A stretch of 64,000 bases of DNA from NCBI GenBank assembly GCA_021156365.1, contig JAJNDK010000007.1, positions 124,001-188,000 of the forward strand, read 5' to 3'. Below the pieces are notes generated by a model. That model had not been told where the DNA came from. It searched no databases and saw only the letters and a program-made list of their open reading frames with translations. This stretch comes from Bacteroidota bacterium (lineage in GTDB: Bacteria > Bacteroidota > Bacteroidia > B-17B0 > Aurantibacillaceae). The first letter of the stretch is position 1. Each line of letters begins with the position of its first letter. Position numbers and translations under genes: made by a program. Below are positions 1-64,000 of this stretch, piece after piece.

Positions 1-1
1 T

Positions 2-358
2 ATGCTGGCGCAAAAAATAAACCCCGGGAAATTAAGATCTCTCGGAGAAGCGCACGAAGAAGACAATTACCTCGATTATTTGAAAGGAAAATATGAGAAC
101 GGGGAACCGCCCGATAGCCTGTCCTGTGTAATGGATATTTTCAATAATTCGGTTGGGATAGAGTTGGTGGATGATGCCAGCAAAACCCTTTCGCCCGAAG
201 CTTTATCGAAAAAATGCATGGATGCGATACGAAGCGGTCAGGCCTGGTTTTTCCGGCGCGATGAAAAAGGCAATTATGTCAATTGCCACGGAACGGTTAT
301 CGATATGGCCTCCTACAAAGGAAAATGGAACATTCCCAAATGTTTGGTGCAGCGGTAA
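2..358 (+). CDS. DUF6973-like protein, C-terminal part
   Basis: The reading frame is open to the left edge of the window, so the apparent start is probably internal and the N-terminal part is missing. The visible 118 residues contain an AHEEDN segment followed by a stretch reading MDIFNNSVGIEL. This resembles the end of the DUF6973 domain, where a (G)DAHE motif is followed by MDLxNNxVG. The family has no established function that I know of. It often carries conserved His/Asp residues that suggest a metal site, but that is inference. A conventional promoter for the next gene starts inside its last codons (343-373). Confidence 0.5.
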   Translation: MLAQKINPGKLRSLGEAHEEDNYLDYLKGKYENGEPPDSLSCVMDIFNNSVGIELVDDASKTLSPEALSKKCMDAIRSGQAWFFRRDEKGNYVNCHGTVIDMASYKGKWNIPKCLVQR

Positions 359-373
359 AAAACTTTATTTTTG
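343..373 (+). promoter_or_regulatory. Consensus Bacteroidota promoter (TTTG-N19-TATTTTTG)
   Basis: TTTG at 343-346, a 19-bp spacer and TATTTTTG at 366-373 match the primary sigma consensus exactly. The predicted transcript starts near 380, about 16 nt before the ATG at 396. The -33 box lies within the final codons of the upstream gene. Confidence 0.7.
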
Positions 374-395
374 ATGCAGGAAACGACAAATCAGT

Positions 396-983
396 ATGAG
401 CAGGATCCTGTTTTTTGTATACACATTTCTTTTTTCATTCGCTTTGTCAGGACAGGAACAGTTCTCTATCGGGCTGGGTGCCGAATATTCCGAGAATTTT
501 TCCATACGTAATTATTCCGGAACGATACAGGTGGAAGTTCCGCTTGGCGACCGTTTCGGGATGAATTACAAGCTCGGTATCGGAGGCTCCACCGACAGGG
601 TATTTTACCTGCATTCTCCGGTAGGAGCGGCTTTCGGGACTATTTTGCTGAAAAGCCTTGGCGGGAACAATTCGAGTGCTGTCAATACGATCGGTGTTTT
701 GCTGATCGCCATCCCGGAAGGCATTACTTTTTATCCCAACCCGGATGCCGATATCAGGGTAGGAATTTATGTGGCTCCCTTAGGTTGTGATTACTGGTAT
801 AAAAATTCAAACTATGAGTATTTCCGTTTCTCCGGTGAAGTGGGAGGGAAGGTGAAATTTCCATTGGGCAAGGATGACCGGATAGACCTGCAATTGCAGG
901 GAGGACTTCGGTACCTGTACCGCAACAAAGTAATAGAGCCCTTTTTTATCCATGCCGGGGCCGGCCTATCCTTCAATTTTTAA
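396..983 (+). CDS. Secreted/outer-membrane beta-rich protein, unknown function
   Basis: This 195-residue protein starts with a hydrophobic signal peptide (about residues 1-18, ending ALSG before QEQF). The rest is dominated by alternating polar/aromatic strands and ends in LSFNF, a terminal aromatic typical of outer-membrane barrels. I do not recognise a named family; a small 8-10-strand barrel is the best structural guess. It has its own consensus promoter and is followed by a separate promoter for the biotin protein, so it is probably monocistronic. Confidence 0.6.
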   Translation: MSRILFFVYTFLFSFALSGQEQFSIGLGAEYSENFSIRNYSGTIQVEVPLGDRFGMNYKLGIGGSTDRVFYLHSPVGAAFGTILLKSLGGNNSSAVNTIGVLLIAIPEGITFYPNPDADIRVGIYVAPLGCDYWYKNSNYEYFRFSGEVGGKVKFPLGKDDRIDLQLQGGLRYLYRNKVIEPFFIHAGAGLSFNF

Positions 984-999
984 GAAAGCGTTTTTTAAC

Positions 1000-1030
1000 T
1001 TGACTCTTTGTACCGTAAAGACTACATTTG
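1000..1030 (+). promoter_or_regulatory. Promoter of the biotin carrier gene
   Basis: TTG at 1000-1002, a 20-bp spacer and TACATTTG at 1023-1030. The -7 box ends 4 nt before the ATG at 1035, so the transcript would be leaderless or nearly so. This rules out the in-frame TTG at 1008 as the start, because it lies upstream of the -7 box. Confidence 0.65.
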
Positions 1031-1034
1031 TAGA

Positions 1035-1529
1035 ATGTACACAGCAACGGTAAATAATACTTCTTATAAGGTCGAAAAAGAAGGCAATAACTTAACGGTA
1101 AATGGCGAAAAGATCAGCCTCGATACCTTTGAAGTTACTTCTTCCTCTTTTCATATCCTGAAAAATAATGTTTCATACAATGTGGATGTGATCAGGGTGA
1201 ACAAAGAAGAGAAAACAGCGCTTATTCGTGTGAACGGAAACAAATACGAAGTGAAAGTAACCGATAAGTTTGACGAGCTCCTGAAGAACCTTGGGATGGA
1301 TTCGCTGGCTGCGAAAAAGGTCAATAATATCAAAGCGCCAATGCCGGGCCTGGTATTGAACATCATTGCGAAAGAAGGTGATACCGTGAAAAAAGGCGAT
1401 CCGCTATTGGTGCTGGAAGCCATGAAGATGGAGAATATCCTGAAGTCGCCAACGGATGGAGTGGTAAAGCGGATTGCAGTGACGAAAGGAATTGCAGTAG
1501 AAAAAAATCAATTACTGATCGAATTTTAA
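1035..1529 (+). CDS. Biotin/lipoyl attachment protein (acyl-CoA carboxylase carrier)
   Basis: This 164-residue protein has a C-terminal biotinyl domain (about residues 95-164) with the canonical EAMKMEN motif; Lys131 is the biotin acceptor. The preceding KAPMPGLV strand and the KEGDTVKKGDPL hammerhead turn are typical of biotin carboxyl carrier domains. The N-terminal 90 residues resemble the linker/BT-like region of stand-alone carriers of propionyl- or acetyl-CoA carboxylases. It would carry carboxyl groups between a biotin carboxylase and a carboxyltransferase, neither of which is in the window. The start is chosen at ATG 1035 because the promoter lies just upstream. The superoxide dismutase gene follows after 11 nt and may be cotranscribed. 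Confidence 0.85.
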   Translation: MYTATVNNTSYKVEKEGNNLTVNGEKISLDTFEVTSSSFHILKNNVSYNVDVIRVNKEEKTALIRVNGNKYEVKVTDKFDELLKNLGMDSLAAKKVNNIKAPMPGLVLNIIAKEGDTVKKGDPLLVLEAMKMENILKSPTDGVVKRIAVTKGIAVEKNQLLIEF

Positions 1530-1540
1530 AACTTCAGACC

Positions 1541-2299
1541 ATGAGCGATAGTCGCAGAGATTTTTTGAGAAAAGGAGCCCTCCTGTCACTGAGTGGCCTT
1601 GCGGGTTCTGCATTGGGAAATGAGAGTGCTGAAAAACTGGAAACTTTAGGATCTTTTGCAAACGGTACTGATGGAGGAAAATTCACACTTCCTGTTCTTC
1701 CTTATGCCTACGATGCACTGGAGCCTTTTATCGATCAGCAGACCATGGTGATCCATCACAGCAAGCATCACCAGGCATATGTGGATAATCTCAATAAAGC
1801 ATTGAACGGCTATACCGGTAAGGATATAAAATCGCCACAAACGTTTCAGAGCATTTTTGATGTGGCGTCAAAAATTCCTGCTCCTCTCCGCAACAATGCA
1901 GGCGGACATTACAACCATTCGCTGTTCTGGACGCTCATGAAAGAGAACAAGGATAACAAGCCTAATCTGCCAACGGGAAAATTAGCGGATGCTATTACTG
2001 CGACCTTTAAAAGCTTTGATATCTTTCAAAAAACATTTAACGAAGCAGCTACCAAGCGTTTCGGAAGCGGCTGGGCCTGGCTGTACCTCGAAGACGGAAA
2101 ACTAAAGATAGGTTCTACTCCCAACCAGGACAATCCGTTGATGGACAATGCAGAGATTAAAGGCAAGCCTGTACTGGCGCTGGATGTATGGGAACATGCC
2201 TATTACCTGAAGTATCAGAACAAACGTGCCGATTACATCAATAACTGGTGGAGCGTAGTGAATTGGGAAACGGCGGGTAATTTGTTCCAAAAAGGCTAA
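1541..2299 (+). CDS. Tat-exported superoxide dismutase (Mn/Fe type)
   Basis: It converts superoxide to hydrogen peroxide and oxygen. The 252-residue protein begins with a twin-arginine signal (SRRDFLRKG followed by a hydrophobic stretch, residues 4-26), so it should be exported folded to the periplasm. The SOD fold spans about 47-250. The four metal ligands are visible: His72 (in HHSKHHQAY), His126 (NHSLFW), Asp215 and His219 (DVWEHAYY). GGHYNH and the later NQDNPL are more Mn-like than Fe-like, but a cambialistic enzyme is possible. It lies 11 nt after the biotin protein gene and probably shares its transcript. Confidence 0.92.
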   Translation: MSDSRRDFLRKGALLSLSGLAGSALGNESAEKLETLGSFANGTDGGKFTLPVLPYAYDALEPFIDQQTMVIHHSKHHQAYVDNLNKALNGYTGKDIKSPQTFQSIFDVASKIPAPLRNNAGGHYNHSLFWTLMKENKDNKPNLPTGKLADAITATFKSFDIFQKTFNEAATKRFGSGWAWLYLEDGKLKIGSTPNQDNPLMDNAEIKGKPVLALDVWEHAYYLKYQNKRADYINNWWSVVNWETAGNLFQKG

Positions 2300-2340
2300 G
2301 CACTTACTAACAGTCACTTCATTTCATTCCCTTTTTCCCC

Positions 2341-2348
2341 TATCTTTG
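2341..2348 (+). promoter_or_regulatory. -7 box of the helicase gene
   Basis: TATCTTTG matches TAnnTTTG and lies 12 nt before the ATG at 2361. No clear TTTG/TTG -33 box is seen at the usual distance. Confidence 0.5.
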
Positions 2349-2360
2349 TTGCTTCAATAA

Positions 2361-4787
2361 ATGAATCAGGAATCACATTATTTAGACGAGTTAAATCCCG
2401 TTCAGCGGCAGGCTGCCATTACCACCGAAGGGCCTGTTATGATTATTGCCGGAGCAGGTTCCGGGAAAACACGGGTGCTTACCTATCGCATTGCGCATAT
2501 CATTGAAAAAGGAGTTGATCCTTTTAATATCCTTTCACTCACCTTTACCAACAAAGCGGCGCGTGAGATGAAAAACCGTATCGGGAAGCTGATCGGCGAG
2601 AGCAAGGCAAAAGCATTATGGATGGGAACCTTTCACTCTGTGTTTGCCAAGATCCTTCGTATTGAAGCGGAAAAGCTGGGCTATCCGGCCAATTTCACCA
2701 TCTATGATACGGACGACAGCAAAAATGTGATCAAGGATGTCCTCAAACAAATGAACCTTGATGATAAGATCTACAAGCCTTCTATGGTATACAACCGGAT
2801 CTCATCGGCCAAGAATAATCTCATATCACCTAAACAGTATCTCAACAACAGCACTATTCAGACGGAAGACCGGCAGTCACAGAAACCCATGATGGGACTG
2901 GTGTACGAAGCATATGCCAAAAGATGTTTTAAGGCAGGAGCGATGGACTTCGACGATCTGCTGTTCAACACGAATGTACTGATGCGTGATTTCCCGGATG
3001 TGCTGGTGAAATACCAAAACAAATTCAGGTATATTTTAGTGGATGAGTACCAGGATACGAATTTTTCGCAGTACGTAATTGTAAAACAATTGGCTGCCCG
3101 TTTCGAGAATATCTGTGTGGTAGGTGATGATGCGCAGAGTATCTATGCCTTTCGCGGAGCCAATATCCAGAACATCCTCAATTTCAAAAAGGATTATCCC
3201 GATCTCAAAACCTTCAAGCTGGAACAGAATTACCGTTCCACGCAAACCATCGTGAAAGTGGCTAATGCCGTGATAGCGAATAACAAAGACCAGTTCGAGA
3301 AAAATGTATTCACGGAGAACGACCTCGGTGAAAAGATCCGTGTGTTCCGCGCCAATACAGACAACGAAGAAGGCATGCGGGTTGCGAATTCAATTTTTGA
3401 AACAAAATTGCGGGAACAGGCATTCAACAGCAATTTCGCCATATTGTACCGCACCAATGCACAATCCCGTTCACTGGAGGAAGCATTGCGTAAGCAGAAC
3501 ATCCCCTATCGTATCTATGGCGGTGTGTCCTTCTACCAACGCAAAGAGATCAAGGACCTGCTGTCTTATTTCAGGCTGAGTATAAACCAGAACGATGATG
3601 AATCGCTGAAACGGATCATCAATTATCCTACGCGCGGAATTGGCGGGACGACTATCGATAAGCTGGATGTATGCGCTGCAGAGCACAATATCAGCATCTT
3701 CACGGTATGTGAGAACCTGAGGGATTTTAATCCCGGCCTGGGTATTAACGCCGGAACAGCCAACAAGATCAATGATTTTGTGACCATGATCAAAACATTT
3801 GCATTGATGGTCCCGGTAAAAGATGCATTTGAAACAGGTAACTCCATTGCTGCCAATACAGGTTTACTGAAAGATCTGTATACCGATAAAACCCCGGAGG
3901 GACTCAGCCGGTACGAAAATATCCAGGAGCTGCTCAATGGATTGAAAGACTTCGTGGAACAGTCGCGCACCCCGCAGGAAGAAGAATTGAAAACTGCCAT
4001 TGTGGAAGGACAGACAGAGAAGGATCCTTCCGATCTTTTTGCAGAAGCGCCGTCCCAGGTATTACGTACGCTTGATGAATTCATGCAGGAGATCACCCTG
4101 ATGACGGATGTGGACAAAGAAGAAGAGAAAGGCAAGGAAGATAAGGATCGTGTTTCCCTGATGACCATACATGCCGCAAAAGGCCTCGAATTCCCGTATG
4201 TGTATATTGTCGGGCTGGAAGAGAATCTCTTCCCTTCGCAAATGAGTGTGAATTCACGCGCTGATCTCGAAGAAGAACGCCGTTTGTTTTACGTAGCGCT
4301 TACCCGTGCCGAAAAGAGAGCTACGCTTACCTATGCAACTACACGCTATCGTTTCGGAAATGTGCTGTACTGTGAGCCGAGTCGCTTCCTCGAAGAGCTG
4401 GATGCAGATTATGTAGAATATCCGGAGGAACCTGTAACGAATGCTTTTTCGAACAATGTATTCGAAAAGATGCGGGGCGATTATTTTGAAACACATCCCA
4501 ACGAAGTGGAATTCAAAAGTAATTTTGCTCCCAAACCCAAAACGCCAATTAAGAAAACCCTCGTCAAACTTAATGTTAATAAGCCTTCCGGGCCGGGTAT
4601 CGGTTCCGATCCCGAGATGCTTAAAAAGATACAGCCCGGAACCATTATCGAGCATGAGCGTTTTGGAAAGGGAAGAGTAGATATCATCGAAGGGGAATAT
4701 CCGAATCTCAAGGCTACCGTGCAGTTTTCGGTGGGTGGAGCCAAGCAATTATTGTTAAAATTTGCCCGGGTAAAGATCGTAGAATAG
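2361..4787 (+). CDS. pcrA: UvrD/PcrA-family ATP-dependent DNA helicase
   Basis: This is a superfamily 1A 3'-5' DNA helicase of 808 residues, acting in nucleotide-excision or mismatch repair and clearing proteins from DNA. Seen in order: LNPVQRQA Q-motif (11-18), Walker A AGAGSGKT (30-37), LTFTNKAAREMKNRI (motif Ia), VDEYQDT Walker B (227-233), VVGDDAQSIYAFRGA (motif III), QNYRST (motif IV), TIHAAKGLEFPYVYIVGLEE (motif V) and VALTRAEK (motif VI). The last ~65 residues form a Tudor-like module (HERFGKGRV...) as in PcrA/UvrD, which binds RNA polymerase. Length and layout are typical of Bacteroidota. UvrD and PcrA cannot be separated by sequence alone. Confidence 0.93.
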   Translation: MNQESHYLDELNPVQRQAAITTEGPVMIIAGAGSGKTRVLTYRIAHIIEKGVDPFNILSLTFTNKAAREMKNRIGKLIGESKAKALWMGTFHSVFAKILRIEAEKLGYPANFTIYDTDDSKNVIKDVLKQMNLDDKIYKPSMVYNRISSAKNNLISPKQYLNNSTIQTEDRQSQKPMMGLVYEAYAKRCFKAGAMDFDDLLFNTNVLMRDFPDVLVKYQNKFRYILVDEYQDTNFSQYVIVKQLAARFENICVVGDDAQSIYAFRGANIQNILNFKKDYPDLKTFKLEQNYRSTQTIVKVANAVIANNKDQFEKNVFTENDLGEKIRVFRANTDNEEGMRVANSIFETKLREQAFNSNFAILYRTNAQSRSLEEALRKQNIPYRIYGGVSFYQRKEIKDLLSYFRLSINQNDDESLKRIINYPTRGIGGTTIDKLDVCAAEHNISIFTVCENLRDFNPGLGINAGTANKINDFVTMIKTFALMVPVKDAFETGNSIAANTGLLKDLYTDKTPEGLSRYENIQELLNGLKDFVEQSRTPQEEELKTAIVEGQTEKDPSDLFAEAPSQVLRTLDEFMQEITLMTDVDKEEEKGKEDKDRVSLMTIHAAKGLEFPYVYIVGLEENLFPSQMSVNSRADLEEERRLFYVALTRAEKRATLTYATTRYRFGNVLYCEPSRFLEELDADYVEYPEEPVTNAFSNNVFEKMRGDYFETHPNEVEFKSNFAPKPKTPIKKTLVKLNVNKPSGPGIGSDPEMLKKIQPGTIIEHERFGKGRVDIIEGEYPNLKATVQFSVGGAKQLLLKFARVKIVE

Positions 4788-4904
4788 CTCCTAAACCCAT
4801 TTAAATTAAAAAAGTCCTGCTTTCAGGTAGAATTTTGGTGCTCGCGTGGGAAAATGCGGAAAAATTGCTATATATTTATAGCTATCTTACTATAAATCTT
4901 ACGC

Positions 4905-5663
4905 ATGAAAAGAATTTATCTATTTACCCTGATCACAATAGTTTTATGCAGCACACATTCCATTGCTCAAAATGTAGGTATTAACTCAACAGGAGCGGCT
5001 CCTGATGCCAGTGCCGGGCTGGATGTCAGCTATACAGATAAGGGGCTTCTTGCCCCAAGAGTTGCCTTAACAGCAGCGAATGCAGCAGGGCCTATTACAT
5101 CTCCTGCAACTTCATTGATCGTTTATAATACCGCTTCAGCCGGAACAGGGCAGAATGTAGTGTGGCCGGGTTATTATTACAATGCCGGAACAGCAGCTGC
5201 GCCTTTATGGGTCAGATTTGACGGAAGAATGACATTTCATGCTGCATCCACTTCCGCTTTAACGGTCACTGGTTTGGGAACAACTGCCGTAGTGCCCGGT
5301 ACAGGCGTTACTTTTACCATTCCTACAGGCAAATCTGCCGACGTTTATATATATGCCTACACCGGCCTTTCATTGACAGGAGGAACCGGTACAGCATGGT
5401 CCCTGGCCAACGTATTGCTCTGCAGGGGAGGCACTTTTTTACCCATTGGAGGATATAACCGGGTAAAATTGAATAACGGTGACGGAACGTCTGTAGATAT
5501 GAGAACGACAAGTTTTGTATGTAAAGAAACATTAGCTGCAGGGACCTACACATATGATATACGTGGAGGACTGAACAGTGGCAATCAGATTACCAATATT
5601 GGCGCCAATTGTGCAACAGAAGTGGGCTGTGCCGAAATAACAGTTGACGTAATTTTTAAATAA
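4905..5663 (+). CDS. Secreted 'QNVGIN' module protein, unknown function
   Basis: This 252-residue protein has a signal peptide (about 1-21, cleaved before QNVGINSTG). It then has a module common in secreted Bacteroidota proteins: QNVGIN, PDASAGLDV, KGLLAPR and SLIVYNT, then YYYN and W near residue 100. The C-terminal half (about 105-252) is a beta-rich domain ending EITVDVIFK. No T9SS sorting domain is present, so it may stay periplasmic or be surface-bound by another route. A weak -7-like TATATTTA lies at 4871-4878. It is probably the first gene of a short unit with the next two genes (gaps 9 and 28 nt). The function is not recognised. Confidence 0.65.
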   Translation: MKRIYLFTLITIVLCSTHSIAQNVGINSTGAAPDASAGLDVSYTDKGLLAPRVALTAANAAGPITSPATSLIVYNTASAGTGQNVVWPGYYYNAGTAAAPLWVRFDGRMTFHAASTSALTVTGLGTTAVVPGTGVTFTIPTGKSADVYIYAYTGLSLTGGTGTAWSLANVLLCRGGTFLPIGGYNRVKLNNGDGTSVDMRTTSFVCKETLAAGTYTYDIRGGLNSGNQITNIGANCATEVGCAEITVDVIFK

Positions 5664-5672
5664 TAGCATGGT

Positions 5673-5969
5673 ATGAAGAAATTATTTTTTCTGATAGCTG
5701 TTTGTGCAGCGAATTACGCTTTTTCTCAAAATCAGCTATTGATCTCTGATAAAAAAACAAGTGCTGATGCCGGGAAAAGCAGCGCCTTACATGTTTCAGA
5801 TAGTTTGCAGAACCCTTCAGCAAATTGTACGCTGGATATGAAAAGGACTACGGATGCTGGCAAGGGTACAGCAGGGAATGAGGTTTTAAAAAACGATAAT
5901 CCTGCCCCAAAAGAGCTGTTCCTTAAGAATGCGGGGATCATTGCCAGTCCACTGAAGGATGAAAAATAA
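5673..5969 (+). CDS. Small secreted protein, unknown function
   Basis: This 98-residue protein has a clear signal peptide (MKKLFFLIAVCAANYAFSQ, residues 1-19). It is followed by a polar, low-complexity mature part rich in Lys, Asp and Ala with no predicted transmembrane segment and no recognisable fold. It sits 9 nt after the preceding secreted-protein gene and 28 nt before a T9SS cargo gene, which supports a real gene in a secreted-protein transcript. No family is recognised. Confidence 0.55.
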   Translation: MKKLFFLIAVCAANYAFSQNQLLISDKKTSADAGKSSALHVSDSLQNPSANCTLDMKRTTDAGKGTAGNEVLKNDNPAPKELFLKNAGIIASPLKDEK

Positions 5970-5997
5970 TATCATTGGATGAAACCGGAGTAGTAAA

Positions 5998-7572
5998 ATG
6001 AAAATAACTAAATACATCATTGTTTTTCTTGCCGTGCTTGGATGCTCTGTCGGTATGCAGGCGCAAGGCCTTCTTAATAACGGCGCCCGGATCGTAATGA
6101 CCAATACTTCCAATATATATATCAACGGCGCCACTGGCCACTACACCAATCAGAGCGGTGGATTGATCACCAGTAATACAACCGGCGGAGTGATCACTTT
6201 ATTGGGTAACTGGATCAACAATGCAGCAAATGTCGCTTTCAGCAATGATGGAGTAACGACAAACTTCAGCGGAGCAGCGCAATCCATCGGTGGCAGCAAC
6301 TCAAGCACATTTTTCAATGTGAATTTACTTGGCTCCGGAACCAAAACACTCAATATCAATACTACTGTTGGCGGTATTTCAACATTGACCGGCGTATTGG
6401 CTGTAGGTGCACGCACACTCGATCTTAACTCAAGAACACTTACGGTTACTAATCCTGCAGGTGCTGGTATCACTTATGGAACAGGCATGATCCAGAGCGA
6501 GACCAATCTTGCCATCAACCCGAGCATTGTGCAATGGAACATGGGAACCAACACAGGCGCACATGTATATCCCTTTGGTGCCGGTGGAACACAGATCCCG
6601 TTCACCTTTAATAAAACAACTGGCTCTGCTTCCAACATTGCAGTTTCCACACGTGCCACTGCCGCTTCCAACAATCTTCCATGGGCAGGTGTGAGCACTG
6701 TGGCAGCAGTTACTACGATGGAATCAAATGCCGGCACAATTTACCCCGATGCTTCCATACCTTCGGTGATCGATCGTTGGTGGGACATTACCGCTTCCGC
6801 GGCAGTAACAGCTAATCTTACATTCTCTTACAGAGGTGGCGAAAATACCACTACTAACAACCCCACCGGAACTATGCAGGCGCAGCACTGGAACGGCACA
6901 AGCTGGGATGCCCCGGTTGGATCCGGAGCAGGCGTTACGGCAGGTGTAGGAACGGTTTCCGTAACGGGTGCCAGTAGTTTTTCTCCCTGGGTGATTTCTT
7001 CCATTATGGTCCCTTTGCCGGTAGAACTGGCGAAAGCGAGCGGTACCTGTGAAAAAGATATCATCCGCCTGGAATGGACGACCGCAGTTGAAGTAAATAA
7101 TAATTTCTTTACGATCGAACATTCGATGGACGGCATCCTGTTCTCGGAAATAGGCCAGATAGTCAGCCAGGCAGTCAATGGGAACAGCTCACAAATGAAG
7201 TCCTATTCTTTTGTGGATATGGATCCGTTTAAAGATGTAAACTACTATCGTTTGCAGCAAACAGATGTAAACGGCAATACAAAAGCATTGAAGGTGCTGG
7301 AGGTAAAAAGCTGTTCCGTTGCTTCCGAAAGTATAGACGTATACAACCAGGGCGAGAAAGACTTTACGGTGATGGTCAACAGCGATTTTGATCAGCCCTG
7401 CAAAGTGAACCTGCACAATGCACTGGGTCAATTAGTGTTTTCTTCCGAAATACAGGTAAACGAAGGTGTTAACTATTTCCGTTTCCCGATGCAGGAAGTG
7501 GAATCAGGAATGTATTTTGTGACCGTCTCCGGATCACAAGGCAAGTTATTCACCAAAAAAATAATCATGTGA
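5998..7572 (+). CDS. T9SS type A sorting-domain cell-surface protein
   Basis: This 524-residue secreted protein has a signal peptide at about 1-22 (ending MQAQG). The middle region (about 25-340) is low in charge and rich in T, N, G and S with repeated strand-turn units, which suggests a beta-helix or adhesin-like stalk. PLPVELAKASG (about 340) opens an Ig-like domain (EWTTAVEVNNNFFTIEHS) common next to sorting domains. The end (about 445-524) is a T9SS type A CTD: VNLHNALGQLVF, ESGMYFVTVSG and KLFTKKIIM. The CTD is removed on export and the protein anchored or released. GGAG precedes the ATG by 7 nt. The substrate or ligand is unknown. Confidence 0.75.
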   Translation: MKITKYIIVFLAVLGCSVGMQAQGLLNNGARIVMTNTSNIYINGATGHYTNQSGGLITSNTTGGVITLLGNWINNAANVAFSNDGVTTNFSGAAQSIGGSNSSTFFNVNLLGSGTKTLNINTTVGGISTLTGVLAVGARTLDLNSRTLTVTNPAGAGITYGTGMIQSETNLAINPSIVQWNMGTNTGAHVYPFGAGGTQIPFTFNKTTGSASNIAVSTRATAASNNLPWAGVSTVAAVTTMESNAGTIYPDASIPSVIDRWWDITASAAVTANLTFSYRGGENTTTNNPTGTMQAQHWNGTSWDAPVGSGAGVTAGVGTVSVTGASSFSPWVISSIMVPLPVELAKASGTCEKDIIRLEWTTAVEVNNNFFTIEHSMDGILFSEIGQIVSQAVNGNSSQMKSYSFVDMDPFKDVNYYRLQQTDVNGNTKALKVLEVKSCSVASESIDVYNQGEKDFTVMVNSDFDQPCKVNLHNALGQLVFSSEIQVNEGVNYFRFPMQEVESGMYFVTVSGSQGKLFTKKIIM

Positions 7573-7713
7573 TTTATCAACAAATCACGGGGGTATTTTA
7601 GTTCGCTATTTCTTTTTATTTCCTTACATTTATTCCTTTAATTTTCTTTCGGAGCTCAAACACTGCGTATACCAGCGTGAGGTCTTGACGGAAATGTTTA
7701 CACGGAATTACGC

Positions 7714-8259
7714 ATGCACAAAGCCTGTATATTTATTATCGCCTGTTTGTTTTGCGCGGGACTGGCTGCACAGAATGATTTTGCCGCCGGTTATATTATC
7801 GGGCCTAAAAATGATACGATCAGGGGCGAAGTGAAATTATTTGTCAAGAATGAAATGGATTATTACGTAAAGACCATGTTCCGTAATAAACCGGCCGGTG
7901 GAGGAAAACAATACTTCCCATCCAAGATCCATGGCTACGGAGTGGAAGACAGGCATTATGCGTCCATCAAATATTATGACCTCTGGGTTTTTATGCAGGT
8001 TGTTTGCAAAGGAAAGATCATGTTCTACGAATACAAACCGCCGGTTGCCCTCGGAAATGATAAAATGCAAAGCCAGTTTTTTATCCTGAAAGGAGGATTT
8101 GAAGAAATGGAACAGATCTTCCCCGATACCAAAGTGAAGAAACAGATCAGATCCTTTATTTCAGATGACAAAGAATTAGTGAAAGAGATCGAAAATACAG
8201 AATTACATTATGCCGAGCTGGTACAGCTGATCGACCGGTACAACCAACGAAATAAATAA
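7714..8259 (+). CDS. Secreted protein of an uncharacterised Bacteroidota family
   Basis: This 181-residue protein has a signal peptide at about 1-20 (ending LAAQND). The start of the mature part, GYIIGPKNDTIRGEV, is reminiscent of Bacteroidota proteins with 'GYIixxxgDTixG' openings, whose role is unknown. The central part is rich in aromatic and basic residues. The C-terminal 45 residues are predicted helical and charged (KELVKEIENTELHYAELVQLIDRY). It lies 140 nt downstream of the T9SS gene with a weak TACATTTA in the gap, so it is probably independently transcribed. polA starts 20 nt after its stop. Confidence 0.6.
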   Translation: MHKACIFIIACLFCAGLAAQNDFAAGYIIGPKNDTIRGEVKLFVKNEMDYYVKTMFRNKPAGGGKQYFPSKIHGYGVEDRHYASIKYYDLWVFMQVVCKGKIMFYEYKPPVALGNDKMQSQFFILKGGFEEMEQIFPDTKVKKQIRSFISDDKELVKEIENTELHYAELVQLIDRYNQRNK

Positions 8260-8278
8260 ATTTAGCTCCCACCCTTTT

Positions 8279-11098
8279 ATGACACAGGATCATCCGAAAA
8301 AATTATTTTTACTTGATGCGTATGCACTAATTTACCGTGCTTATTTTGCTTTTGCCAACAACCCACGGATCAATTCCAAAGGCTTCAATACCTCTGCTAT
8401 CTTTGGGTTTACCAATACGCTGCTGGAAGTATTAAAGAAAGAAAAACCCACACACATTGCCGTGGTATTCGATCTGTCAGGTCCTACACAGCGTCACGAG
8501 GAGTTTTCCGACTACAAAGCCAACCGCGAGGAAATGCCGGAAGACCTGCAAAAAAGCATTCCTTATATTTTCCGCCTGCTGGAAGGATTCCGGATTCCCT
8601 GCTTGTCGAAAGAAGGATATGAAGCAGATGATGTGATCGGAACATTGGCAAGGAAAGCCGAGCTCGACGGTTTTGTTACCTATATGATGACACCAGATAA
8701 AGATTACGGGCAGTTGGTAGACGCCAATACATTCATATACAAACCTGCCCGCCTGGGCAATGGCCACGAAATATTAGGAGTAGAGGAGATCTGCAAAAAA
8801 TGGGAGATAACGCATGTGAGTCAGCTCATCGATATCCTCGGGCTGATGGGCGATAAGGTGGACAACATCCCGGGTATTCCGGGTGTGGGAGAGAAAACAG
8901 CGATCCAGTTTGTAAAAGATTATGGCAGCGTGGAAAACCTTTTGGAAAACACGGATAAGCTGAAAGGGAAAATGAAAGAAAAAGTAGAAGCCAATAAAGC
9001 ATTGGCCCTGCTTTCGAAAAAGCTGGCAACCATTATCTGCGATGTTCCTGTTGAGCTGAACGAAGAAGAACTGGTTCGTAAAGAGCTGGACAAGGATATG
9101 CTGAAGGAATTGTTCCAGGAGCTTGAATTCAGAAGACTGGCAGAGACGCTTTTGGGAGAAACAGTGGAAGTGCCGGAAGCAAAGATAAAAGAAGTGAATA
9201 AAAAAGGACAGTTCGATCTGTTTGGAACCCCTGATGCTACAAGCGCTGCAGACAATACCGAAGAACCGAAAGAAGTAGTGGCTTATAAAACCATCAACGA
9301 TATAGCGCATACCTACATCCTTGTGGATACACCGGAGAAAACAACTGAATTGCTACAAAAGCTGCAGGCACATACAGAATATTGCTTTGATACGGAAACC
9401 ACTTCCCTCGATACACTCGAAGCGGAGATCGTCGGTATGTCATTTGCAGTGGAGCCCTATACCGCATGGTATGTGCCTTTTCCGGCAGATCAGGCCGAAG
9501 CGCAGAAAATAATAGAGCAATACCGCTCTTTGTTTGAAGACACTTCTAAAGTACTGATTGGGCAGAATATCAAATACGACCTGCAGATCCTGAAAAATTA
9601 TAACATTGAAATAAAGAACAAACTTTTTGATACGATGGTTGCCCACTTCCTGCTCAATGCGGATATGCGGCACAATATGAACATCCTCGCAGAGACCTAC
9701 CTGAAATACACGCCGGTGAGCATCGAAACGCTGATCGGGAAAAAAGGCAAAGGACAAACAAGCATGCGCGATGCGGACCTGGAGCAGATCAAGGAGTATG
9801 CATCGGAAGATGCGGATATCACCCTGCAATTGAAACATGTTTTTGCTCCCGAACTGAAGAAAACAGAAACGGAAAAGCTCTTTGAAGAAGTGGAAGTGCC
9901 GCTGATCCATGTGCTTTCTGATATGGAACGGGAAGGCGTTCACCTGGATATCAATAACCTTCGTCAGTATTCGATAGAGCTTGAAAAAAGCATTGTATCC
10001 GTCGATAAAGAAATACAGGCACTGGCCGGCACGCCCTTCAACGTGTCCTCTCCAAAGCAGGTAGGCGAGGTCTTGTTCGAATACCTGAAGATCATTGAAA
10101 AACCGAAGAAAACAAAAACCGGTCAGTATTCCACAGGAGAAGATGTACTGTCGAAGCTGGCCAACAAGCACCCCATCGTAAACAAGATCCTCGATTACCG
10201 CGAGCTGGTAAAACTAAAGAATACCTACGTGGATACGCTGCCGGAGTTAGTGAGCAAAAAAACCAGTCGTATTCATACCAGCTACAACCAGGTAGTAGCA
10301 GTGACGGGCCGGCTGAGCTCCGATAATCCCAACCTGCAGAATATCCCGATCCGCACCGAAAGAGGACGTGAGATCCGTAAAGCATTTATTCCCCGCAGTG
10401 AAGACTATGTGCTGATGAGCGCCGATTACTCGCAGATAGAGCTGCGTATTGTGGCAGCTATCAGCAAGGACCCGAATATGATGGAAGCATTTAATCTCGG
10501 TAAGGACATTCACACGGCTACTGCTGCCAAAGTTTATGGTATTTCGGAGGAAGAAGTGACCAAAGAAATGCGTTACAAGGCAAAGAGCGTGAACTTCGGG
10601 ATCATATACGGGCAGGGTGCTTTCGGACTTTCTGAAAATCTTGCTATATCACGTGGGGAAGCAAAAGAGCTGATCGATAATTATTTCAGGGAATATGGCA
10701 GCATCAAAAGCTATATGGACGAGATGATCAATTTTGCAAGGGAAAACGGATATGTAAAAACACTAATGGGACGGAAACGCTACCTCCGCGACATCACATC
10801 TGCCAATGCAGTAGTACGTGGTTTTGCCGAACGAAATGCTATCAACGCACCTATCCAGGGATCAGCTGCCGATATGATCAAGATCGCTATGATCAATATT
10901 CACAAAGAGCTGAAACCGATGGGACTGCGATCGAAAATGATCCTGCAGGTGCATGATGAATTGGTGTTTGATGTACACAAGGATGAGGTTTCCGTTATCC
11001 GCCCGATCATCGAAGAAAAGATGCGCACTGCCATGGACATTGGTGTACCGCTGGAAGTAGGTATCGGTATGGGCGCCAACTGGCTGGAAGCACATTAA
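8279..11098 (+). CDS. polA: DNA polymerase I
   Basis: This 939-residue enzyme carries all three activities. The N-terminal 5'-3' exonuclease/FEN domain (about 1-290) has LLDAYALIYRAYFAF, EADDVIGTLA and DNIPGIPGVGEKTA. The 3'-5' exonuclease (about 340-520) keeps its acidic residues: DTETT with Asp371, the GQNIKYDLQIL segment and YASEDAD, so proofreading should be active. The polymerase domain has DYSQIELRI, the O-helix KSVNFGIIYG and VHDE (His892-Asp893-Glu894). It removes RNA primers and fills repair gaps. A TAAATTTA -7-like box overlaps the stop of the preceding gene at 8257-8264. Confidence 0.97.
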   Translation: MTQDHPKKLFLLDAYALIYRAYFAFANNPRINSKGFNTSAIFGFTNTLLEVLKKEKPTHIAVVFDLSGPTQRHEEFSDYKANREEMPEDLQKSIPYIFRLLEGFRIPCLSKEGYEADDVIGTLARKAELDGFVTYMMTPDKDYGQLVDANTFIYKPARLGNGHEILGVEEICKKWEITHVSQLIDILGLMGDKVDNIPGIPGVGEKTAIQFVKDYGSVENLLENTDKLKGKMKEKVEANKALALLSKKLATIICDVPVELNEEELVRKELDKDMLKELFQELEFRRLAETLLGETVEVPEAKIKEVNKKGQFDLFGTPDATSAADNTEEPKEVVAYKTINDIAHTYILVDTPEKTTELLQKLQAHTEYCFDTETTSLDTLEAEIVGMSFAVEPYTAWYVPFPADQAEAQKIIEQYRSLFEDTSKVLIGQNIKYDLQILKNYNIEIKNKLFDTMVAHFLLNADMRHNMNILAETYLKYTPVSIETLIGKKGKGQTSMRDADLEQIKEYASEDADITLQLKHVFAPELKKTETEKLFEEVEVPLIHVLSDMEREGVHLDINNLRQYSIELEKSIVSVDKEIQALAGTPFNVSSPKQVGEVLFEYLKIIEKPKKTKTGQYSTGEDVLSKLANKHPIVNKILDYRELVKLKNTYVDTLPELVSKKTSRIHTSYNQVVAVTGRLSSDNPNLQNIPIRTERGREIRKAFIPRSEDYVLMSADYSQIELRIVAAISKDPNMMEAFNLGKDIHTATAAKVYGISEEEVTKEMRYKAKSVNFGIIYGQGAFGLSENLAISRGEAKELIDNYFREYGSIKSYMDEMINFARENGYVKTLMGRKRYLRDITSANAVVRGFAERNAINAPIQGSAADMIKIAMINIHKELKPMGLRSKMILQVHDELVFDVHKDEVSVIRPIIEEKMRTAMDIGVPLEVGIGMGANWLEAH

Positions 11099-11161
11099 GA
11101 AATTCTTGAATTTTAGATTTTTCGAGATGTTTTGTCAACGGCTTGGAAACTCTGAAATTCA

Positions 11162-11755
11162 CTACTGAATAATTCCCTGCTGATGAATGGCTCCGACAAA
11201 TACGGGTATAAAAAGCAGGCAGGATTTGTGCAGGTTGTTGGTGACACCATAATTACGTGTGTACCAATTATCAAAGTCGTTCGAAAAATCTGTTCGCATA
11301 TCCATTACATGCGTTCCGTTGCGGTAAACAGTCCAGTTATCCCAGTCATTTGAAAATGTTGTTTTGATCGAATAGGTATCACCTGTTGTATAATCTTTTA
11401 ATTCCCAGTTGTCCCAATCTTCGGCAAACACGGTTTTAAGTGTTACCTGGTGTCCGGGGAAGCTAAGTTGCCAGTTGTCCCAGTCCTCAGAGAAGACAGT
11501 GCGCATACTCATTGTAGAACCGTTTGCAGTAATGTTCCAGTTATCCCAATCGTTGCTGAACACCGTGCGGAAACTACCGGAAACACTGTCGATACTATAG
11601 GTCCAGTTATCCCAGTCATTGCTGAACACAGTGCGTAGATCACCCTGGCTGGATGTGCCGGTTCCCGGGTACACAGGATTTCCCGATGGGGTAACAGGCT
11701 GTTTCTCGCATCCTGCCAGGCTCAATAAAAAGAATAGAATAACAGCGTACTTCAC
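11162..11755 (-). CDS. Lipoprotein with six WDNW repeats
   Basis: The protein starts with a lipoprotein signal (VKYAVILFFLLSLAGC); Cys16 is the lipidation site. I chose GTG at 11755 because the -7 box TATATTTG (11773-11780) lies inside the longer frame that begins at 11794. The mature part is almost entirely six copies of an 11-residue core, consensus xRTVFSNDWDNW, spaced 22-24 residues apart (cores at about 41-51, 63-73, 85-95, 107-117, 131-141 and 154-164). It ends in a hydrophobic tail, LLFIPVFVGAI. I recognise no named family. The regular spacing and Trp/Asp pattern suggest a small repeated beta structure, possibly a sheet or propeller-like solenoid on the cell surface. Confidence 0.65.
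   Translation of the reverse strand: MKYAVILFFLLSLAGCEKQPVTPSGNPVYPGTGTSSQGDLRTVFSNDWDNWTYSIDSVSGSFRTVFSNDWDNWNITANGSTMSMRTVFSEDWDNWQLSFPGHQVTLKTVFAEDWDNWELKDYTTGDTYSIKTTFSNDWDNWTVYRNGTHVMDMRTDFSNDFDNWYTRNYGVTNNLHKSCLLFIPVFVGAIHQQGIIQ
11264..11635 (-). repeat. Six tandem ~66-72 bp coding repeats
   Basis: Each unit encodes the (R/K)TxFSxDWDNW core. Unit length is 66 bp for the first three intervals, then 72 and 69 bp. The DNA copies remain clearly similar (CCAGTTATCCCAGTC recurs on the + strand), so the array grew by tandem duplication of whole units. Confidence 0.85.
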
Positions 11756-11772
11756 AAAAAAAGTTTCTCTAA

Positions 11773-11780
11773 CAAATATA
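11773..11780 (-). promoter_or_regulatory. -7 box of the WDNW repeat lipoprotein
   Basis: Reading the minus strand, TATATTTG lies 17 nt before the GTG at 11755. No -33 match is obvious. Confidence 0.5.
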
Positions 11781-11817
11781 TTCAAATTGCACATTAATTA
11801 CTAATTTCCGCAAACCT

Positions 11818-12477
11818 ATGAACAAGCATCATACTATAGTTGCCCGGAAATTTGTCTATCGGATGTTCCTGCTGCTGGTACTCCTTTTTTTCCTGGTATT
11901 GATGACAGGGATCACGCTTCAATACATTCCTTACAATACAGATGTGGCTTTTCTACGGATCAAGCAGGACTATATCGGCGCTTTTCATTACAGACTGGCT
12001 TTTTTTGTACATGTCTATTCCTCACTATTTGTATTATTGGCAGGCTTCACACAATTTTCGGATCGTATTCTGAAGACGAAAAAATGGTTGCATAAATTGT
12101 CGGGACGTACATATATACTGATCGTATTGTTGTTGTCGGCACCTTCCGGATTTATTATCGGTATGTATGCAAATGGTGGTATCAGTTCCAGGATCGCCTT
12201 CTGTACTTTAGGTGTTTTGTGGTTTGTTTTTACCTTGCTGGCCTGGATCCGGATCCGGAAAGGCGATTACAAAGCGCATGTTTCGTTTATGTACCGGAGC
12301 TATGCCCTGGCGCTTTCTGCCATTACGCTCCGCGCCTGGAAATATTTAATTGTATATTTGTTCCATCCGCAGCCCATGGATGCTTATCGAATAGTGGCCT
12401 GGCTGGGCTGGATACCAAACTTATTAATTGCAGAATACCTGATCCGGAAAAAATTCAATAAAAATAAATCGTCATGA
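11818..12477 (+). CDS. DUF2306 multi-pass membrane protein
   Basis: This 219-residue integral membrane protein has about six hydrophobic segments. FHYRLAFFVHVYSSLFVLLAGFTQF and the HKLSGRTYI loop match DUF2306, a family with conserved His/Arg in its first half and no firmly known role. The His pairs in neighbouring helices could hold a haem or metal, which is inference. Its stop overlaps the next gene's start by 4 nt (ATGA), so the two are translationally coupled. Confidence 0.75.
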   Translation: MNKHHTIVARKFVYRMFLLLVLLFFLVLMTGITLQYIPYNTDVAFLRIKQDYIGAFHYRLAFFVHVYSSLFVLLAGFTQFSDRILKTKKWLHKLSGRTYILIVLLLSAPSGFIIGMYANGGISSRIAFCTLGVLWFVFTLLAWIRIRKGDYKAHVSFMYRSYALALSAITLRAWKYLIVYLFHPQPMDAYRIVAWLGWIPNLLIAEYLIRKKFNKNKSS

Positions 12478-13373
12478 AAAGAACCATCCTCTTACTTTCT
12501 GTATGTACATTGGTTATTATTGGTATTAGCTCTTGCGGCAACCAGGCAACGTCGCCGGAATCGCTTACTGCTGTGGATTCAACGACAACAGATTCCGTTG
12601 TTACTGCGGAAGTCCCGAAATCGGGTCCGGGTGCGGATGTCCTGGGTATTTATGCAGGTGCTTTTAACGCAGCAGAAGTGAAGAAGAGTCGCGCCTATCA
12701 CTATATGAACAAGATCAACGTTTCAATCGATTCGATAGGTGATGGAAAAATAAAAGGGCACAGTGTGGTGGCAGGAAATAACCGGCCGTTTTCGGGAACC
12801 TATGAAGTGAAAAATAATGTATACATCGTTCAGGCTTCCGAGCCGGGTGATGATAAATACGACGGCAAGTTTTCGTTTACCCTTGATCCTGCACTGCACG
12901 TGGCAGAGGGTACCTGGGAAGCCAATAATAAAAAGCTGGAAGTAGTGAAACGCAGTTATAAACTGAATGCTGCTACTTTTGCATATGATGCAAACAATGC
13001 ATTAAGTCCGTCCCTGATAGGCAATTTCATATCCGATTGGCAGTCGATCAGCCAGCTGGAAGAAGAAGGCGGGGAACTGATCACATCTGATGCCATGAAG
13101 ATCAATCCTTCGGTAACGAAGCTGAAAACCGAAGATGTAGAGAATATGTACAAAGGCGATCTCGAAGTAATGCGGAATTCCATTTATGCACGCCACGGCT
13201 ATTCGTTCAAAAACCGTAGGATGCGGTATATCTTTGATAACAGTGTGGATTGGTACATTCCTGTTACAACAAATGTACAGAACGACCTGACAGCACTTGA
13301 AAAAGAAAACATCGCACTTATCAAGCGTTACGAAGAACATGCGGAAAATTATTACGATTCGTACGGACGTTAG
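12474..13373 (+). CDS. YARHG-domain lipoprotein
   Basis: This 299-residue lipoprotein has a signal peptide with the lipobox ISSC at about residues 18-21. After a Ser/Thr-rich linker comes a beta-rich region (about 45-165: GIYAGAFN, KIKGHSVVAGNNRPFSGTY, GTWEANNKK) that looks like a small barrel, then a C-terminal YARHG domain (about 225-275) with the name-giving NSIYARHGYSFKNRRMRYIF. YARHG domains occur in extracellular bacterial proteins; their ligand is not established to my knowledge. It is coupled to the DUF2306 gene by a 4-nt overlap, suggesting a joint membrane/periplasm function. Confidence 0.8.
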   Translation: MKRTILLLSVCTLVIIGISSCGNQATSPESLTAVDSTTTDSVVTAEVPKSGPGADVLGIYAGAFNAAEVKKSRAYHYMNKINVSIDSIGDGKIKGHSVVAGNNRPFSGTYEVKNNVYIVQASEPGDDKYDGKFSFTLDPALHVAEGTWEANNKKLEVVKRSYKLNAATFAYDANNALSPSLIGNFISDWQSISQLEEEGGELITSDAMKINPSVTKLKTEDVENMYKGDLEVMRNSIYARHGYSFKNRRMRYIFDNSVDWYIPVTTNVQNDLTALEKENIALIKRYEEHAENYYDSYGR

Positions 13374-13675
13374 GAAATAAATTATGATCTGATCTGACTG
13401 ACTCCCCCGTTAGCCCATTATGAAAGGAGATCCTTCATACTTCTGTTTGGATAGCCCTGTAAGAGCGACATCTAAATAGCCAATTCGTTGTCATGTTAAT
13501 TGAAGCTCCATGGGAGCTATATGCTGGTAAGCATCATCCATGTTAATTTAATTAATTCAGGCTTATCTGCTCCCGATAGCTATCGGGATGTGAAATCTGC
13601 GTCTGGCCAGCTAAAGAACCTGCCTTCATTTGTCAGGCTATTCTGTCAGGAGAAGACAACGGGAGCTAAGGGCAT
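13374..13675. other. Intergenic region with palindromes, no credible gene
   Basis: About 300 bp without a convincing gene. It contains a perfect 18-bp palindrome (13571-13588) and an imperfect TGTCAGGC...CTGTCAGG pair near 13630-13650. The only reading frame (13500-13688) runs through the palindrome and into the terminator of the opposite gene and shows no signal or domain, so it is not called. Confidence 0.6.
13571..13588. repeat. Palindromic element TCCCGATAGCTATCGGGA
   Basis: A perfect 18-bp inverted repeat. Related copies occur at 58746-58761 (one mismatch per arm) and 61498-61514 (same arms, ACA loop), always outside coding sequence. It behaves like a dispersed REP-type element. Confidence 0.7.
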
Positions 13676-13702
13676 AAAAAAACCCTGACCGAAGCCAGGG
13701 TT
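13676..13702 (-). terminator. Rho-independent terminator of the barrel protein gene
   Basis: On the minus strand the stem AACCCTG/CAGGGTT encloses a CTTCGG-type loop and is followed by seven T. It lies 24 nt after the stop codon at 13726. Confidence 0.85.
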
Positions 13703-13725
13703 CTTAATTGTATTTACGATTTCGA

Positions 13726-14706
13726 TTAGAAATGTAAGTTCAGACGGATTGTTCCGTTAGGACCACCGATGTTGAAGTTGTTGTTGCTGATAGGGTTGCT
13801 GTCAGTATCAAGGATGAAACGAGAGCTTCCTGCAGTTTCAGTTTCAATTGTAGCAGTAGAATAAGTACCACCTGGGTTAGTGAAGCTTTCTGATTCAACT
13901 TGCATAGTAGATTTACCTGTCATTGCATAACCTAAGCCCCAACCGAATTCACCTGCGATAGAGATTTTAGGGAAGATGAAGTATTCAGCACCGATGAAAC
14001 CACGTACACCAATACCAAATGTCATACCTGCTTTTCTCTCGATAACACGTCCTGCAACGTGATCAACAGATCCGTCATCAGAAACTAAGTTAGCACCACC
14101 TGTGTAACCAGATACAGTAGTGAAATCTGTAGTGAAAGCGCTTGTTGGATCAACATCCGGATCAGCACCTGGAGCACCTGTTAAAGCATTACCATATTCG
14201 AAAGATTCTTTCGAACCAGCTTGCCATAGGAAAGCTTCTCCACCATAGTATCCTTGCAGACGGGTTTTACCACGACGCATCTCGATACCAGCACCTAATC
14301 CGATCAGGTGAGAACCAACTTTTGCTTTTTCTTCAACAGTTGGAGCTACAGTCGGGTAAGATTGTGCAGCAACTACTGCAGCAGATTGTGCCTGAGCCAT
14401 GTTGTTTTTGAAAGTTTGTCCGGAGAAACCGATACGTACGATAGCACGGTAAGCAGTTTTCTCATCTTTGAACATTTTACCAACGATAGTGTTGTTTCCG
14501 TTCAAAAAGTTGAAAGTTGGAGAAGACGCACCTGAACCAGCGCCAATAAGTGATTTTGTGTAGCTGAAGAAAGGAGTAGCGTCGATACCGATTGACCAGT
14601 CGCCAGCTTCCGGCAGATACGGCTCACCTTTTTTCGATGTTAAATCTTGTGCAAATGCGCCCGTTACGCCGAACGCCATTGCTAATGCTAATACTGATTT
14701 TTTCAT
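13726..14706 (-). CDS. Outer-membrane beta-barrel protein, probably abundant
   Basis: This 326-residue protein has a signal peptide MKKSVLALAMAFGVTGAFAQ and a C-terminal strand ending IRLNLHF, the terminal Phe expected by the BAM machinery. Alternating strands (GDWSIGIDATPFFSYT, LIGLGAGIEMRRG, RLQGYYGGEAFLW, FGIGVRGFIGAEYF, SIAGEFGWGLGYA) indicate a barrel of about 12-14 strands. The substrate is unknown. The start is moved to ATG 14706, because the -7 box TACATTTG at 14740-14747 falls within the longer frame. A strong terminator, a clean promoter and preferred-looking codons (GGT, ACC, GTT) suggest high expression. Confidence 0.8.
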   Translation of the reverse strand: MKKSVLALAMAFGVTGAFAQDLTSKKGEPYLPEAGDWSIGIDATPFFSYTKSLIGAGSGASSPTFNFLNGNNTIVGKMFKDEKTAYRAIVRIGFSGQTFKNNMAQAQSAAVVAAQSYPTVAPTVEEKAKVGSHLIGLGAGIEMRRGKTRLQGYYGGEAFLWQAGSKESFEYGNALTGAPGADPDVDPTSAFTTDFTTVSGYTGGANLVSDDGSVDHVAGRVIERKAGMTFGIGVRGFIGAEYFIFPKISIAGEFGWGLGYAMTGKSTMQVESESFTNPGGTYSTATIETETAGSSRFILDTDSNPISNNNFNIGGPNGTIRLNLHF

Positions 14707-14739
14707 GTTTTGTTTTTGTTTAGTTAAACATTTATGTTG

Positions 14740-14747
14740 CAAATGTA
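14740..14747 (-). promoter_or_regulatory. -7 box of the barrel protein gene
   Basis: Minus-strand TACATTTG, 33 nt before the ATG at 14706. The leader between them is A-rich. Confidence 0.55.
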
Positions 14748-14813
14748 AGAACATTTTTGAAACTGATATTGACAGGTATAATAAATATCAACGTTTTTTT
14801 GTTAATAAGATGT

Positions 14814-15470
14814 TTATTTCTTGTCCTTCAGCATCGGAACGAACTTAAATTTTCCGAGCTCCCGCTTGTCAAACTCCATGCCATTTTTTCGGGTAATAAC
14901 GTTCATTACCTGTACCTCGCCCTCACCCACAGGAATAACAAGGATTCCACCGTTTTCCTTCAGCTGGATCAAAAGCTCTTTCGGGATATAAGGAGCCCCG
15001 GCTGTCACAATAATTTTGTCGAAAGGAGCATGGTTTGGAAGCCCTTTATACCCGTCTCCATAGAAAAAACGGGCACTGTATCCCATTTTTGGCAGGAATT
15101 CCCTCGTTTTTTCATACAGTTTCGATTGACGCTCAATACTATACACTTTGGCGCCCATTTCCAGCAGAACAGCCGTCTGGTATCCACAACCGGTACCGAT
15201 CTCCAGTATTTTTTCCCCCTTCCGGATGTTCAGCAGCTGGGTTTGAATAGCCACTGTAGAAGGCCTGGAGATCGTTTGCCCTTCTCCTATATGGAAGGCA
15301 TTGTTCTCATCATAAGCGAAATGCGAAAGCGCACTGTCGTAAAACACATGACGGGGCACTTTGTACATCGCATTCAGCACCATTTCCTGTATTCCGTGTT
15401 TCTGACGTAAATCGTCAATCATCTTTTTTCGTTTCCCCTGGAAAACGTAAGTATCCAATCTGTCTATCAT
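14814..15470 (-). CDS. pcm: Protein-L-isoaspartate O-methyltransferase
   Basis: It methylates L-isoaspartyl residues in damaged proteins using S-adenosylmethionine, starting their repair. The 218-residue protein shows the family order: VPRHVFYDSAL, the YDENNAFHIGEGQTISRPSTVA substrate loop, the SAM motif ILEIGTGCGYQTAVL, FFYGDGYKGLP, and FDKIIVTAGAPYIPKELL. Length is normal. The start is ATG 15470; the -7 box TACATTTG (15478-15485) ends 7 nt upstream, making the mRNA essentially leaderless. The gene diverges from the Gfo/Idh-like gene across about 105 bp. Confidence 0.92.
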   Translation of the reverse strand: MIDRLDTYVFQGKRKKMIDDLRQKHGIQEMVLNAMYKVPRHVFYDSALSHFAYDENNAFHIGEGQTISRPSTVAIQTQLLNIRKGEKILEIGTGCGYQTAVLLEMGAKVYSIERQSKLYEKTREFLPKMGYSARFFYGDGYKGLPNHAPFDKIIVTAGAPYIPKELLIQLKENGGILVIPVGEGEVQVMNVITRKNGMEFDKRELGKFKFVPMLKDKK

Positions 15471-15477
15471 AGCAAAA

Positions 15478-15485
15478 CAAATGTA
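15478..15485 (-). promoter_or_regulatory. -7 box of pcm (near-leaderless)
   Basis: Minus-strand TACATTTG. The start codon follows 7 nt later, at about the expected transcription start. Confidence 0.6.
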
Positions 15486-15552
15486 AAAGCAATTAACATC
15501 GCTCTTTTGATATTTAATTAATGATACTAACAAAGGGCTTTTAATTACAGGG

Positions 15553-15560
15553 TACATTTG
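15553..15560 (+). promoter_or_regulatory. -7 box of the Gfo/Idh-like gene
   Basis: TACATTTG, 16 nt before the ATG at 15577. It is arranged divergently to the pcm promoter, whose -7 box is identical. Confidence 0.55.
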
Positions 15561-15576
15561 TTTAAAAGCAAGGCAT

Positions 15577-16503
15577 ATGAACATAGGATTTATCGGGGCA
15601 AATGATTTTACGAAGGAGTACTACAATGCGATCACGTCCATGGGGCTTGCTGCAGAATGTTTTTTTATCGAGCCAAGCCTCATCAATGCAAGGGCTTTGA
15701 TCAAGCGCTATCCGATCGTTTACAAGGATTCCGAGCAGGACTTCCTTAAATCGATAGATGTGCTCATTGTTTGTTCGGCGTATAAAAACAGTGATGAGCT
15801 GATCAATAAAGCGGTGAAAATGGGCAAACATGTGTTACTGGCCAGTCCTTTCATGGTAAGCTATCAGGTGTTGAAACAATTGAAAACACTGGCACACGAG
15901 GCGGGAACGGTAGTGCAGAACGCCTGGTCGGAAAAATACAACTCTGCTTTTTTAACCGCTCTTCCGCATGTAAGCAATGTGGTGTTTATCGATGTGGCCC
16001 GCCTGTCGCAATACAGTCCTTCACAGGCAAAAATATCGGTGGTGAACGACCTGCTTTATAAAGATATAGAATGGGTATTGAGCACTGTGCGATCGAATAT
16101 CCGTAAGATAAGCGCCAATGCTTTATCGGTTATAAATAACGAGCCCGATTTTATAAATGCAAAGCTGGAGTTCGACAATGGCTGTATTGCCAACCTCACC
16201 GCAAGCCGCGTAAGTGAGCTCAATTTGCGAAAAGCAAGGATCTACAATGATAAATCGGTCGTATTTATCGATTTCCTGTCGCGGCAATTAAAACGCTCCT
16301 ATAAAAAGGCCGCTTTTCTCGAATTTGAAGAAATACCCGTAGATCAGCAGCAGGAAGCTGTAAATCAGCTAAATGATTTCTTTTCATGCATCCGTTCCGG
16401 CAAAGAACCACAAAGTACCTTACAGGATATTCTCGATACAAGAGACGCAGCAATGGCAGTTTTAGAGAAAATTAAAGCAAAAACGAATCTTTTTGTAGCA
16501 TAA
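15577..16503 (+). CDS. Gfo/Idh/MocA-fold protein, degenerate active site
   Basis: This 308-residue protein has an N-terminal Rossmann fold (MNIGFIGANDF, then IDVLIVCSAYKN and AVKMGKHVLLASPF) and a C-terminal alpha/beta domain ending with the family's typical segment (IRSGKEPQSTLQDILDTRDAAMAVLEKI, given here as positions 275-302). Two hallmark residues are absent: the EKP lysine (ASPF here) and the HxID-type histidine (YKDIEWVL here). It may therefore bind a nucleotide without redox catalysis, or act as a scaffold. Neighbouring polysaccharide genes suggest sugar-nucleotide chemistry, but this is inference. Confidence 0.7.
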   Translation: MNIGFIGANDFTKEYYNAITSMGLAAECFFIEPSLINARALIKRYPIVYKDSEQDFLKSIDVLIVCSAYKNSDELINKAVKMGKHVLLASPFMVSYQVLKQLKTLAHEAGTVVQNAWSEKYNSAFLTALPHVSNVVFIDVARLSQYSPSQAKISVVNDLLYKDIEWVLSTVRSNIRKISANALSVINNEPDFINAKLEFDNGCIANLTASRVSELNLRKARIYNDKSVVFIDFLSRQLKRSYKKAAFLEFEEIPVDQQQEAVNQLNDFFSCIRSGKEPQSTLQDILDTRDAAMAVLEKIKAKTNLFVA

Positions 16504-16538
16504 CCCGGATGAAAACATGGGTTTATCAGGCTTGTCCT

Positions 16539-16598
16539 GACGAAATGATCGCAAAAAAATAACCATTTCGTCAATTAAAAAACAGAAAATCTGTTTTT
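16539..16598 (+). terminator. Tandem hairpins after the Gfo/Idh-like gene
   Basis: First a 9-bp stem GACGAAATG/CATTTCGTC (16539-16547 with 16564-16572). Then AAAAACAGA/TCTGTTTTT (16578-16586 with 16590-16598), ending in a T run. The second hairpin resembles a Rho-independent terminator. Confidence 0.65.
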
Positions 16599-16625
16599 AA
16601 TTTTAGGATAACACAATAAGGATTC

Positions 16626-16633
16626 TATTTTTG
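16626..16633 (+). promoter_or_regulatory. -7 box of the lipoprotein/sugar-transferase pair
   Basis: TATTTTTG, 17 nt before the ATG at 16651. No strong -33 element was found. Confidence 0.45.
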
Positions 16634-16650
16634 CGTTCTTTTTAGTGCCA

Positions 16651-17514
16651 ATGGTTCCACTTTTACTAAGATATGTTTCCGTTCTGTGTATAGCTTTCTG
16701 CTTTTCCTGTAAAAAGCTGGATACAAAGATCGACGTGCCCGCCTACCTGTCTGTACCTTATTATACAGTTCAGTACTCCGGCAATTATACGAATGGCGGC
16801 CCCGGCACCACCCATCATAATTTCACGGATATCGATGTAAGTGTGAATGGCACCAACATCGGTATTTTCCCGATCCCTGCCAGGATCCCTATCCAAAATG
16901 CCGGATCGAACCGGATCTCTATAAAGCCTGTTATTAAAGTAAACGGTGTTGCTACCGTCCGGGCGGATTATGCACCGATCCGGCTGGTGGATACAGTACT
17001 GACCCTCGAAGCAGGAAAGGCCACCACCTTTATTCCAAAATTCGATTATTATCCTACAGGTGTTACTTTTTACTGGGTAGAGGATTTTGAGTTTGCAGGT
17101 TCTTCCCTCGTTGGCGACAATGCCATCGTCCTGCAATCGGCAGAAAAATTTGAAGGCAACAGGGCCGTTAAGATCGAGCTGCAGAACGGGCAGACCAACT
17201 GCACCGCTTTTTCGTCCACGCTGCTTCCATTACCAAACACTTCGGAAATGCTGTACCTCGAAGTGAATTACAAATGCAACCAGAAGTTTACTGTTGGCCT
17301 CACCAATTCCTCGCATTCCGATATCCGTGAGGTAGGAGGTGCCAATGCCAGCGACGAATGGAAAAAGATCTATTTTTTCCTTACTCCGGCTGCCAGCAAT
17401 TTACCGACGTATCCTGCCTATTACGTGTATTTTAATTTTCATAACGATGGGACCGTGCAGAATGATAATCCACGGCTTTTTATCGATAATATCAAAGTAT
17501 TGAGCCAGCCATAG
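16651..17514 (+). CDS. Lipoprotein of unknown function next to sugar transferase
   Basis: This 287-residue protein starts at ATG 16651, 6 nt inside a longer GTG frame. It has a short signal and a lipobox-like FSC near residue 20, followed by a beta-rich domain (about 35-130) and a second domain (about 150-285). The second domain reads like a carbohydrate-binding or jelly-roll fold (WVEDFEFAGSS, KFEGNRAVKIEL, EVNYKCNQKFTVGL, FIDNIKVLSQP). That ending resembles sugar-binding modules of surface lipoproteins. No named family is assigned. Only 10 nt separate it from the sugar-phosphate transferase gene, so the two are probably cotranscribed. Confidence 0.6.
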   Translation: MVPLLLRYVSVLCIAFCFSCKKLDTKIDVPAYLSVPYYTVQYSGNYTNGGPGTTHHNFTDIDVSVNGTNIGIFPIPARIPIQNAGSNRISIKPVIKVNGVATVRADYAPIRLVDTVLTLEAGKATTFIPKFDYYPTGVTFYWVEDFEFAGSSLVGDNAIVLQSAEKFEGNRAVKIELQNGQTNCTAFSSTLLPLPNTSEMLYLEVNYKCNQKFTVGLTNSSHSDIREVGGANASDEWKKIYFFLTPAASNLPTYPAYYVYFNFHNDGTVQNDNPRLFIDNIKVLSQP

Positions 17515-17524
17515 AGAGAGAGGT

Positions 17525-18946
17525 ATGAATAAAAGACTACAGGTAGCCAAGTATTTATTTTTTGATCTTGCCAGTGCGGTGGCTGCCTGGACCTCATTTT
17601 TTATTTACCGGAAATACTACATCGAGCCGGAGAAGTTCGGTGTGGATCCGGTGAACATCTTTTCCGAAAAATATTATTTAGGCGTTGTTGTCATACCTGT
17701 TTGCTGGCTGATGTTTTATTACATCGTAGGTAATTACAACAACATCTATCGTAAATCACGTTTGAGTGAATTATTGAATACGATGCTGACCTCTATCATC
17801 GGGGTTACTATCATTTTCTTCATTTCCATCCTCGACGATGAGGTGCGTGTGTATAAGAACTACTACCAGTCTTATTTTACCCTGTTAGGCCTTCAGTTCG
17901 GGCTCACAGCTATGTGCAGGTTTGTTCTGTCTTCCATCAACAATTACCAGATCCATAACCGGAAGAAGGGATTCAAAACCATTATTGTTGGCAGCAATGA
18001 GAATGCGTTGAAAATGTACGAAGAGATCCAGGCGCTGAAAAACGGAACGGGAAATCTTTTTGTGGGCTTCGTTCACGTAGATGAAAAGAACGGCTTTTCC
18101 GAGCAGCTGCAAAAACAGGTGCCACATTTGGGAGAGTTCGGTGATATCGGGAATATCATCAATAAATACGAAATCGAAGAGATCATCATCGCGATCGAAT
18201 CCTGGGAACATGAATACCTGGGGCAGGTGATCAACGACCTGAGCGATACGGGTATTATCATCAAGATCATTCCGGATATGTACGATATCCTTTCCGGTTC
18301 GGTAAAAATGACCTCAATATTCGGAGCCCCGCTTATCGAGATCAACCGCAAGATCATGCCGGAATGGCAACAGGCAATGAAACGCCTGTTAGATGTTTCC
18401 ATATCCGTTTTTGTGCTCATTTGTTTTTCCTGGGTGTATATTCTTGTGGCTATCATAGTGAAATTAGGATCGAAAGGTCCGGTGTTTTATTTCCAGGAAC
18501 GGATCGGCATACATGGAAAGCCATTTAAGATCATCAAGTTCAGGAGTATGTACATTGATGCAGAAAGGGCGGGGCCAGCCTTGTCAAGCCAGCACGATCC
18601 GCGGATCACGCCATTCGGACGTTTTATGCGTAAGACGCGTGTGGACGAGCTGCCGCAATTCTTCAATGTATTGATCAGCGAAATGAGTATTGTTGGCCCG
18701 CGTCCGGAGCGACAGTTCTTTATTGACCAGATCGTTCAGAAAGCGCCGCATTACAAGCATTTGCACAAAGTCCGGCCGGGTATCACTTCCTGGGGGCAGG
18801 TAAAATACGGCTATGCAGAAACGGTAGACCAGATGGTACAGCGCCTGAAATATGATATCATCTATATTGAGAACATGAGCCTGATCGTGGATCTGAAAAT
18901 TATGATCTATACCGCGCTGATCATGATACAGGGGAGAGGAAAGTAG
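17525..18946 (+). CDS. Polyprenyl glycosylphosphotransferase (exopolysaccharide initiation)
   Basis: It transfers a sugar-1-phosphate from a nucleotide sugar to undecaprenyl phosphate, the first step of exopolysaccharide or O-antigen unit assembly. The 473-residue protein has four N-terminal membrane helices (about 10-145), a Rossmann-like CoA-binding domain (about 150-260: KTIIVGSNENALKMYEE) and the catalytic domain (about 285-473). The last shows KRLLDVSISV, GPVFYFQERIG, KIIKFRSMYIDAE, RKTRVDELPQF, EMSIVGPRPE and RPGITSWGQV. This is the full-length WbaP/WcaJ layout. It follows the lipoprotein gene by 10 nt. The rest of the pathway is scattered downstream. Confidence 0.9.
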   Translation: MNKRLQVAKYLFFDLASAVAAWTSFFIYRKYYIEPEKFGVDPVNIFSEKYYLGVVVIPVCWLMFYYIVGNYNNIYRKSRLSELLNTMLTSIIGVTIIFFISILDDEVRVYKNYYQSYFTLLGLQFGLTAMCRFVLSSINNYQIHNRKKGFKTIIVGSNENALKMYEEIQALKNGTGNLFVGFVHVDEKNGFSEQLQKQVPHLGEFGDIGNIINKYEIEEIIIAIESWEHEYLGQVINDLSDTGIIIKIIPDMYDILSGSVKMTSIFGAPLIEINRKIMPEWQQAMKRLLDVSISVFVLICFSWVYILVAIIVKLGSKGPVFYFQERIGIHGKPFKIIKFRSMYIDAERAGPALSSQHDPRITPFGRFMRKTRVDELPQFFNVLISEMSIVGPRPERQFFIDQIVQKAPHYKHLHKVRPGITSWGQVKYGYAETVDQMVQRLKYDIIYIENMSLIVDLKIMIYTALIMIQGRGK

Positions 18947-18960
18947 TGAAATTTTTGAGT

Positions 18961-19008
18961 TGTGGAATTTTAGACTTTTAGAAGGATCAGATTCTAAAAT
19001 TCTCCACA
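18961..19008. terminator. Imperfect palindrome between convergent genes
   Basis: TGTGGAATTTTAGA (18961-18974) pairs with TCTAAAATTCTCCACA (18993-19008, two extra bases), and an inner TTTTAGAA/TTCTAAAA stem is also possible. It lies between the ends of two convergent genes, so a bidirectional transcription stop is likely. Confidence 0.5.
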
Positions 19009-19024
19009 TCTAAAATTCAAAAAA

Positions 19025-19969
19025 TTATTCAGTGCTTCCCAAATGCACTAGGGCATCTCCCACATTCACCACCGGCTGGTTATTGATCCCCACTACATAT
19101 CCGCTGATCGGGGAATAGATCTTTTCCTCCGTTTCGCCGTAAGGGCTGCACAGGGAGCCGATCACTTCATCTTTGTCTACAAAAGATCCGTTGGCCTTAT
19201 TGAAATGGAAAAGCCCCGACATCTTTGCACGCACCCAGGTATCTTTCTGGATCTTTACAAAAGGGTTGGGTGGAACATCGATATCGATCATTCCATAGTT
19301 TTTCATCAGTCGCAGGCAGCCGTTCACTCCTTCGTTTATGGCATTGTAATCGAAGCGCAGCGATTCACCGCCTTCATATACCAAAATAGGTTTTCCTTTT
19401 TTAGAAGCTTCTTTACGTAAAGTTCCGTCTCTGTATACCGAATCGATAATGAGCGGGGCGGAAAATCTTTCGGCCAGCTCCAGGTTCGCCGGGAAATTAT
19501 ATACACAGCGGATCTGCGGATAGTTATTGATCTTGGCTCCTCCTGTATGAAAGTCAACTCCGAAATCGATGATGGGCAGGATCTGTTTCATCATATCGTA
19601 GGCCACGCGGGCGCCTAAGGATCCGTTCTTATTCCCCGGGAAACAGCGGTTGAGGTCTCTTCCGTCGGGCAGGTCGCGCGATCCGAATAAAAAAGATACG
19701 ATATTGATCACCGGGATAGCGATCAGGCTCCCGCATTTGAGCTGTTGTACATCCGGTCGGGTGATCACTTTGCGCAGGATCTCGATGCCATTGGTCTCAT
19801 CACCATGCATACCTGCGCTCAGCAGCAGGGTAGGGCCTTTGTTGTTGGAACGATAAACGTGTACAGGGATCTCGATCGATGTTTTGGTAGGAAGGAAATA
19901 CGTGTTTAAAGGAATGGTTTTGTTCTCGCCGGGTTTTATAACGTGCCCGTTAATGTTGAAATCTGTCAT
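19025..19969 (-). CDS. Succinylglutamate desuccinylase/aspartoacylase-family (M14-like) hydrolase
   Basis: This 314-residue zinc carboxypeptidase-fold enzyme shows the metal site GMHGDETNGIEIL (His and Glu ligands at about 54 and 57) and the third ligand in DFHTGG. The C-terminal part (about 225-314) is the beta-rich domain of the family (KAEDGFF-like, GSLCSPYGETEEKIYSPISGYVVG). The family removes acyl or aminoacyl groups from small molecules or peptides. It is the last gene of a three-gene operon behind rimK (gap 8 nt) and a retropepsin-like gene. This implies a role in trimming or recycling glutamylated products, but the substrate is not identified. Confidence 0.82.
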   Translation of the reverse strand: MTDFNINGHVIKPGENKTIPLNTYFLPTKTSIEIPVHVYRSNNKGPTLLLSAGMHGDETNGIEILRKVITRPDVQQLKCGSLIAIPVINIVSFLFGSRDLPDGRDLNRCFPGNKNGSLGARVAYDMMKQILPIIDFGVDFHTGGAKINNYPQIRCVYNFPANLELAERFSAPLIIDSVYRDGTLRKEASKKGKPILVYEGGESLRFDYNAINEGVNGCLRLMKNYGMIDIDVPPNPFVKIQKDTWVRAKMSGLFHFNKANGSFVDKDEVIGSLCSPYGETEEKIYSPISGYVVGINNQPVVNVGDALVHLGSTE

Positions 19970-19977
19970 AAGCGCTT

Positions 19978-20868
19978 TTAGCCTTCGTTGCCGTTAAACT
20001 CATTCCGTTCTACATATTCGATTATTTTTCCGGCGATGTCGATGCCGGTGGCTTTCTGTATGCCTTCCAGTCCCGGTGAGGAATTTACTTCCATTACCAG
20101 CGGACCTCTTTCCGATTGCAGCAGATCCACACCGGCTATCCCAAGTCCTAATTTCTTGGCTGCTTTTATCGCGGTAGCGCGTTCTTCGGCGGTCAGCTGA
20201 ACAATAGATGCAGTGCCACCCCTGTGCAGGTTGGAACGGAACTCACCTTCTTTGGCCTGCCGTTTCATAGCGCCTACCACCTGTCCGTCTATCACGAAAG
20301 CACGGATATCGGCGCCTTTTGCTTCCCGGATGAATTCCTGGACGAGCATGGCTGCATCCAGCTTGAGGAAAGCTTCGATCACCGAAGTAGCCGCTTTTTT
20401 ATTTTCTGCAAGGATCACACCGATGCCCTGTGTGCCTTCTAATAATTTGATGATGCAGGGAGCGCCACCAACGCCTTCTATCAGGCTGTCGATATCTTTG
20501 GTCTGGCTGGCAAAAGCTGTTTTAGGCATGCCTATTCCGGCACGGGCGAGGATCTGCAGACTGCGAAGCTTGTCACGCGAACGAACGAGCGCCTGTGATT
20601 CAACAGCCGTAAAGATCTTCATCATTTCAAATTGCCTTACTACCGCCGCTCCGTAGAACGTAACGGATGCCCCGATGCGCGGGATCACGGCATTGATGTC
20701 TGTGATTTCTTTGCCCTGATAATAGATATGCGGCCTGCCTTTTTCTATCACCACCACACATTTCATGTGGTCGAGCACAACGGCTTCGTGTCCTCTTTTT
20801 TCAGCGGCCTCTACCAGCTGGTTGGTAGAATAAATATTCTTACTCCGGGAAAGTATAGCGATCTTCAT
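19978..20868 (-). CDS. rimK: RimK-family alpha-L-glutamate ligase (ATP-grasp)
   Basis: In E. coli, RimK adds glutamate residues to the C-terminus of ribosomal protein S6 using ATP. This 296-residue homologue begins [15 protein letters not shown]. It carries the RimK signatures [28 protein letters not shown] (ATP-binding glycine loop), [31 protein letters not shown] and the metal-binding [13 protein letters not shown]. Length is standard. It lies between a retropepsin-like protease gene (22 nt upstream) and an aspartoacylase-like gene (8 nt downstream), the arrangement expected for a modify-and-trim module. The target may be S6 or another acceptor. Confidence 0.93.
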
Positions 20869-20890
20869 ACAAGTGATTTGTATGCTAAAA

Positions 20891-21361
20891 TTAAAGAAAA
20901 GTTTTGGATACAGGAAGGCCGCCCGTATATTTTTTGCTTACGTCCACAATAAACTTCCCTTTGATGGTTTTGCGCCCGATAAGCACCGGGTAGCGCATAT
21001 TGGTGCGGTCGGTGAGAGAAATGGTGCAGTTGATCTTTTTGCCTGCCAGGTGGATCAGGGTTTTGATGATATAACGTTCTTCCGACTCACCAAAGGAGCT
21101 TTTGATCACCTTCCGGCTGAACTCCGTGAACAGGTATTCGTTGTCGCTGTATTCAGGATGCGTTTCATCTAATAGTTTGAAACAAAGGGTATCAGCGCCA
21201 TTTATGTTCCTGATCTCGATATCCTTGCAATGCAGGGCCGATGTGTAGGCACCTGTATCGATCTTTGCTTCCAGCCCGGAGAGACTGAGCATAGGAAAAT
21301 CAGCCAGCTCTCTTCTGCCGATGAGCACCGATAATTTTTTCCTTATTTTCTTTTTCTTCAT
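20891..21361 (-). CDS. Retropepsin-like protease (RimB / 'ATP-dependent zinc protease' family)
   Basis: This 156-residue protein carries the family core [28 protein letters not shown] and [11 protein letters not shown]. The DTGAxTSAL motif holds the catalytic aspartate of a single-domain retropepsin-like fold that works as a dimer. Many databases call this family 'ATP-dependent zinc protease', a misleading name. It heads the operon with rimK, as in known rim clusters, and may process the polyglutamylated product. Its promoter is TTG-N19-GATATTTG (21384-21413). Confidence 0.85.
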
Positions 21362-21383
21362 TTTTCCCGGGCGGATATTTTCT

Positions 21384-21413
21384 CAAATATCGAAATCAAA
21401 TGGAAAAAAACAA
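21384..21413 (-). promoter_or_regulatory. Promoter of the RimB-RimK operon
   Basis: On the minus strand: TTG (21411-21413), a 19-bp spacer and GATATTTG (21384-21391), one mismatch from TAnnTTTG. The start codon follows 22 nt later. Confidence 0.45.
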
Positions 21414-21470
21414 TATTTAATGGGCGTTTGAATGAAAATGGCGGTTTAATGAGGGAATTTTGAAGATGGA

Positions 21471-21605
21471 TTACCGCAGCAAAGTAATAAAGCCCTTGTA
21501 TTCTTTCATCACCGCATCCCGGTCTTTGATCCGGATCCTGTAAAAATATTGTGGAAGATTATTATAAGGGATCAGGTTTACAATATACGTTCCGCTTTCT
21601 ATCAA
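21471..21605 (-). pseudogene. Relic of the C-terminus of a secreted protein
   Basis: The minus strand reads 44 codons and a stop with no start codon and a stop immediately upstream. The peptide (IESGTYIVNLIPYNN, FYRIRIKDRDAV, MKEYKGFITLLR) has the strand pattern of a C-terminal secretion or adhesin domain: 'SGTYIV' followed by an 'F/ITL' end. It appears to be the remaining tail of a deleted gene. Confidence 0.45.
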
Positions 21606-21680
21606 TCATTGGTAAGATATTACGATAAGTGATTCAAATTAGAAAAGAAAAAGATTTTTTCGATGATTTTAACATAAAAA

Positions 21681-21696
21681 GGGCGGTTTACCGCCC
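21681..21696. terminator. GC-rich hairpin, possible terminator remnant
   Basis: GGGCGG and CCGCCC flank a TTTA loop. Five T follow on the minus strand and three on the plus. No gene ends immediately beside it on either strand, so it may be left from the decayed gene. Confidence 0.4.
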
Positions 21697-21765
21697 CTTT
21701 CATGAGGATAGAATAGTTTAGCTTTGTTACAGTAGAATGAATATTTATAAATTAATAAACTCATC

Positions 21766-24700
21766 ATGAACAAAAGAACTGTTTGCCTATTGCTATTATT
21801 TTGTTTGGCATTGAAAATAGATGCCCAAAATCCAGTATTGAGTTTTCCGCCTAATTGGGTTCCGTCTCCTGGCGCTCCTCAAACCCTCCCTCAATCCCCC
21901 ACCACTCCCACTCCTACCAATGGCTATGCAGGCGGGCTTTCCGATGGCCCGCACAATATGTATGCAGGAGCGGATGGCAATCCTTTGTTTTTTGTAGCCG
22001 GCGATAATTCAGCTTTTGTGCCTGCAAGTGGATTTTATTCGACGGGAATATATAACAAACATGGCTACCGCATTGCCAACCTGGTGCAAAATAGCTCCGG
22101 GGACCCTATAATTTCACAGTCCGAAATAGCTATAGTACCCGATCCGGGAGACTGCAGCAGGTATTATATATTCGGTTCGGCAGAAGATTATTCTTTGGGC
22201 GGAGGGAAGTATTATCCTTTTTATACATATATCGATATGGATGAACAAACGCCCTCTTCTGCTCCTGTGAACGAAAAAGGCAAACTAATACAGCCAGCCA
22301 ATCCTTCAGGGGGCAATATCAAGAATATGTATGATGCGGATCTCACGCCGAATTCAGGATATATAACGCAACAAAGACCTTACCTGACAGGACTGTCTAT
22401 TGCTGTTACCAAACCACGTAGTGGTGATGGGAATTCCAGGCTGGTTTACATATACAATGGGTATTACTTTTATGTGTATAAAGTAACGACTACCGGTGTA
22501 CAGTATGTAGCTATGTATAATCTTCAGGCATCACTCACAGCAAGTACCTACGGATCGGATATTCTGCATCCTGCTGAAATGGAATTGTATGAAGATGCAG
22601 CTTCCGGAAAAATAAGAGTAGCTGTTCCTTTAGCTGACGGCTCTTTTTCGAACCGGGAGGAAATAGGATTGTTTGAATTTTCGCTTAGCACGGGAGCATA
22701 CATTGGCAGCTCTTATCGCATATTTTGTATTTCCGATGAATGCTCCGGGCTTTCTTCTTCTTCTAATCCTGATGTTACCGGGCTCGAATTCTCTCCTGAT
22801 GGTAATTATCTTTATTTCACACATACTCCGACGCTTGCGCACCCCGACCCGGTTGAGTGGTTGGAATACTCCAATCTGAGCAACTGGGGAGGTCTCACAC
22901 CTTCCTTAATTACAATGACAAATTATCAATACTCGCAAATTGAAGTAGGATTGGATGGAAAATTATATTTACCCGCTTCCAATAGAGTTTCCACAATGAA
23001 CAGCCCCAATAGTCCTACCAGTTATACCTGGACCAATTTTGCTATTACTCAGACTATACCATTATATAACAACGCTTATTTTATGCCCGACCAGGTAGAC
23101 CAGGAAACCTACGGCGGGTTTTATACGGCAACGCCCGAGTGTTGCAAAGCTTACAGCACCTATACCATCGAAAAAGAATTTACACTGGATATACCTGTGA
23201 GCGGCACGCTTACCATAGCGCCTACATCAACCGTAACCGGAACCGATAGCCAGAGCAATCCGATGACGGTCGTGTTTACCGCCACTACAACGGCAACGGC
23301 TGATATTATTGTACCGGCGGGACTTTCCGTGACCTTCAGCAGTGTTACGGTACAGTTTACCAAAGACGCAGGGATAATTGTGAAAAAAAATCCGGCAGCT
23401 GGACAAGGCGGAAAATTAAGACTGAACAACTCTACCCTGACCTGGCACACAGGGTGTGAGAACGAATTCTGGAAAGGTGTGTACCTGGAAGGGCACGATG
23501 GAGTGGCCCAGGGCAGTGCAAGCAGCTCCCCTAACGGCGTGCTTACTCAAACCAATTCCCAGATCGACCACGCGCTTACGGCCATTTATATCGAACACGG
23601 TGCTATCGCGCAATTTAACGGGCGCCTGTATGATAATAAGGTGGCTGTAGAGGCGAGCGCTTTCAATCCGGGTGCCGTATTGAATGATGTTTCCTTGTTC
23701 CAGGGCACAACGATCAAAACCCAAAGCAGCTATCTGACCGCTCTTGGTTCACCTTCCTATTTTGTGGGGATTACCGACCGGAGAACCAGGATCCGTTTCC
23801 TGAGCTGTGATTTTGTCAACGATGCCACTGCATATGATAATGCCTACGATGGTATTATTGCCAATACATCGGCTTGTTATACGACCGGATCCACTTTCAC
23901 CCGCCTGGCTTTTGCAGTTTTCCACTCGGCAGCTTCCGCTGCAACCAGCCGTTTAGCAACCGTATCTTCGTCTACTTTCAACAATAATGGTGTAGGGGTA
24001 TATATCGGAAGCAGTAATCTTGCAACAATCGGAGGAAATACGAATTTTTATATACTCGATAATACCACCATTTGGGCAATACCAATGGGAATATGGCTCG
24101 ACGCATCCAGCAAATATGCCATTTCAAATAATATATTAAGAAATTTTTCGCTTACCACGGCCACTACTTCGGGGCCGGGCGGCGGTTCCGGTACGGTTGG
24201 AATATTTGTGCAAAACACCTGTATTAATGATCCTAATTTCGTTAATATCATAGAAAGAAATATTTTCTCGAAACTGCATGCGGGCATATGGAATGAAGGT
24301 GTCAACTATTGGGAGAACCCGGGTAATACGCCTTCTAATGACAGAGGAGTACGATATTATTGTAATAATTTCACCGGTGGTAACATTCTGTTGTATGATA
24401 TCGGGATCACTTCAGGAATTATTGATAACCACCAGGGTGTTACCAATTGGGGAGCGCAAAACCAATTCAGCCATTCGGGAAGCCTGGGCGATCTTTATAT
24501 TGATGTTGCCAGTGTTCCCACTTTTACCCCTGCTCCTACGATAGGTTACATTTATAATAGTGTAGGGCCCGCGTATGCTCCGGTTATTAATTCTCCGTCC
24601 AATACCATCATCTCTACTGCCACCACCGGTAATATGGATAATAATTGCTCGGTGAGCTCCGTTGGCAGCCCCGGAGGAAGAATGTTTGAGCCCAACGAAA

Positions 24701-25518
24701 ATCCTGCCTTCTGGCTTACCCGCATTGCAGAGCTGCAAGGTATGATAGAAGAAGCGCAGGAAGAAGAAATGAATCCTGAAATTTCTGAAAATATCGCACA
24801 CTGGTCGGGACTGCAGGATCAGCTGAGAACACAATTAGTGGCCTGGTATCTTGACGATACGGTAACGGTAGCTGCCATGGATTCCGCCTATAAATATATG
24901 CTTCAATTCGCTCATGACGATAAGCGTCAGCTGATAGAAATATACCTGGATAAAGGCGATGTCGCATCGGCGCAGGAAACTTATGACCTCCTGCACGCGG
25001 AGCAGCCAGGTACGCCGCTTGATAAATACCTCGGAGTTAAAATGTATTTGCATGGAAAGAATACCAGGGAAGAATTATTAAATGACCTTGATTTGTACAA
25101 TGACGTGCTGGAGCTCGCTAATGACAGTAGTGATCCGTCTGTGTTTCTTATGAGCCGGACTCTTTTAAATACCATTGATCTGACTACCTACCGGCCTTAT
25201 AATGGCACTCAGCTCACTGGTTCCGGGGAAAGGAAAATGGATCCGATGAACAAACCGGGGTCTCCTTATAAACTCAGCAATTATCCAAACCCATTCAACG
25301 GCTCTACTACCCTGAATGCATTCGTACCCAAAGGAAGTACATCTGCAAGCCTGATGATCACAGATGTATTGGGCAAAGAAGTTGCCGCATACAAACTGAA
25401 TGAAGGCGCCAACAGTGTTGTATTTGAAAAAACCGAAGTGAACGGATTGCTGTTTTATACCTTATTCATTGATGGTATTCGCAAAGAAACCAAACTAATG
25501 ATGAAGAGCGGCCAGTAA
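21766..25518 (+). CDS. Large T9SS cargo protein with beta-helix region
   Basis: This 1250-residue secreted protein has a signal peptide at about 1-21 (ending IDAQN). Residues 60-450 are beta-propeller-like (repeated 'EIAIVPDPGDCSRYYIFGS'-type strands and GLEFSPDGNYLYFTH). Residues 480-1000 are Thr/Asn-rich strands in the manner of a right-handed parallel beta-helix. Residues 1015-1150 are helical, with TPR-like pairs (AYKYMLQFAHDD, GDVASAQETYDLLH). The end (1165-1250) is a T9SS type A CTD: LSNYPNPFNGSTTL, ITDVLGKEVAAYKL and ETKLMMKSG. It is exported through the T9SS; target unknown. A terminator follows directly. Confidence 0.75.
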   Translation: MNKRTVCLLLLFCLALKIDAQNPVLSFPPNWVPSPGAPQTLPQSPTTPTPTNGYAGGLSDGPHNMYAGADGNPLFFVAGDNSAFVPASGFYSTGIYNKHGYRIANLVQNSSGDPIISQSEIAIVPDPGDCSRYYIFGSAEDYSLGGGKYYPFYTYIDMDEQTPSSAPVNEKGKLIQPANPSGGNIKNMYDADLTPNSGYITQQRPYLTGLSIAVTKPRSGDGNSRLVYIYNGYYFYVYKVTTTGVQYVAMYNLQASLTASTYGSDILHPAEMELYEDAASGKIRVAVPLADGSFSNREEIGLFEFSLSTGAYIGSSYRIFCISDECSGLSSSSNPDVTGLEFSPDGNYLYFTHTPTLAHPDPVEWLEYSNLSNWGGLTPSLITMTNYQYSQIEVGLDGKLYLPASNRVSTMNSPNSPTSYTWTNFAITQTIPLYNNAYFMPDQVDQETYGGFYTATPECCKAYSTYTIEKEFTLDIPVSGTLTIAPTSTVTGTDSQSNPMTVVFTATTTATADIIVPAGLSVTFSSVTVQFTKDAGIIVKKNPAAGQGGKLRLNNSTLTWHTGCENEFWKGVYLEGHDGVAQGSASSSPNGVLTQTNSQIDHALTAIYIEHGAIAQFNGRLYDNKVAVEASAFNPGAVLNDVSLFQGTTIKTQSSYLTALGSPSYFVGITDRRTRIRFLSCDFVNDATAYDNAYDGIIANTSACYTTGSTFTRLAFAVFHSAASAATSRLATVSSSTFNNNGVGVYIGSSNLATIGGNTNFYILDNTTIWAIPMGIWLDASSKYAISNNILRNFSLTTATTSGPGGGSGTVGIFVQNTCINDPNFVNIIERNIFSKLHAGIWNEGVNYWENPGNTPSNDRGVRYYCNNFTGGNILLYDIGITSGIIDNHQGVTNWGAQNQFSHSGSLGDLYIDVASVPTFTPAPTIGYIYNSVGPAYAPVINSPSNTIISTATTGNMDNNCSVSSVGSPGGRMFEPNENPAFWLTRIAELQGMIEEAQEEEMNPEISENIAHWSGLQDQLRTQLVAWYLDDTVTVAAMDSAYKYMLQFAHDDKRQLIEIYLDKGDVASAQETYDLLHAEQPGTPLDKYLGVKMYLHGKNTREELLNDLDLYNDVLELANDSSDPSVFLMSRTLLNTIDLTTYRPYNGTQLTGSGERKMDPMNKPGSPYKLSNYPNPFNGSTTLNAFVPKGSTSASLMITDVLGKEVAAYKLNEGANSVVFEKTEVNGLLFYTLFIDGIRKETKLMMKSGQ

Positions 25519-25540
25519 ACTACGTTACCGATACTTTTAT

Positions 25541-25566
25541 AAATCCCTTCTGTTATGCAGGAGGGA
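25541..25566 (+). terminator. Rho-independent terminator between convergent genes
   Basis: AATCCCTTCTG/CAGGAGGGATT with a TTATG loop, then six T on the plus strand. It ends the T9SS gene. The opposite strand has a weaker T/A tail and may use the same hairpin. Confidence 0.8.
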
Positions 25567-25570
25567 TTTT

Positions 25571-26659
25571 TTACTTCCTCTTCACCCTGATATGCGTCAC
25601 CGAAAAAAGTGCAAGGAACACTACAGCAGGATAGGTGGCATATAGCAGGAACTTGTTCATCGACCAGCTTTTGTCGGCGATGATCTGGTACGCTAAAAAA
25701 CAGCCGATACAGCTGAGCATAAAATACAGAACGGCTACTCTTTTTTCGGTCACGCCCTTGAAAAACAAATGATGTGTGGTATGATCCTTTCCACCCACAA
25801 ACGGCGACTTGCCTCTCCCTGCACGATTGATCACAACAGTAACGGTGTCGCTGATGGGGATCACAAATACGGAAGCAATTACAAGAATACTTTTTGTTGC
25901 ATAAGCTACAGGGAAGAGATCCTCAGCAAAAGGTTTGATGTTCCAGCAGTATTCGATACCGATGATGGCGAGGAATACCCCTAAGAACTGACTTCCCGTA
26001 TCACCCATAAACATTTTTGACGGATGCCAGTTGTAGATCAGGAAACCGCAAAGCGTGCCTACCATCGAAACGGATAAAATAGGAAGCGGTGAAAATGCAG
26101 CTCCCTGCAGGATATTCAGGCCCGAAACGAAACCGAGCGCGACCATCGAAACAATGGTGGTAATACCGTCCATATTGTCCAGCATATTGATGGAATTCAT
26201 CATACCCACTACCCATACGATCGTGAGTGCATAATTGAGGAACTCACTTTCGAAACATTCGAGCCGTGTACCGCTGATGAGTAATATCAGGGCGCATAAG
26301 AACTGTGTGAGGAATTTCAGCAATGGTTTGGTATCATAGGCATCGTCGGCCAGTCCCATGATGAATGCAATACTGATGCTCGCAAGTATACCGAATGTTT
26401 TTTTGTCGGAAAGATAAATGGTGGTGCGCCCTAAAATAAACTGGATGCCGATAAAGGAAATAAGGAACACCACGTAAAAAGAGATCCCTCCGAGGGCAGG
26501 TTTGGAAGTCGGGTTCCACCTGATCTGCACGCCGGAATTCTGGCGGGTACCGAGGTTCTTCGAAAAATTAAGCAGGATATTATTGATGAGCGCAGAGAAA
26601 AAAAGAGATGCTGAAAAGATCAGTAAAAACAACAGTGGTATGTTCTCCGAAAAATTCAT
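25571..26659 (-). CDS. WecA/MraY-family glycosyl-phosphate transferase
   Basis: This 362-residue protein with about ten membrane helices transfers a HexNAc-1-phosphate-type group to undecaprenyl phosphate. Catalytic landmarks are GLADDAYDTKP (the aspartate pair), NMLDNMDGITT, FMGDTGSQFLG and the late GGKDHTTHHLF. RWNPTSKPALGGISFY resembles the WecA/MraY-family opening. It ends the OPX-kinase-RmlC operon, following rfbC by 5 nt, so its product probably feeds the same polymer. This gives the region a second initiating transferase besides the one at 17525. Confidence 0.88.
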   Translation of the reverse strand: MNFSENIPLLFLLIFSASLFFSALINNILLNFSKNLGTRQNSGVQIRWNPTSKPALGGISFYVVFLISFIGIQFILGRTTIYLSDKKTFGILASISIAFIMGLADDAYDTKPLLKFLTQFLCALILLISGTRLECFESEFLNYALTIVWVVGMMNSINMLDNMDGITTIVSMVALGFVSGLNILQGAAFSPLPILSVSMVGTLCGFLIYNWHPSKMFMGDTGSQFLGVFLAIIGIEYCWNIKPFAEDLFPVAYATKSILVIASVFVIPISDTVTVVINRAGRGKSPFVGGKDHTTHHLFFKGVTEKRVAVLYFMLSCIGCFLAYQIIADKSWSMNKFLLYATYPAVVFLALFSVTHIRVKRK

Positions 26660-26664
26660 GGTGC

Positions 26665-27207
26665 TCAGAAAGGGCTTACGAAATCACGGAAAGGTGTTCC
26701 TTCGAGGTCTTTTTGTGATAGTTGAGGTTTATCGGTTTTCCAGTCGATCTGCAGGTCTTTGTCGCAATAAGACACACAGCCTTCGGATGCTTTGTTGTAA
26801 TAGTTGGTGCATTTGTATACGAAGATCGTATTGTCTTCCAGCGTGGAAAAGCCGTGAGCAAATCCTTCGGGCACCCACAGCATCGTCCGGTTCTTTTCGT
26901 TCAGCTCAATGGCCACATGTTTTCCATAGGTAGGAGAATTTTTGCGGATATCCACCGCCACATCCAGTACAGCGCCTTTCAGCACCCGCACCAGTTTCCC
27001 CTGTGCAAAAGGCGGAGCCTGGAAATGCAAACCACGCAATACGCCTTTCTGCGAAAGCGATTGATTGTCCTGAACAAAGTTTGCGGCTATGTTTTTTTCG
27101 AGGAACGATCGCTGTGTATAGCTCTCAAAAAAATAACCCCTGTCGTCTTCAAAAACTTTCGGTTGAATAACAAACAAATCCTTTATAGCTGTTTCAATAA
27201 ATTCCAT
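26665..27207 (-). CDS. rfbC: dTDP-4-dehydrorhamnose 3,5-epimerase
   Basis: It epimerises dTDP-4-keto-6-deoxyglucose at C3 and C5, the third step of dTDP-L-rhamnose synthesis. The 180-residue protein carries the family motifs: FFESYTQRSF, GVLRGLHFQAPP (catalytic His), KLVRVLKGAVLDVAVDIRK, and WVPEGFAHGFSTLED. No rfbA, rfbB or rfbD lies in the window, so the rest of the pathway is elsewhere. Its start shares one base with the preceding stop (TAATG), indicating coupled translation with the tyrosine kinase gene. Confidence 0.95.
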   Translation of the reverse strand: MEFIETAIKDLFVIQPKVFEDDRGYFFESYTQRSFLEKNIAANFVQDNQSLSQKGVLRGLHFQAPPFAQGKLVRVLKGAVLDVAVDIRKNSPTYGKHVAIELNEKNRTMLWVPEGFAHGFSTLEDNTIFVYKCTNYYNKASEGCVSYCDKDLQIDWKTDKPQLSQKDLEGTPFRDFVSPF

Positions 27208-29672
27208 TAGCTGATCCTGATTTTTTTTGATTTTTTCCAGAACTTCTTCTTCTTCTCCGTATCGCGGTCATCGTAATAGCCGTATTTGGAGCCATATCCA
27301 TACCCGTAACCATATCCGTACCCGTAGTTGTATCCATATCCGCGCCGGTTGATGTCCACACCGTTCAGCACCACCGAGATCTTCGAAATACTGTTCTCAT
27401 TCTGCAGGCGGTCGAGGATCTGGATATAATTTTTCTTGGAGTACTCGGAGCGGAATACATAAATAGGGTAATCGGCTTTCTGGATGATCGGCAGTGCATC
27501 CGTCACCAATCCTACAGGCGGATTATCGATGATCACAATATCGTACATGGCTTTCAGGCGCTCAATGATCTCATCCATCCGTTTCCCGATGATCAGCTCC
27601 GAAGGATTCGGGGGAACAGGACCGGCCGTTATAAAATCAAGATTGGAAACCGAGCTTTTGTTGATGCATTCCTCTAATGTGTTGGTGCCGATCAGCAGGG
27701 TGCTCATACCTTTTGAGTTGCTCACCCCGAAGCCTTTATGGATCTTCGGTTTGCGCATGTCCAGATCCACGATCACTACTTTCTTTCCTGAGAAGGCAAT
27801 AATACCTGCTAAGTTCAATGCCACAAATGTTTTTCCCTCACCCGAAACGGTGGAAGTAAGAGCGATCAGTTTTGCATCCGGATTGGAAGAAATAAACTGG
27901 AGATTGGTACGTATGGATCGGAACGACTCTGCCATCACGGATTTTGGATTCTTGTCCACAACTAACTGTGAAGCAGGCATGCTTTTGTCGTAGCTCGGGA
28001 TGATGCCCAAAATACTTACGCCGGCATGTGTATGTTTCGTGATCTCATTAAGCGATACGATCTGGTCGTGCATCAGGTACCGGATAATGATCAGGAGAAT
28101 ACTTATTACCGTAGCTCCGAGGAAACCTATCAGCAGTGCATTTTTTTTGCTTGGGGAGAAGGAAGATCTGGCAGGTTCCGCTTTTTCGAGGATGCTGGTC
28201 TGCGACACGTATCCTGCATTGGAGATAGAGAACTCTGTTTTCTTTTCGAGGAGCAGGGTATAATATTTTTCGTTGATGGAGAACAGGCGCATTAAACGTG
28301 CATACTCAATATCCTTGTCCGGCTTCGAAATGAATTCAGAAGCGAGCGCATCCGATTTCTGTTTCAGGTTGAGGTACCTCGATTTCATTTTATTCCGGAA
28401 AGAAAAAATACTTTCGATCAGTAATTTTTTCTGGGTTTCTATCTGGGCATTTATCTGCTTGATGGCATCGCTGTTGGGCGTTACCATGTACAGCAGGTTT
28501 TCTTTCTCCACCAATAGTTTCTGAAGATCAGAAGTAGCTCCGCGAATGGACAGTTCATCTTCGGTGCCCGTTACCATGGAGATCAGCTGGTAGGAATCGA
28601 TGCTTTTCCGGTTTTGCAGATCCTTTTGCAATTCGCCCAGGATCTTTTCATCCAGCTCGATCTTCAGCAACTGATCTTCAACGGAGCTGTACTGCAATTC
28701 GGATGTTTTTTTGATCTCGTTGTTCAGCCCGTAATTATTTTTTTTGCGAAAATCTTCGAGCTGCGTTTCGGATGTTTTAAGATCGTAGAAAACATTGTTC
28801 AGCTGTCCGTCGATAAAAGAAAGGATATTTTTAGAGCTCTCGCTTTCTTTTTCAACGCCGTAGGTTTTGAATTCCTCTACCACTGCATTGGTAATGTCGG
28901 CAGCTTTGTGGGGCACAGCATCCTTGAAGCCTACCGAGATGGACTGTGACTGCTCATTGATCACTTTTACTTCCAGCTTCGATTGTACATAGGAGATAAT
29001 ATTATTCTCCGAGTTGCAGATAATGTAAGGCCTTTCCAGATTTTTAATACTGTTTATGCATTCGGCCTTTTCCATTTCGGGATTGTATGAAACGCTGAAC
29101 TCCATGTCCTGGTTGCGTATCCATTTGTCTATAGAAAAAGCATAGCTGAGCTTTTTGTTCTCTCCCACCAAAAGCCTGCCTGTTTTGGAGGAGGCATCAA
29201 AGACCACATATAATTTTTCAGTATAGAGAGATTCGTTCTTGAGCTTGATGTCGATAAAAAAAGGAGAGGCCTTATACAGTTCGTAGCTTTTGAAAGTACC
29301 TTCGTTGTAATAGGTAACAGATAAATTGAGCTTCTGGGCCACCCGCTGCAAAAACACCTTGGATTTAAGTACCTCCACTGCTTCGGCCAGCTTATTATTG
29401 GTTTCATACACATTCCCGACCTCCAGTATCCGGTTCACTTTATCCGAATTGGTAAGCTGGATCACCGCTTTGGATTCGAACAAGGGCTGCGTGTAGCGCA
29501 GGTAAAGGTATACGATAACGGCTGCACAGGAAAAGAAAAACAGGATCCACCAGATGGACTTTTTTGCGATAACCATGAACAGCCCAAGCTCAAACTCACT
29601 GCTGAATTTGGTCAAACGGTCCTTGTATCTTTCGATATTATCGTTTTTCTGATTTAACTCTTCGTGAAGCAT
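27207..29672 (-). CDS. Wzc-type tyrosine autokinase / polysaccharide copolymerase
   Basis: This 821-residue inner-membrane protein controls chain length and export of the polysaccharide. It has an N-terminal Wzz domain with a first membrane helix (about 35-55), a long periplasmic coiled-coil region (to about 505), a second helix (about 512-535, LIGFLGATVISILLII), and a cytoplasmic BY-kinase. The kinase shows Walker A (SGEGKT, about 605-613), Walker A' VVIVDLDMRKPK and Walker B DIVIIDNPPVG. The tail is a Tyr-Gly ladder with about a dozen tyrosines before DDRD, the likely autophosphorylation cluster. It sits 7 nt after the OPX gene. No cognate phosphatase is visible. Confidence 0.92.
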   Translation of the reverse strand: MLHEELNQKNDNIERYKDRLTKFSSEFELGLFMVIAKKSIWWILFFFSCAAVIVYLYLRYTQPLFESKAVIQLTNSDKVNRILEVGNVYETNNKLAEAVEVLKSKVFLQRVAQKLNLSVTYYNEGTFKSYELYKASPFFIDIKLKNESLYTEKLYVVFDASSKTGRLLVGENKKLSYAFSIDKWIRNQDMEFSVSYNPEMEKAECINSIKNLERPYIICNSENNIISYVQSKLEVKVINEQSQSISVGFKDAVPHKAADITNAVVEEFKTYGVEKESESSKNILSFIDGQLNNVFYDLKTSETQLEDFRKKNNYGLNNEIKKTSELQYSSVEDQLLKIELDEKILGELQKDLQNRKSIDSYQLISMVTGTEDELSIRGATSDLQKLLVEKENLLYMVTPNSDAIKQINAQIETQKKLLIESIFSFRNKMKSRYLNLKQKSDALASEFISKPDKDIEYARLMRLFSINEKYYTLLLEKKTEFSISNAGYVSQTSILEKAEPARSSFSPSKKNALLIGFLGATVISILLIIIRYLMHDQIVSLNEITKHTHAGVSILGIIPSYDKSMPASQLVVDKNPKSVMAESFRSIRTNLQFISSNPDAKLIALTSTVSGEGKTFVALNLAGIIAFSGKKVVIVDLDMRKPKIHKGFGVSNSKGMSTLLIGTNTLEECINKSSVSNLDFITAGPVPPNPSELIIGKRMDEIIERLKAMYDIVIIDNPPVGLVTDALPIIQKADYPIYVFRSEYSKKNYIQILDRLQNENSISKISVVLNGVDINRRGYGYNYGYGYGYGYGYGSKYGYYDDRDTEKKKKFWKKSKKIRIS

Positions 29673-29679
29673 GTGAAGA

Positions 29680-30435
29680 TTATCGTTTTAGGAACAGTAC
29701 CAGGGTGAGTGTAGTTGTAACCAGTGTAAGGTATGGGGCAATTTCCTGGATGAGCCGGGTGGCTATTCTTGGTCTCGGTTCCACATAAATAACGTCGTTG
29801 GCCAGCAGCGTAATGTTTCCTGCGGCAATTCCGTCAATGGTAGAAAGATCGATAAGATACACCACAGGTTTGTTGTCGATCGTCCGTATCAGCTTCACCC
29901 TGTATGCTTTCCCGTCTTCCTGGATACCTCCGGCAGCTGCCAGCGCTTCAAAAACAGTTGTATTGTTATTTGCAATAGGCACCACACGTGCAGTACCCGC
30001 CATTCCGGGGAAAACGATCACCCTTTTGTTCACGATCTTCATCTGCACAAATGGTTTCCGGTAATATGTCTCGTATTCTTTTTCCAGCAGGGCCTGCGCT
30101 TCTCTCACGGTAAGTCCTGCTACTTTTACTTTACCTAACAGGGGCACTTTCAACATACCGTCGCTGTCTACGGTTTCTTCTATACTGGGTCCGGTGCCGC
30201 TTCCGTTGGCGGTGCTGGAAATATCGATCAGCTTAAAACCATCGTTGGAGAATAAGCGGATCAGTACCGCATCGGTAGCGGTAACCCGGTAATTTTCTTT
30301 TGTCAGCGAATCGGTTATCTTCGCAAAATCGTAATTTTTGGGAGTTTTAAGCATGATGCTCGGCCTTAAGATCCGGCAGGAACTGAATGCAATAAGCAAA
30401 AGGCCAAAGAGCAGTATTTTCTTTCCTATATTCAT
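29680..30435 (-). CDS. Outer-membrane polysaccharide export protein (OPX/Wza-like lipoprotein)
   Basis: It forms or helps form the channel through which the polymer leaves. The protein is 251 residues with the start moved to ATG 30435, because the preceding 26 codons lie upstream of a lipoprotein signal (MNIGKKILLFGLLLIAFSSC). It shows an OPX polysaccharide-export domain (VDSDGMLKVPLLGKVKVAGLTVREA), an SLBB-like domain (TVFEALAAAGGIQED, VIYVEPRP) and a C-terminal membrane helix (YLTLVTTTLTLVLFLKR). It heads a four-gene operon with the kinase, epimerase and WecA-like transferase; the -7 box is at 30452-30459. Confidence 0.9.
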   Translation of the reverse strand: MNIGKKILLFGLLLIAFSSCRILRPSIMLKTPKNYDFAKITDSLTKENYRVTATDAVLIRLFSNDGFKLIDISSTANGSGTGPSIEETVDSDGMLKVPLLGKVKVAGLTVREAQALLEKEYETYYRKPFVQMKIVNKRVIVFPGMAGTARVVPIANNNTTVFEALAAAGGIQEDGKAYRVKLIRTIDNKPVVYLIDLSTIDGIAAGNITLLANDVIYVEPRPRIATRLIQEIAPYLTLVTTTLTLVLFLKR

Positions 30436-30451
30436 ACGGTCATTAAACACC

Positions 30452-30459
30452 CAAAGGTA
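30452..30459 (-). promoter_or_regulatory. -7 box of the OPX-Wzc-RmlC-WecA operon
   Basis: Minus-strand TACCTTTG, 16 nt before the ATG at 30435. No clear -33 element. Confidence 0.5.
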
Positions 30460-30520
30460 AGAAAAAACAGGAAATAATGCCGGGTTGGATATATTTGGAT
30501 AATGCTCCGGCATAAAACCG

Positions 30521-30664
30521 ACACAGATTTCACGGATTTCGCAGATAAAATCTCAGGTAGTTCCATGTACACAAGCTGCTTTCAGCCGAATGATCAGCGT
30601 TAATTTTATACCGGAATTCCACAGATTTGGTATCAAAAATCAGTGCAATCAGTGAAATCTGTGT
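30521..30664. repeat. 144-bp inverted-repeat element (MITE/REPIN-like)
   Basis: The ends are an 18-bp inverted repeat with one mismatch: ACACAGATTTCACGGATT at 30521-30538 against its complement at 30647-30664. Short related copies lie between (GCAGATAAAATCT, CCACAGATTTGG, ATCAGTGCAATCAGTG). It occupies most of the 314-bp gap between the OPX operon promoter and the SPOR gene. No transposase is encoded. Terminal repeats of this CACAGATTTCAC type suggest a non-autonomous dispersed element. Confidence 0.6.
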
Positions 30665-30736
30665 TTGCATTTATAAAAAAATTGGTATCAGATGATTTAA
30701 ACTAATTTACAGCCCGATTATTTGGTCTATAATTTG

Positions 30737-30744
30737 TATTTTTG
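30737..30744 (+). promoter_or_regulatory. -7 box of the SPOR-ispE unit (near-leaderless)
   Basis: TATTTTTG, five nt before the ATG at 30750. The -33 region is unclear. Confidence 0.5.
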
Positions 30745-30749
30745 AACGC

Positions 30750-31130
30750 ATGAAACTTTTTATCCTGATAGCGGTAGCTATTCTTTTTTGCGCAAAAACC
30801 CATGCACAGTCCGATCCGGTGGATATACAGCTGAAAAAACTCCAGGAGAAAAAAGCCGACTATCACAAAAGTACGGATGGTGAGTACGATGGGTACCGCA
30901 TCAAGATCCATTCCGGCCCCGACCGTTCAAAAGCAATGGAGATCAAATCGAAATTCCTTTCAAAGTATGGTGATTATGGAGCCTATGATGAATACCAGGT
31001 GCCCAGCTTTGTGATCGTTGTCGGTGATTTTAAATCAAAGCCGGATGCTTATGGTTTCCTCAAAAAGATCCAGTACGATTTCCCCAGCGCCTTCATCATA
31101 CGGGATAGGATCAAATCCGGAAAAAAATAA
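30750..31130 (+). CDS. Secreted SPOR-like domain protein
   Basis: This 126-residue protein has a signal peptide (about 1-19, ending THAQS), a short charged helix (KKLQEKKADYHK) and a C-terminal SPOR-like fold (about 48-120). The fold shows GYRIKIHSGPDRSKAMEIKSKF, VPSFVIVVGDFKSKPDAYGF and FIIRDRIKSG. SPOR domains bind glycan strands lacking stem peptides at the septum. The gene precedes ispE by 5 nt and is probably its operon partner, although the two proteins act in different compartments. Confidence 0.8.
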   Translation: MKLFILIAVAILFCAKTHAQSDPVDIQLKKLQEKKADYHKSTDGEYDGYRIKIHSGPDRSKAMEIKSKFLSKYGDYGAYDEYQVPSFVIVVGDFKSKPDAYGFLKKIQYDFPSAFIIRDRIKSGKK

Positions 31131-31135
31131 AAAAC

Positions 31136-31963
31136 ATGATCCGATTCCCCAATGCCAAGATCAACCTGGGCCTTCAGATCGTTGAAAAACGGGAGGATGG
31201 TTTTCACAATATCGAAACCGTTTTCTATCCTGTGAACTGGTGCGACGCATTGGAATTGCTTAAAAACAGAGAGAATACTGTTGGCGATCTGTGCACGCTT
31301 AGCACAAATGGCTTGCTCATTGCAGGCGATCCGAAAAACAACCTGCTGCTGAAAGCATATCAATTACTTAACACAAGGAAAAAACTACCTGCTCTTGATC
31401 TGTGGCTGTATAAGAACATTCCCATGGGAGCCGGTCTGGGCGGGGGATCTGCCGATGCAGCCTTTTTGCTGAAGATGCTCAATGAGTATTTTGCTCTTGG
31501 TCTGAGTAGGGAAGAATTAAAAGAAGAAGCCGCAAAATTGGGAAGCGATTGTGCCTTTTTTATTGCCAATGAACCGGTGTATGCAAGCGGCAAAGGAGAT
31601 CAGTTCGAACCGATTGCTTTTTCGTTGAAAGGATATAAAATTATGATCGTATATCCGGCCATTCACAGCGATACCAAATTGGCTTATTCGAGAGTGGAAC
31701 CCAAACCCGGTAAAGTAAAGCTGAAGGATTTTATTCAGCAGGCGCCTGTTTCCGAATGGAAAGAACACCTGAAAAATGATTTTGAGCCTTCCGTATTTTA
31801 CCAGTATCCCGAAATAGCAAAGCTAAAAGAACAGTTATACGAATCCGGCGCCATCTATGCATCCATGAGTGGCAGCGGAAGTGCGCTGTTCGGGATTTTC
31901 GTGGATCGTTTGCCGGAAATAGAATTCAAACCGGAATACAAAGTGTTTGTTGGTGAGCTCTGA
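31136..31963 (+). CDS. ispE: 4-diphosphocytidyl-2-C-methyl-D-erythritol kinase
   Basis: This GHMP kinase phosphorylates CDP-ME in the MEP isoprenoid pathway. The 275-residue protein shows the substrate motif FPNAKINLGLQIVEKREDGFHNIE, the ATP loop PMGAGLGGGSADAA (about 95-108), LGSDCAFFI and the C-terminal GHMP motif MSGSGSALFGIF. The length is normal. It shares a transcript with the upstream SPOR gene. Confidence 0.95.
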   Translation: MIRFPNAKINLGLQIVEKREDGFHNIETVFYPVNWCDALELLKNRENTVGDLCTLSTNGLLIAGDPKNNLLLKAYQLLNTRKKLPALDLWLYKNIPMGAGLGGGSADAAFLLKMLNEYFALGLSREELKEEAAKLGSDCAFFIANEPVYASGKGDQFEPIAFSLKGYKIMIVYPAIHSDTKLAYSRVEPKPGKVKLKDFIQQAPVSEWKEHLKNDFEPSVFYQYPEIAKLKEQLYESGAIYASMSGSGSALFGIFVDRLPEIEFKPEYKVFVGEL

Positions 31964-32063
31964 TCGTATTCAATAAAGCTTCTGCTCTAAAACGTATTAG
32001 CGAAATTATCCACCGGATCGCTGAAAATTATTTCCTACTTTAGTTTCCTGTTAAGCCAAAACC

Positions 32064-35000
32064 ATGAGAAAATCAGTACTTATTCTTTGCCTCATCGCAC
32101 TGAAAATTCACGCTGCCGATTATGTCCCGAATCCGTATCAGCCTGTTTTTTACCAGGCATATGTACTCCATCCTTCCATCCCGAAAGGAATGCTGGAAGC
32201 TATTGCTTTTACGCAGAGCCGTTTCAGCAACATTCAGCCTGCCGAATACGGAAGCTGTACAGGCATGCCACAGACCTATAGTGTGATGGGACTGGTAGAG
32301 GACGGAAAAAATTATTTCAGGAACAACCTGCAAACCGTTGCTGCATTGTCCGGATATACCGCAGAAGAAATAAAAAATGATCCTACTGTCAATATCCTTG
32401 CTTTTGCAAAAGCATATGCATTGAAGCAACAGGAACTGGTTACAGGCAACAAGGCGGAAGACCAGGTGCCGGTATTGATCGCTCTCAGCGAGCTTCCGAA
32501 TGATGCAGATATCGTTCGTAATTTTGCTGTCAATTCACATCTCTATCAGGTATACTGGTTCCTGCAACAGCGGGCCTACCAGGAGTTCTATAATTTCCCG
32601 GATCATCATGTAAATATGGAGCAGCTCTTTGGCGCTGAGAACCTGAAAGTACTTTCTTCACCTGCTTTGCAAATGAGCTCCGATCATATAAAAGGAGAAG
32701 GAAATTCAGCCTTTCGTTTAAATACATTCAACACCGTTCAATCGGCCGATTATGCACCTGCCTTATGGAATCCTGCCGGTAGCTGTAACCAGAGCAGCAG
32801 GAACGGAACGGCAGTGTCGGCGATCACAATTCACGATGTGGAAGGAAGTTATGCAGGATGTATCTCCTGGTTTCAGAATTGCAATGCGCAGGTGTCAGCA
32901 CATTATGTGCTTCGGTCGAGTGATGGGCAGGTAACGCAAATGGTATTAGAGTCGGGGAAAGCCTGGCATGTAGGTTCGGAAAATCCATATACGATCGGGC
33001 TGGAACACGAAGGATTCAATAACAACCCGGCGTGGTACACGAATGCTATGTATACGTCATCGGCCAATCTGTGCCGGGATATCTGCAACAGCGGTTACGG
33101 CATCAATCCCTTGCGTTGTTACAACGGTCCTTCCTGCAATGGCATCTGCACTTTGGGAAATTGTGTACGCATCAAAGGACATCAGCATTACGCCAGTCAG
33201 AATCACAATGATCCGGGGCAGTACTGGGACTGGTACAAATTTTATAACCTGATCAACAATGCCCCTGCTGTTATAACCCTTACCACTGCCACGGGAACTA
33301 TCTACGATTCGGGTGGCGCTTCTTCCAACTATGCGGATGATGAGCGGAGGGTTGTACTGATCCAGCCTGTGGGAGCCACTAACATCACACTCAATTTTTC
33401 GCAATTCAATTTAGAGAACAACTGGGATTATTTATTCATTTATGATGGCGCTACCACTTCTTCAACCCTGATCGGAAGATACACCGGCACTACCAGTCCG
33501 GGAGTGATCACTTCGAGCAGCGGAAGCCTGTTACTGGATTTCAGAAGTGATTGCGCTACAACCGCTGCAGGCTGGGCAGCCAACTATACCAGCACAGTAG
33601 TTACGCCGCAGCCCGGCGATGCGACAGCTCCATCCACACAGGTGTTTACCAACGGTAACTGGCAGACTCAATCGTTTACATCTGCCATTCTCGATACCGA
33701 TGATACAGGTGGGAGCGGCATACAAAAAGGATATTACCAGGTGATCGATTTTGATGGAACAGAATGGAGAGGCAATGACCAGAACGGTTTTTTTGCGGAT
33801 AATTTCGATGTGGCCATTCACCCTGACTGGACGCAGAAAACAGGTACATGGGGCATCAACAACCAGGCACTGGAACAAGCGGATGAGGCATTGGGCAACA
33901 CGAATATTTATGCAAAGCTGAAACAGAATATATCGAACCGGTACCTCTATCATTTTTATGCAAAGATCGACGGCTCGGGAACAGACAGGAGAGCAGGTTT
34001 TCATTTTGCCTGCAGCCAGCCCGATTCACTGAACAGGGGAGACGGGTATTTTGCCTGGTTCCGGACAGACGATACATTGCTGCAGATCTATAAAGTGGTG
34101 AATGATGTGTTCGGCTCACCGGTCGCTTCTTTTCCTATGCATGCAGATGAAGGGCAATGGTATGATTACAAAATTATTTATGACCGCATCGGTGGAAAAA
34201 TATGGGTGTACCAGGATAACAGCCTGGTGGGTACTTATACGGATGCAAGCCCGTATGCAAACGGAACGCATATTTCATTCCGGAGCGGGAATGCCGCTTT
34301 TGCTATTAACGAATTAAAGGTGTATCGTTCCCATGCTGCTTCTGTCAATGTTTCTGTGGGACCTGCGGCAACAAATGATATACGTTACCGGAACCCCGAT
34401 CCACAGACACCTGCTGCAAAGATCAAATCGATCTGCCAGGACAGTGCGGACAATCTCTCCGCTGTTTATTATCAGAACCTGAATATCGACTGGACGATAC
34501 CGATGTCCATTGATTCCGTGAGGGACGGGCTGGGTGCGGATATTGCAGTGACCGATTCTATAGACCGGCTTTCGGCCAATTGGGACAACTCTTTCGATAC
34601 CAGCTCTGCTATTCTGAATTACTGGTATGCGATCGGCACCACTGCCGGAGATACGGATGTGGTGGGCTGGACCGTGAACATGGTAGCCATGGATGTCACG
34701 CATACCGGGCTTTCGCTGGTGCAGGGGCAGCTGTATTATTTTTCGGTGAAAGCACAGAACGGAGCCGGGCTTTTTTCCGCTGTTTATACCAGCAACGGGC
34801 AATTGGTAGACACCACGGCAAATGCAGTAGCTATTCATTCTCTTAAAAACGAAACGGGAATGCTGGTGTATCCCAATCCGTTTGAAAATGAGCTGATGTT
34901 GAAGATACCGAATCTCGCTGCCAATGAGCAGGTAGAGCTTGCATTAAGTGATGTGCTGGGAAGAGTGCTGTTCGAAAAAAAGATCACCATAAATAAACCC

Positions 35001-35111
35001 GGCGAATTGATCAGCCTGCATTTGGGAATGAGCGCTATCGGTTCGGGTGCATATGTAGTGCGTGTAAAAACGAAAGCAGGTTCCTATGCAAACAGAGTGA
35101 TCCGGAAGTAA
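32064..35111 (+). CDS. T9SS-exported N-acetylmuramoyl-L-alanine amidase with CUB domain
   Basis: This 1015-residue multidomain protein has a signal peptide (1-17). A lytic-transglycosylase-like region (about 30-130) has the usual catalytic Glu replaced by Gln51 (AIAFTQSRF). An amidase_2 domain (about 235-400) keeps its zinc ligands: His257 (TIHDVEG), His373/His375 (GHQHYAS) and Asp383 (NDPG). A CUB domain (about 405-515: NWDYLFIYDGATTSS, DFRSDCATTAAGWAANY) follows, then a concanavalin/LamG-like region (about 580-750), FN3-like strands and a T9SS type A CTD (from about 930: VYPNPFENELML, SDVLGRVLFEKK, GAYVVRVKTK). It should cleave peptidoglycan outside the cell, perhaps against competitors or debris. 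Confidence 0.85.
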   Translation: MRKSVLILCLIALKIHAADYVPNPYQPVFYQAYVLHPSIPKGMLEAIAFTQSRFSNIQPAEYGSCTGMPQTYSVMGLVEDGKNYFRNNLQTVAALSGYTAEEIKNDPTVNILAFAKAYALKQQELVTGNKAEDQVPVLIALSELPNDADIVRNFAVNSHLYQVYWFLQQRAYQEFYNFPDHHVNMEQLFGAENLKVLSSPALQMSSDHIKGEGNSAFRLNTFNTVQSADYAPALWNPAGSCNQSSRNGTAVSAITIHDVEGSYAGCISWFQNCNAQVSAHYVLRSSDGQVTQMVLESGKAWHVGSENPYTIGLEHEGFNNNPAWYTNAMYTSSANLCRDICNSGYGINPLRCYNGPSCNGICTLGNCVRIKGHQHYASQNHNDPGQYWDWYKFYNLINNAPAVITLTTATGTIYDSGGASSNYADDERRVVLIQPVGATNITLNFSQFNLENNWDYLFIYDGATTSSTLIGRYTGTTSPGVITSSSGSLLLDFRSDCATTAAGWAANYTSTVVTPQPGDATAPSTQVFTNGNWQTQSFTSAILDTDDTGGSGIQKGYYQVIDFDGTEWRGNDQNGFFADNFDVAIHPDWTQKTGTWGINNQALEQADEALGNTNIYAKLKQNISNRYLYHFYAKIDGSGTDRRAGFHFACSQPDSLNRGDGYFAWFRTDDTLLQIYKVVNDVFGSPVASFPMHADEGQWYDYKIIYDRIGGKIWVYQDNSLVGTYTDASPYANGTHISFRSGNAAFAINELKVYRSHAASVNVSVGPAATNDIRYRNPDPQTPAAKIKSICQDSADNLSAVYYQNLNIDWTIPMSIDSVRDGLGADIAVTDSIDRLSANWDNSFDTSSAILNYWYAIGTTAGDTDVVGWTVNMVAMDVTHTGLSLVQGQLYYFSVKAQNGAGLFSAVYTSNGQLVDTTANAVAIHSLKNETGMLVYPNPFENELMLKIPNLAANEQVELALSDVLGRVLFEKKITINKPGELISLHLGMSAIGSGAYVVRVKTKAGSYANRVIRK

Positions 35112-35178
35112 TATTTTGAGAATGATGTAAATTATTTGTAATCAGTAAATTAAGGCTGTTTTTATTTGCTTATATCCA

Positions 35179-35209
35179 TTGTGGTTTAGCTTTAAAAAAT
35201 GTATCTTCG
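35179..35209 (+). promoter_or_regulatory. Promoter of the Wzx-Wzz-Wzy operon
   Basis: TTG (35179-35181), 20-bp spacer, TATCTTCG (35202-35209; one mismatch). The box overlaps the first codons of a longer frame (ATG 35199), which argues for the ATG at 35223. Confidence 0.55.
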
Positions 35210-35222
35210 CAGCCCTAAAGTT

Positions 35223-36665
35223 ATGAGCCAAAGAAATTTCGTCACAAATCTTGCCATTCTTATTATTCTGAACCTGCTGGTGAAGCCTTTCTGGCCTCTT
35301 GTGATCGAACCTGCAGTTCAGGCTAAGATCGGGAATATAGCATACGGAGAATATTTTTCTTTGTTCAACTTCTCATTCCTGCTGAATATATTGCTCGATT
35401 TCGGCATCACTAATTTCAATAATAAGAACATCGCTCAAAACAATCACCTGCTTACCAAGCACTTTTCGGCCTTGTTCGTATTGAAGATCTCCCTTGCACT
35501 GGTTTACATCGTTGTTACGTTGTTGATCGGTCTCACAATCGGTTTTGATTTCAGATTGATGAAGCTGCTGATCGTTCTTTGTATCAATCAATTCCTTATT
35601 TCCTTCATTGCCTACCTGCGTTCCAATCTGCTTGGGCTTCACCTGTTCAAGACCGACAGCCTGATCTCAATCCTCGACCGGACGATCATGATCATTCTTT
35701 GCGGCCTCGTGCTGTGGACCAATGTGACAGGGCTGGAAATCGATATCATGATCTTTGTGTACATACAAACGCTTGCTTATGCTGTGACGGCTATTGTTGC
35801 CTTCATTGCAGTGCTGCGCAAAACCACCGATCTGAAAGTCACCTGGAACCTGGCATTCTCCCTGATGATACTCAAAAAGAGTTATCCTTTCGCTATCCTT
35901 GTTTTACTGATGACCTTTTATAACCGTCTGGATGCCGTTATGATCGAACGTTTGCTGGGAGGCAATGTGGGTGCATACGAAGCCGGTATCTATGCCAAAG
36001 GATTTCGTTTGCTGGATTCGGCCAACATGATCGCATATCTGTTTTCCGTGCAGTTATTGCCTGTATTCAGCCGTATGATCAAGTACAAGGAAAATGTAGA
36101 ACAGCTGGCCAAACTCTCTTTCACACTCTTACTCACCCCGGCTTTTATTGTTGCTATTGGCTGCTTTTTTTACAACAAAGAGCTCACAGCGCTGATCAAC
36201 CATGGAAACACTGATTCGGCAGATATATTCCGGGTGTTGATGTGCTGCTTTGTAGCGATCTCTACTACGTATATTTTTGGTACTTTATTAACGGCCAATG
36301 GCAACCTGAAACAGCTGAACTATATGGCTCTGTTCGGCATCCTCGTAAACCTGATCCTGAACCTCATTCTGATCCGGTATTACAAAGCGATGGGTTCGGC
36401 TATGGCCAGCCTGATCACACAATTCCTTACAGCTATTGTTCAGTTCTACCTCGCTGCCCGGATCTTTAAATTCAGGGTGAACAAGCGGCTCATTATCCAG
36501 CTGGCAGCCTTTATCAGCGGTATTGTAGTAGCTAATATTTTTACTTATGGTGTATTTCACAACTGGATGATAAATTTTGCCCTTATGACAATAATCAGTT
36601 GTGTTTGGGCGTTAGTAACAGGTTTAATAAGTGTCAAATCAATTTTCAGATTCTTAAAATACTAA
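35223..36665 (+). CDS. Wzx-type oligosaccharide flippase
   Basis: This 480-residue protein with about 12-14 membrane helices belongs to the MOP/polysaccharide transporter superfamily. It flips lipid-linked repeat units to the periplasmic face. Family features include the first helix (NLAILIILNLLVKPFWPLVIEP), the central YNRLDAVMIERLLGGNVGAYEAGIYAKGFRLLD region (given here only by position, about 235-268) and the late GNLKQLNYMALFGILVNLILN segment. The Wzz-like gene starts 1 nt after its stop, indicating an operon that continues into the polymerase. The start at 35223 is preferred because the -7 box overlaps the alternative. Confidence 0.87.
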   Translation: MSQRNFVTNLAILIILNLLVKPFWPLVIEPAVQAKIGNIAYGEYFSLFNFSFLLNILLDFGITNFNNKNIAQNNHLLTKHFSALFVLKISLALVYIVVTLLIGLTIGFDFRLMKLLIVLCINQFLISFIAYLRSNLLGLHLFKTDSLISILDRTIMIILCGLVLWTNVTGLEIDIMIFVYIQTLAYAVTAIVAFIAVLRKTTDLKVTWNLAFSLMILKKSYPFAILVLLMTFYNRLDAVMIERLLGGNVGAYEAGIYAKGFRLLDSANMIAYLFSVQLLPVFSRMIKYKENVEQLAKLSFTLLLTPAFIVAIGCFFYNKELTALINHGNTDSADIFRVLMCCFVAISTTYIFGTLLTANGNLKQLNYMALFGILVNLILNLILIRYYKAMGSAMASLITQFLTAIVQFYLAARIFKFRVNKRLIIQLAAFISGIVVANIFTYGVFHNWMINFALMTIISCVWALVTGLISVKSIFRFLKY

Positions 36666-36666
36666 T

Positions 36667-37605
36667 ATGGAGAATTTAAACTTAGAGATCATTAAATTAC
36701 TTTACAAGAAGCGTGTTCATATACTCGTTATTACGATCCTTGGTGCCTTTGTGGCCGGAGGATCTTCTTACCTGATCAAGCCGCGGTTCAAATCATCGGC
36801 AGCAGTATATCCTGCTAATATATCGCCGGTGAGTGACGAAACACCTACCGAACAGCTCATGCAGTTCTTCACTTCCTCCGAAGTAAAAGAAACGCTGCGG
36901 AAAAGATTTGATCTTGGAAAGCACTATGGTATTGACACGACCAGCGACCGTTTCGAGACCTATTACGGATACTATTTTGATGAGAACATCAAGATCTCCC
37001 AGACCCGTTTCGAGTCTATCCAGCTGGAAGTACTTGACACCGATCCTAAAATGGCACAGGATCTTACTTACGGACTGATCGATGCGGTGAATGATCATAT
37101 CAGGAATCAGCTGAACAGTAAGACAATGGAGTTTATTAAGATGCACGAAACTTATATGGCTACCAAAAAAGCAAAAATGGACAGCACGTCTGCCGCGCTT
37201 CGTCAATTGAGCAAAGAGTATGGTATCCTGGATTATTTCATACAGATCGAACAAGCGTCCAAAAGTTATTACAAAGCGATCCCTACAGGCAATGCAGGTA
37301 AGCTGGAACAGGTAATGTCCAATCTCGGGGAAAAAGGGATCTTATACATGAGCCTGTTGGAGCAATACAAATCGGATATGGGATTTTTCAATGAGTCGCG
37401 TCAGCATATCGATAAAGGATGGAATGATATTAATAAGAGATTTACCTACGTTACCATTTCTTCCAAACCCACCTTGCCCGAGATAAAAGCCACTCCGAAA
37501 CGAAGCGTGATCGTTGCTATCGGGACCATCGGGGCATTCCTGTTCGCTTGTTTGTTTTTTGTCGTGTTGGATCGCGTAAAAAAAATAAAAGCACAACTTG
37601 CTTAA
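36667..37605 (+). CDS. Wzz-family chain-length determinant protein
   Basis: This 312-residue protein has two membrane helices (about 18-38 and 280-303) flanking a periplasmic coiled-coil region, the Wzz/PCP-1 layout without a kinase domain. The N-terminal segment LLYKKRVHILVITILGAF and the post-helix KPRFKSSAAVYPA strand are typical. It probably sets chain length together with Wzx and Wzy in its operon. It is a second PCP protein in this region, next to the Wzc-type kinase at 27207. The next gene starts within its last codons. Confidence 0.85.
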   Translation: MENLNLEIIKLLYKKRVHILVITILGAFVAGGSSYLIKPRFKSSAAVYPANISPVSDETPTEQLMQFFTSSEVKETLRKRFDLGKHYGIDTTSDRFETYYGYYFDENIKISQTRFESIQLEVLDTDPKMAQDLTYGLIDAVNDHIRNQLNSKTMEFIKMHETYMATKKAKMDSTSAALRQLSKEYGILDYFIQIEQASKSYYKAIPTGNAGKLEQVMSNLGEKGILYMSLLEQYKSDMGFFNESRQHIDKGWNDINKRFTYVTISSKPTLPEIKATPKRSVIVAIGTIGAFLFACLFFVVLDRVKKIKAQLA

Positions 37606-39070
37606 GCACAAACATATTACAGCATTTTACGGCCTTGGAATTTTATATCTGTTAGGCCTTGTTTACTTTTTGCTCTACCAGTTCAAAGCGTTCCCCCTGT
37701 ATTGTTTATCTCCGCTTGCCCTGTACATGCTTTATGCTGCGGTCGCTCATACGGAGAAGATCGTGCTCGCTGCTATTTTCCTCACTCCATTGTCCGTTAC
37801 CTTACGTGAGTTAGGTATTTCCGAAGGGCATCAGACCCTGGATCTGAGTATTCCTACCGAACCCATTTTTGCAGGTCTGTTATTGCTCGGGATCTTTTAT
37901 CAGCTGAACAGGAGCTTTATCAGCAGGAAGATCCTTACACATCCGCTTACTGTTATCATCCTCATTCAGCTTGGCTGGATCATCATCACCACATTAACAA
38001 GCGAGATGCCGGTCGTTTCCCTGAAATTCCTTATTGCACGTTTGTGGTTCGTCTGCACCGGTTTTTTCTTTATGTCCTACCTGTTCGAAAAGAGAAAAAA
38101 CCTTCATGCCTTTTTTTTCCTGTATTTAACGGGCCTGTGTCTTGTGATCGCATTTGTCACTGTTAATCATGCCTCACTTGGTTTTGATGAAGAGGCATCT
38201 AACTGGATCGTAACACCGTTTTATAATGATCACACTGCTTATAGTGCTGCTATCGCTATGTTCATACCGGTTACGTTCGGATTTATTTTGCAGAGTATGA
38301 AAGGCGGTTTGTCGCGTACATTGCTTATTGTCGCTTTGATTTTATTATTTACAGGCCTGTATTTGTCTTTTTGCCGGGCGGCCTGGTTGAGTGTGGTAAC
38401 AGCATTTGGTTTCCTTGCAACTATGTTATTCCGCATAAAGTTCAGAACGCTGTTGTTCGGGACGCTTTCCCTGGTACTGATCTTCTTTGTTTTCCAGACC
38501 CAGATCCTGATCCTGCTGGCAGATAATAAAACGGATTCGCACGAAGCGGATCTCGCTACCAATATCGAATCGATGACCAATATTTCGACAGATGCGAGCA
38601 ATGTGGAAAGGATCAATCGCTGGGCCTGTGCTATCCGGATGTTTGAAGAACGCCCTGTGTTTGGATTCGGACCGGGAACATATATCCTGCAATATGCACC
38701 GTTCCAGAAATCGAGCGAACGGACGATAATCAGTAATAATGATGGCAGCAACGGGAATGCCCACAGCGAGTACCTCGGGCCTTTAAGTGAACAGGGATTG
38801 CCGGGAACCCTTATTGTCGTTTCGCTGATGCTGACGGTTTTTTTTACCGGTTACCGCTTGTATTATTCCATCAAAGAGCGGAACATGAAGATCCTTGTTT
38901 GCAGTATTACCATTGGTCTTGCAACGTATTTTATTCACGGTTTTCTGAATAATTTCCTCGATACGGATAAGCTATCCATTCCTTTCTGGGGCTTTATTGC
39001 TGCCCTCGTATGCATCGATGTATATCATAAGAATACGGTGAAGGAAAAAAACACGCTTATTCAAAGCTGA
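37598..39070 (+). CDS. O-antigen polymerase/ligase-family membrane protein (Wzy-like)
   Basis: This 490-residue protein has about 11-12 membrane helices and a large periplasmic loop with the Wzy_C-type signature (ERINRWACAIRMFEERPVFGFGPG, given here by position about 333-356, followed by AHSEYLGPLSEQGLPG). It polymerises repeat units or ligates polymer to an acceptor. The start is TTG at 37598, overlapping the Wzz stop by 8 nt; the first ATG would remove the first helix. Its 3' end overlaps the opposing helix-hairpin-helix gene by 14 nt, leaving no room for a terminator. Confidence 0.85.
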   Translation: MLKHKHITAFYGLGILYLLGLVYFLLYQFKAFPLYCLSPLALYMLYAAVAHTEKIVLAAIFLTPLSVTLRELGISEGHQTLDLSIPTEPIFAGLLLLGIFYQLNRSFISRKILTHPLTVIILIQLGWIIITTLTSEMPVVSLKFLIARLWFVCTGFFFMSYLFEKRKNLHAFFFLYLTGLCLVIAFVTVNHASLGFDEEASNWIVTPFYNDHTAYSAAIAMFIPVTFGFILQSMKGGLSRTLLIVALILLFTGLYLSFCRAAWLSVVTAFGFLATMLFRIKFRTLLFGTLSLVLIFFVFQTQILILLADNKTDSHEADLATNIESMTNISTDASNVERINRWACAIRMFEERPVFGFGPGTYILQYAPFQKSSERTIISNNDGSNGNAHSEYLGPLSEQGLPGTLIVVSLMLTVFFTGYRLYYSIKERNMKILVCSITIGLATYFIHGFLNNFLDTDKLSIPFWGFIAALVCIDVYHKNTVKEKNTLIQS

Positions 39071-39959
39071 GGTAGGGCTTTATTTTTTCGAGTGAAGCGT
39101 CGTTTATAGTTCCGGTTTCTTTCAGATCATTCACTTCTTTGTACAATCCATGCTTGAGGCGGTAATTCACGATCGAAGAAGCGATCGGATAGGTAACATA
39201 GGGATGCTTTTTCAATTGCTCTATAGTTGCTGTATTTACATTGATCTTTTGGATGTTCTCAAGTGAAACACGGATGCGGTCTTTGATCTTATCATAAATA
39301 GAGTCATGCATTCCGTATACTTCTTTTAACTGTTCGATGCGATAATACCCGCCCAGCATATTCCTGAATTTCAGGATCCGGTTGGTAAAGCCCGGTCCGA
39401 TCATCGGAAGACTAACGATCTGGCTGCTATCCGCCATATTCAGGTCTATGATCGTTTTCCCTTTTTTTGTAAAAGGCTCTTTCGACCAGGCTGCCTGTTT
39501 TGTATCGGAAGCTGCTATAAGGATATAGGGCTCGAGGCTATTGAAGAGCTTCTCTTTCATTCCATATAGTTTCCGCAGGTCTTCTTTGTTTTTGAATTTT
39601 CCGCCTTTGCTCCTGAATTTTTCAAGCGTGCCGGCCAGTTTCTCCGTAAATCCAAGCTGCTTTGCTTCTTCAACAGAAACTGTATTCGGATCGAAAGGGA
39701 AGAGTGTTGAAGATGCCTGGAATTTATTTGTGTTCGTGTTTTTTCCTTTGTTTGTTTTAGTGCGGTCTGCATCCTTTTCAGCTGCCTGTTGCTGTAGCGC
39801 CTCCAGCCTGGTAATAGTTACTTCAGGTTGCCGGGAGTGAGAGGGAAGGAAAATGCGGACGAAGATCAGGATAATGATAAGGGCAAGTAACAGGATGATC
39901 CCGTTCCGTTCACGCTTGTTGAATCCAAAATATTTATGCAAAAACTCAAAGAGCCGCAT
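39057..39959 (-). CDS. ComEA-like helix-hairpin-helix protein
   Basis: This 300-residue protein has one N-terminal membrane anchor (about 20-38: GIILLLALIIILIFVRIFL) and a low-complexity linker. Four HhH-type repeats follow: ... EEAKQLGFTEKLAGTLEKFRSKGG (around 95), DSSQIVSLPMIGPGFTNRIL (180), NTATIEQLKKHPYVTYPIAS (240) and LKETGTINDASLEKIKPYL (280). These modules bind DNA without sequence specificity, and ComEA homologues pull DNA into the periplasm during transformation. It overlaps the upstream permease gene by 14 nt (coupled translation). Confidence 0.82.
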   Translation of the reverse strand: MRLFEFLHKYFGFNKRERNGIILLLALIIILIFVRIFLPSHSRQPEVTITRLEALQQQAAEKDADRTKTNKGKNTNTNKFQASSTLFPFDPNTVSVEEAKQLGFTEKLAGTLEKFRSKGGKFKNKEDLRKLYGMKEKLFNSLEPYILIAASDTKQAAWSKEPFTKKGKTIIDLNMADSSQIVSLPMIGPGFTNRILKFRNMLGGYYRIEQLKEVYGMHDSIYDKIKDRIRVSLENIQKINVNTATIEQLKKHPYVTYPIASSIVNYRLKHGLYKEVNDLKETGTINDASLEKIKPYLSFE

Positions 39960-41385
39960 GTTTTTTTCGTGCTATAAAATAGTATACAGGAATTCCCAAT
40001 GCTACTATACACAAGCCTATACCGGTACTGGCCGTTTTAAAATACAGGAGATCTGCGCAGATAGCAAATGTTACTACAATATACAAAGCAGGGACTATCG
40101 GATAACCAAATGCTTTGTAAGGCCTTTCAGCTAATGGATCTTTTTTTCTCAGGATAAAAATGGCACCTATCGTCACCATATAAAATACCAGTGAAGCAAA
40201 AGTAGCATATTCCAATAGATCATTATACGAACCGCTCAGACATAATACACTCGCCCAGATGCCCTGGAATACTAAAGAGTTTCCGGGAACTCCTTTGCTA
40301 TTCAATGCGGCGGCACGTTTAAAGAACAAACCGTCTTTTGCCATTGCCTGGAACAAACGGGAACCTGCCAGGATCAATCCATTGTTGCATCCGAATGTAG
40401 AAACGATAATAAGGCCCGCCATCAGGTAAGTAGCTGTATTGCCCGAGAAAACAACGGCCATAGCTGCTGCTCCCACCCGGTCGTGTCCGGCAAACTGGAT
40501 ATCGTGCATCGGGAGCAGGCATAAATAAGCAATGTTTGCCAGTACATAAATAATGGTTACGATAAACGTACCGAAGAACAAACCCAATGGAATATTTTTC
40601 TGTGGCTCCTTGATCTCTGCTGCAATGAAAGTGACATTATTCCAGGCATCACTGCTGAAGAGTGAGCCGATAAGTGCCACGCCCACAGCTCCCAATAAAA
40701 TAAAGCCCTGCAGTTGCATCGGTTCATAGGCTCCGGTAGGTTTTCCCTCCAGGAGCACAGGCACCTGGGCCGTAGAGGTCCAGGCATCCGTAAAATTGAG
40801 AGAAAGTGTGTCGGTGTGAAAACCGAAATAAATCCCGATAGCGATCAGTCCGAAAAGAGCGATCAGTTTTGCCGAAGTGAAGGACCGCTGGATCAGTTTA
40901 CCATATTGAATCCCCTGGATATTGAGCCAGGTAAGAAAGGCGATACAGGCAATGGCTAAGAGCTGCGCATATTTTAATTTGAACGTACCGATCGTCAGCA
41001 ATACATGATCTTCATTGAATACCGGAAGGAAAACACCTGTATATTTTGCAAAGGCAACAGCTACTGCCGCGATCACCCCGGTTTGTATTACAAGGAACAC
41101 AGTCCAGCCATACAAAAAAGCGACCAGTGGATTGTAAGCTTTACGCAGGTACACATATTGCCCGCCGGCCTGTGGCATCATGCCGGCCAGCTCGCCATAA
41201 CTAAGTGCGGCAAAGACGGTGATCAGCCCGGTAAGTACCCAGCAAACCAATAGCCAGGCAGGGCTTCCGACGGTACGCGCCATTTCGGATGATACAATAA
41301 AGATCCCGGATCCGATCATGGAACCCGCTACTAATAGCGTAGTGTCGAGTAGTCCTAAGGTGCGTTTGGTGCTTGTTTCTTCCAT
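39946..41385 (-). CDS. APC-family amino acid permease
   Basis: This 479-residue transporter with about 12 helices imports or exchanges amino acids. The first helix carries the family motif MIGSGIFIV; GMMPQAGGQYVYLRKAY and the late GVPGNSLV segment also fit. The start is ATG 41385; the next Met lies inside helix 1. The ATG touches the T run of the upstream gene's terminator (41386-41392), so the usual ribosome-binding region lies in that hairpin. The gene is therefore expressed only by readthrough or by an unseen promoter. It overlaps the following HhH gene by 14 nt. Confidence 0.85.
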   Translation of the reverse strand: MEETSTKRTLGLLDTTLLVAGSMIGSGIFIVSSEMARTVGSPAWLLVCWVLTGLITVFAALSYGELAGMMPQAGGQYVYLRKAYNPLVAFLYGWTVFLVIQTGVIAAVAVAFAKYTGVFLPVFNEDHVLLTIGTFKLKYAQLLAIACIAFLTWLNIQGIQYGKLIQRSFTSAKLIALFGLIAIGIYFGFHTDTLSLNFTDAWTSTAQVPVLLEGKPTGAYEPMQLQGFILLGAVGVALIGSLFSSDAWNNVTFIAAEIKEPQKNIPLGLFFGTFIVTIIYVLANIAYLCLLPMHDIQFAGHDRVGAAAMAVVFSGNTATYLMAGLIIVSTFGCNNGLILAGSRLFQAMAKDGLFFKRAAALNSKGVPGNSLVFQGIWASVLCLSGSYNDLLEYATFASLVFYMVTIGAIFILRKKDPLAERPYKAFGYPIVPALYIVVTFAICADLLYFKTASTGIGLCIVALGIPVYYFIARKKHAAL

Positions 41386-41410
41386 AAAAAAAGGCGGCAA
41401 TAAAGCCGCC
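41386..41410 (-). terminator. Rho-independent terminator abutting the next start codon
   Basis: On the minus strand GGCGGC-TTTATT-GCCGCC is followed by seven T, and the last T is directly followed by the ATG of the downstream permease. The stem is perfect. It ends the 600-residue permease gene 17 nt after its stop. Confidence 0.85.
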
Positions 41411-41427
41411 TGTTAATTTTCTTTTGA

Positions 41428-43230
41428 TTATTGTGCCATTTTTGGTTTACGCATCATTCCCGCAAGGAAGATGACAAGGTGAACACCGCCAACGATCAGT
41501 ACAAGATAAGGGAATTCCGGTTTTTCATTTTCCGGATTTTTAGTAAAAGCATTTAATTTATAGAAGTAGCTGATCATACCCAGTACAAGCATAAATACAG
41601 CACAAAGAACTCCTGCAATGGATGTATTACGCGCACCTCTGTGTCTCACGGATGCGGCTTCGCTCACGCCTAAAATACTGTGCCTGATGCTATACAATAA
41701 ATATACATCCAGCCCGATCAGCATCCATCCAAGTGCGCTTAGCTGTGTGAATACATCCAGTGAAATGATCATTAAGCTGCAAACCACAATACCTAATATC
41801 GGCACCAATGGAACCAGGGGAGTTTTGAACGGACGCGGTGTATGCGGATCACTCTTTCTCAATAGCATGATACCGGCGCAAACCAATACAAATGCAAATA
41901 AAGTTCCGAAAGAGGTAAGATCACCGGCAATGCTTCCCGGAACAAAGGCGGCAAACAATCCAACAAAGACAAACAGAATAATATTTGATTTGTAAGGTGT
42001 CTGGAATTTAGGATGTAAAGCAGAAAACGGTTTTGGTAACAATCCGTCTTTCGACATGGTATAAAATACCCTTGATTGTCCCATCAGCATCACGAGGATC
42101 ACAGAAGAGAAGCCTGCCAGGATAGCTATCGTTACGCTTTTCTCCAGCCAGCCGTATCCTATCATGTATGTTTTAATGGCATAAGCAACGGAAGCTTCTT
42201 TACCCGCTGTTTCAAATTCTTTCCAATTGGCAACGCCTGTAAGCACATGCGAGAATAAAATGTAGAGGATGGTACAAACGACCAGTGATCCGAGAATACC
42301 GATCGGCATATCCCGTTTCGGATTTTTTGCTTCCTGTGCGGCGGTAGAAACCGCATCAAAACCAATGAAGGCGAAGAAAACAATTCCGGCACCGCCAAGT
42401 ACCCCACCCCAGCCCCATTGAAAGAAACCGCTGTGACCTGCTGTTCCTTCAGGGATCAGGTAAGGTGTGTGATTAGCAGGGTTAATAAAGCTCCAGCCGA
42501 TAGCGATGAATATAAGTACGATAGCAACTTTCACAAAAACGATCAGACCGTTAATGAAGGCGGATTCTTTTGTTCCTTTGATCAGCAGCAATGTAAGAGC
42601 GCCAAGAATGACCAGGGCAGGAGCGTTGATGATACCGCTTGTAGTGGTTACCATTCCTCTCATATTTTCAGCAAGACCGGATACCTGTTGGTCTGTCAAA
42701 AACAATATTCCGTTATTAGCTGCTTTTGCAAGGTCAGCCGGGAATTGAGAAATAGCTGCACCCACTACTTTATTGATGTGTTCAAAGGGCGAGTGACACC
42801 ATTCATAGGGTATGGCACCGCCGAGAAGATTATTCAGGTATTCGCTCCATGCAATAGAAACCGTCGCTGCACCCAGTGCATACTCCATGATCAGTGCCCA
42901 ACCTATGATCCATGCCAGCAATTCGCCCATAGTAGCATACGCGTATGTATAGGCACTGCCAGCGATAGGTATCATGGCCGCAAATTCGGCGTAACACAAA
43001 CCTGCGAAAGCACAGCCAATGGCAGCAACCACAAACGATAAGGTAACTCCTGATCCTGCTGCTTCTGAAGCTGCTGCTGCCGTTCTTACAAATAACCCCG
43101 CCCCAATAATTGCTCCGATTCCCAAAGCGATCAAAGACCACATTCCAAGGGTTTTCTTTAAGCCTTTTTCTCCCGAAGTGGCATCACTTAATAATAACGA
43201 CAGTGATTTTTTTCTGAATAAATCTGACAT
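41428..43230 (-). CDS. Cationic amino acid transporter-type APC permease
   Basis: This 600-residue permease has about 14 helices, longer than its neighbour. It starts SLLLSDATSGEKGLKKTLGMWSLIALGIGAIIGAGLFV, shown here only by position (residues 10-47). YAEFAAMIPIAGSAYTYAY (about 80-98) is the hallmark of the CAT subfamily, and IGFDAVSTAAQEAKNPKRDMP is also typical. Transport of basic or other amino acids is likely; the substrate cannot be assigned. It has an ideal promoter at 43266-43296, so it is transcribed independently. Confidence 0.9.
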   Translation of the reverse strand: MSDLFRKKSLSLLLSDATSGEKGLKKTLGMWSLIALGIGAIIGAGLFVRTAAAASEAAGSGVTLSFVVAAIGCAFAGLCYAEFAAMIPIAGSAYTYAYATMGELLAWIIGWALIMEYALGAATVSIAWSEYLNNLLGGAIPYEWCHSPFEHINKVVGAAISQFPADLAKAANNGILFLTDQQVSGLAENMRGMVTTTSGIINAPALVILGALTLLLIKGTKESAFINGLIVFVKVAIVLIFIAIGWSFINPANHTPYLIPEGTAGHSGFFQWGWGGVLGGAGIVFFAFIGFDAVSTAAQEAKNPKRDMPIGILGSLVVCTILYILFSHVLTGVANWKEFETAGKEASVAYAIKTYMIGYGWLEKSVTIAILAGFSSVILVMLMGQSRVFYTMSKDGLLPKPFSALHPKFQTPYKSNIILFVFVGLFAAFVPGSIAGDLTSFGTLFAFVLVCAGIMLLRKSDPHTPRPFKTPLVPLVPILGIVVCSLMIISLDVFTQLSALGWMLIGLDVYLLYSIRHSILGVSEAASVRHRGARNTSIAGVLCAVFMLVLGMISYFYKLNAFTKNPENEKPEFPYLVLIVGGVHLVIFLAGMMRKPKMAQ

Positions 43231-43265
43231 AGATAGTACGTTAAATTAACAATTTAATAATCCTC

Positions 43266-43296
43266 CAAATATAATGAAGTTTTGTTGATCGCCAAA
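43266..43296 (-). promoter_or_regulatory. Perfect-consensus promoter of the CAT-type permease
   Basis: On the minus strand: TTTG (43293-43296), a 19-bp spacer and TATATTTG (43266-43273). The start codon is about 36 nt downstream. Confidence 0.75.
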
Positions 43297-43311
43297 CCCG
43301 TTCGTGTATTG

Positions 43312-44622
43312 TTAAATCCCCAGTTCTTTCGCGTGTTGCGAGGATTTGGAAGGGTTCCACGGATCCTCGTAGGAACGCTTGAAAAATAATTCATCTATAT
43401 AGGCGATCGTACGCACCACCCTTAGGTATAGCCCGAAATAGAAAACCATGCAGGGCAGGTAGGGAAGAAAATAAACAACCCTTTCGTTCTTGCGTACACG
43501 GAACAAAGAGAAGACCAGGAATTTCATGAAATTGGTAACGGTATACAAAAGAATATTGAAAGGCAGGATAAAACCCAATTGCGAAGTAAAATTGATCGCC
43601 ATGTCCACAATGTAGAACCACCATTTGAAATTGAGCAGGAGGTTATACGTAATGTTCTCAAAGGAAGAAATGAAATTGGAAAATTTGAAGGTTGCATTCG
43701 GGAAAAATACATCGCGGTGTTTACGGACCCGGAAACGGATGATCGATTTATCCCAGCGTAAACGTTGCTTCACTAATTTTTTAAAGGTATTCGGAACACT
43801 GGTCTGGCAAACAGCTTCGGACTCAAATGCAATTTTATAATTCAGCTTCCGGAGCTTTACGGTAATATCGCCATCCAGTCCCGGACCAATATCCCAGCCG
43901 CCCACACGGTCCAGTGCTTCTTTTTTGAAAGCGCCGAAAGCCCCCGATACCACCCGGTAAATACCTAAGTAGCTGGAGGTGATCCTTCCAACCGAAATAG
44001 TATCCGAATATTCGATGGCCTGTAAAGTAGCACAGAGGCTTTCTTTGTAGTTCCGTACCATCACGTTGCCACCAACGGCCCCGATATTGTCATCAAGGTA
44101 AAAAGGAATGATGATCTTTTCGATCGCATCATTGTCATAACTGCAATCCGCATCCAAATGCACTACTATTTTTCCTTTCGAATACCGATACCCTAAGTTG
44201 GCAGCCGATGCTTTCCCACCACGCACATCATTCCGCAGGAAGAGATCGATAAGGCCGTTCTTCTGCAGGCTTTTGCAAATACGTTCGGTATCATCGTCCG
44301 AGCCATCATCAATTACAATGAATTCAATATTGGTGTAGCTCTGTTCTTTCATCGACATCACTAACTTATAGATATGTTTCCCTTCGTTTTTTCCGGGAAC
44401 GATGATACTCACGAGTGGACGGTCGATGAAGAGTTTCTGGCGTGCCACTTCATAACGCATTTTACGTGTTTCTTTTCCAATGCGCCAGATGATGAGTGTA
44501 GTGAGCTCGAACAGGAAGAAACGAAGGAATTCGAAGAACACAAAGAACCAAAAGATCCTGATCAGCTTGTTAGCTCCGACCGCTGCAATGTAGCTGAAAA
44601 AGTTATCTATCGACTCAATCAT
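43312..44622 (-). CDS. Processive family 2 glycosyltransferase (exopolysaccharide synthase)
   Basis: This 436-residue membrane protein has two N-terminal helices (about 15-48) and three or more C-terminal ones. The cytoplasmic GT-A domain has all four signatures of polymerising synthases: VSIIVPGKNE with Asp105/106 (DDGSDD), the DAD at 157-159, the catalytic-base region LDGD (249-252) and QRLRW (286-290). Layout and length resemble PgaC/HasA-type synthases, which polymerise and translocate one polymer. It is the last gene of the four-gene operon and overlaps the TackOD1-like gene by 8 nt. The sugar donor cannot be read from sequence. Confidence 0.88.
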   Translation of the reverse strand: MIESIDNFFSYIAAVGANKLIRIFWFFVFFEFLRFFLFELTTLIIWRIGKETRKMRYEVARQKLFIDRPLVSIIVPGKNEGKHIYKLVMSMKEQSYTNIEFIVIDDGSDDDTERICKSLQKNGLIDLFLRNDVRGGKASAANLGYRYSKGKIVVHLDADCSYDNDAIEKIIIPFYLDDNIGAVGGNVMVRNYKESLCATLQAIEYSDTISVGRITSSYLGIYRVVSGAFGAFKKEALDRVGGWDIGPGLDGDITVKLRKLNYKIAFESEAVCQTSVPNTFKKLVKQRLRWDKSIIRFRVRKHRDVFFPNATFKFSNFISSFENITYNLLLNFKWWFYIVDMAINFTSQLGFILPFNILLYTVTNFMKFLVFSLFRVRKNERVVYFLPYLPCMVFYFGLYLRVVRTIAYIDELFFKRSYEDPWNPSKSSQHAKELGI

Positions 44623-46060
44623 GCTGTTCGGTTACGGCCTTGGTAAGCTCCTGCAGTTGTTTTTCGAAAGCCCCTTCGGTATTCAGCGGTGCTGTTTTAT
44701 AATGCATCACCAGCTGGAATTTATTGAAGTTGTTGAACACCATCTCCTCGATCTTATCGTTCACTTTCTGCATGAGCTGCAAAGCATCTGTACTTACCGT
44801 ATCATTCATGCAGATCAATATAAGCGAAGGGTTGGAGATATTGATGAAGTCGGCCGGTGTGATATTTTCGCGGATCAGCTGCACGAGCTCGGTGATAAAA
44901 GCTTTCTCTTTCGATTTGCCCAATTTACGAAGCAGGTCGTAGATGTTCTCGATGTGCAGTACGGCGATCGTGGTGTTTTGGGAAGTATTGTGTTTGATGC
45001 GCTCCTGTTCGTAATGCATCATTGTATTGAATGTCTTATGATCTACCGCGCCGAATACTTCTTCCATCCCGCCGTATTCGGAAGTGATAATGCCAGAAGT
45101 AGCAGCGTTCCTTCCTTTTTTGGTAAGACGGTACACATTGATATTTTTGGAAACAAGGTATTGCACATCCGAATCTGTTTTGCACTGAAGGCAAAGCGCT
45201 TTCACAATATAATCCTGGAACACTTCATTGCAGGTGAGGCAGTGATTGATGATGGATGGTTTATCATAATCAACACCGATATGGCGCAGCGCCTTGTTGC
45301 ATTTAGGGCAATTGAGCACGGAATCCACTTTGTTCTTGAAATCAGAGATGGGCCCGATATTCCCGCAGGGGAAGTGATGTATAAGGTCTTCCGATTTCAT
45401 ATTGGCTGAATCGCAGCTCGGGCAGATCTCGCGATACGACAGATGTCCTGCCCCGCAGGAGTTGCAGAGGTATACACGGTCATAAAAATCCGGCCAGATC
45501 AGGTTTTCTTTTTGTGCCCAGTCCAGTATTTCCAGCACTTTGGTTTCCTCGAACGGCTCAAAATTTATACTTAACAAAGGATAGGTGAAGCCAACCGCCG
45601 AATTCAGGTTCGGATACGGTTTGAATGAACGAAGCTCCCGCGTATACATGTAGTTCAGGATCTTTTTCATCAGCAACACTTCGAACGAACCGGACGGACT
45701 GTTATCGATGTGTGTCGAACGGACAAACAATTCCTGAATATCGTTTACTTTTTCGGGGATCTGGTCAAAAGAAACAAGGATGCCATCATGCAGGTGCTCG
45801 ATGATCGGATCGCCGGAGCTTTTGTAATTGATAAGGAAAATAGGTTTCAGGTAAAATTCGGGATTGGAATGCGAACGGAATTTCTTCAGGATGATCCGTG
45901 TGAAATCCGCATCATTGGCTTCCAGTACAATGGCATCGTATCCTACGAGGTGATCGATCTTCAGCCCGCTGAAACTTTCGAACAGGTAGAGATGCTGGTT
46001 CTCGTAGTTGAGAACATTGTTGTCAAATTCTATGCGTGATTTATGTTTAGTGGTTTCCAT
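44615..46060 (-). CDS. TackOD1-like metal-binding protein with degenerate GGDEF-like domain
   Basis: This 481-residue protein without signal peptide or membrane helices should be cytoplasmic. Residues 1-115 look like a receiver-type alpha/beta domain. Residues 195-295 are cysteine-rich, with CxxC pairs at 199/202, 213/216, 251/254, 274/277 and 290/293 plus a HHFPCG motif (228-233). The order and the CPKC...LRHIGVDY segment resemble the TackOD1 output domain. Residues 363-460 have GGDEF-like strands, but where GG(D/E)EF should be (about 407-416) the sequence is ISNPSLILI, so it cannot make c-di-GMP. It is coupled to the synthase gene (8-nt overlap) and probably regulates it. Confidence 0.7.
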   Translation of the reverse strand: METTKHKSRIEFDNNVLNYENQHLYLFESFSGLKIDHLVGYDAIVLEANDADFTRIILKKFRSHSNPEFYLKPIFLINYKSSGDPIIEHLHDGILVSFDQIPEKVNDIQELFVRSTHIDNSPSGSFEVLLMKKILNYMYTRELRSFKPYPNLNSAVGFTYPLLSINFEPFEETKVLEILDWAQKENLIWPDFYDRVYLCNSCGAGHLSYREICPSCDSANMKSEDLIHHFPCGNIGPISDFKNKVDSVLNCPKCNKALRHIGVDYDKPSIINHCLTCNEVFQDYIVKALCLQCKTDSDVQYLVSKNINVYRLTKKGRNAATSGIITSEYGGMEEVFGAVDHKTFNTMMHYEQERIKHNTSQNTTIAVLHIENIYDLLRKLGKSKEKAFITELVQLIRENITPADFINISNPSLILICMNDTVSTDALQLMQKVNDKIEEMVFNNFNKFQLVMHYKTAPLNTEGAFEKQLQELTKAVTEQHD

Positions 46061-46079
46061 GTAGGTCTTGTACGCTTAT

Positions 46080-47213
46080 TCAATATTTGAATTTGGAGAT
46101 GTCGACACTCATTTTATAAAAGGTTCGCCATTTGCCCATTTCCTCTCCATTCACCGGGTAAATATCGCCGGCAATGCTTCGTGTGGTAGGTTCGTATTTT
46201 TTCTGGAATTCTTCCGGAAGGGTGTAGGTAGCAATGTAAAAACGTTTCAGGTAACCGAGGCTGGTCGATCCGTCGGGGAAGGTGATCTTGAACACATCAC
46301 CCTCTTTGAAATGCCCTACATCTTCCTGGTCAAAGAAGGCCTTGATATAAGCAGGGTGATCTTTGTGCAGTGTCATAATATCTTCCGATTTCAAAGCCGT
46401 TTCAAACGAATGCACATAGATCCGTGTGATGATGCCATCCATCGGAGCTCTGAAATAACGATTTTCGCTGAGGAGCTCGTCGCTGAATTTGATCTCCTGT
46501 CTTTTCATGTAGTCGGAAAGGCCACCGCCACTACCACCACCTGCATTTACTTTAATATCCTTTGCTTCATATTTTGCTGTGTTGTCAAATGGTTTTAATG
46601 TTTTCATCAAAGCATTCAGCTCTCCGTTCTCACTCCGCAGTTTATAATTCTGGGTTTTCAGCTTCATGATCTCTGTCTGCACATAATCAAGGCGTTGTTT
46701 TGGCAATACATCGAGGATCACTTCGTTGGTAAGACGCTTCAGTTCATTTTCATAATTTTTGATCAGCTGACCGTTTTCTACAATGGATACATTGTTGATC
46801 GCCATGTTTTTTTTGATATTATAGATCTCTTTCAGCCACCAGTAATCCTTATTACCTGTGGAAGTAACGCCACCCAGGGCCAGGGAAGAAGCGCCGGAGC
46901 CATCAGTATCCTGGTCGAGGTCCAGGGAATAGCTGAAAAGCGTATCATCCTTGCAAATGCTGTCTCCTTCGTGCACATACATTTTGTCAAGGCGGGCATC
47001 ATCGGTCAGGCGGATCTTGGTGCTTTCAATGATCACGTGACCGAATGCATGCACCATTACCAGCTTATTTAAAAAATAATAAGCCATGAAAAGAACAAAA
47101 GCAAAAAGCAGAAGCAGGTACACGATGCGGTCCCAGTTCCTTCGCTTTTTTATCTTTTTCTCATTCGTGATCCGGATGAGCGATTTATTTCGTTGAAAGT
47201 TTAAACTTTTCAT
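46080..47213 (-). CDS. HlyD/Alg44-like periplasmic adaptor protein
   Basis: This 377-residue membrane-fusion protein has one N-terminal helix (about 30-50, YLLLLFAFVLFMAYYFL), a split barrel-sandwich (VIIESTKIRLTDDARLDKMYVHEGDSICKDDTLF, residues about 58-92; RAPMDGIITRIYVHSFETALKSED, about 255-280), a coiled-coil hairpin (about 130-205) and a beta-barrel with KAFFDQEDVGHFKEGDV. It would bridge the inner-membrane synthase and the outer-membrane channel. A glycine-rich insert (AGGGSGGG, near 223) precedes the second half. Its ATG overlaps the upstream stop by one base (TAATG). Confidence 0.88.
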   Translation of the reverse strand: MKSLNFQRNKSLIRITNEKKIKKRRNWDRIVYLLLLFAFVLFMAYYFLNKLVMVHAFGHVIIESTKIRLTDDARLDKMYVHEGDSICKDDTLFSYSLDLDQDTDGSGASSLALGGVTSTGNKDYWWLKEIYNIKKNMAINNVSIVENGQLIKNYENELKRLTNEVILDVLPKQRLDYVQTEIMKLKTQNYKLRSENGELNALMKTLKPFDNTAKYEAKDIKVNAGGGSGGGLSDYMKRQEIKFSDELLSENRYFRAPMDGIITRIYVHSFETALKSEDIMTLHKDHPAYIKAFFDQEDVGHFKEGDVFKITFPDGSTSLGYLKRFYIATYTLPEEFQKKYEPTTRSIAGDIYPVNGEEMGKWRTFYKMSVDISKFKY

Positions 47214-49417
47214 TATTTCCCCTCGTCTTTTATCTGGATGTCTGCTTTATCCAGTTCGAGCAAACCCTCGTAATCGTGATAAGCAGTATGCCTGATGCCG
47301 ATTTTCTTAAAATGCTCGTTCATTTGCTGCCTGCTCTCAAAATCCTTGGTGCGTAATGCCAGTACTACTTTGTCTTTGTTAAGAGCGATCTCTTCGGCTA
47401 TTTTTTTAGTGATGACTTCCACCTTCACATTTTCGTAAGCCATCAGGTATACCTGGTCGCACACACTGAATATTTTTTTCAATACGGTGTCCGGGTAATG
47501 AAGCGGAATGGAAATGCTCAGCCGCAGGTTTTTTCGCTTGCAGAAAACCGCAGCCGAATCCAACAGCTTCATATATTTGCTGAAATAGGCGTCTTTATTC
47601 TCTTTGAAGTCAGGCAGTGTATGTGGCTCCACATCAAGGTGCAGGCCTTTTACAAAATTCAGGGGAAGCTGACTGGCCAGGCTGTCTGAAAAAGCCCTGA
47701 ATTTCCCATCAATGAGATTGTTGTTCCCTGTCATTACAGATATGGTGCGGCTGTAATTTTTGTTGATGAATGCATTCAGCTGTTTGATGTATTGCTTGTC
47801 ATTTTTATACGAAATGATAAGATGGTTAAAATCATTCAGGTCGCAGTATTCCGTTACCATTTCCGGGGTATAGCTCAGCAGCGATTTGCTCCAGATATAC
47901 ACGGCTTTTACATCCGGGTTGCTGAAGCTTGTATCTTTTACATCATTTTTAATCGTAACCGGGAAGGTGAATTCATTGATCTCTGTGCCGGGCACCTTTT
48001 CCTTGATGTTAAGCAGGATCTTGTACATGTCCTGGTGAAGGTCCAGTAGCTCAACTGCATTGCTCCAGTAGTCGTCCAGGATAAAAAGAGCAGTATTGGG
48101 ATTGAACTCCAGGTCGCCGAATTCCTGCTTCACTTTTTCTGTCCGCACATATTCTGCAAATACATTCCGTTTTTCGATCAGGTTAAAATATTTCTTCAGC
48201 TTGTACCTGTACTCGTAATAATAATTCAGCAATAGATATTCAACACCCGGCTCGCTATGGCTACTGAGTTTTTGCTGCTGGAATTCCAGCTCTTTGTTCA
48301 CGAGGTAGAGCTCCTTTTTTTCTTTGCCTGAAAATGTAAGCGGCATGGAAAGATTCAGTCCAAAAGAGACAAAGCTCCTGTTCCCGATATTCTGCGTATA
48401 CACATCGTAATAATTGTAGCGGGTGTATGCTTTCAATCCGATCTCCCGTAAATACTTCGATTCGTATTCTGCATTTTTCAGCAGGGATGCCGGAAGGGAA
48501 GTGTCTGAGGCCTGTGTGATATAATTTATTTTTTTTAGCAGCTTGTCAAAATCAACATCCAGAAGCGGTGTTTCCAGTGTGTCGTTCGGGCGTATGCTCA
48601 TCTGCATGGCCTTTTCGGAGAACGAGCTGTAGAGCTCAAAAAGCCCGTTGATATCGGTTTTGTTCTGGATGGCTTTCAGGTAATCGTCTTTGGTGATGTG
48701 TTTGTAGGCCCAGAGTTTTTCGATCACCTCCATTTGTTTTGCATTCAGCTCTTTTCGTTTTTGGAGTATGCTGATCTTTTTCAGGTTGAAATTGGCAACG
48801 ATCTGTTCGCCGCTGATCAGGAATGCACGGTTATTCTTTTGAACGAAATCGGAATGTTTGATAAAATCCACTTCATTCTTCAGCGTTTTTACTTTCAGCC
48901 GGTTGTCATAGAGTCCGCCCTTCAGCAGATCCCAGTCAAGTCCGAATTGTGCTTTTTGCCGGAACACCACCACATCTTCCTGGTCTACAAAAGGTGCGCT
49001 GCTGTTGCGCTGATAACCGGCTGTAAAATTCAACCCCACATCTTTTTTATAAATGCGCTGCTGCAGGAAATTCCTTCTTAATAATAATTCACTTCTTTTA
49101 TTGGCAATGACAAGCCGGGAGCTGGCAGTAACATTGGTAGGTTTTTGCGAATGATCGTTCAGCAGCTCATTAAAAGTCTCTTTGTTATGGCTATCCCAGA
49201 TAGCGGTCAGTTGGCCAATGTAGCTGCTTATAACAGAGTCGATTTTCGGATTGCTTTGGGCATAAGACGGACACGAGCTAAATAGTATTAGCTGTAGAAG
49301 AAGTAGTATAATTCCGGCCTTAGTCAGAAAGTAGGTTTTAGGGGCGGTAAATATAGTAATAAATACTGAACCGGAAAGATAGACGGAGGTATTCTGTATT
49401 TTATCGATAAAAAACAA
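47213..49417 (-). CDS. TolC-like channel fused to a glycoside-hydrolase-like TIM barrel
   Basis: This protein of up to 734 residues has a signal peptide, then a TolC/outer-membrane-efflux-like region (about 60-475) with two sets of long helices and two strand pairs (VGLNFTAGYQRN, FGLDWDLLKGGLYDNRLK; SFGLNLSMPLTFSGKEK, position 351-367). The last 230 residues (about 505-734) form a predicted TIM barrel with GLHLDVEPH (Asp595, Glu597) and YLMAYE (657-662), as in GH18-type hydrolases. No ATG or GTG is available upstream of the signal peptide. The open frame starts at TTG 49417, but a CTG at 49327 (giving LTKAGIILLLLQ...) fits the signal and the -7 box better. It is the first gene of the exopolysaccharide operon. 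Confidence 0.72.
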   Translation of the reverse strand: MFFIDKIQNTSVYLSGSVFITIFTAPKTYFLTKAGIILLLLQLILFSSCPSYAQSNPKIDSVISSYIGQLTAIWDSHNKETFNELLNDHSQKPTNVTASSRLVIANKRSELLLRRNFLQQRIYKKDVGLNFTAGYQRNSSAPFVDQEDVVVFRQKAQFGLDWDLLKGGLYDNRLKVKTLKNEVDFIKHSDFVQKNNRAFLISGEQIVANFNLKKISILQKRKELNAKQMEVIEKLWAYKHITKDDYLKAIQNKTDINGLFELYSSFSEKAMQMSIRPNDTLETPLLDVDFDKLLKKINYITQASDTSLPASLLKNAEYESKYLREIGLKAYTRYNYYDVYTQNIGNRSFVSFGLNLSMPLTFSGKEKKELYLVNKELEFQQQKLSSHSEPGVEYLLLNYYYEYRYKLKKYFNLIEKRNVFAEYVRTEKVKQEFGDLEFNPNTALFILDDYWSNAVELLDLHQDMYKILLNIKEKVPGTEINEFTFPVTIKNDVKDTSFSNPDVKAVYIWSKSLLSYTPEMVTEYCDLNDFNHLIISYKNDKQYIKQLNAFINKNYSRTISVMTGNNNLIDGKFRAFSDSLASQLPLNFVKGLHLDVEPHTLPDFKENKDAYFSKYMKLLDSAAVFCKRKNLRLSISIPLHYPDTVLKKIFSVCDQVYLMAYENVKVEVITKKIAEEIALNKDKVVLALRTKDFESRQQMNEHFKKIGIRHTAYHDYEGLLELDKADIQIKDEGK
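49348..49355 (-). promoter_or_regulatory. Possible -7 box of the synthase-dependent operon
   Basis: Minus-strand TATATTTA (one mismatch) lies 20 nt before the CTG at 49327 and inside the frame starting at TTG 49417. The -33 region is not clear. Confidence 0.3.
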
Positions 49418-49496
49418 TTATTTGTCGCCAATTATAAGCCATCTGAGTTTTAAAAATAATTCGGAACGGATTTAAATCCTGTACAGGTTTACTGAT

Positions 49497-49504
49497 TACC
49501 TTTG
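49497..49504 (+). promoter_or_regulatory. -7 box of the heme A synthase gene
   Basis: TACCTTTG, 16 nt before the ATG at 49521. The promoter regions of this gene and the opposite operon lie back to back. Confidence 0.5.
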
Positions 49505-49520
49505 CCTGCAAAATTTCTGC

Positions 49521-50597
49521 ATGTTGAAATCCAATCCCCATAAAGGTGTTATCCTTTGGTTATTTTCCGGTTGTTTTCTGGTGTATGTGATGGTAGTGAT
49601 CGGATGTCTCACACGCCTTACACATAGCGGGCTTTCTATCAACGATTGGTCTGTGATGGGTTCTTTACCGCCTATGAACGCTGAAAGCTGGAACGAGCAT
49701 TTTTCAAAGTATCAGCAAAGCCCGGAGTTTGCGAAAGTGAACTTTGATATGAAGCTGGATGAATTCAAACATATTTTCTGGTGGGAATACATTCACCGCA
49801 TGATCGGACGGTTTATCGGTTTTGTTTTCATTGGAGGTTTTGCCTGGTTCTATTTCAAAAAGAAGATCGATAAAAAGCTATTGGTAAAGCTGCTCATACT
49901 GGTTGGTCTGGGAGGATTGCAGGGCGTGATCGGCTGGTGGATGGTGAAGAGTGGGATCCAAAACAAACCTGCCGTGAGCCATTACCGGCTTGCTACCCAC
50001 CTGATGAGCGCTTTCACTGTTTTTGCATTTACTTTTTGGTATGCACTGGAATTATTGAATACGGAAAGCAAAACAAACGAGACAAAAGTATTAAAGCTTC
50101 GTCCCTGGCTGATCACTTTATTTGTTGTGTTAGTGATCCAGATCATTTATGGGGCGTTTACGGCGGGTTATGTGGAGATGGGTGCAGAGAACAAACCTTT
50201 GTTCCGCCCGGGACAGATCTTTAATACCTGGCCGAAGATGGGCGATCAGTGGATAGCGGAGCAGGTAACCATGAAGAGTTCTTTCTTTGCCAACTATTTT
50301 GAGAATGCAGCAGGTATCCAGTTCGTGCATCGCACATTAGCTGTTATTGTTGTATTGCTGGTAGCTTTTGTATGGAACCGGAGCAGCAAACTTTCCCTGA
50401 ACAAATCACAATACCGTGGAATTACGTTCCTCGTCTATGGCATCACCGTTCAGTTCATATTAGGCGTATTCACCCTGATCTATCACGTACCCGTAATTCT
50501 GGGCGTATTGCATCAATCGGGGGCTTTCTTTTTGTTTGCCGTGTGTGTGTATTTGTTGTTCCACTTCAGGAAACGCCGTGAGCAGGTGATTGCATAG
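49521..50597 (+). CDS. ctaA: Heme A synthase (COX15/CtaA family)
   Basis: This 358-residue membrane protein with about eight helices hydroxylates and oxidises heme O to heme A for aa3/caa3 terminal oxidases. The haem-ligand histidines stand in EYIHRMIGR (about 97), HYRLATHL (about 158), QFVHRTLA (about 275) and LHQSGA (about 335). The first periplasmic loop has LTRLTHSGLSINDW and a long Trp-rich insert as in COX15-type (class 2) enzymes. It is monocistronic here, with no ctaB or oxidase genes nearby. It indicates aerobic respiration. Confidence 0.93.
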   Translation: MLKSNPHKGVILWLFSGCFLVYVMVVIGCLTRLTHSGLSINDWSVMGSLPPMNAESWNEHFSKYQQSPEFAKVNFDMKLDEFKHIFWWEYIHRMIGRFIGFVFIGGFAWFYFKKKIDKKLLVKLLILVGLGGLQGVIGWWMVKSGIQNKPAVSHYRLATHLMSAFTVFAFTFWYALELLNTESKTNETKVLKLRPWLITLFVVLVIQIIYGAFTAGYVEMGAENKPLFRPGQIFNTWPKMGDQWIAEQVTMKSSFFANYFENAAGIQFVHRTLAVIVVLLVAFVWNRSSKLSLNKSQYRGITFLVYGITVQFILGVFTLIYHVPVILGVLHQSGAFFLFAVCVYLLFHFRKRREQVIA

Positions 50598-50654
50598 TTA
50601 TCGGATCTGTAAGGGTAAATCTCATTGTAACGATAGCTTTCTTACAATAGGAAA

Positions 50655-50686
50655 TTGTTAGTTTTAATTTAATTAGGATATATTTA
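50655..50686 (+). promoter_or_regulatory. Promoter-like sequence of the SprB-repeat protein
   Basis: TTG (50655-50657), a 21-bp spacer and TATATTTA (50679-50686), one mismatch. It supports the ATG at 50704 over the one at 50695, which stands 8 nt after the box. Confidence 0.4.
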
Positions 50687-50703
50687 CTTCAAATATGTAT
50701 CCT

Positions 50704-52641
50704 ATGAAAAAACTCTTATTTATTATTTCTCTTCTTTTTTTCCTGTTCCCGGCTTTATATGCCCAAAACTGTTTTAACAGCGGAACCGGAACTGATGGCG
50801 CTTACCTTGCTTCTGCAAATACAACGCTGGTGGGAGGCACCTATAATTTTACATCCTTTACGATCGATCCCGGAGTGGTGGTTACTGTAACAGGTACTCA
50901 ACCGCTTGTTGTGCGTTGTACAGGTGCTGTTACCATTAACGGAGCTTTGAGCGCTAACGGGGGCAATGGAGCCAATGGTGTTACCTATAGCAATGGAGGT
51001 ACAGGCGGAATAGGTGTATCAGGTGGTGGTGATGGAGGAGGAGGAACATTTGCAAGCAGTGCAGGCCCCCTGCCAGGTGTAGACGGGAACGGTCCGGGCG
51101 GAGTATTAACAGCGGGCGGAGCGTGGTCAGGCGGAGGAGGTGCAGGATATGCCACTCCGGGTACTGCCAGTGGTAATGGAAGTGGCGGTTTTGCCGGTCC
51201 TTCTTATGGAGATAGTAATATTAGTGGTTTAGAGGCTGGATCCGGCGGCGGCGGTGGTTCCGGTGGATATGATTGTGGCGCAGGTGGCGGTGGCGCGGGC
51301 GGTGGTATCATTGTTATACACGCAGGTGTTTCTATTACGATCAGTGCTACAGGTTTAATAAGCGTAAACGGAGGCAATGGAGGAAGTGATGGTACAGGAA
51401 GTTGCGGCGGCGGTGGCGGTGGGTCAGGCGGCGCGCTTTGGATCTCTTCTCCGTCGGTTACACATAATGGATCTCTTCAGGCACTTGGAGGTATTGGAGG
51501 AACGTCTAACGTGCCAAACACTCCTTATTATGGAGAAGGACAAGCAGGCTCCGTAGGTCGTATCCGCGTGGATTATGCCGGATCGTTAATCGGTGTGGGA
51601 ACGGCAAGCCCGGCTATCGGATCTTCTTCTTTGGTTCTTAGTACCACTTCCATACAAACAAATGTTAGCTGCAACGGATCAAATGACGGAACAGCTACTG
51701 TAAATGCAAGTGGAGGTACTTCTGCTTATACCTATTCCTGGGCACCTTCAGGTGGTTCGGCTGCAATGGCAACTTCGCTTGTTGCGGGTACCTATACCTG
51801 TGTGGTTTCCGATGCATGTTCGAGTGTGTCGCAAACAGTTACTATAACAGAGCCAGGTGTTATCAGTACTTCTCAAACCTTGTCATTGTGTGCAGGTCAA
51901 TCGGTAACAGTCGGATCAAACACATACAATACAGGCGGAACGTATACAGATCTGCTGACCTCTGTTAACGGCTGCGATAGTACAGTTACAACTAACTTAA
52001 CGATCAATAATCCTACGACAGGTACAGATGTGCAGACAGCCTGTGGTTCTTATACCTGGATCGATGGAAATACCTATTCTTCCAGTAATAACACCGCAAC
52101 CTATGTATTGCCAAATGCAGCAGGTTGTGATTCAACCCTTACATTGAACTTAACCATTAGTGTTCCGGATACAGGGATAACGATCCTGATACCTACCTGC
52201 GCCTGCCCTGCCGATATTATGGTTGATTCGGTAGCTACTGCTTACCAATGGTATGATTGTACAACAAATACTATTATCCCGGGGCAAATAAATCAGATTT
52301 TCTCGCCTGTGATGAGTGGAAGTTATGCCGCCATTATTGATCAGAATGGTTGCATCGATACAAGTGCCTGCGTTGCATATACGCATACAGGCTTACAATC
52401 ATTATCGCAGGTATCGTCAGTGCTTACTATTTATCCAAATCCGAATAACGGTGAATTTACTGTTAAGTCGGTGACTGAAGGGATCTATACACTTTCAAAC
52501 GAGCTGGGGCAGGTGATCAGGACATTCGAGCTGAATTCAGCAAACAATAGAGAAGTAAGGATCGAACACCTGGAGGCAGGAGTATATATAGCGATGAGTA
52601 AAAACAATGGAATACCGGTTAAAGTAGTTGTTACAAAATAA
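50704..52641 (+). CDS. T9SS adhesin-like protein with glycine-rich region and SprB repeat
   Basis: The 645-residue protein has a signal peptide at 1-21 (ALYAQN). Residues 80-290 are extremely glycine-rich (GGGDGGGG, GSGGGGGSGG, GGGGGGSGG), flanked by strands of a beta-helix type. Residues about 318-390 form an SprB repeat (NVSCNGSNDGTATVNASGG ... TYTCVVSDACS). Two further adhesion modules repeat the pattern GCDST(V/L)T (about 410-500). A T9SS type A CTD closes the protein (about 575-645: LTIYPNPNNGEFTVK, SNELGQVIRTFE, GVYIAMSKN). SprB-repeat proteins are surface adhesins, and SprB itself serves gliding motility, so surface attachment is likely. Confidence 0.82.
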   Translation: MKKLLFIISLLFFLFPALYAQNCFNSGTGTDGAYLASANTTLVGGTYNFTSFTIDPGVVVTVTGTQPLVVRCTGAVTINGALSANGGNGANGVTYSNGGTGGIGVSGGGDGGGGTFASSAGPLPGVDGNGPGGVLTAGGAWSGGGGAGYATPGTASGNGSGGFAGPSYGDSNISGLEAGSGGGGGSGGYDCGAGGGGAGGGIIVIHAGVSITISATGLISVNGGNGGSDGTGSCGGGGGGSGGALWISSPSVTHNGSLQALGGIGGTSNVPNTPYYGEGQAGSVGRIRVDYAGSLIGVGTASPAIGSSSLVLSTTSIQTNVSCNGSNDGTATVNASGGTSAYTYSWAPSGGSAAMATSLVAGTYTCVVSDACSSVSQTVTITEPGVISTSQTLSLCAGQSVTVGSNTYNTGGTYTDLLTSVNGCDSTVTTNLTINNPTTGTDVQTACGSYTWIDGNTYSSSNNTATYVLPNAAGCDSTLTLNLTISVPDTGITILIPTCACPADIMVDSVATAYQWYDCTTNTIIPGQINQIFSPVMSGSYAAIIDQNGCIDTSACVAYTHTGLQSLSQVSSVLTIYPNPNNGEFTVKSVTEGIYTLSNELGQVIRTFELNSANNREVRIEHLEAGVYIAMSKNNGIPVKVVVTK

Positions 52642-52664
52642 AGGGTGGTTTTTTTAAGATACAA

Positions 52665-52691
52665 AACGGCTCCGTTATCGGGGCCGTTTTT
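52665..52691 (+). terminator. Rho-independent terminator of the SprB-repeat gene
   Basis: ACGGCTCC/GGGGCCGT stem with a GTTATC loop (one G-T pair), followed by five T on the plus strand. The opposite strand has a run of four T, so it may also serve the WD40 gene. Confidence 0.8.
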
Positions 52692-52702
52692 GTTTTATAC
52701 CC

Positions 52703-52725
52703 GCAGTTGGCATACATTAATCTGC
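52703..52725. repeat. 23-bp direct repeat, copy 1
   Basis: Identical to 54026-54048. This copy spans the stop codon of the WD40 gene and 14 bp beyond it. Confidence 0.9.
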
Positions 52726-53877
52726 TTGTTCAAAAGCCTTGATAATAGCAGCCTTCGTTTCTTTTGAAGTAGAAGCAGATGTGATCTCTTTCCCATCCAA
52801 TTTTACCGTAGCCCAGCTGAAGAAATCGTCATAGCCGTAAAATATACCGGCAGGTGTGTAAAAAACAGGATACAGCTCGGCATTGGTAATGATCGGAACG
52901 ATGGTGCAAAGCAGAGATTGATTTTTAGTGCTCCAGATCTTAATCGTTTTGTCATCACTTGCGCTCAATAAGAATTTTCCATCAGGTGAAAAATCAATGC
53001 AATTTACATTATCAGTATGGCTTTCCATGGTACGGATGCATTGTCCCGTAGCAGGATCCCAGATCTTTATGCTTCTGTCTTTCCCGAACATAGTTCCGGC
53101 ACAGGAGTACAGGAATTTCCCGTCTTTGGAAAAAGCAATATCATTGATCCAGCCGGTATGCCCTTTTAGTTCAAACTTATCTGAAAGATCGGCGTTTAAA
53201 AGCAACATGCCTTCTCTGCCGCACACCACAACCTGTAATTGATCCGGGCTTATCTCAATATCATTCACCACGGATATTTTTTCGATATTCTTTGTTGCGG
53301 TTATTTTGTTGGTCTGAATGTCGTAGATCCAGATATGGCTGTTACCTCCCACATACATTTTTTTGCCGTCTTTGCTCCAGGCGATCACGTTGGCGCATTC
53401 ATTTTCCGGCGTTTTGATGGTATCGGCGGCTTTTCCATCGGCGCTTTTCCATACTGCGAAATCGCAGTTCCAATTGATAGCGAACCTTGAATTATCAGGG
53501 GAAAAACGGATCACCTTTGAATTCACATAGCCGGGCGCATATTCTCCATAGCTGTATTTCACTTTTCCTAATTTCAGATCCCAGTATTTCGCTTCATTAT
53601 CGATGCTGGTAGCCACCATGTACTTACGGTTGGGGGAAAAAGCAAAAGCATCGGGCTTTCCCTTCAGACCGTCGATTTTGTTTGTGCTTAATTTGGAAAG
53701 ATTGATCAGGCGAATGGAAGAATCCGGCCCCGAAAAGGCAATTGTTTTGTTGTCGAGGAAGCGGGCATAAAAAATACGACTGCTGAATTCATTCTCAATA
53801 ATAGGACTTACCTCCAGGGTTTGTGCGGAGGCATTTAGTGCCAATGTAGCAAGAATCACCAAAACAGGATTTTTCAT
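52717..53877 (-). CDS. Secreted WD40-repeat protein
   Basis: This 386-residue protein has a signal peptide (about 1-18, ending NASAQT) and a seven-blade-like WD40 region. Clear blades are ...EAKYWDLKLGKV, FAVWKSADGKA, IWIYDIQTNKI, KGHTGWINDIAFSKDGKFLYSCAG plus IKIWDPATGQ, and ESHTDNVNCIDFSPDGKFLLSASDDKT (given by position, about 285-311) plus IKIWSTKN. WD40 propellers are protein-interaction platforms. Export to the periplasm is less common for this family and suggests an envelope role. The last four codons and the sequence after the stop are repeated in the gap upstream (54026-54048). Confidence 0.78.
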   Translation of the reverse strand: MKNPVLVILATLALNASAQTLEVSPIIENEFSSRIFYARFLDNKTIAFSGPDSSIRLINLSKLSTNKIDGLKGKPDAFAFSPNRKYMVATSIDNEAKYWDLKLGKVKYSYGEYAPGYVNSKVIRFSPDNSRFAINWNCDFAVWKSADGKAADTIKTPENECANVIAWSKDGKKMYVGGNSHIWIYDIQTNKITATKNIEKISVVNDIEISPDQLQVVVCGREGMLLLNADLSDKFELKGHTGWINDIAFSKDGKFLYSCAGTMFGKDRSIKIWDPATGQCIRTMESHTDNVNCIDFSPDGKFLLSASDDKTIKIWSTKNQSLLCTIVPIITNAELYPVFYTPAGIFYGYDDFFSWATVKLDGKEITSASTSKETKAAIIKAFEQAD

Positions 53878-54168
53878 AACAGGAGTTTTGGTAAATATAG
53901 AAATCGTATGGTTTGCACTTTGGCTGATAAATGCAAAATCTTACCTGACAGAAAATTTAGACACCAACATGGTGAGCAGATATTCGTTTTATCGGGGTAC
54001 GTTATCCGGAAAAATAGTGACCAAGGCAGTTGGCATACATTAATCTGCCGTTCAACCCATTTCTATTTTATAGTTTACCAAAAGATCTATCTTAGTAGTA
54101 CCCAAAAATCTCTACCATGGATCAGCAATTACCCTATCTTCCTTATTAACGGGCCTGAAACAGTTTTG
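53878..54168. other. Intergenic region with relic of a duplicated gene end
   Basis: About 290 bp. It holds a weak promoter (TATATTTA at 53892-53899, minus) for the WD40 gene and the second copy of a 23-bp repeat. No gene is called: the reading frame on the plus strand runs into the 3' end of the opposite gene and has no signal or domain. Confidence 0.5.
54026..54048. repeat. 23-bp direct repeat, copy 2
   Basis: Identical to 52703-52725, then similarity continues (GTTCAA) with a one-base shift. Read on the minus strand it ends in GCA GAT TAA, as in the WD40 gene, but a TGA precedes it two codons earlier. Confidence 0.85.
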
Positions 54169-56400
54169 TTATTGTTTTATAAAGGTCTTATTGCTTTTAT
54201 ACGTTTTACCGTTCGGGATATTCGAAACCGTTTCGAGTATATAGAATCCGGCTTGCAGATTATCCAGCTTCAGGGAGTATGATGCTTCATCAGTAGATAC
54301 CTGCAGTAATTGCCTTCCGATGGCATTGTATACCCGGATGGTTTTATCCGTATTGTTGAAGCTGTTGAATTTGATATTCAGTACATCGTTTGCAGGATTC
54401 GGGAACAGGACCATATCCGAATACACAGCCTGGTTCTCTTCGATGCCGATAACGTTTGGAGTGCCTTTGAAATAAGCAAGCCCCCCGCTGTAGTTCCCCA
54501 ATACCATATCTTTCAGCCCGTCGTTATCAAAATCGAATAAATGCGGAGCTACATTTTCACCCTCACGAATGCCGCAATAAATGGTGTCCATCAATGAAAA
54601 ATTACCGGCCAGGTTTCCGTCGATGTTTCCGAACCGGTATATGTAGCCCCTCTCGGAGCCTACTAATACTCTTGTCACTCCGTTTTCACGAACCATGCAG
54701 GGAGCAGACTGGCCTTCGAAATAACCGGGGACAACAGTATGTACATTCCCGAAATGGCTTACAACCGGGTTGAACTGAGGCACAGTTACAGTTCCGCGGT
54801 TCTCATAATAATTCAGCCAGCCTTCGTATTCGCCTACCAAAAGGTCTTTCAGCCCATCGTTGTTTACATCGAAGATCTGTGGATAAGCATTCAGACCTAC
54901 ATCCATCCCGGCTAAAATCCCTGTACTGAAATCGGATTCGAAAACAAAATTTGCAGGAGAACCAATGGGAGCCGTGTTTTTATAATAGGTCATGCGTCCA
55001 TTGGCATCGCCTACAATGAGGTCCATATCGCCGTCGCCGTCCAGATCACCGGTTGCCGGAGCCAGATTACGCAGGTTAAGGGAAGAGAGTCCTGCATAGT
55101 CCGGATTGACCAGGTTGAATTTCGGATTGCTTGCAGTGCCTGTATTTTCCAATAAGGCAAGCTTGGTTGAATAAGTGCTCACGGGAATATAATATCCGAA
55201 ATTGCCTACTAACAGATCCATATCTCCGTCGCTGTCATAATCCAGGGTAGTTGGAAAAGCGCCTTCACCAAAGTCGAGCATTTGTTCCTGCAGAAAGGTT
55301 TTTTTTACGAACTGAAAATTGGGAGCATTGTCCGGACCGTTGTTTTTATAGAACCATACGGATTTATAGTTTTCAGAAGCTACGATATTCGGTGCAGCAA
55401 TGAGATCACGTGCACCGTCGTTATCCACGTCTAAAAAATACGAACATGGAAATTGTTTGAAGCTGATCGGATTGGTGGCATTCGGGAACAGCTTGGTAGT
55501 GTAGTCGAAATGAGCATTGGTTAAACTGCCGGCATTCCTAAAGAACTCTACCGAATCGCAGGAAATATCGCCCAACAAAAGATCCTCGTCATTATCCCCA
55601 TCTATATCGAGGCAAAGCAGGCAGGACCCGGAATGCATAGTGTTGTTGGTAGTGTTGGTTTCTTTCTTTTTTGCCTGATTATAAAGACGCATTAATGGGC
55701 AGGTCGACTCGTTAAGCGTAGCTTCACAGTTGTTTTCCGTTGCATCACCCCAGCAATAGTCCACCACATCGAAGCGGAGACTGTCCAGGTGCCCATATTG
55801 CTCGATCGAAATATTTTTGTGGAACTCAAGCTTGGTGCCACCGGACTGGAAGGTGAGCGCATCGAGGTCGCCGTCGTTATCGATGTCCGCTACGGCAGGA
55901 ATGGCAACTGCGTTTACAGGAGTACCCGTAAGGCCACTGCCACCTAGAAAATTGGAAATGGTGGCCCTTGTCAAAAGAGTGAACTGCACATTTCCGGGAG
56001 TTGATATGTTTTTGTATACACACATTCCGCCGCCCAGTGTGTAGGTGAATAGATCTTGTCTGGTATCATTGTTATAATCCTGGAAAAAAGCCCAAGAACT
56101 GATAGGAGTGGGCATTTGCGACTGGAACTGTGCTGCATGCGAATACGAGGAAACACCCGGGATTCCGTCATTCTTAAAGATGCGTATGATCTCCCCGCTT
56201 TTATCGAATACAGCCAGGTCCTTGTGCCCGTCGAGATCGATGTCCACTGCGCTCCACTCGGTAAAGTTGAAACCGCCCGCCCAGGGGTTTTTCAGCTGGT
56301 TCCCGAAATTGTATACTTTGACCGTATCCAGGCGTTGAAAAAGCGGTTGAGCGCTCAGTTTTGAAAATAGCAATATCACTATCACCGGAATATACTTCAT
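54169..56400 (-). CDS. T9SS cargo protein with FG-GAP/VCBS repeats
   Basis: This 743-residue protein has a signal peptide (about 1-17, ending KLSAQ). It has many FG-GAP/VCBS units of the form DIDLDGHKDLAVFDK, DIDNDGDLDALTFQ, DYDSDGDMDLLVGNFG, DLDGDGDMDLIVGDANG and DVNNDGLKDLLVGEYEG, each an Asp-rich calcium-binding loop of a seven-blade propeller. Two unusual Cys-containing stretches (about 225-260) interrupt them. The end (from about 660) is a T9SS type A CTD: LFPNPANDVLNIKF, VYNAIGRQLLQV and GFYILETVSN. It is probably a surface propeller binding carbohydrate or protein. The start is ATG 56400 (a GTG precedes it). Confidence 0.85.
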   Translation of the reverse strand: MKYIPVIVILLFSKLSAQPLFQRLDTVKVYNFGNQLKNPWAGGFNFTEWSAVDIDLDGHKDLAVFDKSGEIIRIFKNDGIPGVSSYSHAAQFQSQMPTPISSWAFFQDYNNDTRQDLFTYTLGGGMCVYKNISTPGNVQFTLLTRATISNFLGGSGLTGTPVNAVAIPAVADIDNDGDLDALTFQSGGTKLEFHKNISIEQYGHLDSLRFDVVDYCWGDATENNCEATLNESTCPLMRLYNQAKKKETNTTNNTMHSGSCLLCLDIDGDNDEDLLLGDISCDSVEFFRNAGSLTNAHFDYTTKLFPNATNPISFKQFPCSYFLDVDNDGARDLIAAPNIVASENYKSVWFYKNNGPDNAPNFQFVKKTFLQEQMLDFGEGAFPTTLDYDSDGDMDLLVGNFGYYIPVSTYSTKLALLENTGTASNPKFNLVNPDYAGLSSLNLRNLAPATGDLDGDGDMDLIVGDANGRMTYYKNTAPIGSPANFVFESDFSTGILAGMDVGLNAYPQIFDVNNDGLKDLLVGEYEGWLNYYENRGTVTVPQFNPVVSHFGNVHTVVPGYFEGQSAPCMVRENGVTRVLVGSERGYIYRFGNIDGNLAGNFSLMDTIYCGIREGENVAPHLFDFDNDGLKDMVLGNYSGGLAYFKGTPNVIGIEENQAVYSDMVLFPNPANDVLNIKFNSFNNTDKTIRVYNAIGRQLLQVSTDEASYSLKLDNLQAGFYILETVSNIPNGKTYKSNKTFIKQ

Positions 56401-56456
56401 CACTCCTAAAAATTTTGTTCTATAAATTTACTGATTATTTTCTATAAAACAGGCAC

Positions 56457-58118
56457 TCAAAAATCCAATGCGCGATCTTTTTTCTTTTCTATGTGAAAAG
56501 CACTGATAGCGGGGTATTTTAACACTTGTCGGACCTCAAAATGATCGTCTGGTAACAATGAATCCGGGTAGCTGTCCAATACCACAATGGTATTGATCTT
56601 ATATTTTGTTAATTGTTCGCTGATAGTGCTTTGTGTATTACCGGTATAAAAAAGAGCGCCCAGGTACTGTCCCTGATTGTAATAGATCAATCCTTTTACC
56701 AAACCGAGGCGTTTGTCATTTTTGTCACACAGCCATACCGTACGCTGCATGTCAAGTTGTTGCCCCGTCTGCCAGATCGCTTCGGTGATGGGCTTTTCCG
56801 GAAGCCCGTACTGATATTCTTTATAAAGGGTGAAAGCGTTCAATGCAAAAAAACAAATGGCTACAATCGCAATAAAAAAAGGTTTCTTTAATACGGGAAA
56901 ATAAAAAAGGGCAAAAATGCTTAAAAGATAGAAAGAGATCAGTCCCGGCCAGGTGTAGCGGTCCATAAAGAAAAAAGGCAGGTACAAAATAAAATTGGCA
57001 AAGAAGATCAGCAGCAGTGTACTGTTCTGGATAAAATAGAAACGGGCCATACGCCTGTTGGCAACATAGGCAATGAGCAGCAGGATGCAGAAAACGGATC
57101 CGATGTCGAGTCCGAAGAACATACTCCGCGCGCTTTTTATATTCTTCAGTACAATCTTGCTGTAATAGCTAACGATCTCGCTCTTTGTCATCCCTTCCCA
57201 GGAAAGATAGGGCTGGTGGGCATGTTCCACGCAGGCATCAAAAGCATTGGACGGGTTTGGTTCTGTCAGTGTACCCAGGTGATAGGGATTTCCTACTTCT
57301 CCATAAATATCGGGCGTAATACGGGGGGCATTCATCTTAAAATTGTGTTTGGAACTGGTGCCTAAGGTAAAGGATCCGTGTTTCCATGACATCAACCAGA
57401 ACCAGGGTGCGCAAAACAAAAGAAGAAAGAATACGGTAAGCAGCAGATGCCCGAATGATTTAAGTGGTCTGAATCCCTTATCGACAAGCGAACGAAAGAT
57501 GACTGCAAAGAAAGAACGAAAAACAAAACGAAGTGTTCTGAATCCGCCTTCGAATAAAAAACGTCCGATAAGGACTATAAGAAAAAGATACAGACCGATA
57601 GATTTTATATAGAACAACAATGCTCCGATGAGGGCAGCCATCAGCGCCTGTTTCCAGCTCATCGCTCTTTCTTTGGTATAGAAAAGGATAGCGATCAGTA
57701 CAGCATTCAGCAAAAGCAGGTCGGGTGTAAGGTAGAACCAGGCAAAACAAACCATCAGGGGAACAGCAATGAGCGTAAATAAAAGAGCATACTTGCCTTC
57801 CGTGTTTTTTCTGCGCAGGATGGTATTGATCAGCAAAAGTGCGGTGAATGCGAGTGTCAGCTGTAGCACCCTGAAGCGTAGAAATGGTTCTGCTATCAAT
57901 GGTTTAAGCAGTAACAGCAGCCAGCTGATCATCGGCCCCCAATAGGTATTGATCGCGTTTTGCCAGTCACCTTCTGCATATTTGTCGGCTATCCAAAGGT
58001 AATGTACGGCATCTGAAAAATTCTGATACCAACCGTTTCTAAGCTGAAGGAACAGGACAAACAGGAAATAAACAAGTGCGATGGGAAGAAGTTGTTTTTT
58101 GAGCACGGATGTTTTCAC
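56457..58118 (-). CDS. GT39/ArnT-like integral membrane glycosyltransferase
   Basis: This 553-residue protein with about 12 membrane helices has a large C-terminal soluble domain. The first periplasmic loop has SDAVHYLWIADKYAEGDW, including the catalytic-type Asp of GT-C enzymes. Such proteins use a lipid-linked sugar to modify lipid A, proteins or cell-wall polymers. The start is a GTG at 58118. It lies 6 nt after the TlpA-like gene and is probably cotranscribed with it. Sugar and acceptor are unknown. Confidence 0.75.
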   Translation of the reverse strand: MKTSVLKKQLLPIALVYFLFVLFLQLRNGWYQNFSDAVHYLWIADKYAEGDWQNAINTYWGPMISWLLLLLKPLIAEPFLRFRVLQLTLAFTALLLINTILRRKNTEGKYALLFTLIAVPLMVCFAWFYLTPDLLLLNAVLIAILFYTKERAMSWKQALMAALIGALLFYIKSIGLYLFLIVLIGRFLFEGGFRTLRFVFRSFFAVIFRSLVDKGFRPLKSFGHLLLTVFFLLLFCAPWFWLMSWKHGSFTLGTSSKHNFKMNAPRITPDIYGEVGNPYHLGTLTEPNPSNAFDACVEHAHQPYLSWEGMTKSEIVSYYSKIVLKNIKSARSMFFGLDIGSVFCILLLIAYVANRRMARFYFIQNSTLLLIFFANFILYLPFFFMDRYTWPGLISFYLLSIFALFYFPVLKKPFFIAIVAICFFALNAFTLYKEYQYGLPEKPITEAIWQTGQQLDMQRTVWLCDKNDKRLGLVKGLIYYNQGQYLGALFYTGNTQSTISEQLTKYKINTIVVLDSYPDSLLPDDHFEVRQVLKYPAISAFHIEKKKDRALDF

Positions 58119-58124
58119 CTGTTC

Positions 58125-58619
58125 TTATTTTGTTAGGGCTTCTGTTTTTTGCAGCAGGAATCCATAGCTGATCTTTTTGAATACAAACTCACGCTGATCC
58201 CGGCGTATGAACAAAGTAGCGGGAATAGCACCCGACCAGTCCTTATCGATCATATCGATAAATTTCCCGTCTGTCTCATCCAGGATAATAGTTTCGCTTT
58301 TGTATTTGTTTTTTTTCAAAAACGGGATCACGCGCTTTTTCATGTCTTCTTTAAAATCCATGCTCACCAACAACACTTTTACTTTCTTCGTTTTGAATTC
58401 TGTATTTATTTTTTCAAAGTCGGGCAGTTCTGCTACACAGGGCTTGCACCAAGTGGCCCAGAAGTTGACAATGTAGAGTGTGTCGGAGGTATTGGAGATC
58501 CTTTTCTGTAATTGTCCGATCTTATATACAGGGATCTTTTTTTGGGAATGAACAGCAACTACTGAAAGAAGAAGGAATGGAAGTAGCAGGCGCTTTATGG
58601 TATGTTGAAAGACAGGCAT
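58125..58619 (-). CDS. TlpA-like thioredoxin-fold protein
   Basis: This 164-residue protein has a signal/anchor (MPVFQHTIKRLLLPFLLLSVVAV) and a thioredoxin fold with the active site NFWATWCKPCVAELP (CKPC). The cis-Pro region is AIPATLFI. It belongs to the TlpA/ResA group, which reduces or oxidises disulfides in the periplasm. The start is at 58619: the 26 codons upstream in the open frame are built partly from a palindromic repeat (58656-58671). It precedes the membrane glycosyltransferase by 6 nt. Confidence 0.85.
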   Translation of the reverse strand: MPVFQHTIKRLLLPFLLLSVVAVHSQKKIPVYKIGQLQKRISNTSDTLYIVNFWATWCKPCVAELPDFEKINTEFKTKKVKVLLVSMDFKEDMKKRVIPFLKKNKYKSETIILDETDGKFIDMIDKDWSGAIPATLFIRRDQREFVFKKISYGFLLQKTEALTK

Positions 58620-58655
58620 TGAAACAGTAGAATTAAGTTTGAACCATATCTCTTG

Positions 58656-58671
58656 CGCTAAAGCTTCAGCG
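58656..58671. repeat. Palindrome CGCTAAAGCTTCAGCG
   Basis: A 16-bp inverted repeat with one mismatch, upstream of the TlpA-like gene. It belongs to a different class from the TCCCGAT element. Confidence 0.5.
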
Positions 58672-58745
58672 ACGGAGCATAAGGCATTTAAGTTCATATA
58701 AGGTTAATACTATCTTGATCGCAAATATCAAACCCGAAACACGAT

Positions 58746-58761
58746 CCTGATAGCTATCGGG
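58746..58761. repeat. Palindromic element, TCCCGATAGCTATCGGGA class
   Basis: CCTGATAGCTATCGGG, one mismatch from a perfect palindrome and from the copy at 13571. It lies just after the purine nucleoside phosphorylase stop codon (58764) and may form a terminator-like hairpin. Confidence 0.6.
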
Positions 58762-58763
58762 AT

Positions 58764-59576
58764 TTACAGCTCGCTTACCAGCGTCTTCATAATGAGCGTC
58801 ATTTTCGGCTCCTGGATGCTGGCTACACGCTGCACATCTTCGTGCGTTGTTTTTTCTATTTTTCCGGGAACACCAAGGTCAGTGATAATGCTGATCGCAA
58901 AACAAGGTAGTCCCATGTGTCTTGCTGCAATTACTTCCGGCACTGTGCTCATGCCTACTGCATCACCGCCGATCACGCGTACGTATTTATATTCTGCAGG
59001 GGTTTCAAGTGTTGGACCGGTAAGCCCTACATAACAACCTTCACTTACTTTGATGTCCAGGCGTTTGGCGATCTCGTGTCCTTTGGCAATAATGCGGTGA
59101 TCATAAGGCTCGCTCATATCCGGGAAACGCGTTCCCAGCTCATTGTGATTTTTTCCGATCAGCGGGTTAGGGAAGAGGTTGATATGATCGTTGATGATCA
59201 TGATCTCACCGATCTCAAAATCAGGGTTCACGCCGCCGCTTGCATTGGAAAGAAAAAGTGTGCGGATGCCGAGGTGTTTCATCACACGCACCGGGAACAC
59301 TACCTGCTCCATGGTATATCCTTCATAATAATGAAAACGTCCCTGCATGGCTACTACTCTTTTGCCACCGAGCGATCCGAAGATCAGCTTGCCGGAATGC
59401 CCTTCTACGGTGCTCACAGGAAAATTGGGGATACTTTCGTAAGGCAATACAAACTCTACGGATATTTCTTTTACAAGGCCACCCAGCCCGGTTCCTAAGA
59501 TGATCCCGATCTCCGGGTTGAAGTTATTAGTCGCTGCCTGTATATTTTCGGTGGTAGATCTTATTTGCTCTAACAT
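58764..59576 (-). CDS. Purine nucleoside phosphorylase (trimeric, PNP/MTAP family)
   Basis: It splits (deoxy)inosine and guanosine with phosphate for purine salvage. The 270-residue protein shows the trimeric-family motifs: IGIILGTGLGGL (phosphate site), VSTVEGHSGKLIFG, MQGRFHYYEGY, LSNASGGVN, GPTLETPAEYKYVRVIGGDAVGMSTV (given by position, about 185-210) and VPEVIAARHMG. Its start lies 50 nt inside the end of lpxK in another frame, and the N-terminal residues are needed for the family fold, so the overlap appears real. Confidence 0.93.
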   Translation of the reverse strand: MLEQIRSTTENIQAATNNFNPEIGIILGTGLGGLVKEISVEFVLPYESIPNFPVSTVEGHSGKLIFGSLGGKRVVAMQGRFHYYEGYTMEQVVFPVRVMKHLGIRTLFLSNASGGVNPDFEIGEIMIINDHINLFPNPLIGKNHNELGTRFPDMSEPYDHRIIAKGHEIAKRLDIKVSEGCYVGLTGPTLETPAEYKYVRVIGGDAVGMSTVPEVIAARHMGLPCFAISIITDLGVPGKIEKTTHEDVQRVASIQEPKMTLIMKTLVSEL

Positions 59577-60573
59577 ATTTTAATATTAAATCATTAAACT
59601 CCTGTGTTTTGTTTCGCAGATCAATTTCTATCGGCAAAACGAACAAAGGTAGATTTTTTATCCGTTCGGAGAAGGGGCTGGAGATGAATTTTACCGCATC
59701 TTTTTCGGTAGTAATTAACAATTTATTCTCTCCGGGTATTTTTTCAAAAGCAGCGAGGATCGTATCAATATCACTTTCGGTGTAGGCATGATGATCGGGG
59801 TATACTTTTATATCCACATCATTCGCATATTCTTTTACAAACGTGTGAAGCGGTTTTGGATTGGCGATCCCCGAAAACAGCACTACATTGTATTTGAACA
59901 GGTCGAGCGCCGGCTTGATGATCTCCTTCGGATCCGAGAAATTGTAGAGGTTGCCGTATTTCAGGTAGGAGAAGAACAGGCTCTGATAGGGAAACGGCTT
60001 GATGTCTTTGATCACACTCCGGATATCCACATTGCTGGCCTTATCGGGAGTTTTTGTAACGATGATGATATCTGCCCGGATCGAATTGGTTTTGGATTCA
60101 CGCAGGCGTCCTGCCGGTAAAAAGGAATCGTGGATATACAGCTCCGAATAATCCGTAAGAAGGATGTTGAGCCCGGCTTTTACGGCCCGGTGCTGAAACG
60201 CATCATCGAGTATCACCACGTCCGGAGCTTCTTTTTCCAGCAACAGTTGATCGATGCCATGCACCCGGCTGGTATCCACACTTACCATTATTTCCTCATG
60301 TTTGGTATGGAAGATCATCGGTTCGTCGCCAATGGTTTCGGCTGTGGCTGTTGAACCGGCCAGGATATACCCCTTGGTTTTTCGTTTGTATCCGCGGCTG
60401 AGCGTAGCTATTTTGTAGTTTTTTTTGAGCAGCTGAATGATATAATCCACATGCGGTGTTTTCCCCGATCCGCCTGCACAAAGATTCCCTACGCAGATCG
60501 TTTTGATTTCAGGGAAAGATCTGGACTTGAATATATTCCAGTCGTAGAACTTATTCCGGACAGCAACAACCAT
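59527..60573 (-). CDS. lpxK: Tetraacyldisaccharide 4'-kinase
   Basis: It phosphorylates the lipid A precursor to form lipid IVA. From ATG 60573 the protein has 348 residues with ICVGNLCAGGSGKTPHVDYI (P-loop), LSRGYKRKTKGY, VILDDAFQHRAV and ITTEKDAVKF. LpxK proteins normally carry about 15-20 more N-terminal residues (LxxPxSxxY), and exactly such a stretch (FLKTLKYIFLYPVSIIYAM) is open upstream, from codon 60639 after a TAA at 60643-60645. It has no ATG, GTG or TTG; CTG (60624) or ATT (60639) are possible starts. It overlaps the PNP gene by 50 nt. Confidence 0.92.
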   Translation of the reverse strand: MVVAVRNKFYDWNIFKSRSFPEIKTICVGNLCAGGSGKTPHVDYIIQLLKKNYKIATLSRGYKRKTKGYILAGSTATAETIGDEPMIFHTKHEEIMVSVDTSRVHGIDQLLLEKEAPDVVILDDAFQHRAVKAGLNILLTDYSELYIHDSFLPAGRLRESKTNSIRADIIIVTKTPDKASNVDIRSVIKDIKPFPYQSLFFSYLKYGNLYNFSDPKEIIKPALDLFKYNVVLFSGIANPKPLHTFVKEYANDVDIKVYPDHHAYTESDIDTILAAFEKIPGENKLLITTEKDAVKFISSPFSERIKNLPLFVLPIEIDLRNKTQEFNDLILKYVRANKIYHRKYTGSD

Positions 60574-60711
60574 TGCATAAATGATCGAAACGGGGTAGAG
60601 AAATATGTATTTCAGTGTTTTCAGGAACGGCGCTAAAATATATTAAGGCTAAACATAAAGATTATTATTTAAAATCAAAAATCTTTGAGCCATTATTTAA
60701 CGCAGATAGAA

Positions 60712-61401
60712 TCAGGCAGAAGTGAATTTGTATCCGATCCCTCGTATCGAATGAAAAAAGCGCGGGTTCCTTGTGTCTTCTTCGAAGATCTTCCGGAAGC
60801 TGAGGATGAAATTATCGATCGTACGCGAAGAAGGATTTTCGTCCGGAGCCCAGATGTTCTTCATGATCTCGTCGCGCGAAACAACTTGGTTTTCGCGGCT
60901 TGTAAGCAGTTTCAACAGTTGCATTTCACGGTTGGGCAAAACGGTTTTGCTGCCGTCTTTCAGCGTGATCTCGAAGGAAGAAAAATTAATGCTGAAAGGC
61001 CCGAAATTGTATATGTCTTCTTTTTCGGAACCCGGATAACGTTTCAAAAGTATCTGTACTCTCAACAACAATTCTTCGAGGTTGAAAGGTTTGGTCAGGT
61101 AATCGTCGGCTCCGCTTTTCAGCCCTTCGATCCGGTCGCTTCCGGAGCTTTTGGCGGAAAGAAAAAGTACCGGGATCTCGGGTTTTATTTTTTTTAATTG
61201 CCGGCATGCATCCAGTCCGTTGAGCTCAGGAAGCATGATGTCGAGTATCACCAGATCAGGGTTTTGTTGCCTGAATAATTCAACCGCTTTTTTGCCGTTT
61301 TCGGTATGTTCTACCACATAGCCTTCAATAGACAGATTGAGCTTGATAAGGCTTGCCAGGCTTAGTTCGTCTTCTACCAATAATATTCTTCGCTTGTTCA
61401 T
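60712..61401 (-). CDS. OmpR/PhoB-family response regulator
   Basis: The 229-residue regulator has a receiver domain (1-120) with acidic pocket ILLVEDE, phospho-acceptor Asp54 (VILDIMLPELNG) and Lys in DYLTKPF. A winged-helix DNA-binding domain (about 130-229: LPNREMQLLKLLTSRENQVVSRDEIM, FHSIRGIGYKF) follows. Start ATG 61401 has a rare canonical GGAGG (61410-61414), 8 nt upstream. No histidine kinase lies in the window, so it is an orphan here. It precedes lpxK in the same direction; a shared transcript is possible. Confidence 0.92.
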   Translation of the reverse strand: MNKRRILLVEDELSLASLIKLNLSIEGYVVEHTENGKKAVELFRQQNPDLVILDIMLPELNGLDACRQLKKIKPEIPVLFLSAKSSGSDRIEGLKSGADDYLTKPFNLEELLLRVQILLKRYPGSEKEDIYNFGPFSINFSSFEITLKDGSKTVLPNREMQLLKLLTSRENQVVSRDEIMKNIWAPDENPSSRTIDNFILSFRKIFEEDTRNPRFFHSIRGIGYKFTSA

Positions 61402-61433
61402 ATCTTTAACCTCCGAAAATCCCAAATTAGCCT

Positions 61434-61441
61434 CAAATTTA
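61434..61441 (-). promoter_or_regulatory. -7 box of the response regulator gene
   Basis: Minus-strand TAAATTTG, 32 nt before the ATG at 61401. No -33 match is clear. Confidence 0.45.
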
Positions 61442-61497
61442 TTTGTTAAAATTAAAATAACAGTTGTTTTTTCTGTAAATTTATGATAAGATTGCCG

Positions 61498-61514
61498 TCC
61501 CGATACAATCGGGA
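61498..61514. repeat. Palindromic element in the M43 protease leader
   Basis: TCCCGAT-ACA-ATCGGGA, a third copy of the element at 13571 with a 3-nt loop. It lies 32 nt upstream of the protease ATG, probably within its 5' untranslated region. Confidence 0.7.
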
Positions 61515-61545
61515 TAAAATTTCAGTAACTATAAACAAAAATAAA

Positions 61546-63846
61546 ATGAAAAAACAACTACTCACAATGGCGGCATTGGCGGTTTTCGGATCCTCAGCCA
61601 TGTTTGCTCAGCACAATTTTGTGAATTCGAACGCTACGTTCACGAAGCAGCAAGATGGAGCGATGACAGTTAAGGAACGCTGCTCTACATTACCACCTGA
61701 AGAAGCATGGGATGTGGAATTTAATAAGTTAGTTGAAAAATTCAAAGCAGAACATACAGATCCTACAGGAAGAGCTGCAGTTGTAAATTATTCGATTCCT
61801 GTTGTTGTTCACGTTATTCATGGTGGGGTTGCAGTAGGAACTTTTCCTAATATCACCGCGGCTCAGATCAATTCACAGATCACTTCATTAAATAATGATT
61901 ATGCAGGTACAGGCTTGAATGTTGGAAACGTTCCGGCAGTTTTTGCAAGTTTGGTTGCTAACACAGGTATTCAGTTTTGTATGGCACAAACAGATCCGGG
62001 TGGAGCTACACTTGCTGAGCCTGGTATCCACAGGTTTGATTACAACAATTTAACAGGAGTAACAACAAAAAATCCGGCAGCGGCAGCTTATAATACACCG
62101 GCTACTTTCCAGAGCTTCATCAATACATATGTAAAGCCACAAACGATCTGGGATCCTACAAAATACATGAATATCTGGGTAACAGATGAGAACAATGCTG
62201 TAGGTTTATTAGGATATGCGACATTCCCTGCAGCTTCTACATTGACAGGTCTGCCAGGCGGTACAGGAACTTCTACAACAGATGGTTTATGGTGCTGGGG
62301 CAGAGCTTTCGGTACTACCGGAACTCTTTCAGCTCCTTATAACAAAGGACGTACTGCAACACATGAGATCGGACATTGGTTAGGTCTGCGTCACATCTGG
62401 GGAGATAACGGACAATGTGGAGCTACTGATTATTGCGTAGATACACCTCCACAAAGAGGAACTACAGGTCCTCCTGCAGGTTGCTACTACGGAAGTCCTA
62501 CACATCCGCAAAATGCAGGAACATGTACAAGACCTGATGGTACTGCCGGAGCAAACGTTACAAATACGAATGGTGATATGTTTATGAACTTCATGGACTA
62601 TACCGATGATATCGCGATGTACATGTTTACCCCTGATCAGACATTGCGTATCCAGACAGCTATGGCAAACGGAACGCACCGTAAATTTTTAGGTACGCAC
62701 GGTATTTGTAACACAACTCCTGCTGCTCCGGTTGCTGCTTTCACTATTCCTGCTACAGGTTGTACAGGTAATGCGGTGGCTACTACCAATAACTCTACAG
62801 GAACTCCAACTCCGACTTTTGCATGGTCTTCAGCACCTGCAACAGGCGTTAGTTTTTCCAATGCAACTGCATCTGCTCCGACTATTACATTTACAACTCC
62901 GGGAACATACACGATCAGTGTTACAGCTACCAATACACAAGGCAATAACTCTGCTAACCAGACGATCGTTATCACCAACTGTACACTTACACAGTGTGAT
63001 ACGCTGATGAACCTTGCGGATACCAATACCATCACTATTTACAGGGTTCCGGCTGCACAAGGTGGTGGATATCTGTCAGGTAACAACGGTTATGGCGATA
63101 CGCACAAAGGCGAGTATTATACACAATCAGGTATCAGCGGAAGCCAGGTTACAGGTGTTATCACTTATTTCTATGCGAACGGTGCTATCGGAACAGGCGG
63201 AAACCCATCCGGAACATTGGCGTTCCAGCTTTATACCGGAAATGGTACAACTGGTCCTGCAGGAACTGCTGTAAGAAACGATAATGTTACTCTCGGTACT
63301 ATTGCATCCGGTGGTTTTGCAAGCGGAGCCCTCCTGGCTTATGCGCATACATTTTCCACTCCATACACACTGGCGGCTAATGAATTCCATACGGTTATTC
63401 AATTGCCTACTACCACCGGTGATACGGCAGTTGTATTATCCAGCTTGTTCAATATGACGAATCTGGGTGCTACAGGATGGGAAAAATGGAACGGAGCATG
63501 GGCAACTACTGCTGCCAATTACTCGCAGACTTCCATGGCTTTTGCTATCTTCCCGATCGTTTGCCCTGCATCGGTTGGTCTGGCTGCAAGCGAGCTGAAC
63601 TCACAGATCGCTGTATTCCCTAACCCAAGCACTGGTGTGATCAACATGGCATTTGCATTAAGCAATCAAAGCGATGTGAAGATCGATGTAACCAATATGC
63701 TGGGTCAGTCGGTTTACACTTCCTTGGAAAAAGCAATGAGCGCAGGTACTAAAACAATTGACCTGAGTCACGTTAGCAAAGGTGTTTACCTGGTAACTAT
63801 CTCTACAGGAAAAGATAAAATGGTGAGAAAAGTGGTTATTGACTAA
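61546..63846 (+). CDS. M43-type zinc metalloprotease with T9SS sorting domain
   Basis: This 766-residue secreted protease of the pappalysin/cytophagalysin group has a signal peptide (MKKQLLTMAALAVFGSSAMFAQ). The catalytic domain spans about 70-390 with HEIGHWLGLRH (His273, Glu274, His277, His283), then GDNGQCGATDYCVDTPPQ and the Met-turn region MNFMDY (about 347). A PKD-type Ig domain (about 395-470), a beta-rich domain (about 490-660) and a T9SS type A CTD (about 690-766: VFPNPSTGVINMAF, NMLGQSVYTS, GVYLVTISTG) follow. It degrades extracellular protein. ATG 61546 is chosen because the signal peptide starts there. Confidence 0.9.
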   Translation: MKKQLLTMAALAVFGSSAMFAQHNFVNSNATFTKQQDGAMTVKERCSTLPPEEAWDVEFNKLVEKFKAEHTDPTGRAAVVNYSIPVVVHVIHGGVAVGTFPNITAAQINSQITSLNNDYAGTGLNVGNVPAVFASLVANTGIQFCMAQTDPGGATLAEPGIHRFDYNNLTGVTTKNPAAAAYNTPATFQSFINTYVKPQTIWDPTKYMNIWVTDENNAVGLLGYATFPAASTLTGLPGGTGTSTTDGLWCWGRAFGTTGTLSAPYNKGRTATHEIGHWLGLRHIWGDNGQCGATDYCVDTPPQRGTTGPPAGCYYGSPTHPQNAGTCTRPDGTAGANVTNTNGDMFMNFMDYTDDIAMYMFTPDQTLRIQTAMANGTHRKFLGTHGICNTTPAAPVAAFTIPATGCTGNAVATTNNSTGTPTPTFAWSSAPATGVSFSNATASAPTITFTTPGTYTISVTATNTQGNNSANQTIVITNCTLTQCDTLMNLADTNTITIYRVPAAQGGGYLSGNNGYGDTHKGEYYTQSGISGSQVTGVITYFYANGAIGTGGNPSGTLAFQLYTGNGTTGPAGTAVRNDNVTLGTIASGGFASGALLAYAHTFSTPYTLAANEFHTVIQLPTTTGDTAVVLSSLFNMTNLGATGWEKWNGAWATTAANYSQTSMAFAIFPIVCPASVGLAASELNSQIAVFPNPSTGVINMAFALSNQSDVKIDVTNMLGQSVYTSLEKAMSAGTKTIDLSHVSKGVYLVTISTGKDKMVRKVVID

Positions 63847-63870
63847 TTAACATCTCTTTCATATTTAGAA

Positions 63871-63905
63871 GCCGTTCCGACACATTCGTCGGGACGGCTT
63901 TTTTA
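63871..63905 (+). terminator. Rho-independent terminator of the M43 protease gene
   Basis: GCCGTTCCGAC pairs with GTCGGGACGGC (one G-T pair), followed by seven T. It lies 25 nt after the stop codon. Confidence 0.9.
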
Positions 63906-63952
63906 TTTGTCTAATTTTCCTGCCCGGAGCGTAGAAACAGGTGCGAAGGGGG

Positions 63953-63960
63953 TATCTTTG
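63953..63960 (+). promoter_or_regulatory. -7 box of the last, truncated gene
   Basis: TATCTTTG lies 28 nt before the ATG at 63989. Confidence 0.5.
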
Positions 63961-63988
63961 CCACGTATTACCTTTAAAACCTAACTAA

Positions 63989-64000
63989 ATGCTTGAATCT
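63989..64000 (+). CDS. Start of a truncated gene
   Basis: Only four codons (ATG CTT GAA TCT) lie inside the window. The ATG is supported by the -7 box upstream and the terminator of the preceding gene. The product cannot be named. Confidence 0.4.

Follow-up and report, generated by a model that had tools for sequence, protein, structure and literature searches.

Four adjoining minus-strand genes most probably encode a self-contained synthase-dependent exopolysaccharide machine, the core of which would work like the Mxd system of Shewanella; the probability of this reading is put at roughly 0.7. They were found in the window, i.e. the whole stretch of 64,000 nucleotides analysed here (contig JAJNDK010000007.1 of a Bacteroidota bacterium). 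The assignment draws on gene order, conservation, predicted folds, sequence motifs and co-occurrence among genomes.

Organization and conservation of the cassette

The cassette comprises an OMF-hydrolase fusion gene (OMF, outer-membrane factor; 47213..49417 (-), 734 aa, with an uncertain TTG start at 49417), a gene for a HlyD-type periplasmic adaptor (46080..47213 (-), 377 aa), one for a TackOD1 control protein (44615..46060 (-), 481 aa) and one for a processive family-2 glycosyltransferase, GT2 (43312..44622 (-), 436 aa). According to the ORF calls all four are intact and co-directional, in agreement with the tight coupling claimed in the initial annotation, and are joined by a 1-nt overlap (fusion/HlyD), a 19-nt gap (HlyD/TackOD1) and an 8-nt overlap (TackOD1/GT2). 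No ABC, RND or MFS transporter gene is found within the cassette, and the flanking genes vary among relatives. Export of the Wzx/Wzy or ABC type was considered for the cassette and rejected; such genes (Wzc-, Wza- and WbaP-like) sit elsewhere in the window, outside the cassette.

In 79 of 90 Bacteroidota loci the genes follow one another as OMF-HlyD-TackOD1-GT2; the others are mostly truncated at contig ends or contain fragmented genes. Carriers that can be cultured include Crocinitomix catalasitica ATCC 23190 and Brumimicrobium glaciale. Successive intergenic gaps in the Bacteroidota loci have medians of 2, 3 and -1 nt, the last one between TackOD1 and GT2. When 87 genomes from this taxonomic order are compared, an identical set of 24 carries TackOD1 and the cassette GT2, and the fusion gene is present in 23 of these 24 and in one other genome. 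Such a recurrent gene order (79/90 loci) and such matching genome sets for TackOD1 and GT2 (24/87) go far beyond what chance would produce. The initial annotation had named a lack of conservation outside the source genome as evidence against its proposal; the neighbourhood is instead widely kept there.

A trio of TackOD1, GT2 and HlyD genes is also found in Pseudomonadota, and the gammaproteobacterial trios are arranged as TackOD1-GGDEF / GT2 / HlyD, which is the order of mxdA-B-C. A haloarchaeal TackOD1 gene is accompanied by DUF2334 and GT2 genes. The earlier suggestion of a distinct export route in Bacteroidota is thus retained in part: the set recurs across the phylum, but its core trio is present outside Bacteroidota too.

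The glycosyltransferase

All processive GT2 motifs named in the initial annotation are present in the translation, namely DDGSDD (residues 105-110), DAD (157-159), LDGD (249-252) and QRLRW (286-290), and both ends of the protein harbor hydrophobic segments. The protein thereby shows the DDGS, DxD and QxxRW motifs and the TM helices of the processive membrane GT2s of synthase-dependent exopolysaccharide systems. It matches Pfam Glycos_transf_2 with an E-value of 5.1e-26. The best-matching model is PgaC_IcaA (E 5.4e-52), although the score of 177 bits lies below the equivalog cut-off of 422; the next model reaches 92 bits. In the tree, TackOD1-linked GT2s of two phyla cluster together (support 97/93) and the cassette GT2 falls outside the PgaC/IcaA pair. 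Grouping with processive synthases, together with the best model, QxxRW and the membrane helices, bears out the assignment as a processive rather than a non-processive transferase.

The enzyme might alternatively be non-polymerising or make oligosaccharides only, being NodC-like or lipid-modifying, with the HlyD-TolC pair exporting a small glycoconjugate. The NodC, HpnI and MftF models do match the GT2 as well, and HlyD/TolC pairs, together with a pump, mostly serve small molecules or proteins. The cassette, however, is devoid of a pump gene. Those three models also score lower, PgaC_IcaA being best by a wide margin (177 versus 92 bits), and QxxRW, hydrophobic segments at both termini and the deacetylase and hydrolase accessories all argue against this alternative, which is considered improbable.

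The OMF-hydrolase fusion and the HlyD-type adaptor

The fusion protein consists of a signal segment, a TolC-like OMF part and a C-terminal (beta/alpha)8 barrel. Its AlphaFold2 model (pLDDT 83.2) has the topology of a TolC protomer, and its secondary structure shows a pair of long helical hairpins together with four beta strands in the TolC-like part (47960..49324 (-), residues about 32-486). Foldseek relates this part to TolC/OprM-type channels with an E-value of about 1e-5, while the match to Pfam OEP remains sub-threshold (E 0.0026, 18.1 bits, cut-off 22).

The barrel (47225..47920 (-), residues about 500-731 by structure alignment) has no GH match in a Pfam search of the fusion protein. Its fold is similar to that of GH18 (Z 17-19 overall), with VIA-align giving Z 18.7 for 1jnd (rmsd 3.0, 225 aligned) and Z 18.1 for the PgaB C-terminal domain (4p7o, rmsd 3.4, 222 aligned). 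A GH18-like DxE, D595-x-E597 (47627..47635 (-)), is located directly after barrel strand 4 as positioned by AF2. The full GH18 signature DxxDxDxE is absent from this strand, and the DxE half alone is retained (GLHLDVE). D595, E597, M659, Y661, D692 and D715 are invariant in 62/62 aligned full-length relatives. The fusion of a TolC-like channel to a hydrolase-like, DxE-bearing barrel is backed by the AF2 models. It is common but not obligatory, since some lineages (L022, L028-L031) lack the barrel or have it in degenerate form.

The resemblance to PgaB raises the question of a disguised PNAG (Pga) system, in which the identical polymer would be made, a TolC-like channel would stand in for PgaA and the hydrolase half of PgaB would have moved onto the channel. 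Besides the barrel alignment, the best GT2 model and the NodB-type deacetylases at some loci speak for it. On the other hand, the GT2 branches outside the PgaC/IcaA pair, its score falls far short of the equivalog threshold, genes resembling those for PgaA, PgaB or PgaD were not found in the cassette, and the barrel DxE differs from the site of GH153, which is without a second catalytic residue (PMC5933820). A disguised Pga system is therefore regarded as unlikely.

The adaptor has one N-terminal TM helix (residues about 30-48, TM scan). Its matches to the models type_I_hlyD (E 3.2e-8) and RND_mfp (E 4.5e-6) are both under the cut-offs, and the match to Pfam HlyD_3 is sub-threshold as well. 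A dedicated periplasmic bridge and an outer-membrane pore are encoded with the synthase, in the same order in 79/90 loci; the pore is TolC-like, and no TPR-linked porin is present.

The TackOD1 protein

The third gene product lacks a TM helix and is composed of a receiver-like N-terminal domain, a zinc-ribbon TackOD1 domain and a degenerate GGDEF domain; relatives contain a true Response_reg domain in place of the receiver-like one. The TackOD1 domain (45125..45667 (-), residues 132-312) contains invariant CxxC pairs and a HIGVDYDKP motif. It matches PF18551 with an E-value of 1.7e-52 (178 bits, gathering score 32), and the CxxC/HxxC pattern is present with invariant cysteines. In the AF2 model (pLDDT 89.4) residues 332-481 (44618..45067 (-)) adopt the GGDEF fold. 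This domain superposes on the DosC GGDEF domain with Z 18.2 (rmsd 2.4, 147 aligned) in re-alignments in which the matches for each protein are filled by one domain and the N-terminal and TackOD1 parts are barely covered; a sequence profile match to 3ign is also found (E 9.6e-7). The A-site reads NPSLI and the I-site TPAD, and the A-site is never intact in cassette TackOD1 proteins. The identity proposed at the outset, a TackOD1-like protein with a degenerate GGDEF domain, is thus upheld. MxdA of S. oneidensis (SO4180) carries the motif NVDEF.

No GGDEF or PilZ protein was detectable in a search of the source genome. For this reason, and because of the TPAD I-site, c-di-GMP control of the cassette looks lost in this genome, as judged from sequence, and a c-di-GMP-controlled mode was down-weighted for it.

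TackOD1 is a domain of obscure role, found in archaea alongside REC and wHTH domains and in the vicinity of type IV pilus loci (PMC5847659). Such contexts would favor a transcriptional or pilus-related regulator placed in the cassette by operonic convenience only. Against this stand the translational overlap with the GT2 gene (median -1 nt), the same genome distribution as the GT2 and the GT2 association in Pseudomonadota and a haloarchaeon, which make it the least probable of the alternatives weighed here. A control module of polysaccharide synthases is offered instead as a candidate TackOD1 function.

Proposed mechanism and polymer type

For an Mxd-like synthase-dependent machine, we infer chemistry, polymer flux, complex formation and control as follows. 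The membrane GT2 would polymerise a UDP-HexNAc-type sugar and thread the chain across the inner membrane, while the TackOD1 protein on the cytoplasmic side may gate the synthase, the trigger being a phosphorelay, a metal or some signal other than c-di-GMP. The HlyD-type adaptor would span the periplasm, and the TolC-like trimer would let the chain out, its three periplasmic GH18-like barrels presumably trimming or clearing the polymer in the manner of PgaB or BcsZ.

In 11 loci the cassette or its vicinity encodes a NodB-type deacetylase protein bearing a T9SS tail, and in 4 loci the gene for a TviB-like UDP-sugar dehydrogenase lies within the cassette itself; neither gene adjoins the operon in the source genome. 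Together these accessories suggest a HexNAc-type polymer, and the product is most likely HexNAc-rich, as far as gene content can tell. With no more than 4 loci having it within the cassette, the dehydrogenase was rejected as a fixed part.

Comparison with known systems

Mxd (mxdABCD) is a poorly understood biofilm machinery of Shewanella oneidensis with a role in the matrix (PMC3691769, PMC3409153), which includes MxdA with a degenerate GGDEF domain and c-di-GMP/CheY3 binding, the GT2 MxdB and the efflux-like MxdC (PMC3409153, PMC7666153, PMC3691769). Compared by this published description, both systems co-encode a degenerate-GGDEF control protein, a GT2 and an efflux-type adaptor. In contrast to Mxd, the cassette has a built-in OMF-hydrolase gene, its I-site reads TPAD and its host is without a detectable GGDEF or PilZ protein. 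The control-GT2-adaptor order is not kept either, HlyD preceding the core in Bacteroidota; the cassette is therefore termed Mxd-like and not classed as Mxd.

XcsAB-TolC, with the endoglucanase XcsC, has been proposed for cyanobacterial cellulose as a combination of GT2, HlyD and TolC (PMC12430437). According to this 2025 review, the TolC/HlyD cellulose route is without experimental validation and not in one operon. The cassette shares with it a GT2 synthase, a HlyD adaptor, a TolC channel and a glycanase. In XcsAB-TolC, however, TolC is encoded elsewhere, XcsA bears PilZ, a domain absent from the cassette GT2 (Pfam) and from the source genome, and the glucanase is separate, whereas the cassette unites all parts in one operon with a hydrolase-channel fusion and a TackOD1 regulator. 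The initial claim that no described system has this set was consequently too strong, as the parts match the make-up of XcsAB-TolC (+XcsC) and Mxd. New here are the one-operon set, the fusion of hydrolase and channel and the apparent loss of c-di-GMP control.

With Pga the cassette has in common the GT2, closest to PgaC by profile, and the barrel resembling the PgaB C-terminal domain. It differs by the sub-equivalog PgaC score (177 versus 422 bits), the adaptor/TolC route, the GH18-type DxE in place of the GH153 site and the absence of the PgaA TPR porin, PgaB and PgaD among the four genes and conserved neighbours. In Pel, PelD is likewise a degenerate-GGDEF control protein serving a synthase (PMC8461298), but the soluble PelF belongs to family GT4, PelD comes with GAF, TM helices and an intact RxxD, and TackOD1 is missing.

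More tentatively, and with odds slightly short of even, the cassette may represent a widespread undescribed secretion class, defined by a one-operon conduit from synthase to TolC, a hydrolase in the channel trimer and zinc-ribbon TackOD1 gating without c-di-GMP, the same TackOD1-GT2-HlyD core underlying Mxd in Proteobacteria. The cassette itself supplies a list of parts with which a TolC/HlyD route of long polysaccharides can be tested, and ties the orphan Mxd machinery, as compared by description, to a family in at least two bacterial phyla. A degenerate-GGDEF regulator is moreover retained in genomes apparently without c-di-GMP synthesis.

Archaeal REC-TackOD1 response regulators also combine TackOD1 with a receiver domain (PMC5847659). 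No polysaccharide-synthase link is described there, though the haloarchaeal TackOD1 mentioned above sits with DUF2334 and GT2.

A conserved four-gene cassette

The cassette is a real, conserved unit and probably constitutes, as predicted from its genes, a complete exopolysaccharide export cassette. It comprises four minus-strand ORFs, namely the OMF-hydrolase fusion (47213-49417), the HlyD-like adaptor (46080-47213, 1-nt overlap), the TackOD1 protein (44615-46060, 19-nt gap) and the GT2 (43312-44622, 8-nt overlap), and the ORF check reproduces the coordinates, overlaps, gap and tight coupling of the initial annotation. Pfam matches are found for GT2 (E 5e-26) and TackOD1 (E 1.7e-52), those to OEP and HlyD_3 being below threshold. 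Among NCBI models the adaptor matches type_I_hlyD at 3e-8, and the GT2 is closest to PgaC/IcaA with 177 bits (runner-up 92, PgaC/IcaA cut-off 422).

In a phylum sample, strong TackOD1 matches occur in nine further genomes from two other families, surrounded by the same gene set with alignable counterparts of all four genes. Scanning 84,980 species genomes yielded 320 relatives, the best 80 of which were retrieved. The co-occurrence in other genomes raised in the initial annotation is borne out: the one-strand order OMF-HlyD-TackOD1-GT2 is present in 79 of 90 loci, with median intergenic distances of 2, 3 and -1 nt over the 90 loci, and the 11 exceptions are truncated at contig ends, contain fragmented genes or, in related locus L079, which begins inside the cassette, an inserted deacetylase-like gene. 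Within the window's order, PF18551 and the cassette GT2 (called at E < 1e-60) are found in the identical 24 of 87 genomes, and the fusion gene in 23 of these and one other. Flanking genes vary among relatives while the four genes remain together. Because of this constancy and the shared presence/absence pattern, the cassette is a patchily distributed unit.

The OMF-hydrolase fusion

The AlphaFold2 model of the fusion, built with 62 relatives (pLDDT 83), shows roughly residues 32-486 arranged like a TolC protomer and residues 500-731 folded into a (beta/alpha)8 barrel. Foldseek retrieves TolC-type channels (about 1e-5) and PgaB; upon re-alignment the barrel superposes on GH18-type barrels with Z 17-19 and on the PgaB C-terminal domain with Z 18.1. 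Asp595 and Glu597, directly past barrel strand 4, are invariant in 62/62 relatives and resemble the DxE portion of the motif seen in GH18, unlike PgaB (GH153), in which the second catalytic residue is missing (PMC5933820). Met659 and Tyr661 of strand 6 are likewise invariant (62/62). As the C-terminus of TolC is periplasmic, the barrels should reside in the periplasm, three per trimer. In three related loci (L028-L030) the fusion gene stops where the TolC part ends, and the barrel of L022 and L031 is degenerate; therefore the hydrolase is an option and not an obligatory part of the cassette. Between HlyD and the dehydrogenase, L028-L030 encode a ~650-aa protein whose C-terminal domain is DUF4114, possibly standing in for the missing barrel.

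Synthase and control protein

Hydrophobic segments at both ends of the GT2 and its QRLRW motif are consistent with a processive membrane synthase. Those GT2s of Bacteroidota (support 100/100) and Pseudomonadota that are linked to TackOD1 cluster together (97/93) by maximum likelihood, separate from PgaC/IcaA, NodC, BcsA, WcaA and RfbN, the deeper placement being unsure with few and several long-branched references.

The TackOD1 protein model (pLDDT 89) shows an N-terminal domain, labeled receiver-like from secondary structure without a database match, followed by the zinc-ribbon TackOD1 domain and then a domain with the GGDEF fold (Z 18.2). Alignment of five related loci (L023-L027) reveals a receiver domain in place of the N-terminal part (Response_reg 1.2e-21 in L025). 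The REC-TackOD1 gene is adjoined there by a separate ~110-aa gene similar to the N-terminal domain found in the window protein, a domain swap of receiver versus receiver-like module.

GG[DE]EF is found in 0/90 TackOD1 proteins, and the I-site RxxD is kept in 32/91, the window protein having TPAD. GGDEF or PilZ domain proteins are not detectable in the window's genome, and a GGDEF match occurs in only 1/87 genomes of the order, with an internal stop. Taken together, these sequence features make c-di-GMP control of the cassette in this host unlikely.

Accessory genes

NodB-type deacetylase proteins with T9SS tails are present in 11 loci. In 19 loci, among them the related locus L043 (12779-15412), there is a CotH-kinase-domain protein with lamin-tail and T9SS sorting domains, mostly immediately downstream of GT2, and in four a TviB-like dehydrogenase lies inside the cassette. 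Such accessory genes would be in keeping with a HexNAc polymer. In the window's genome a 55% identical dehydrogenase lies at a distance of 40 kb, beside genes judged WbpB- and WbpD-like on visual inspection, and may serve another glycan.

Comparison with other systems

Beyond Bacteroidota, a GT2 on a Roseibium plasmid lies next to genes for a REC-TackOD1 and an HlyD-like protein. The TackOD1-GT2-HlyD trio is also found in Phyllobacterium, Palleronia, Alisedimentitalea, Plesiomonas, Aminobacter and Photobacterium; Methylocystis has a weak match to the adaptor, with a TolC-family gene ~1 kb downstream. A haloarchaeal plasmid (L122:6052-9013) harbors consecutive TackOD1, DUF2334 (deacetylase-like) and GT2 genes, so the TackOD1-synthase link may extend to archaea.

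The control proteins of Plesiomonas and Photobacterium combine TackOD1 with a degenerate GGDEF domain and RDTD I-sites. Shewanella mxdABCD encodes MxdA, whose GGDEF domain is degenerated (PMC3409153) and which binds both c-di-GMP and CheY3 (PMC7666153), together with the GT2 MxdB and the efflux-pump-like MxdC (PMC3691769). By published description, Mxd components and gene order match the gammaproteobacterial trios, from which we infer a link between the two. The closest proposed GT2-HlyD-TolC route is XcsAB-TolC with XcsC (PMC12430437). The initial annotation's statement that it knew of no described system with this set is only partly right, given the Mxd-like core and the proposed GT2-HlyD-TolC route; new would be a synthase-dependent system variant combining an Mxd-like core with the OMF-hydrolase fusion. 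In the limited literature covered, a single paper, on archaea, names TackOD1, and the system may be described elsewhere.

Other loci in the window

Scattered Wzx/Wzy-type glycan genes at 17525-39070 represent a second polysaccharide route separate from the cassette: a WbaP-like sugar transferase (17525), WecA-like (25571), a Wzc-like kinase with tyrosine-rich tail (27207), a Wza-like export protein (29680), a flippase-like protein (35199), Wzz-like (36667) and an O-antigen-ligase-like protein (37598). A small secreted-looking protein (11162-11794, minus strand) contains about six degenerate FSNDWDNW-type repeats, with no Pfam match and no tandem repeat detected at the DNA level. At 19025-20868 (minus strand) a RimK-like ATP-grasp ligase adjoins an AstE/AspA-type desuccinylase.
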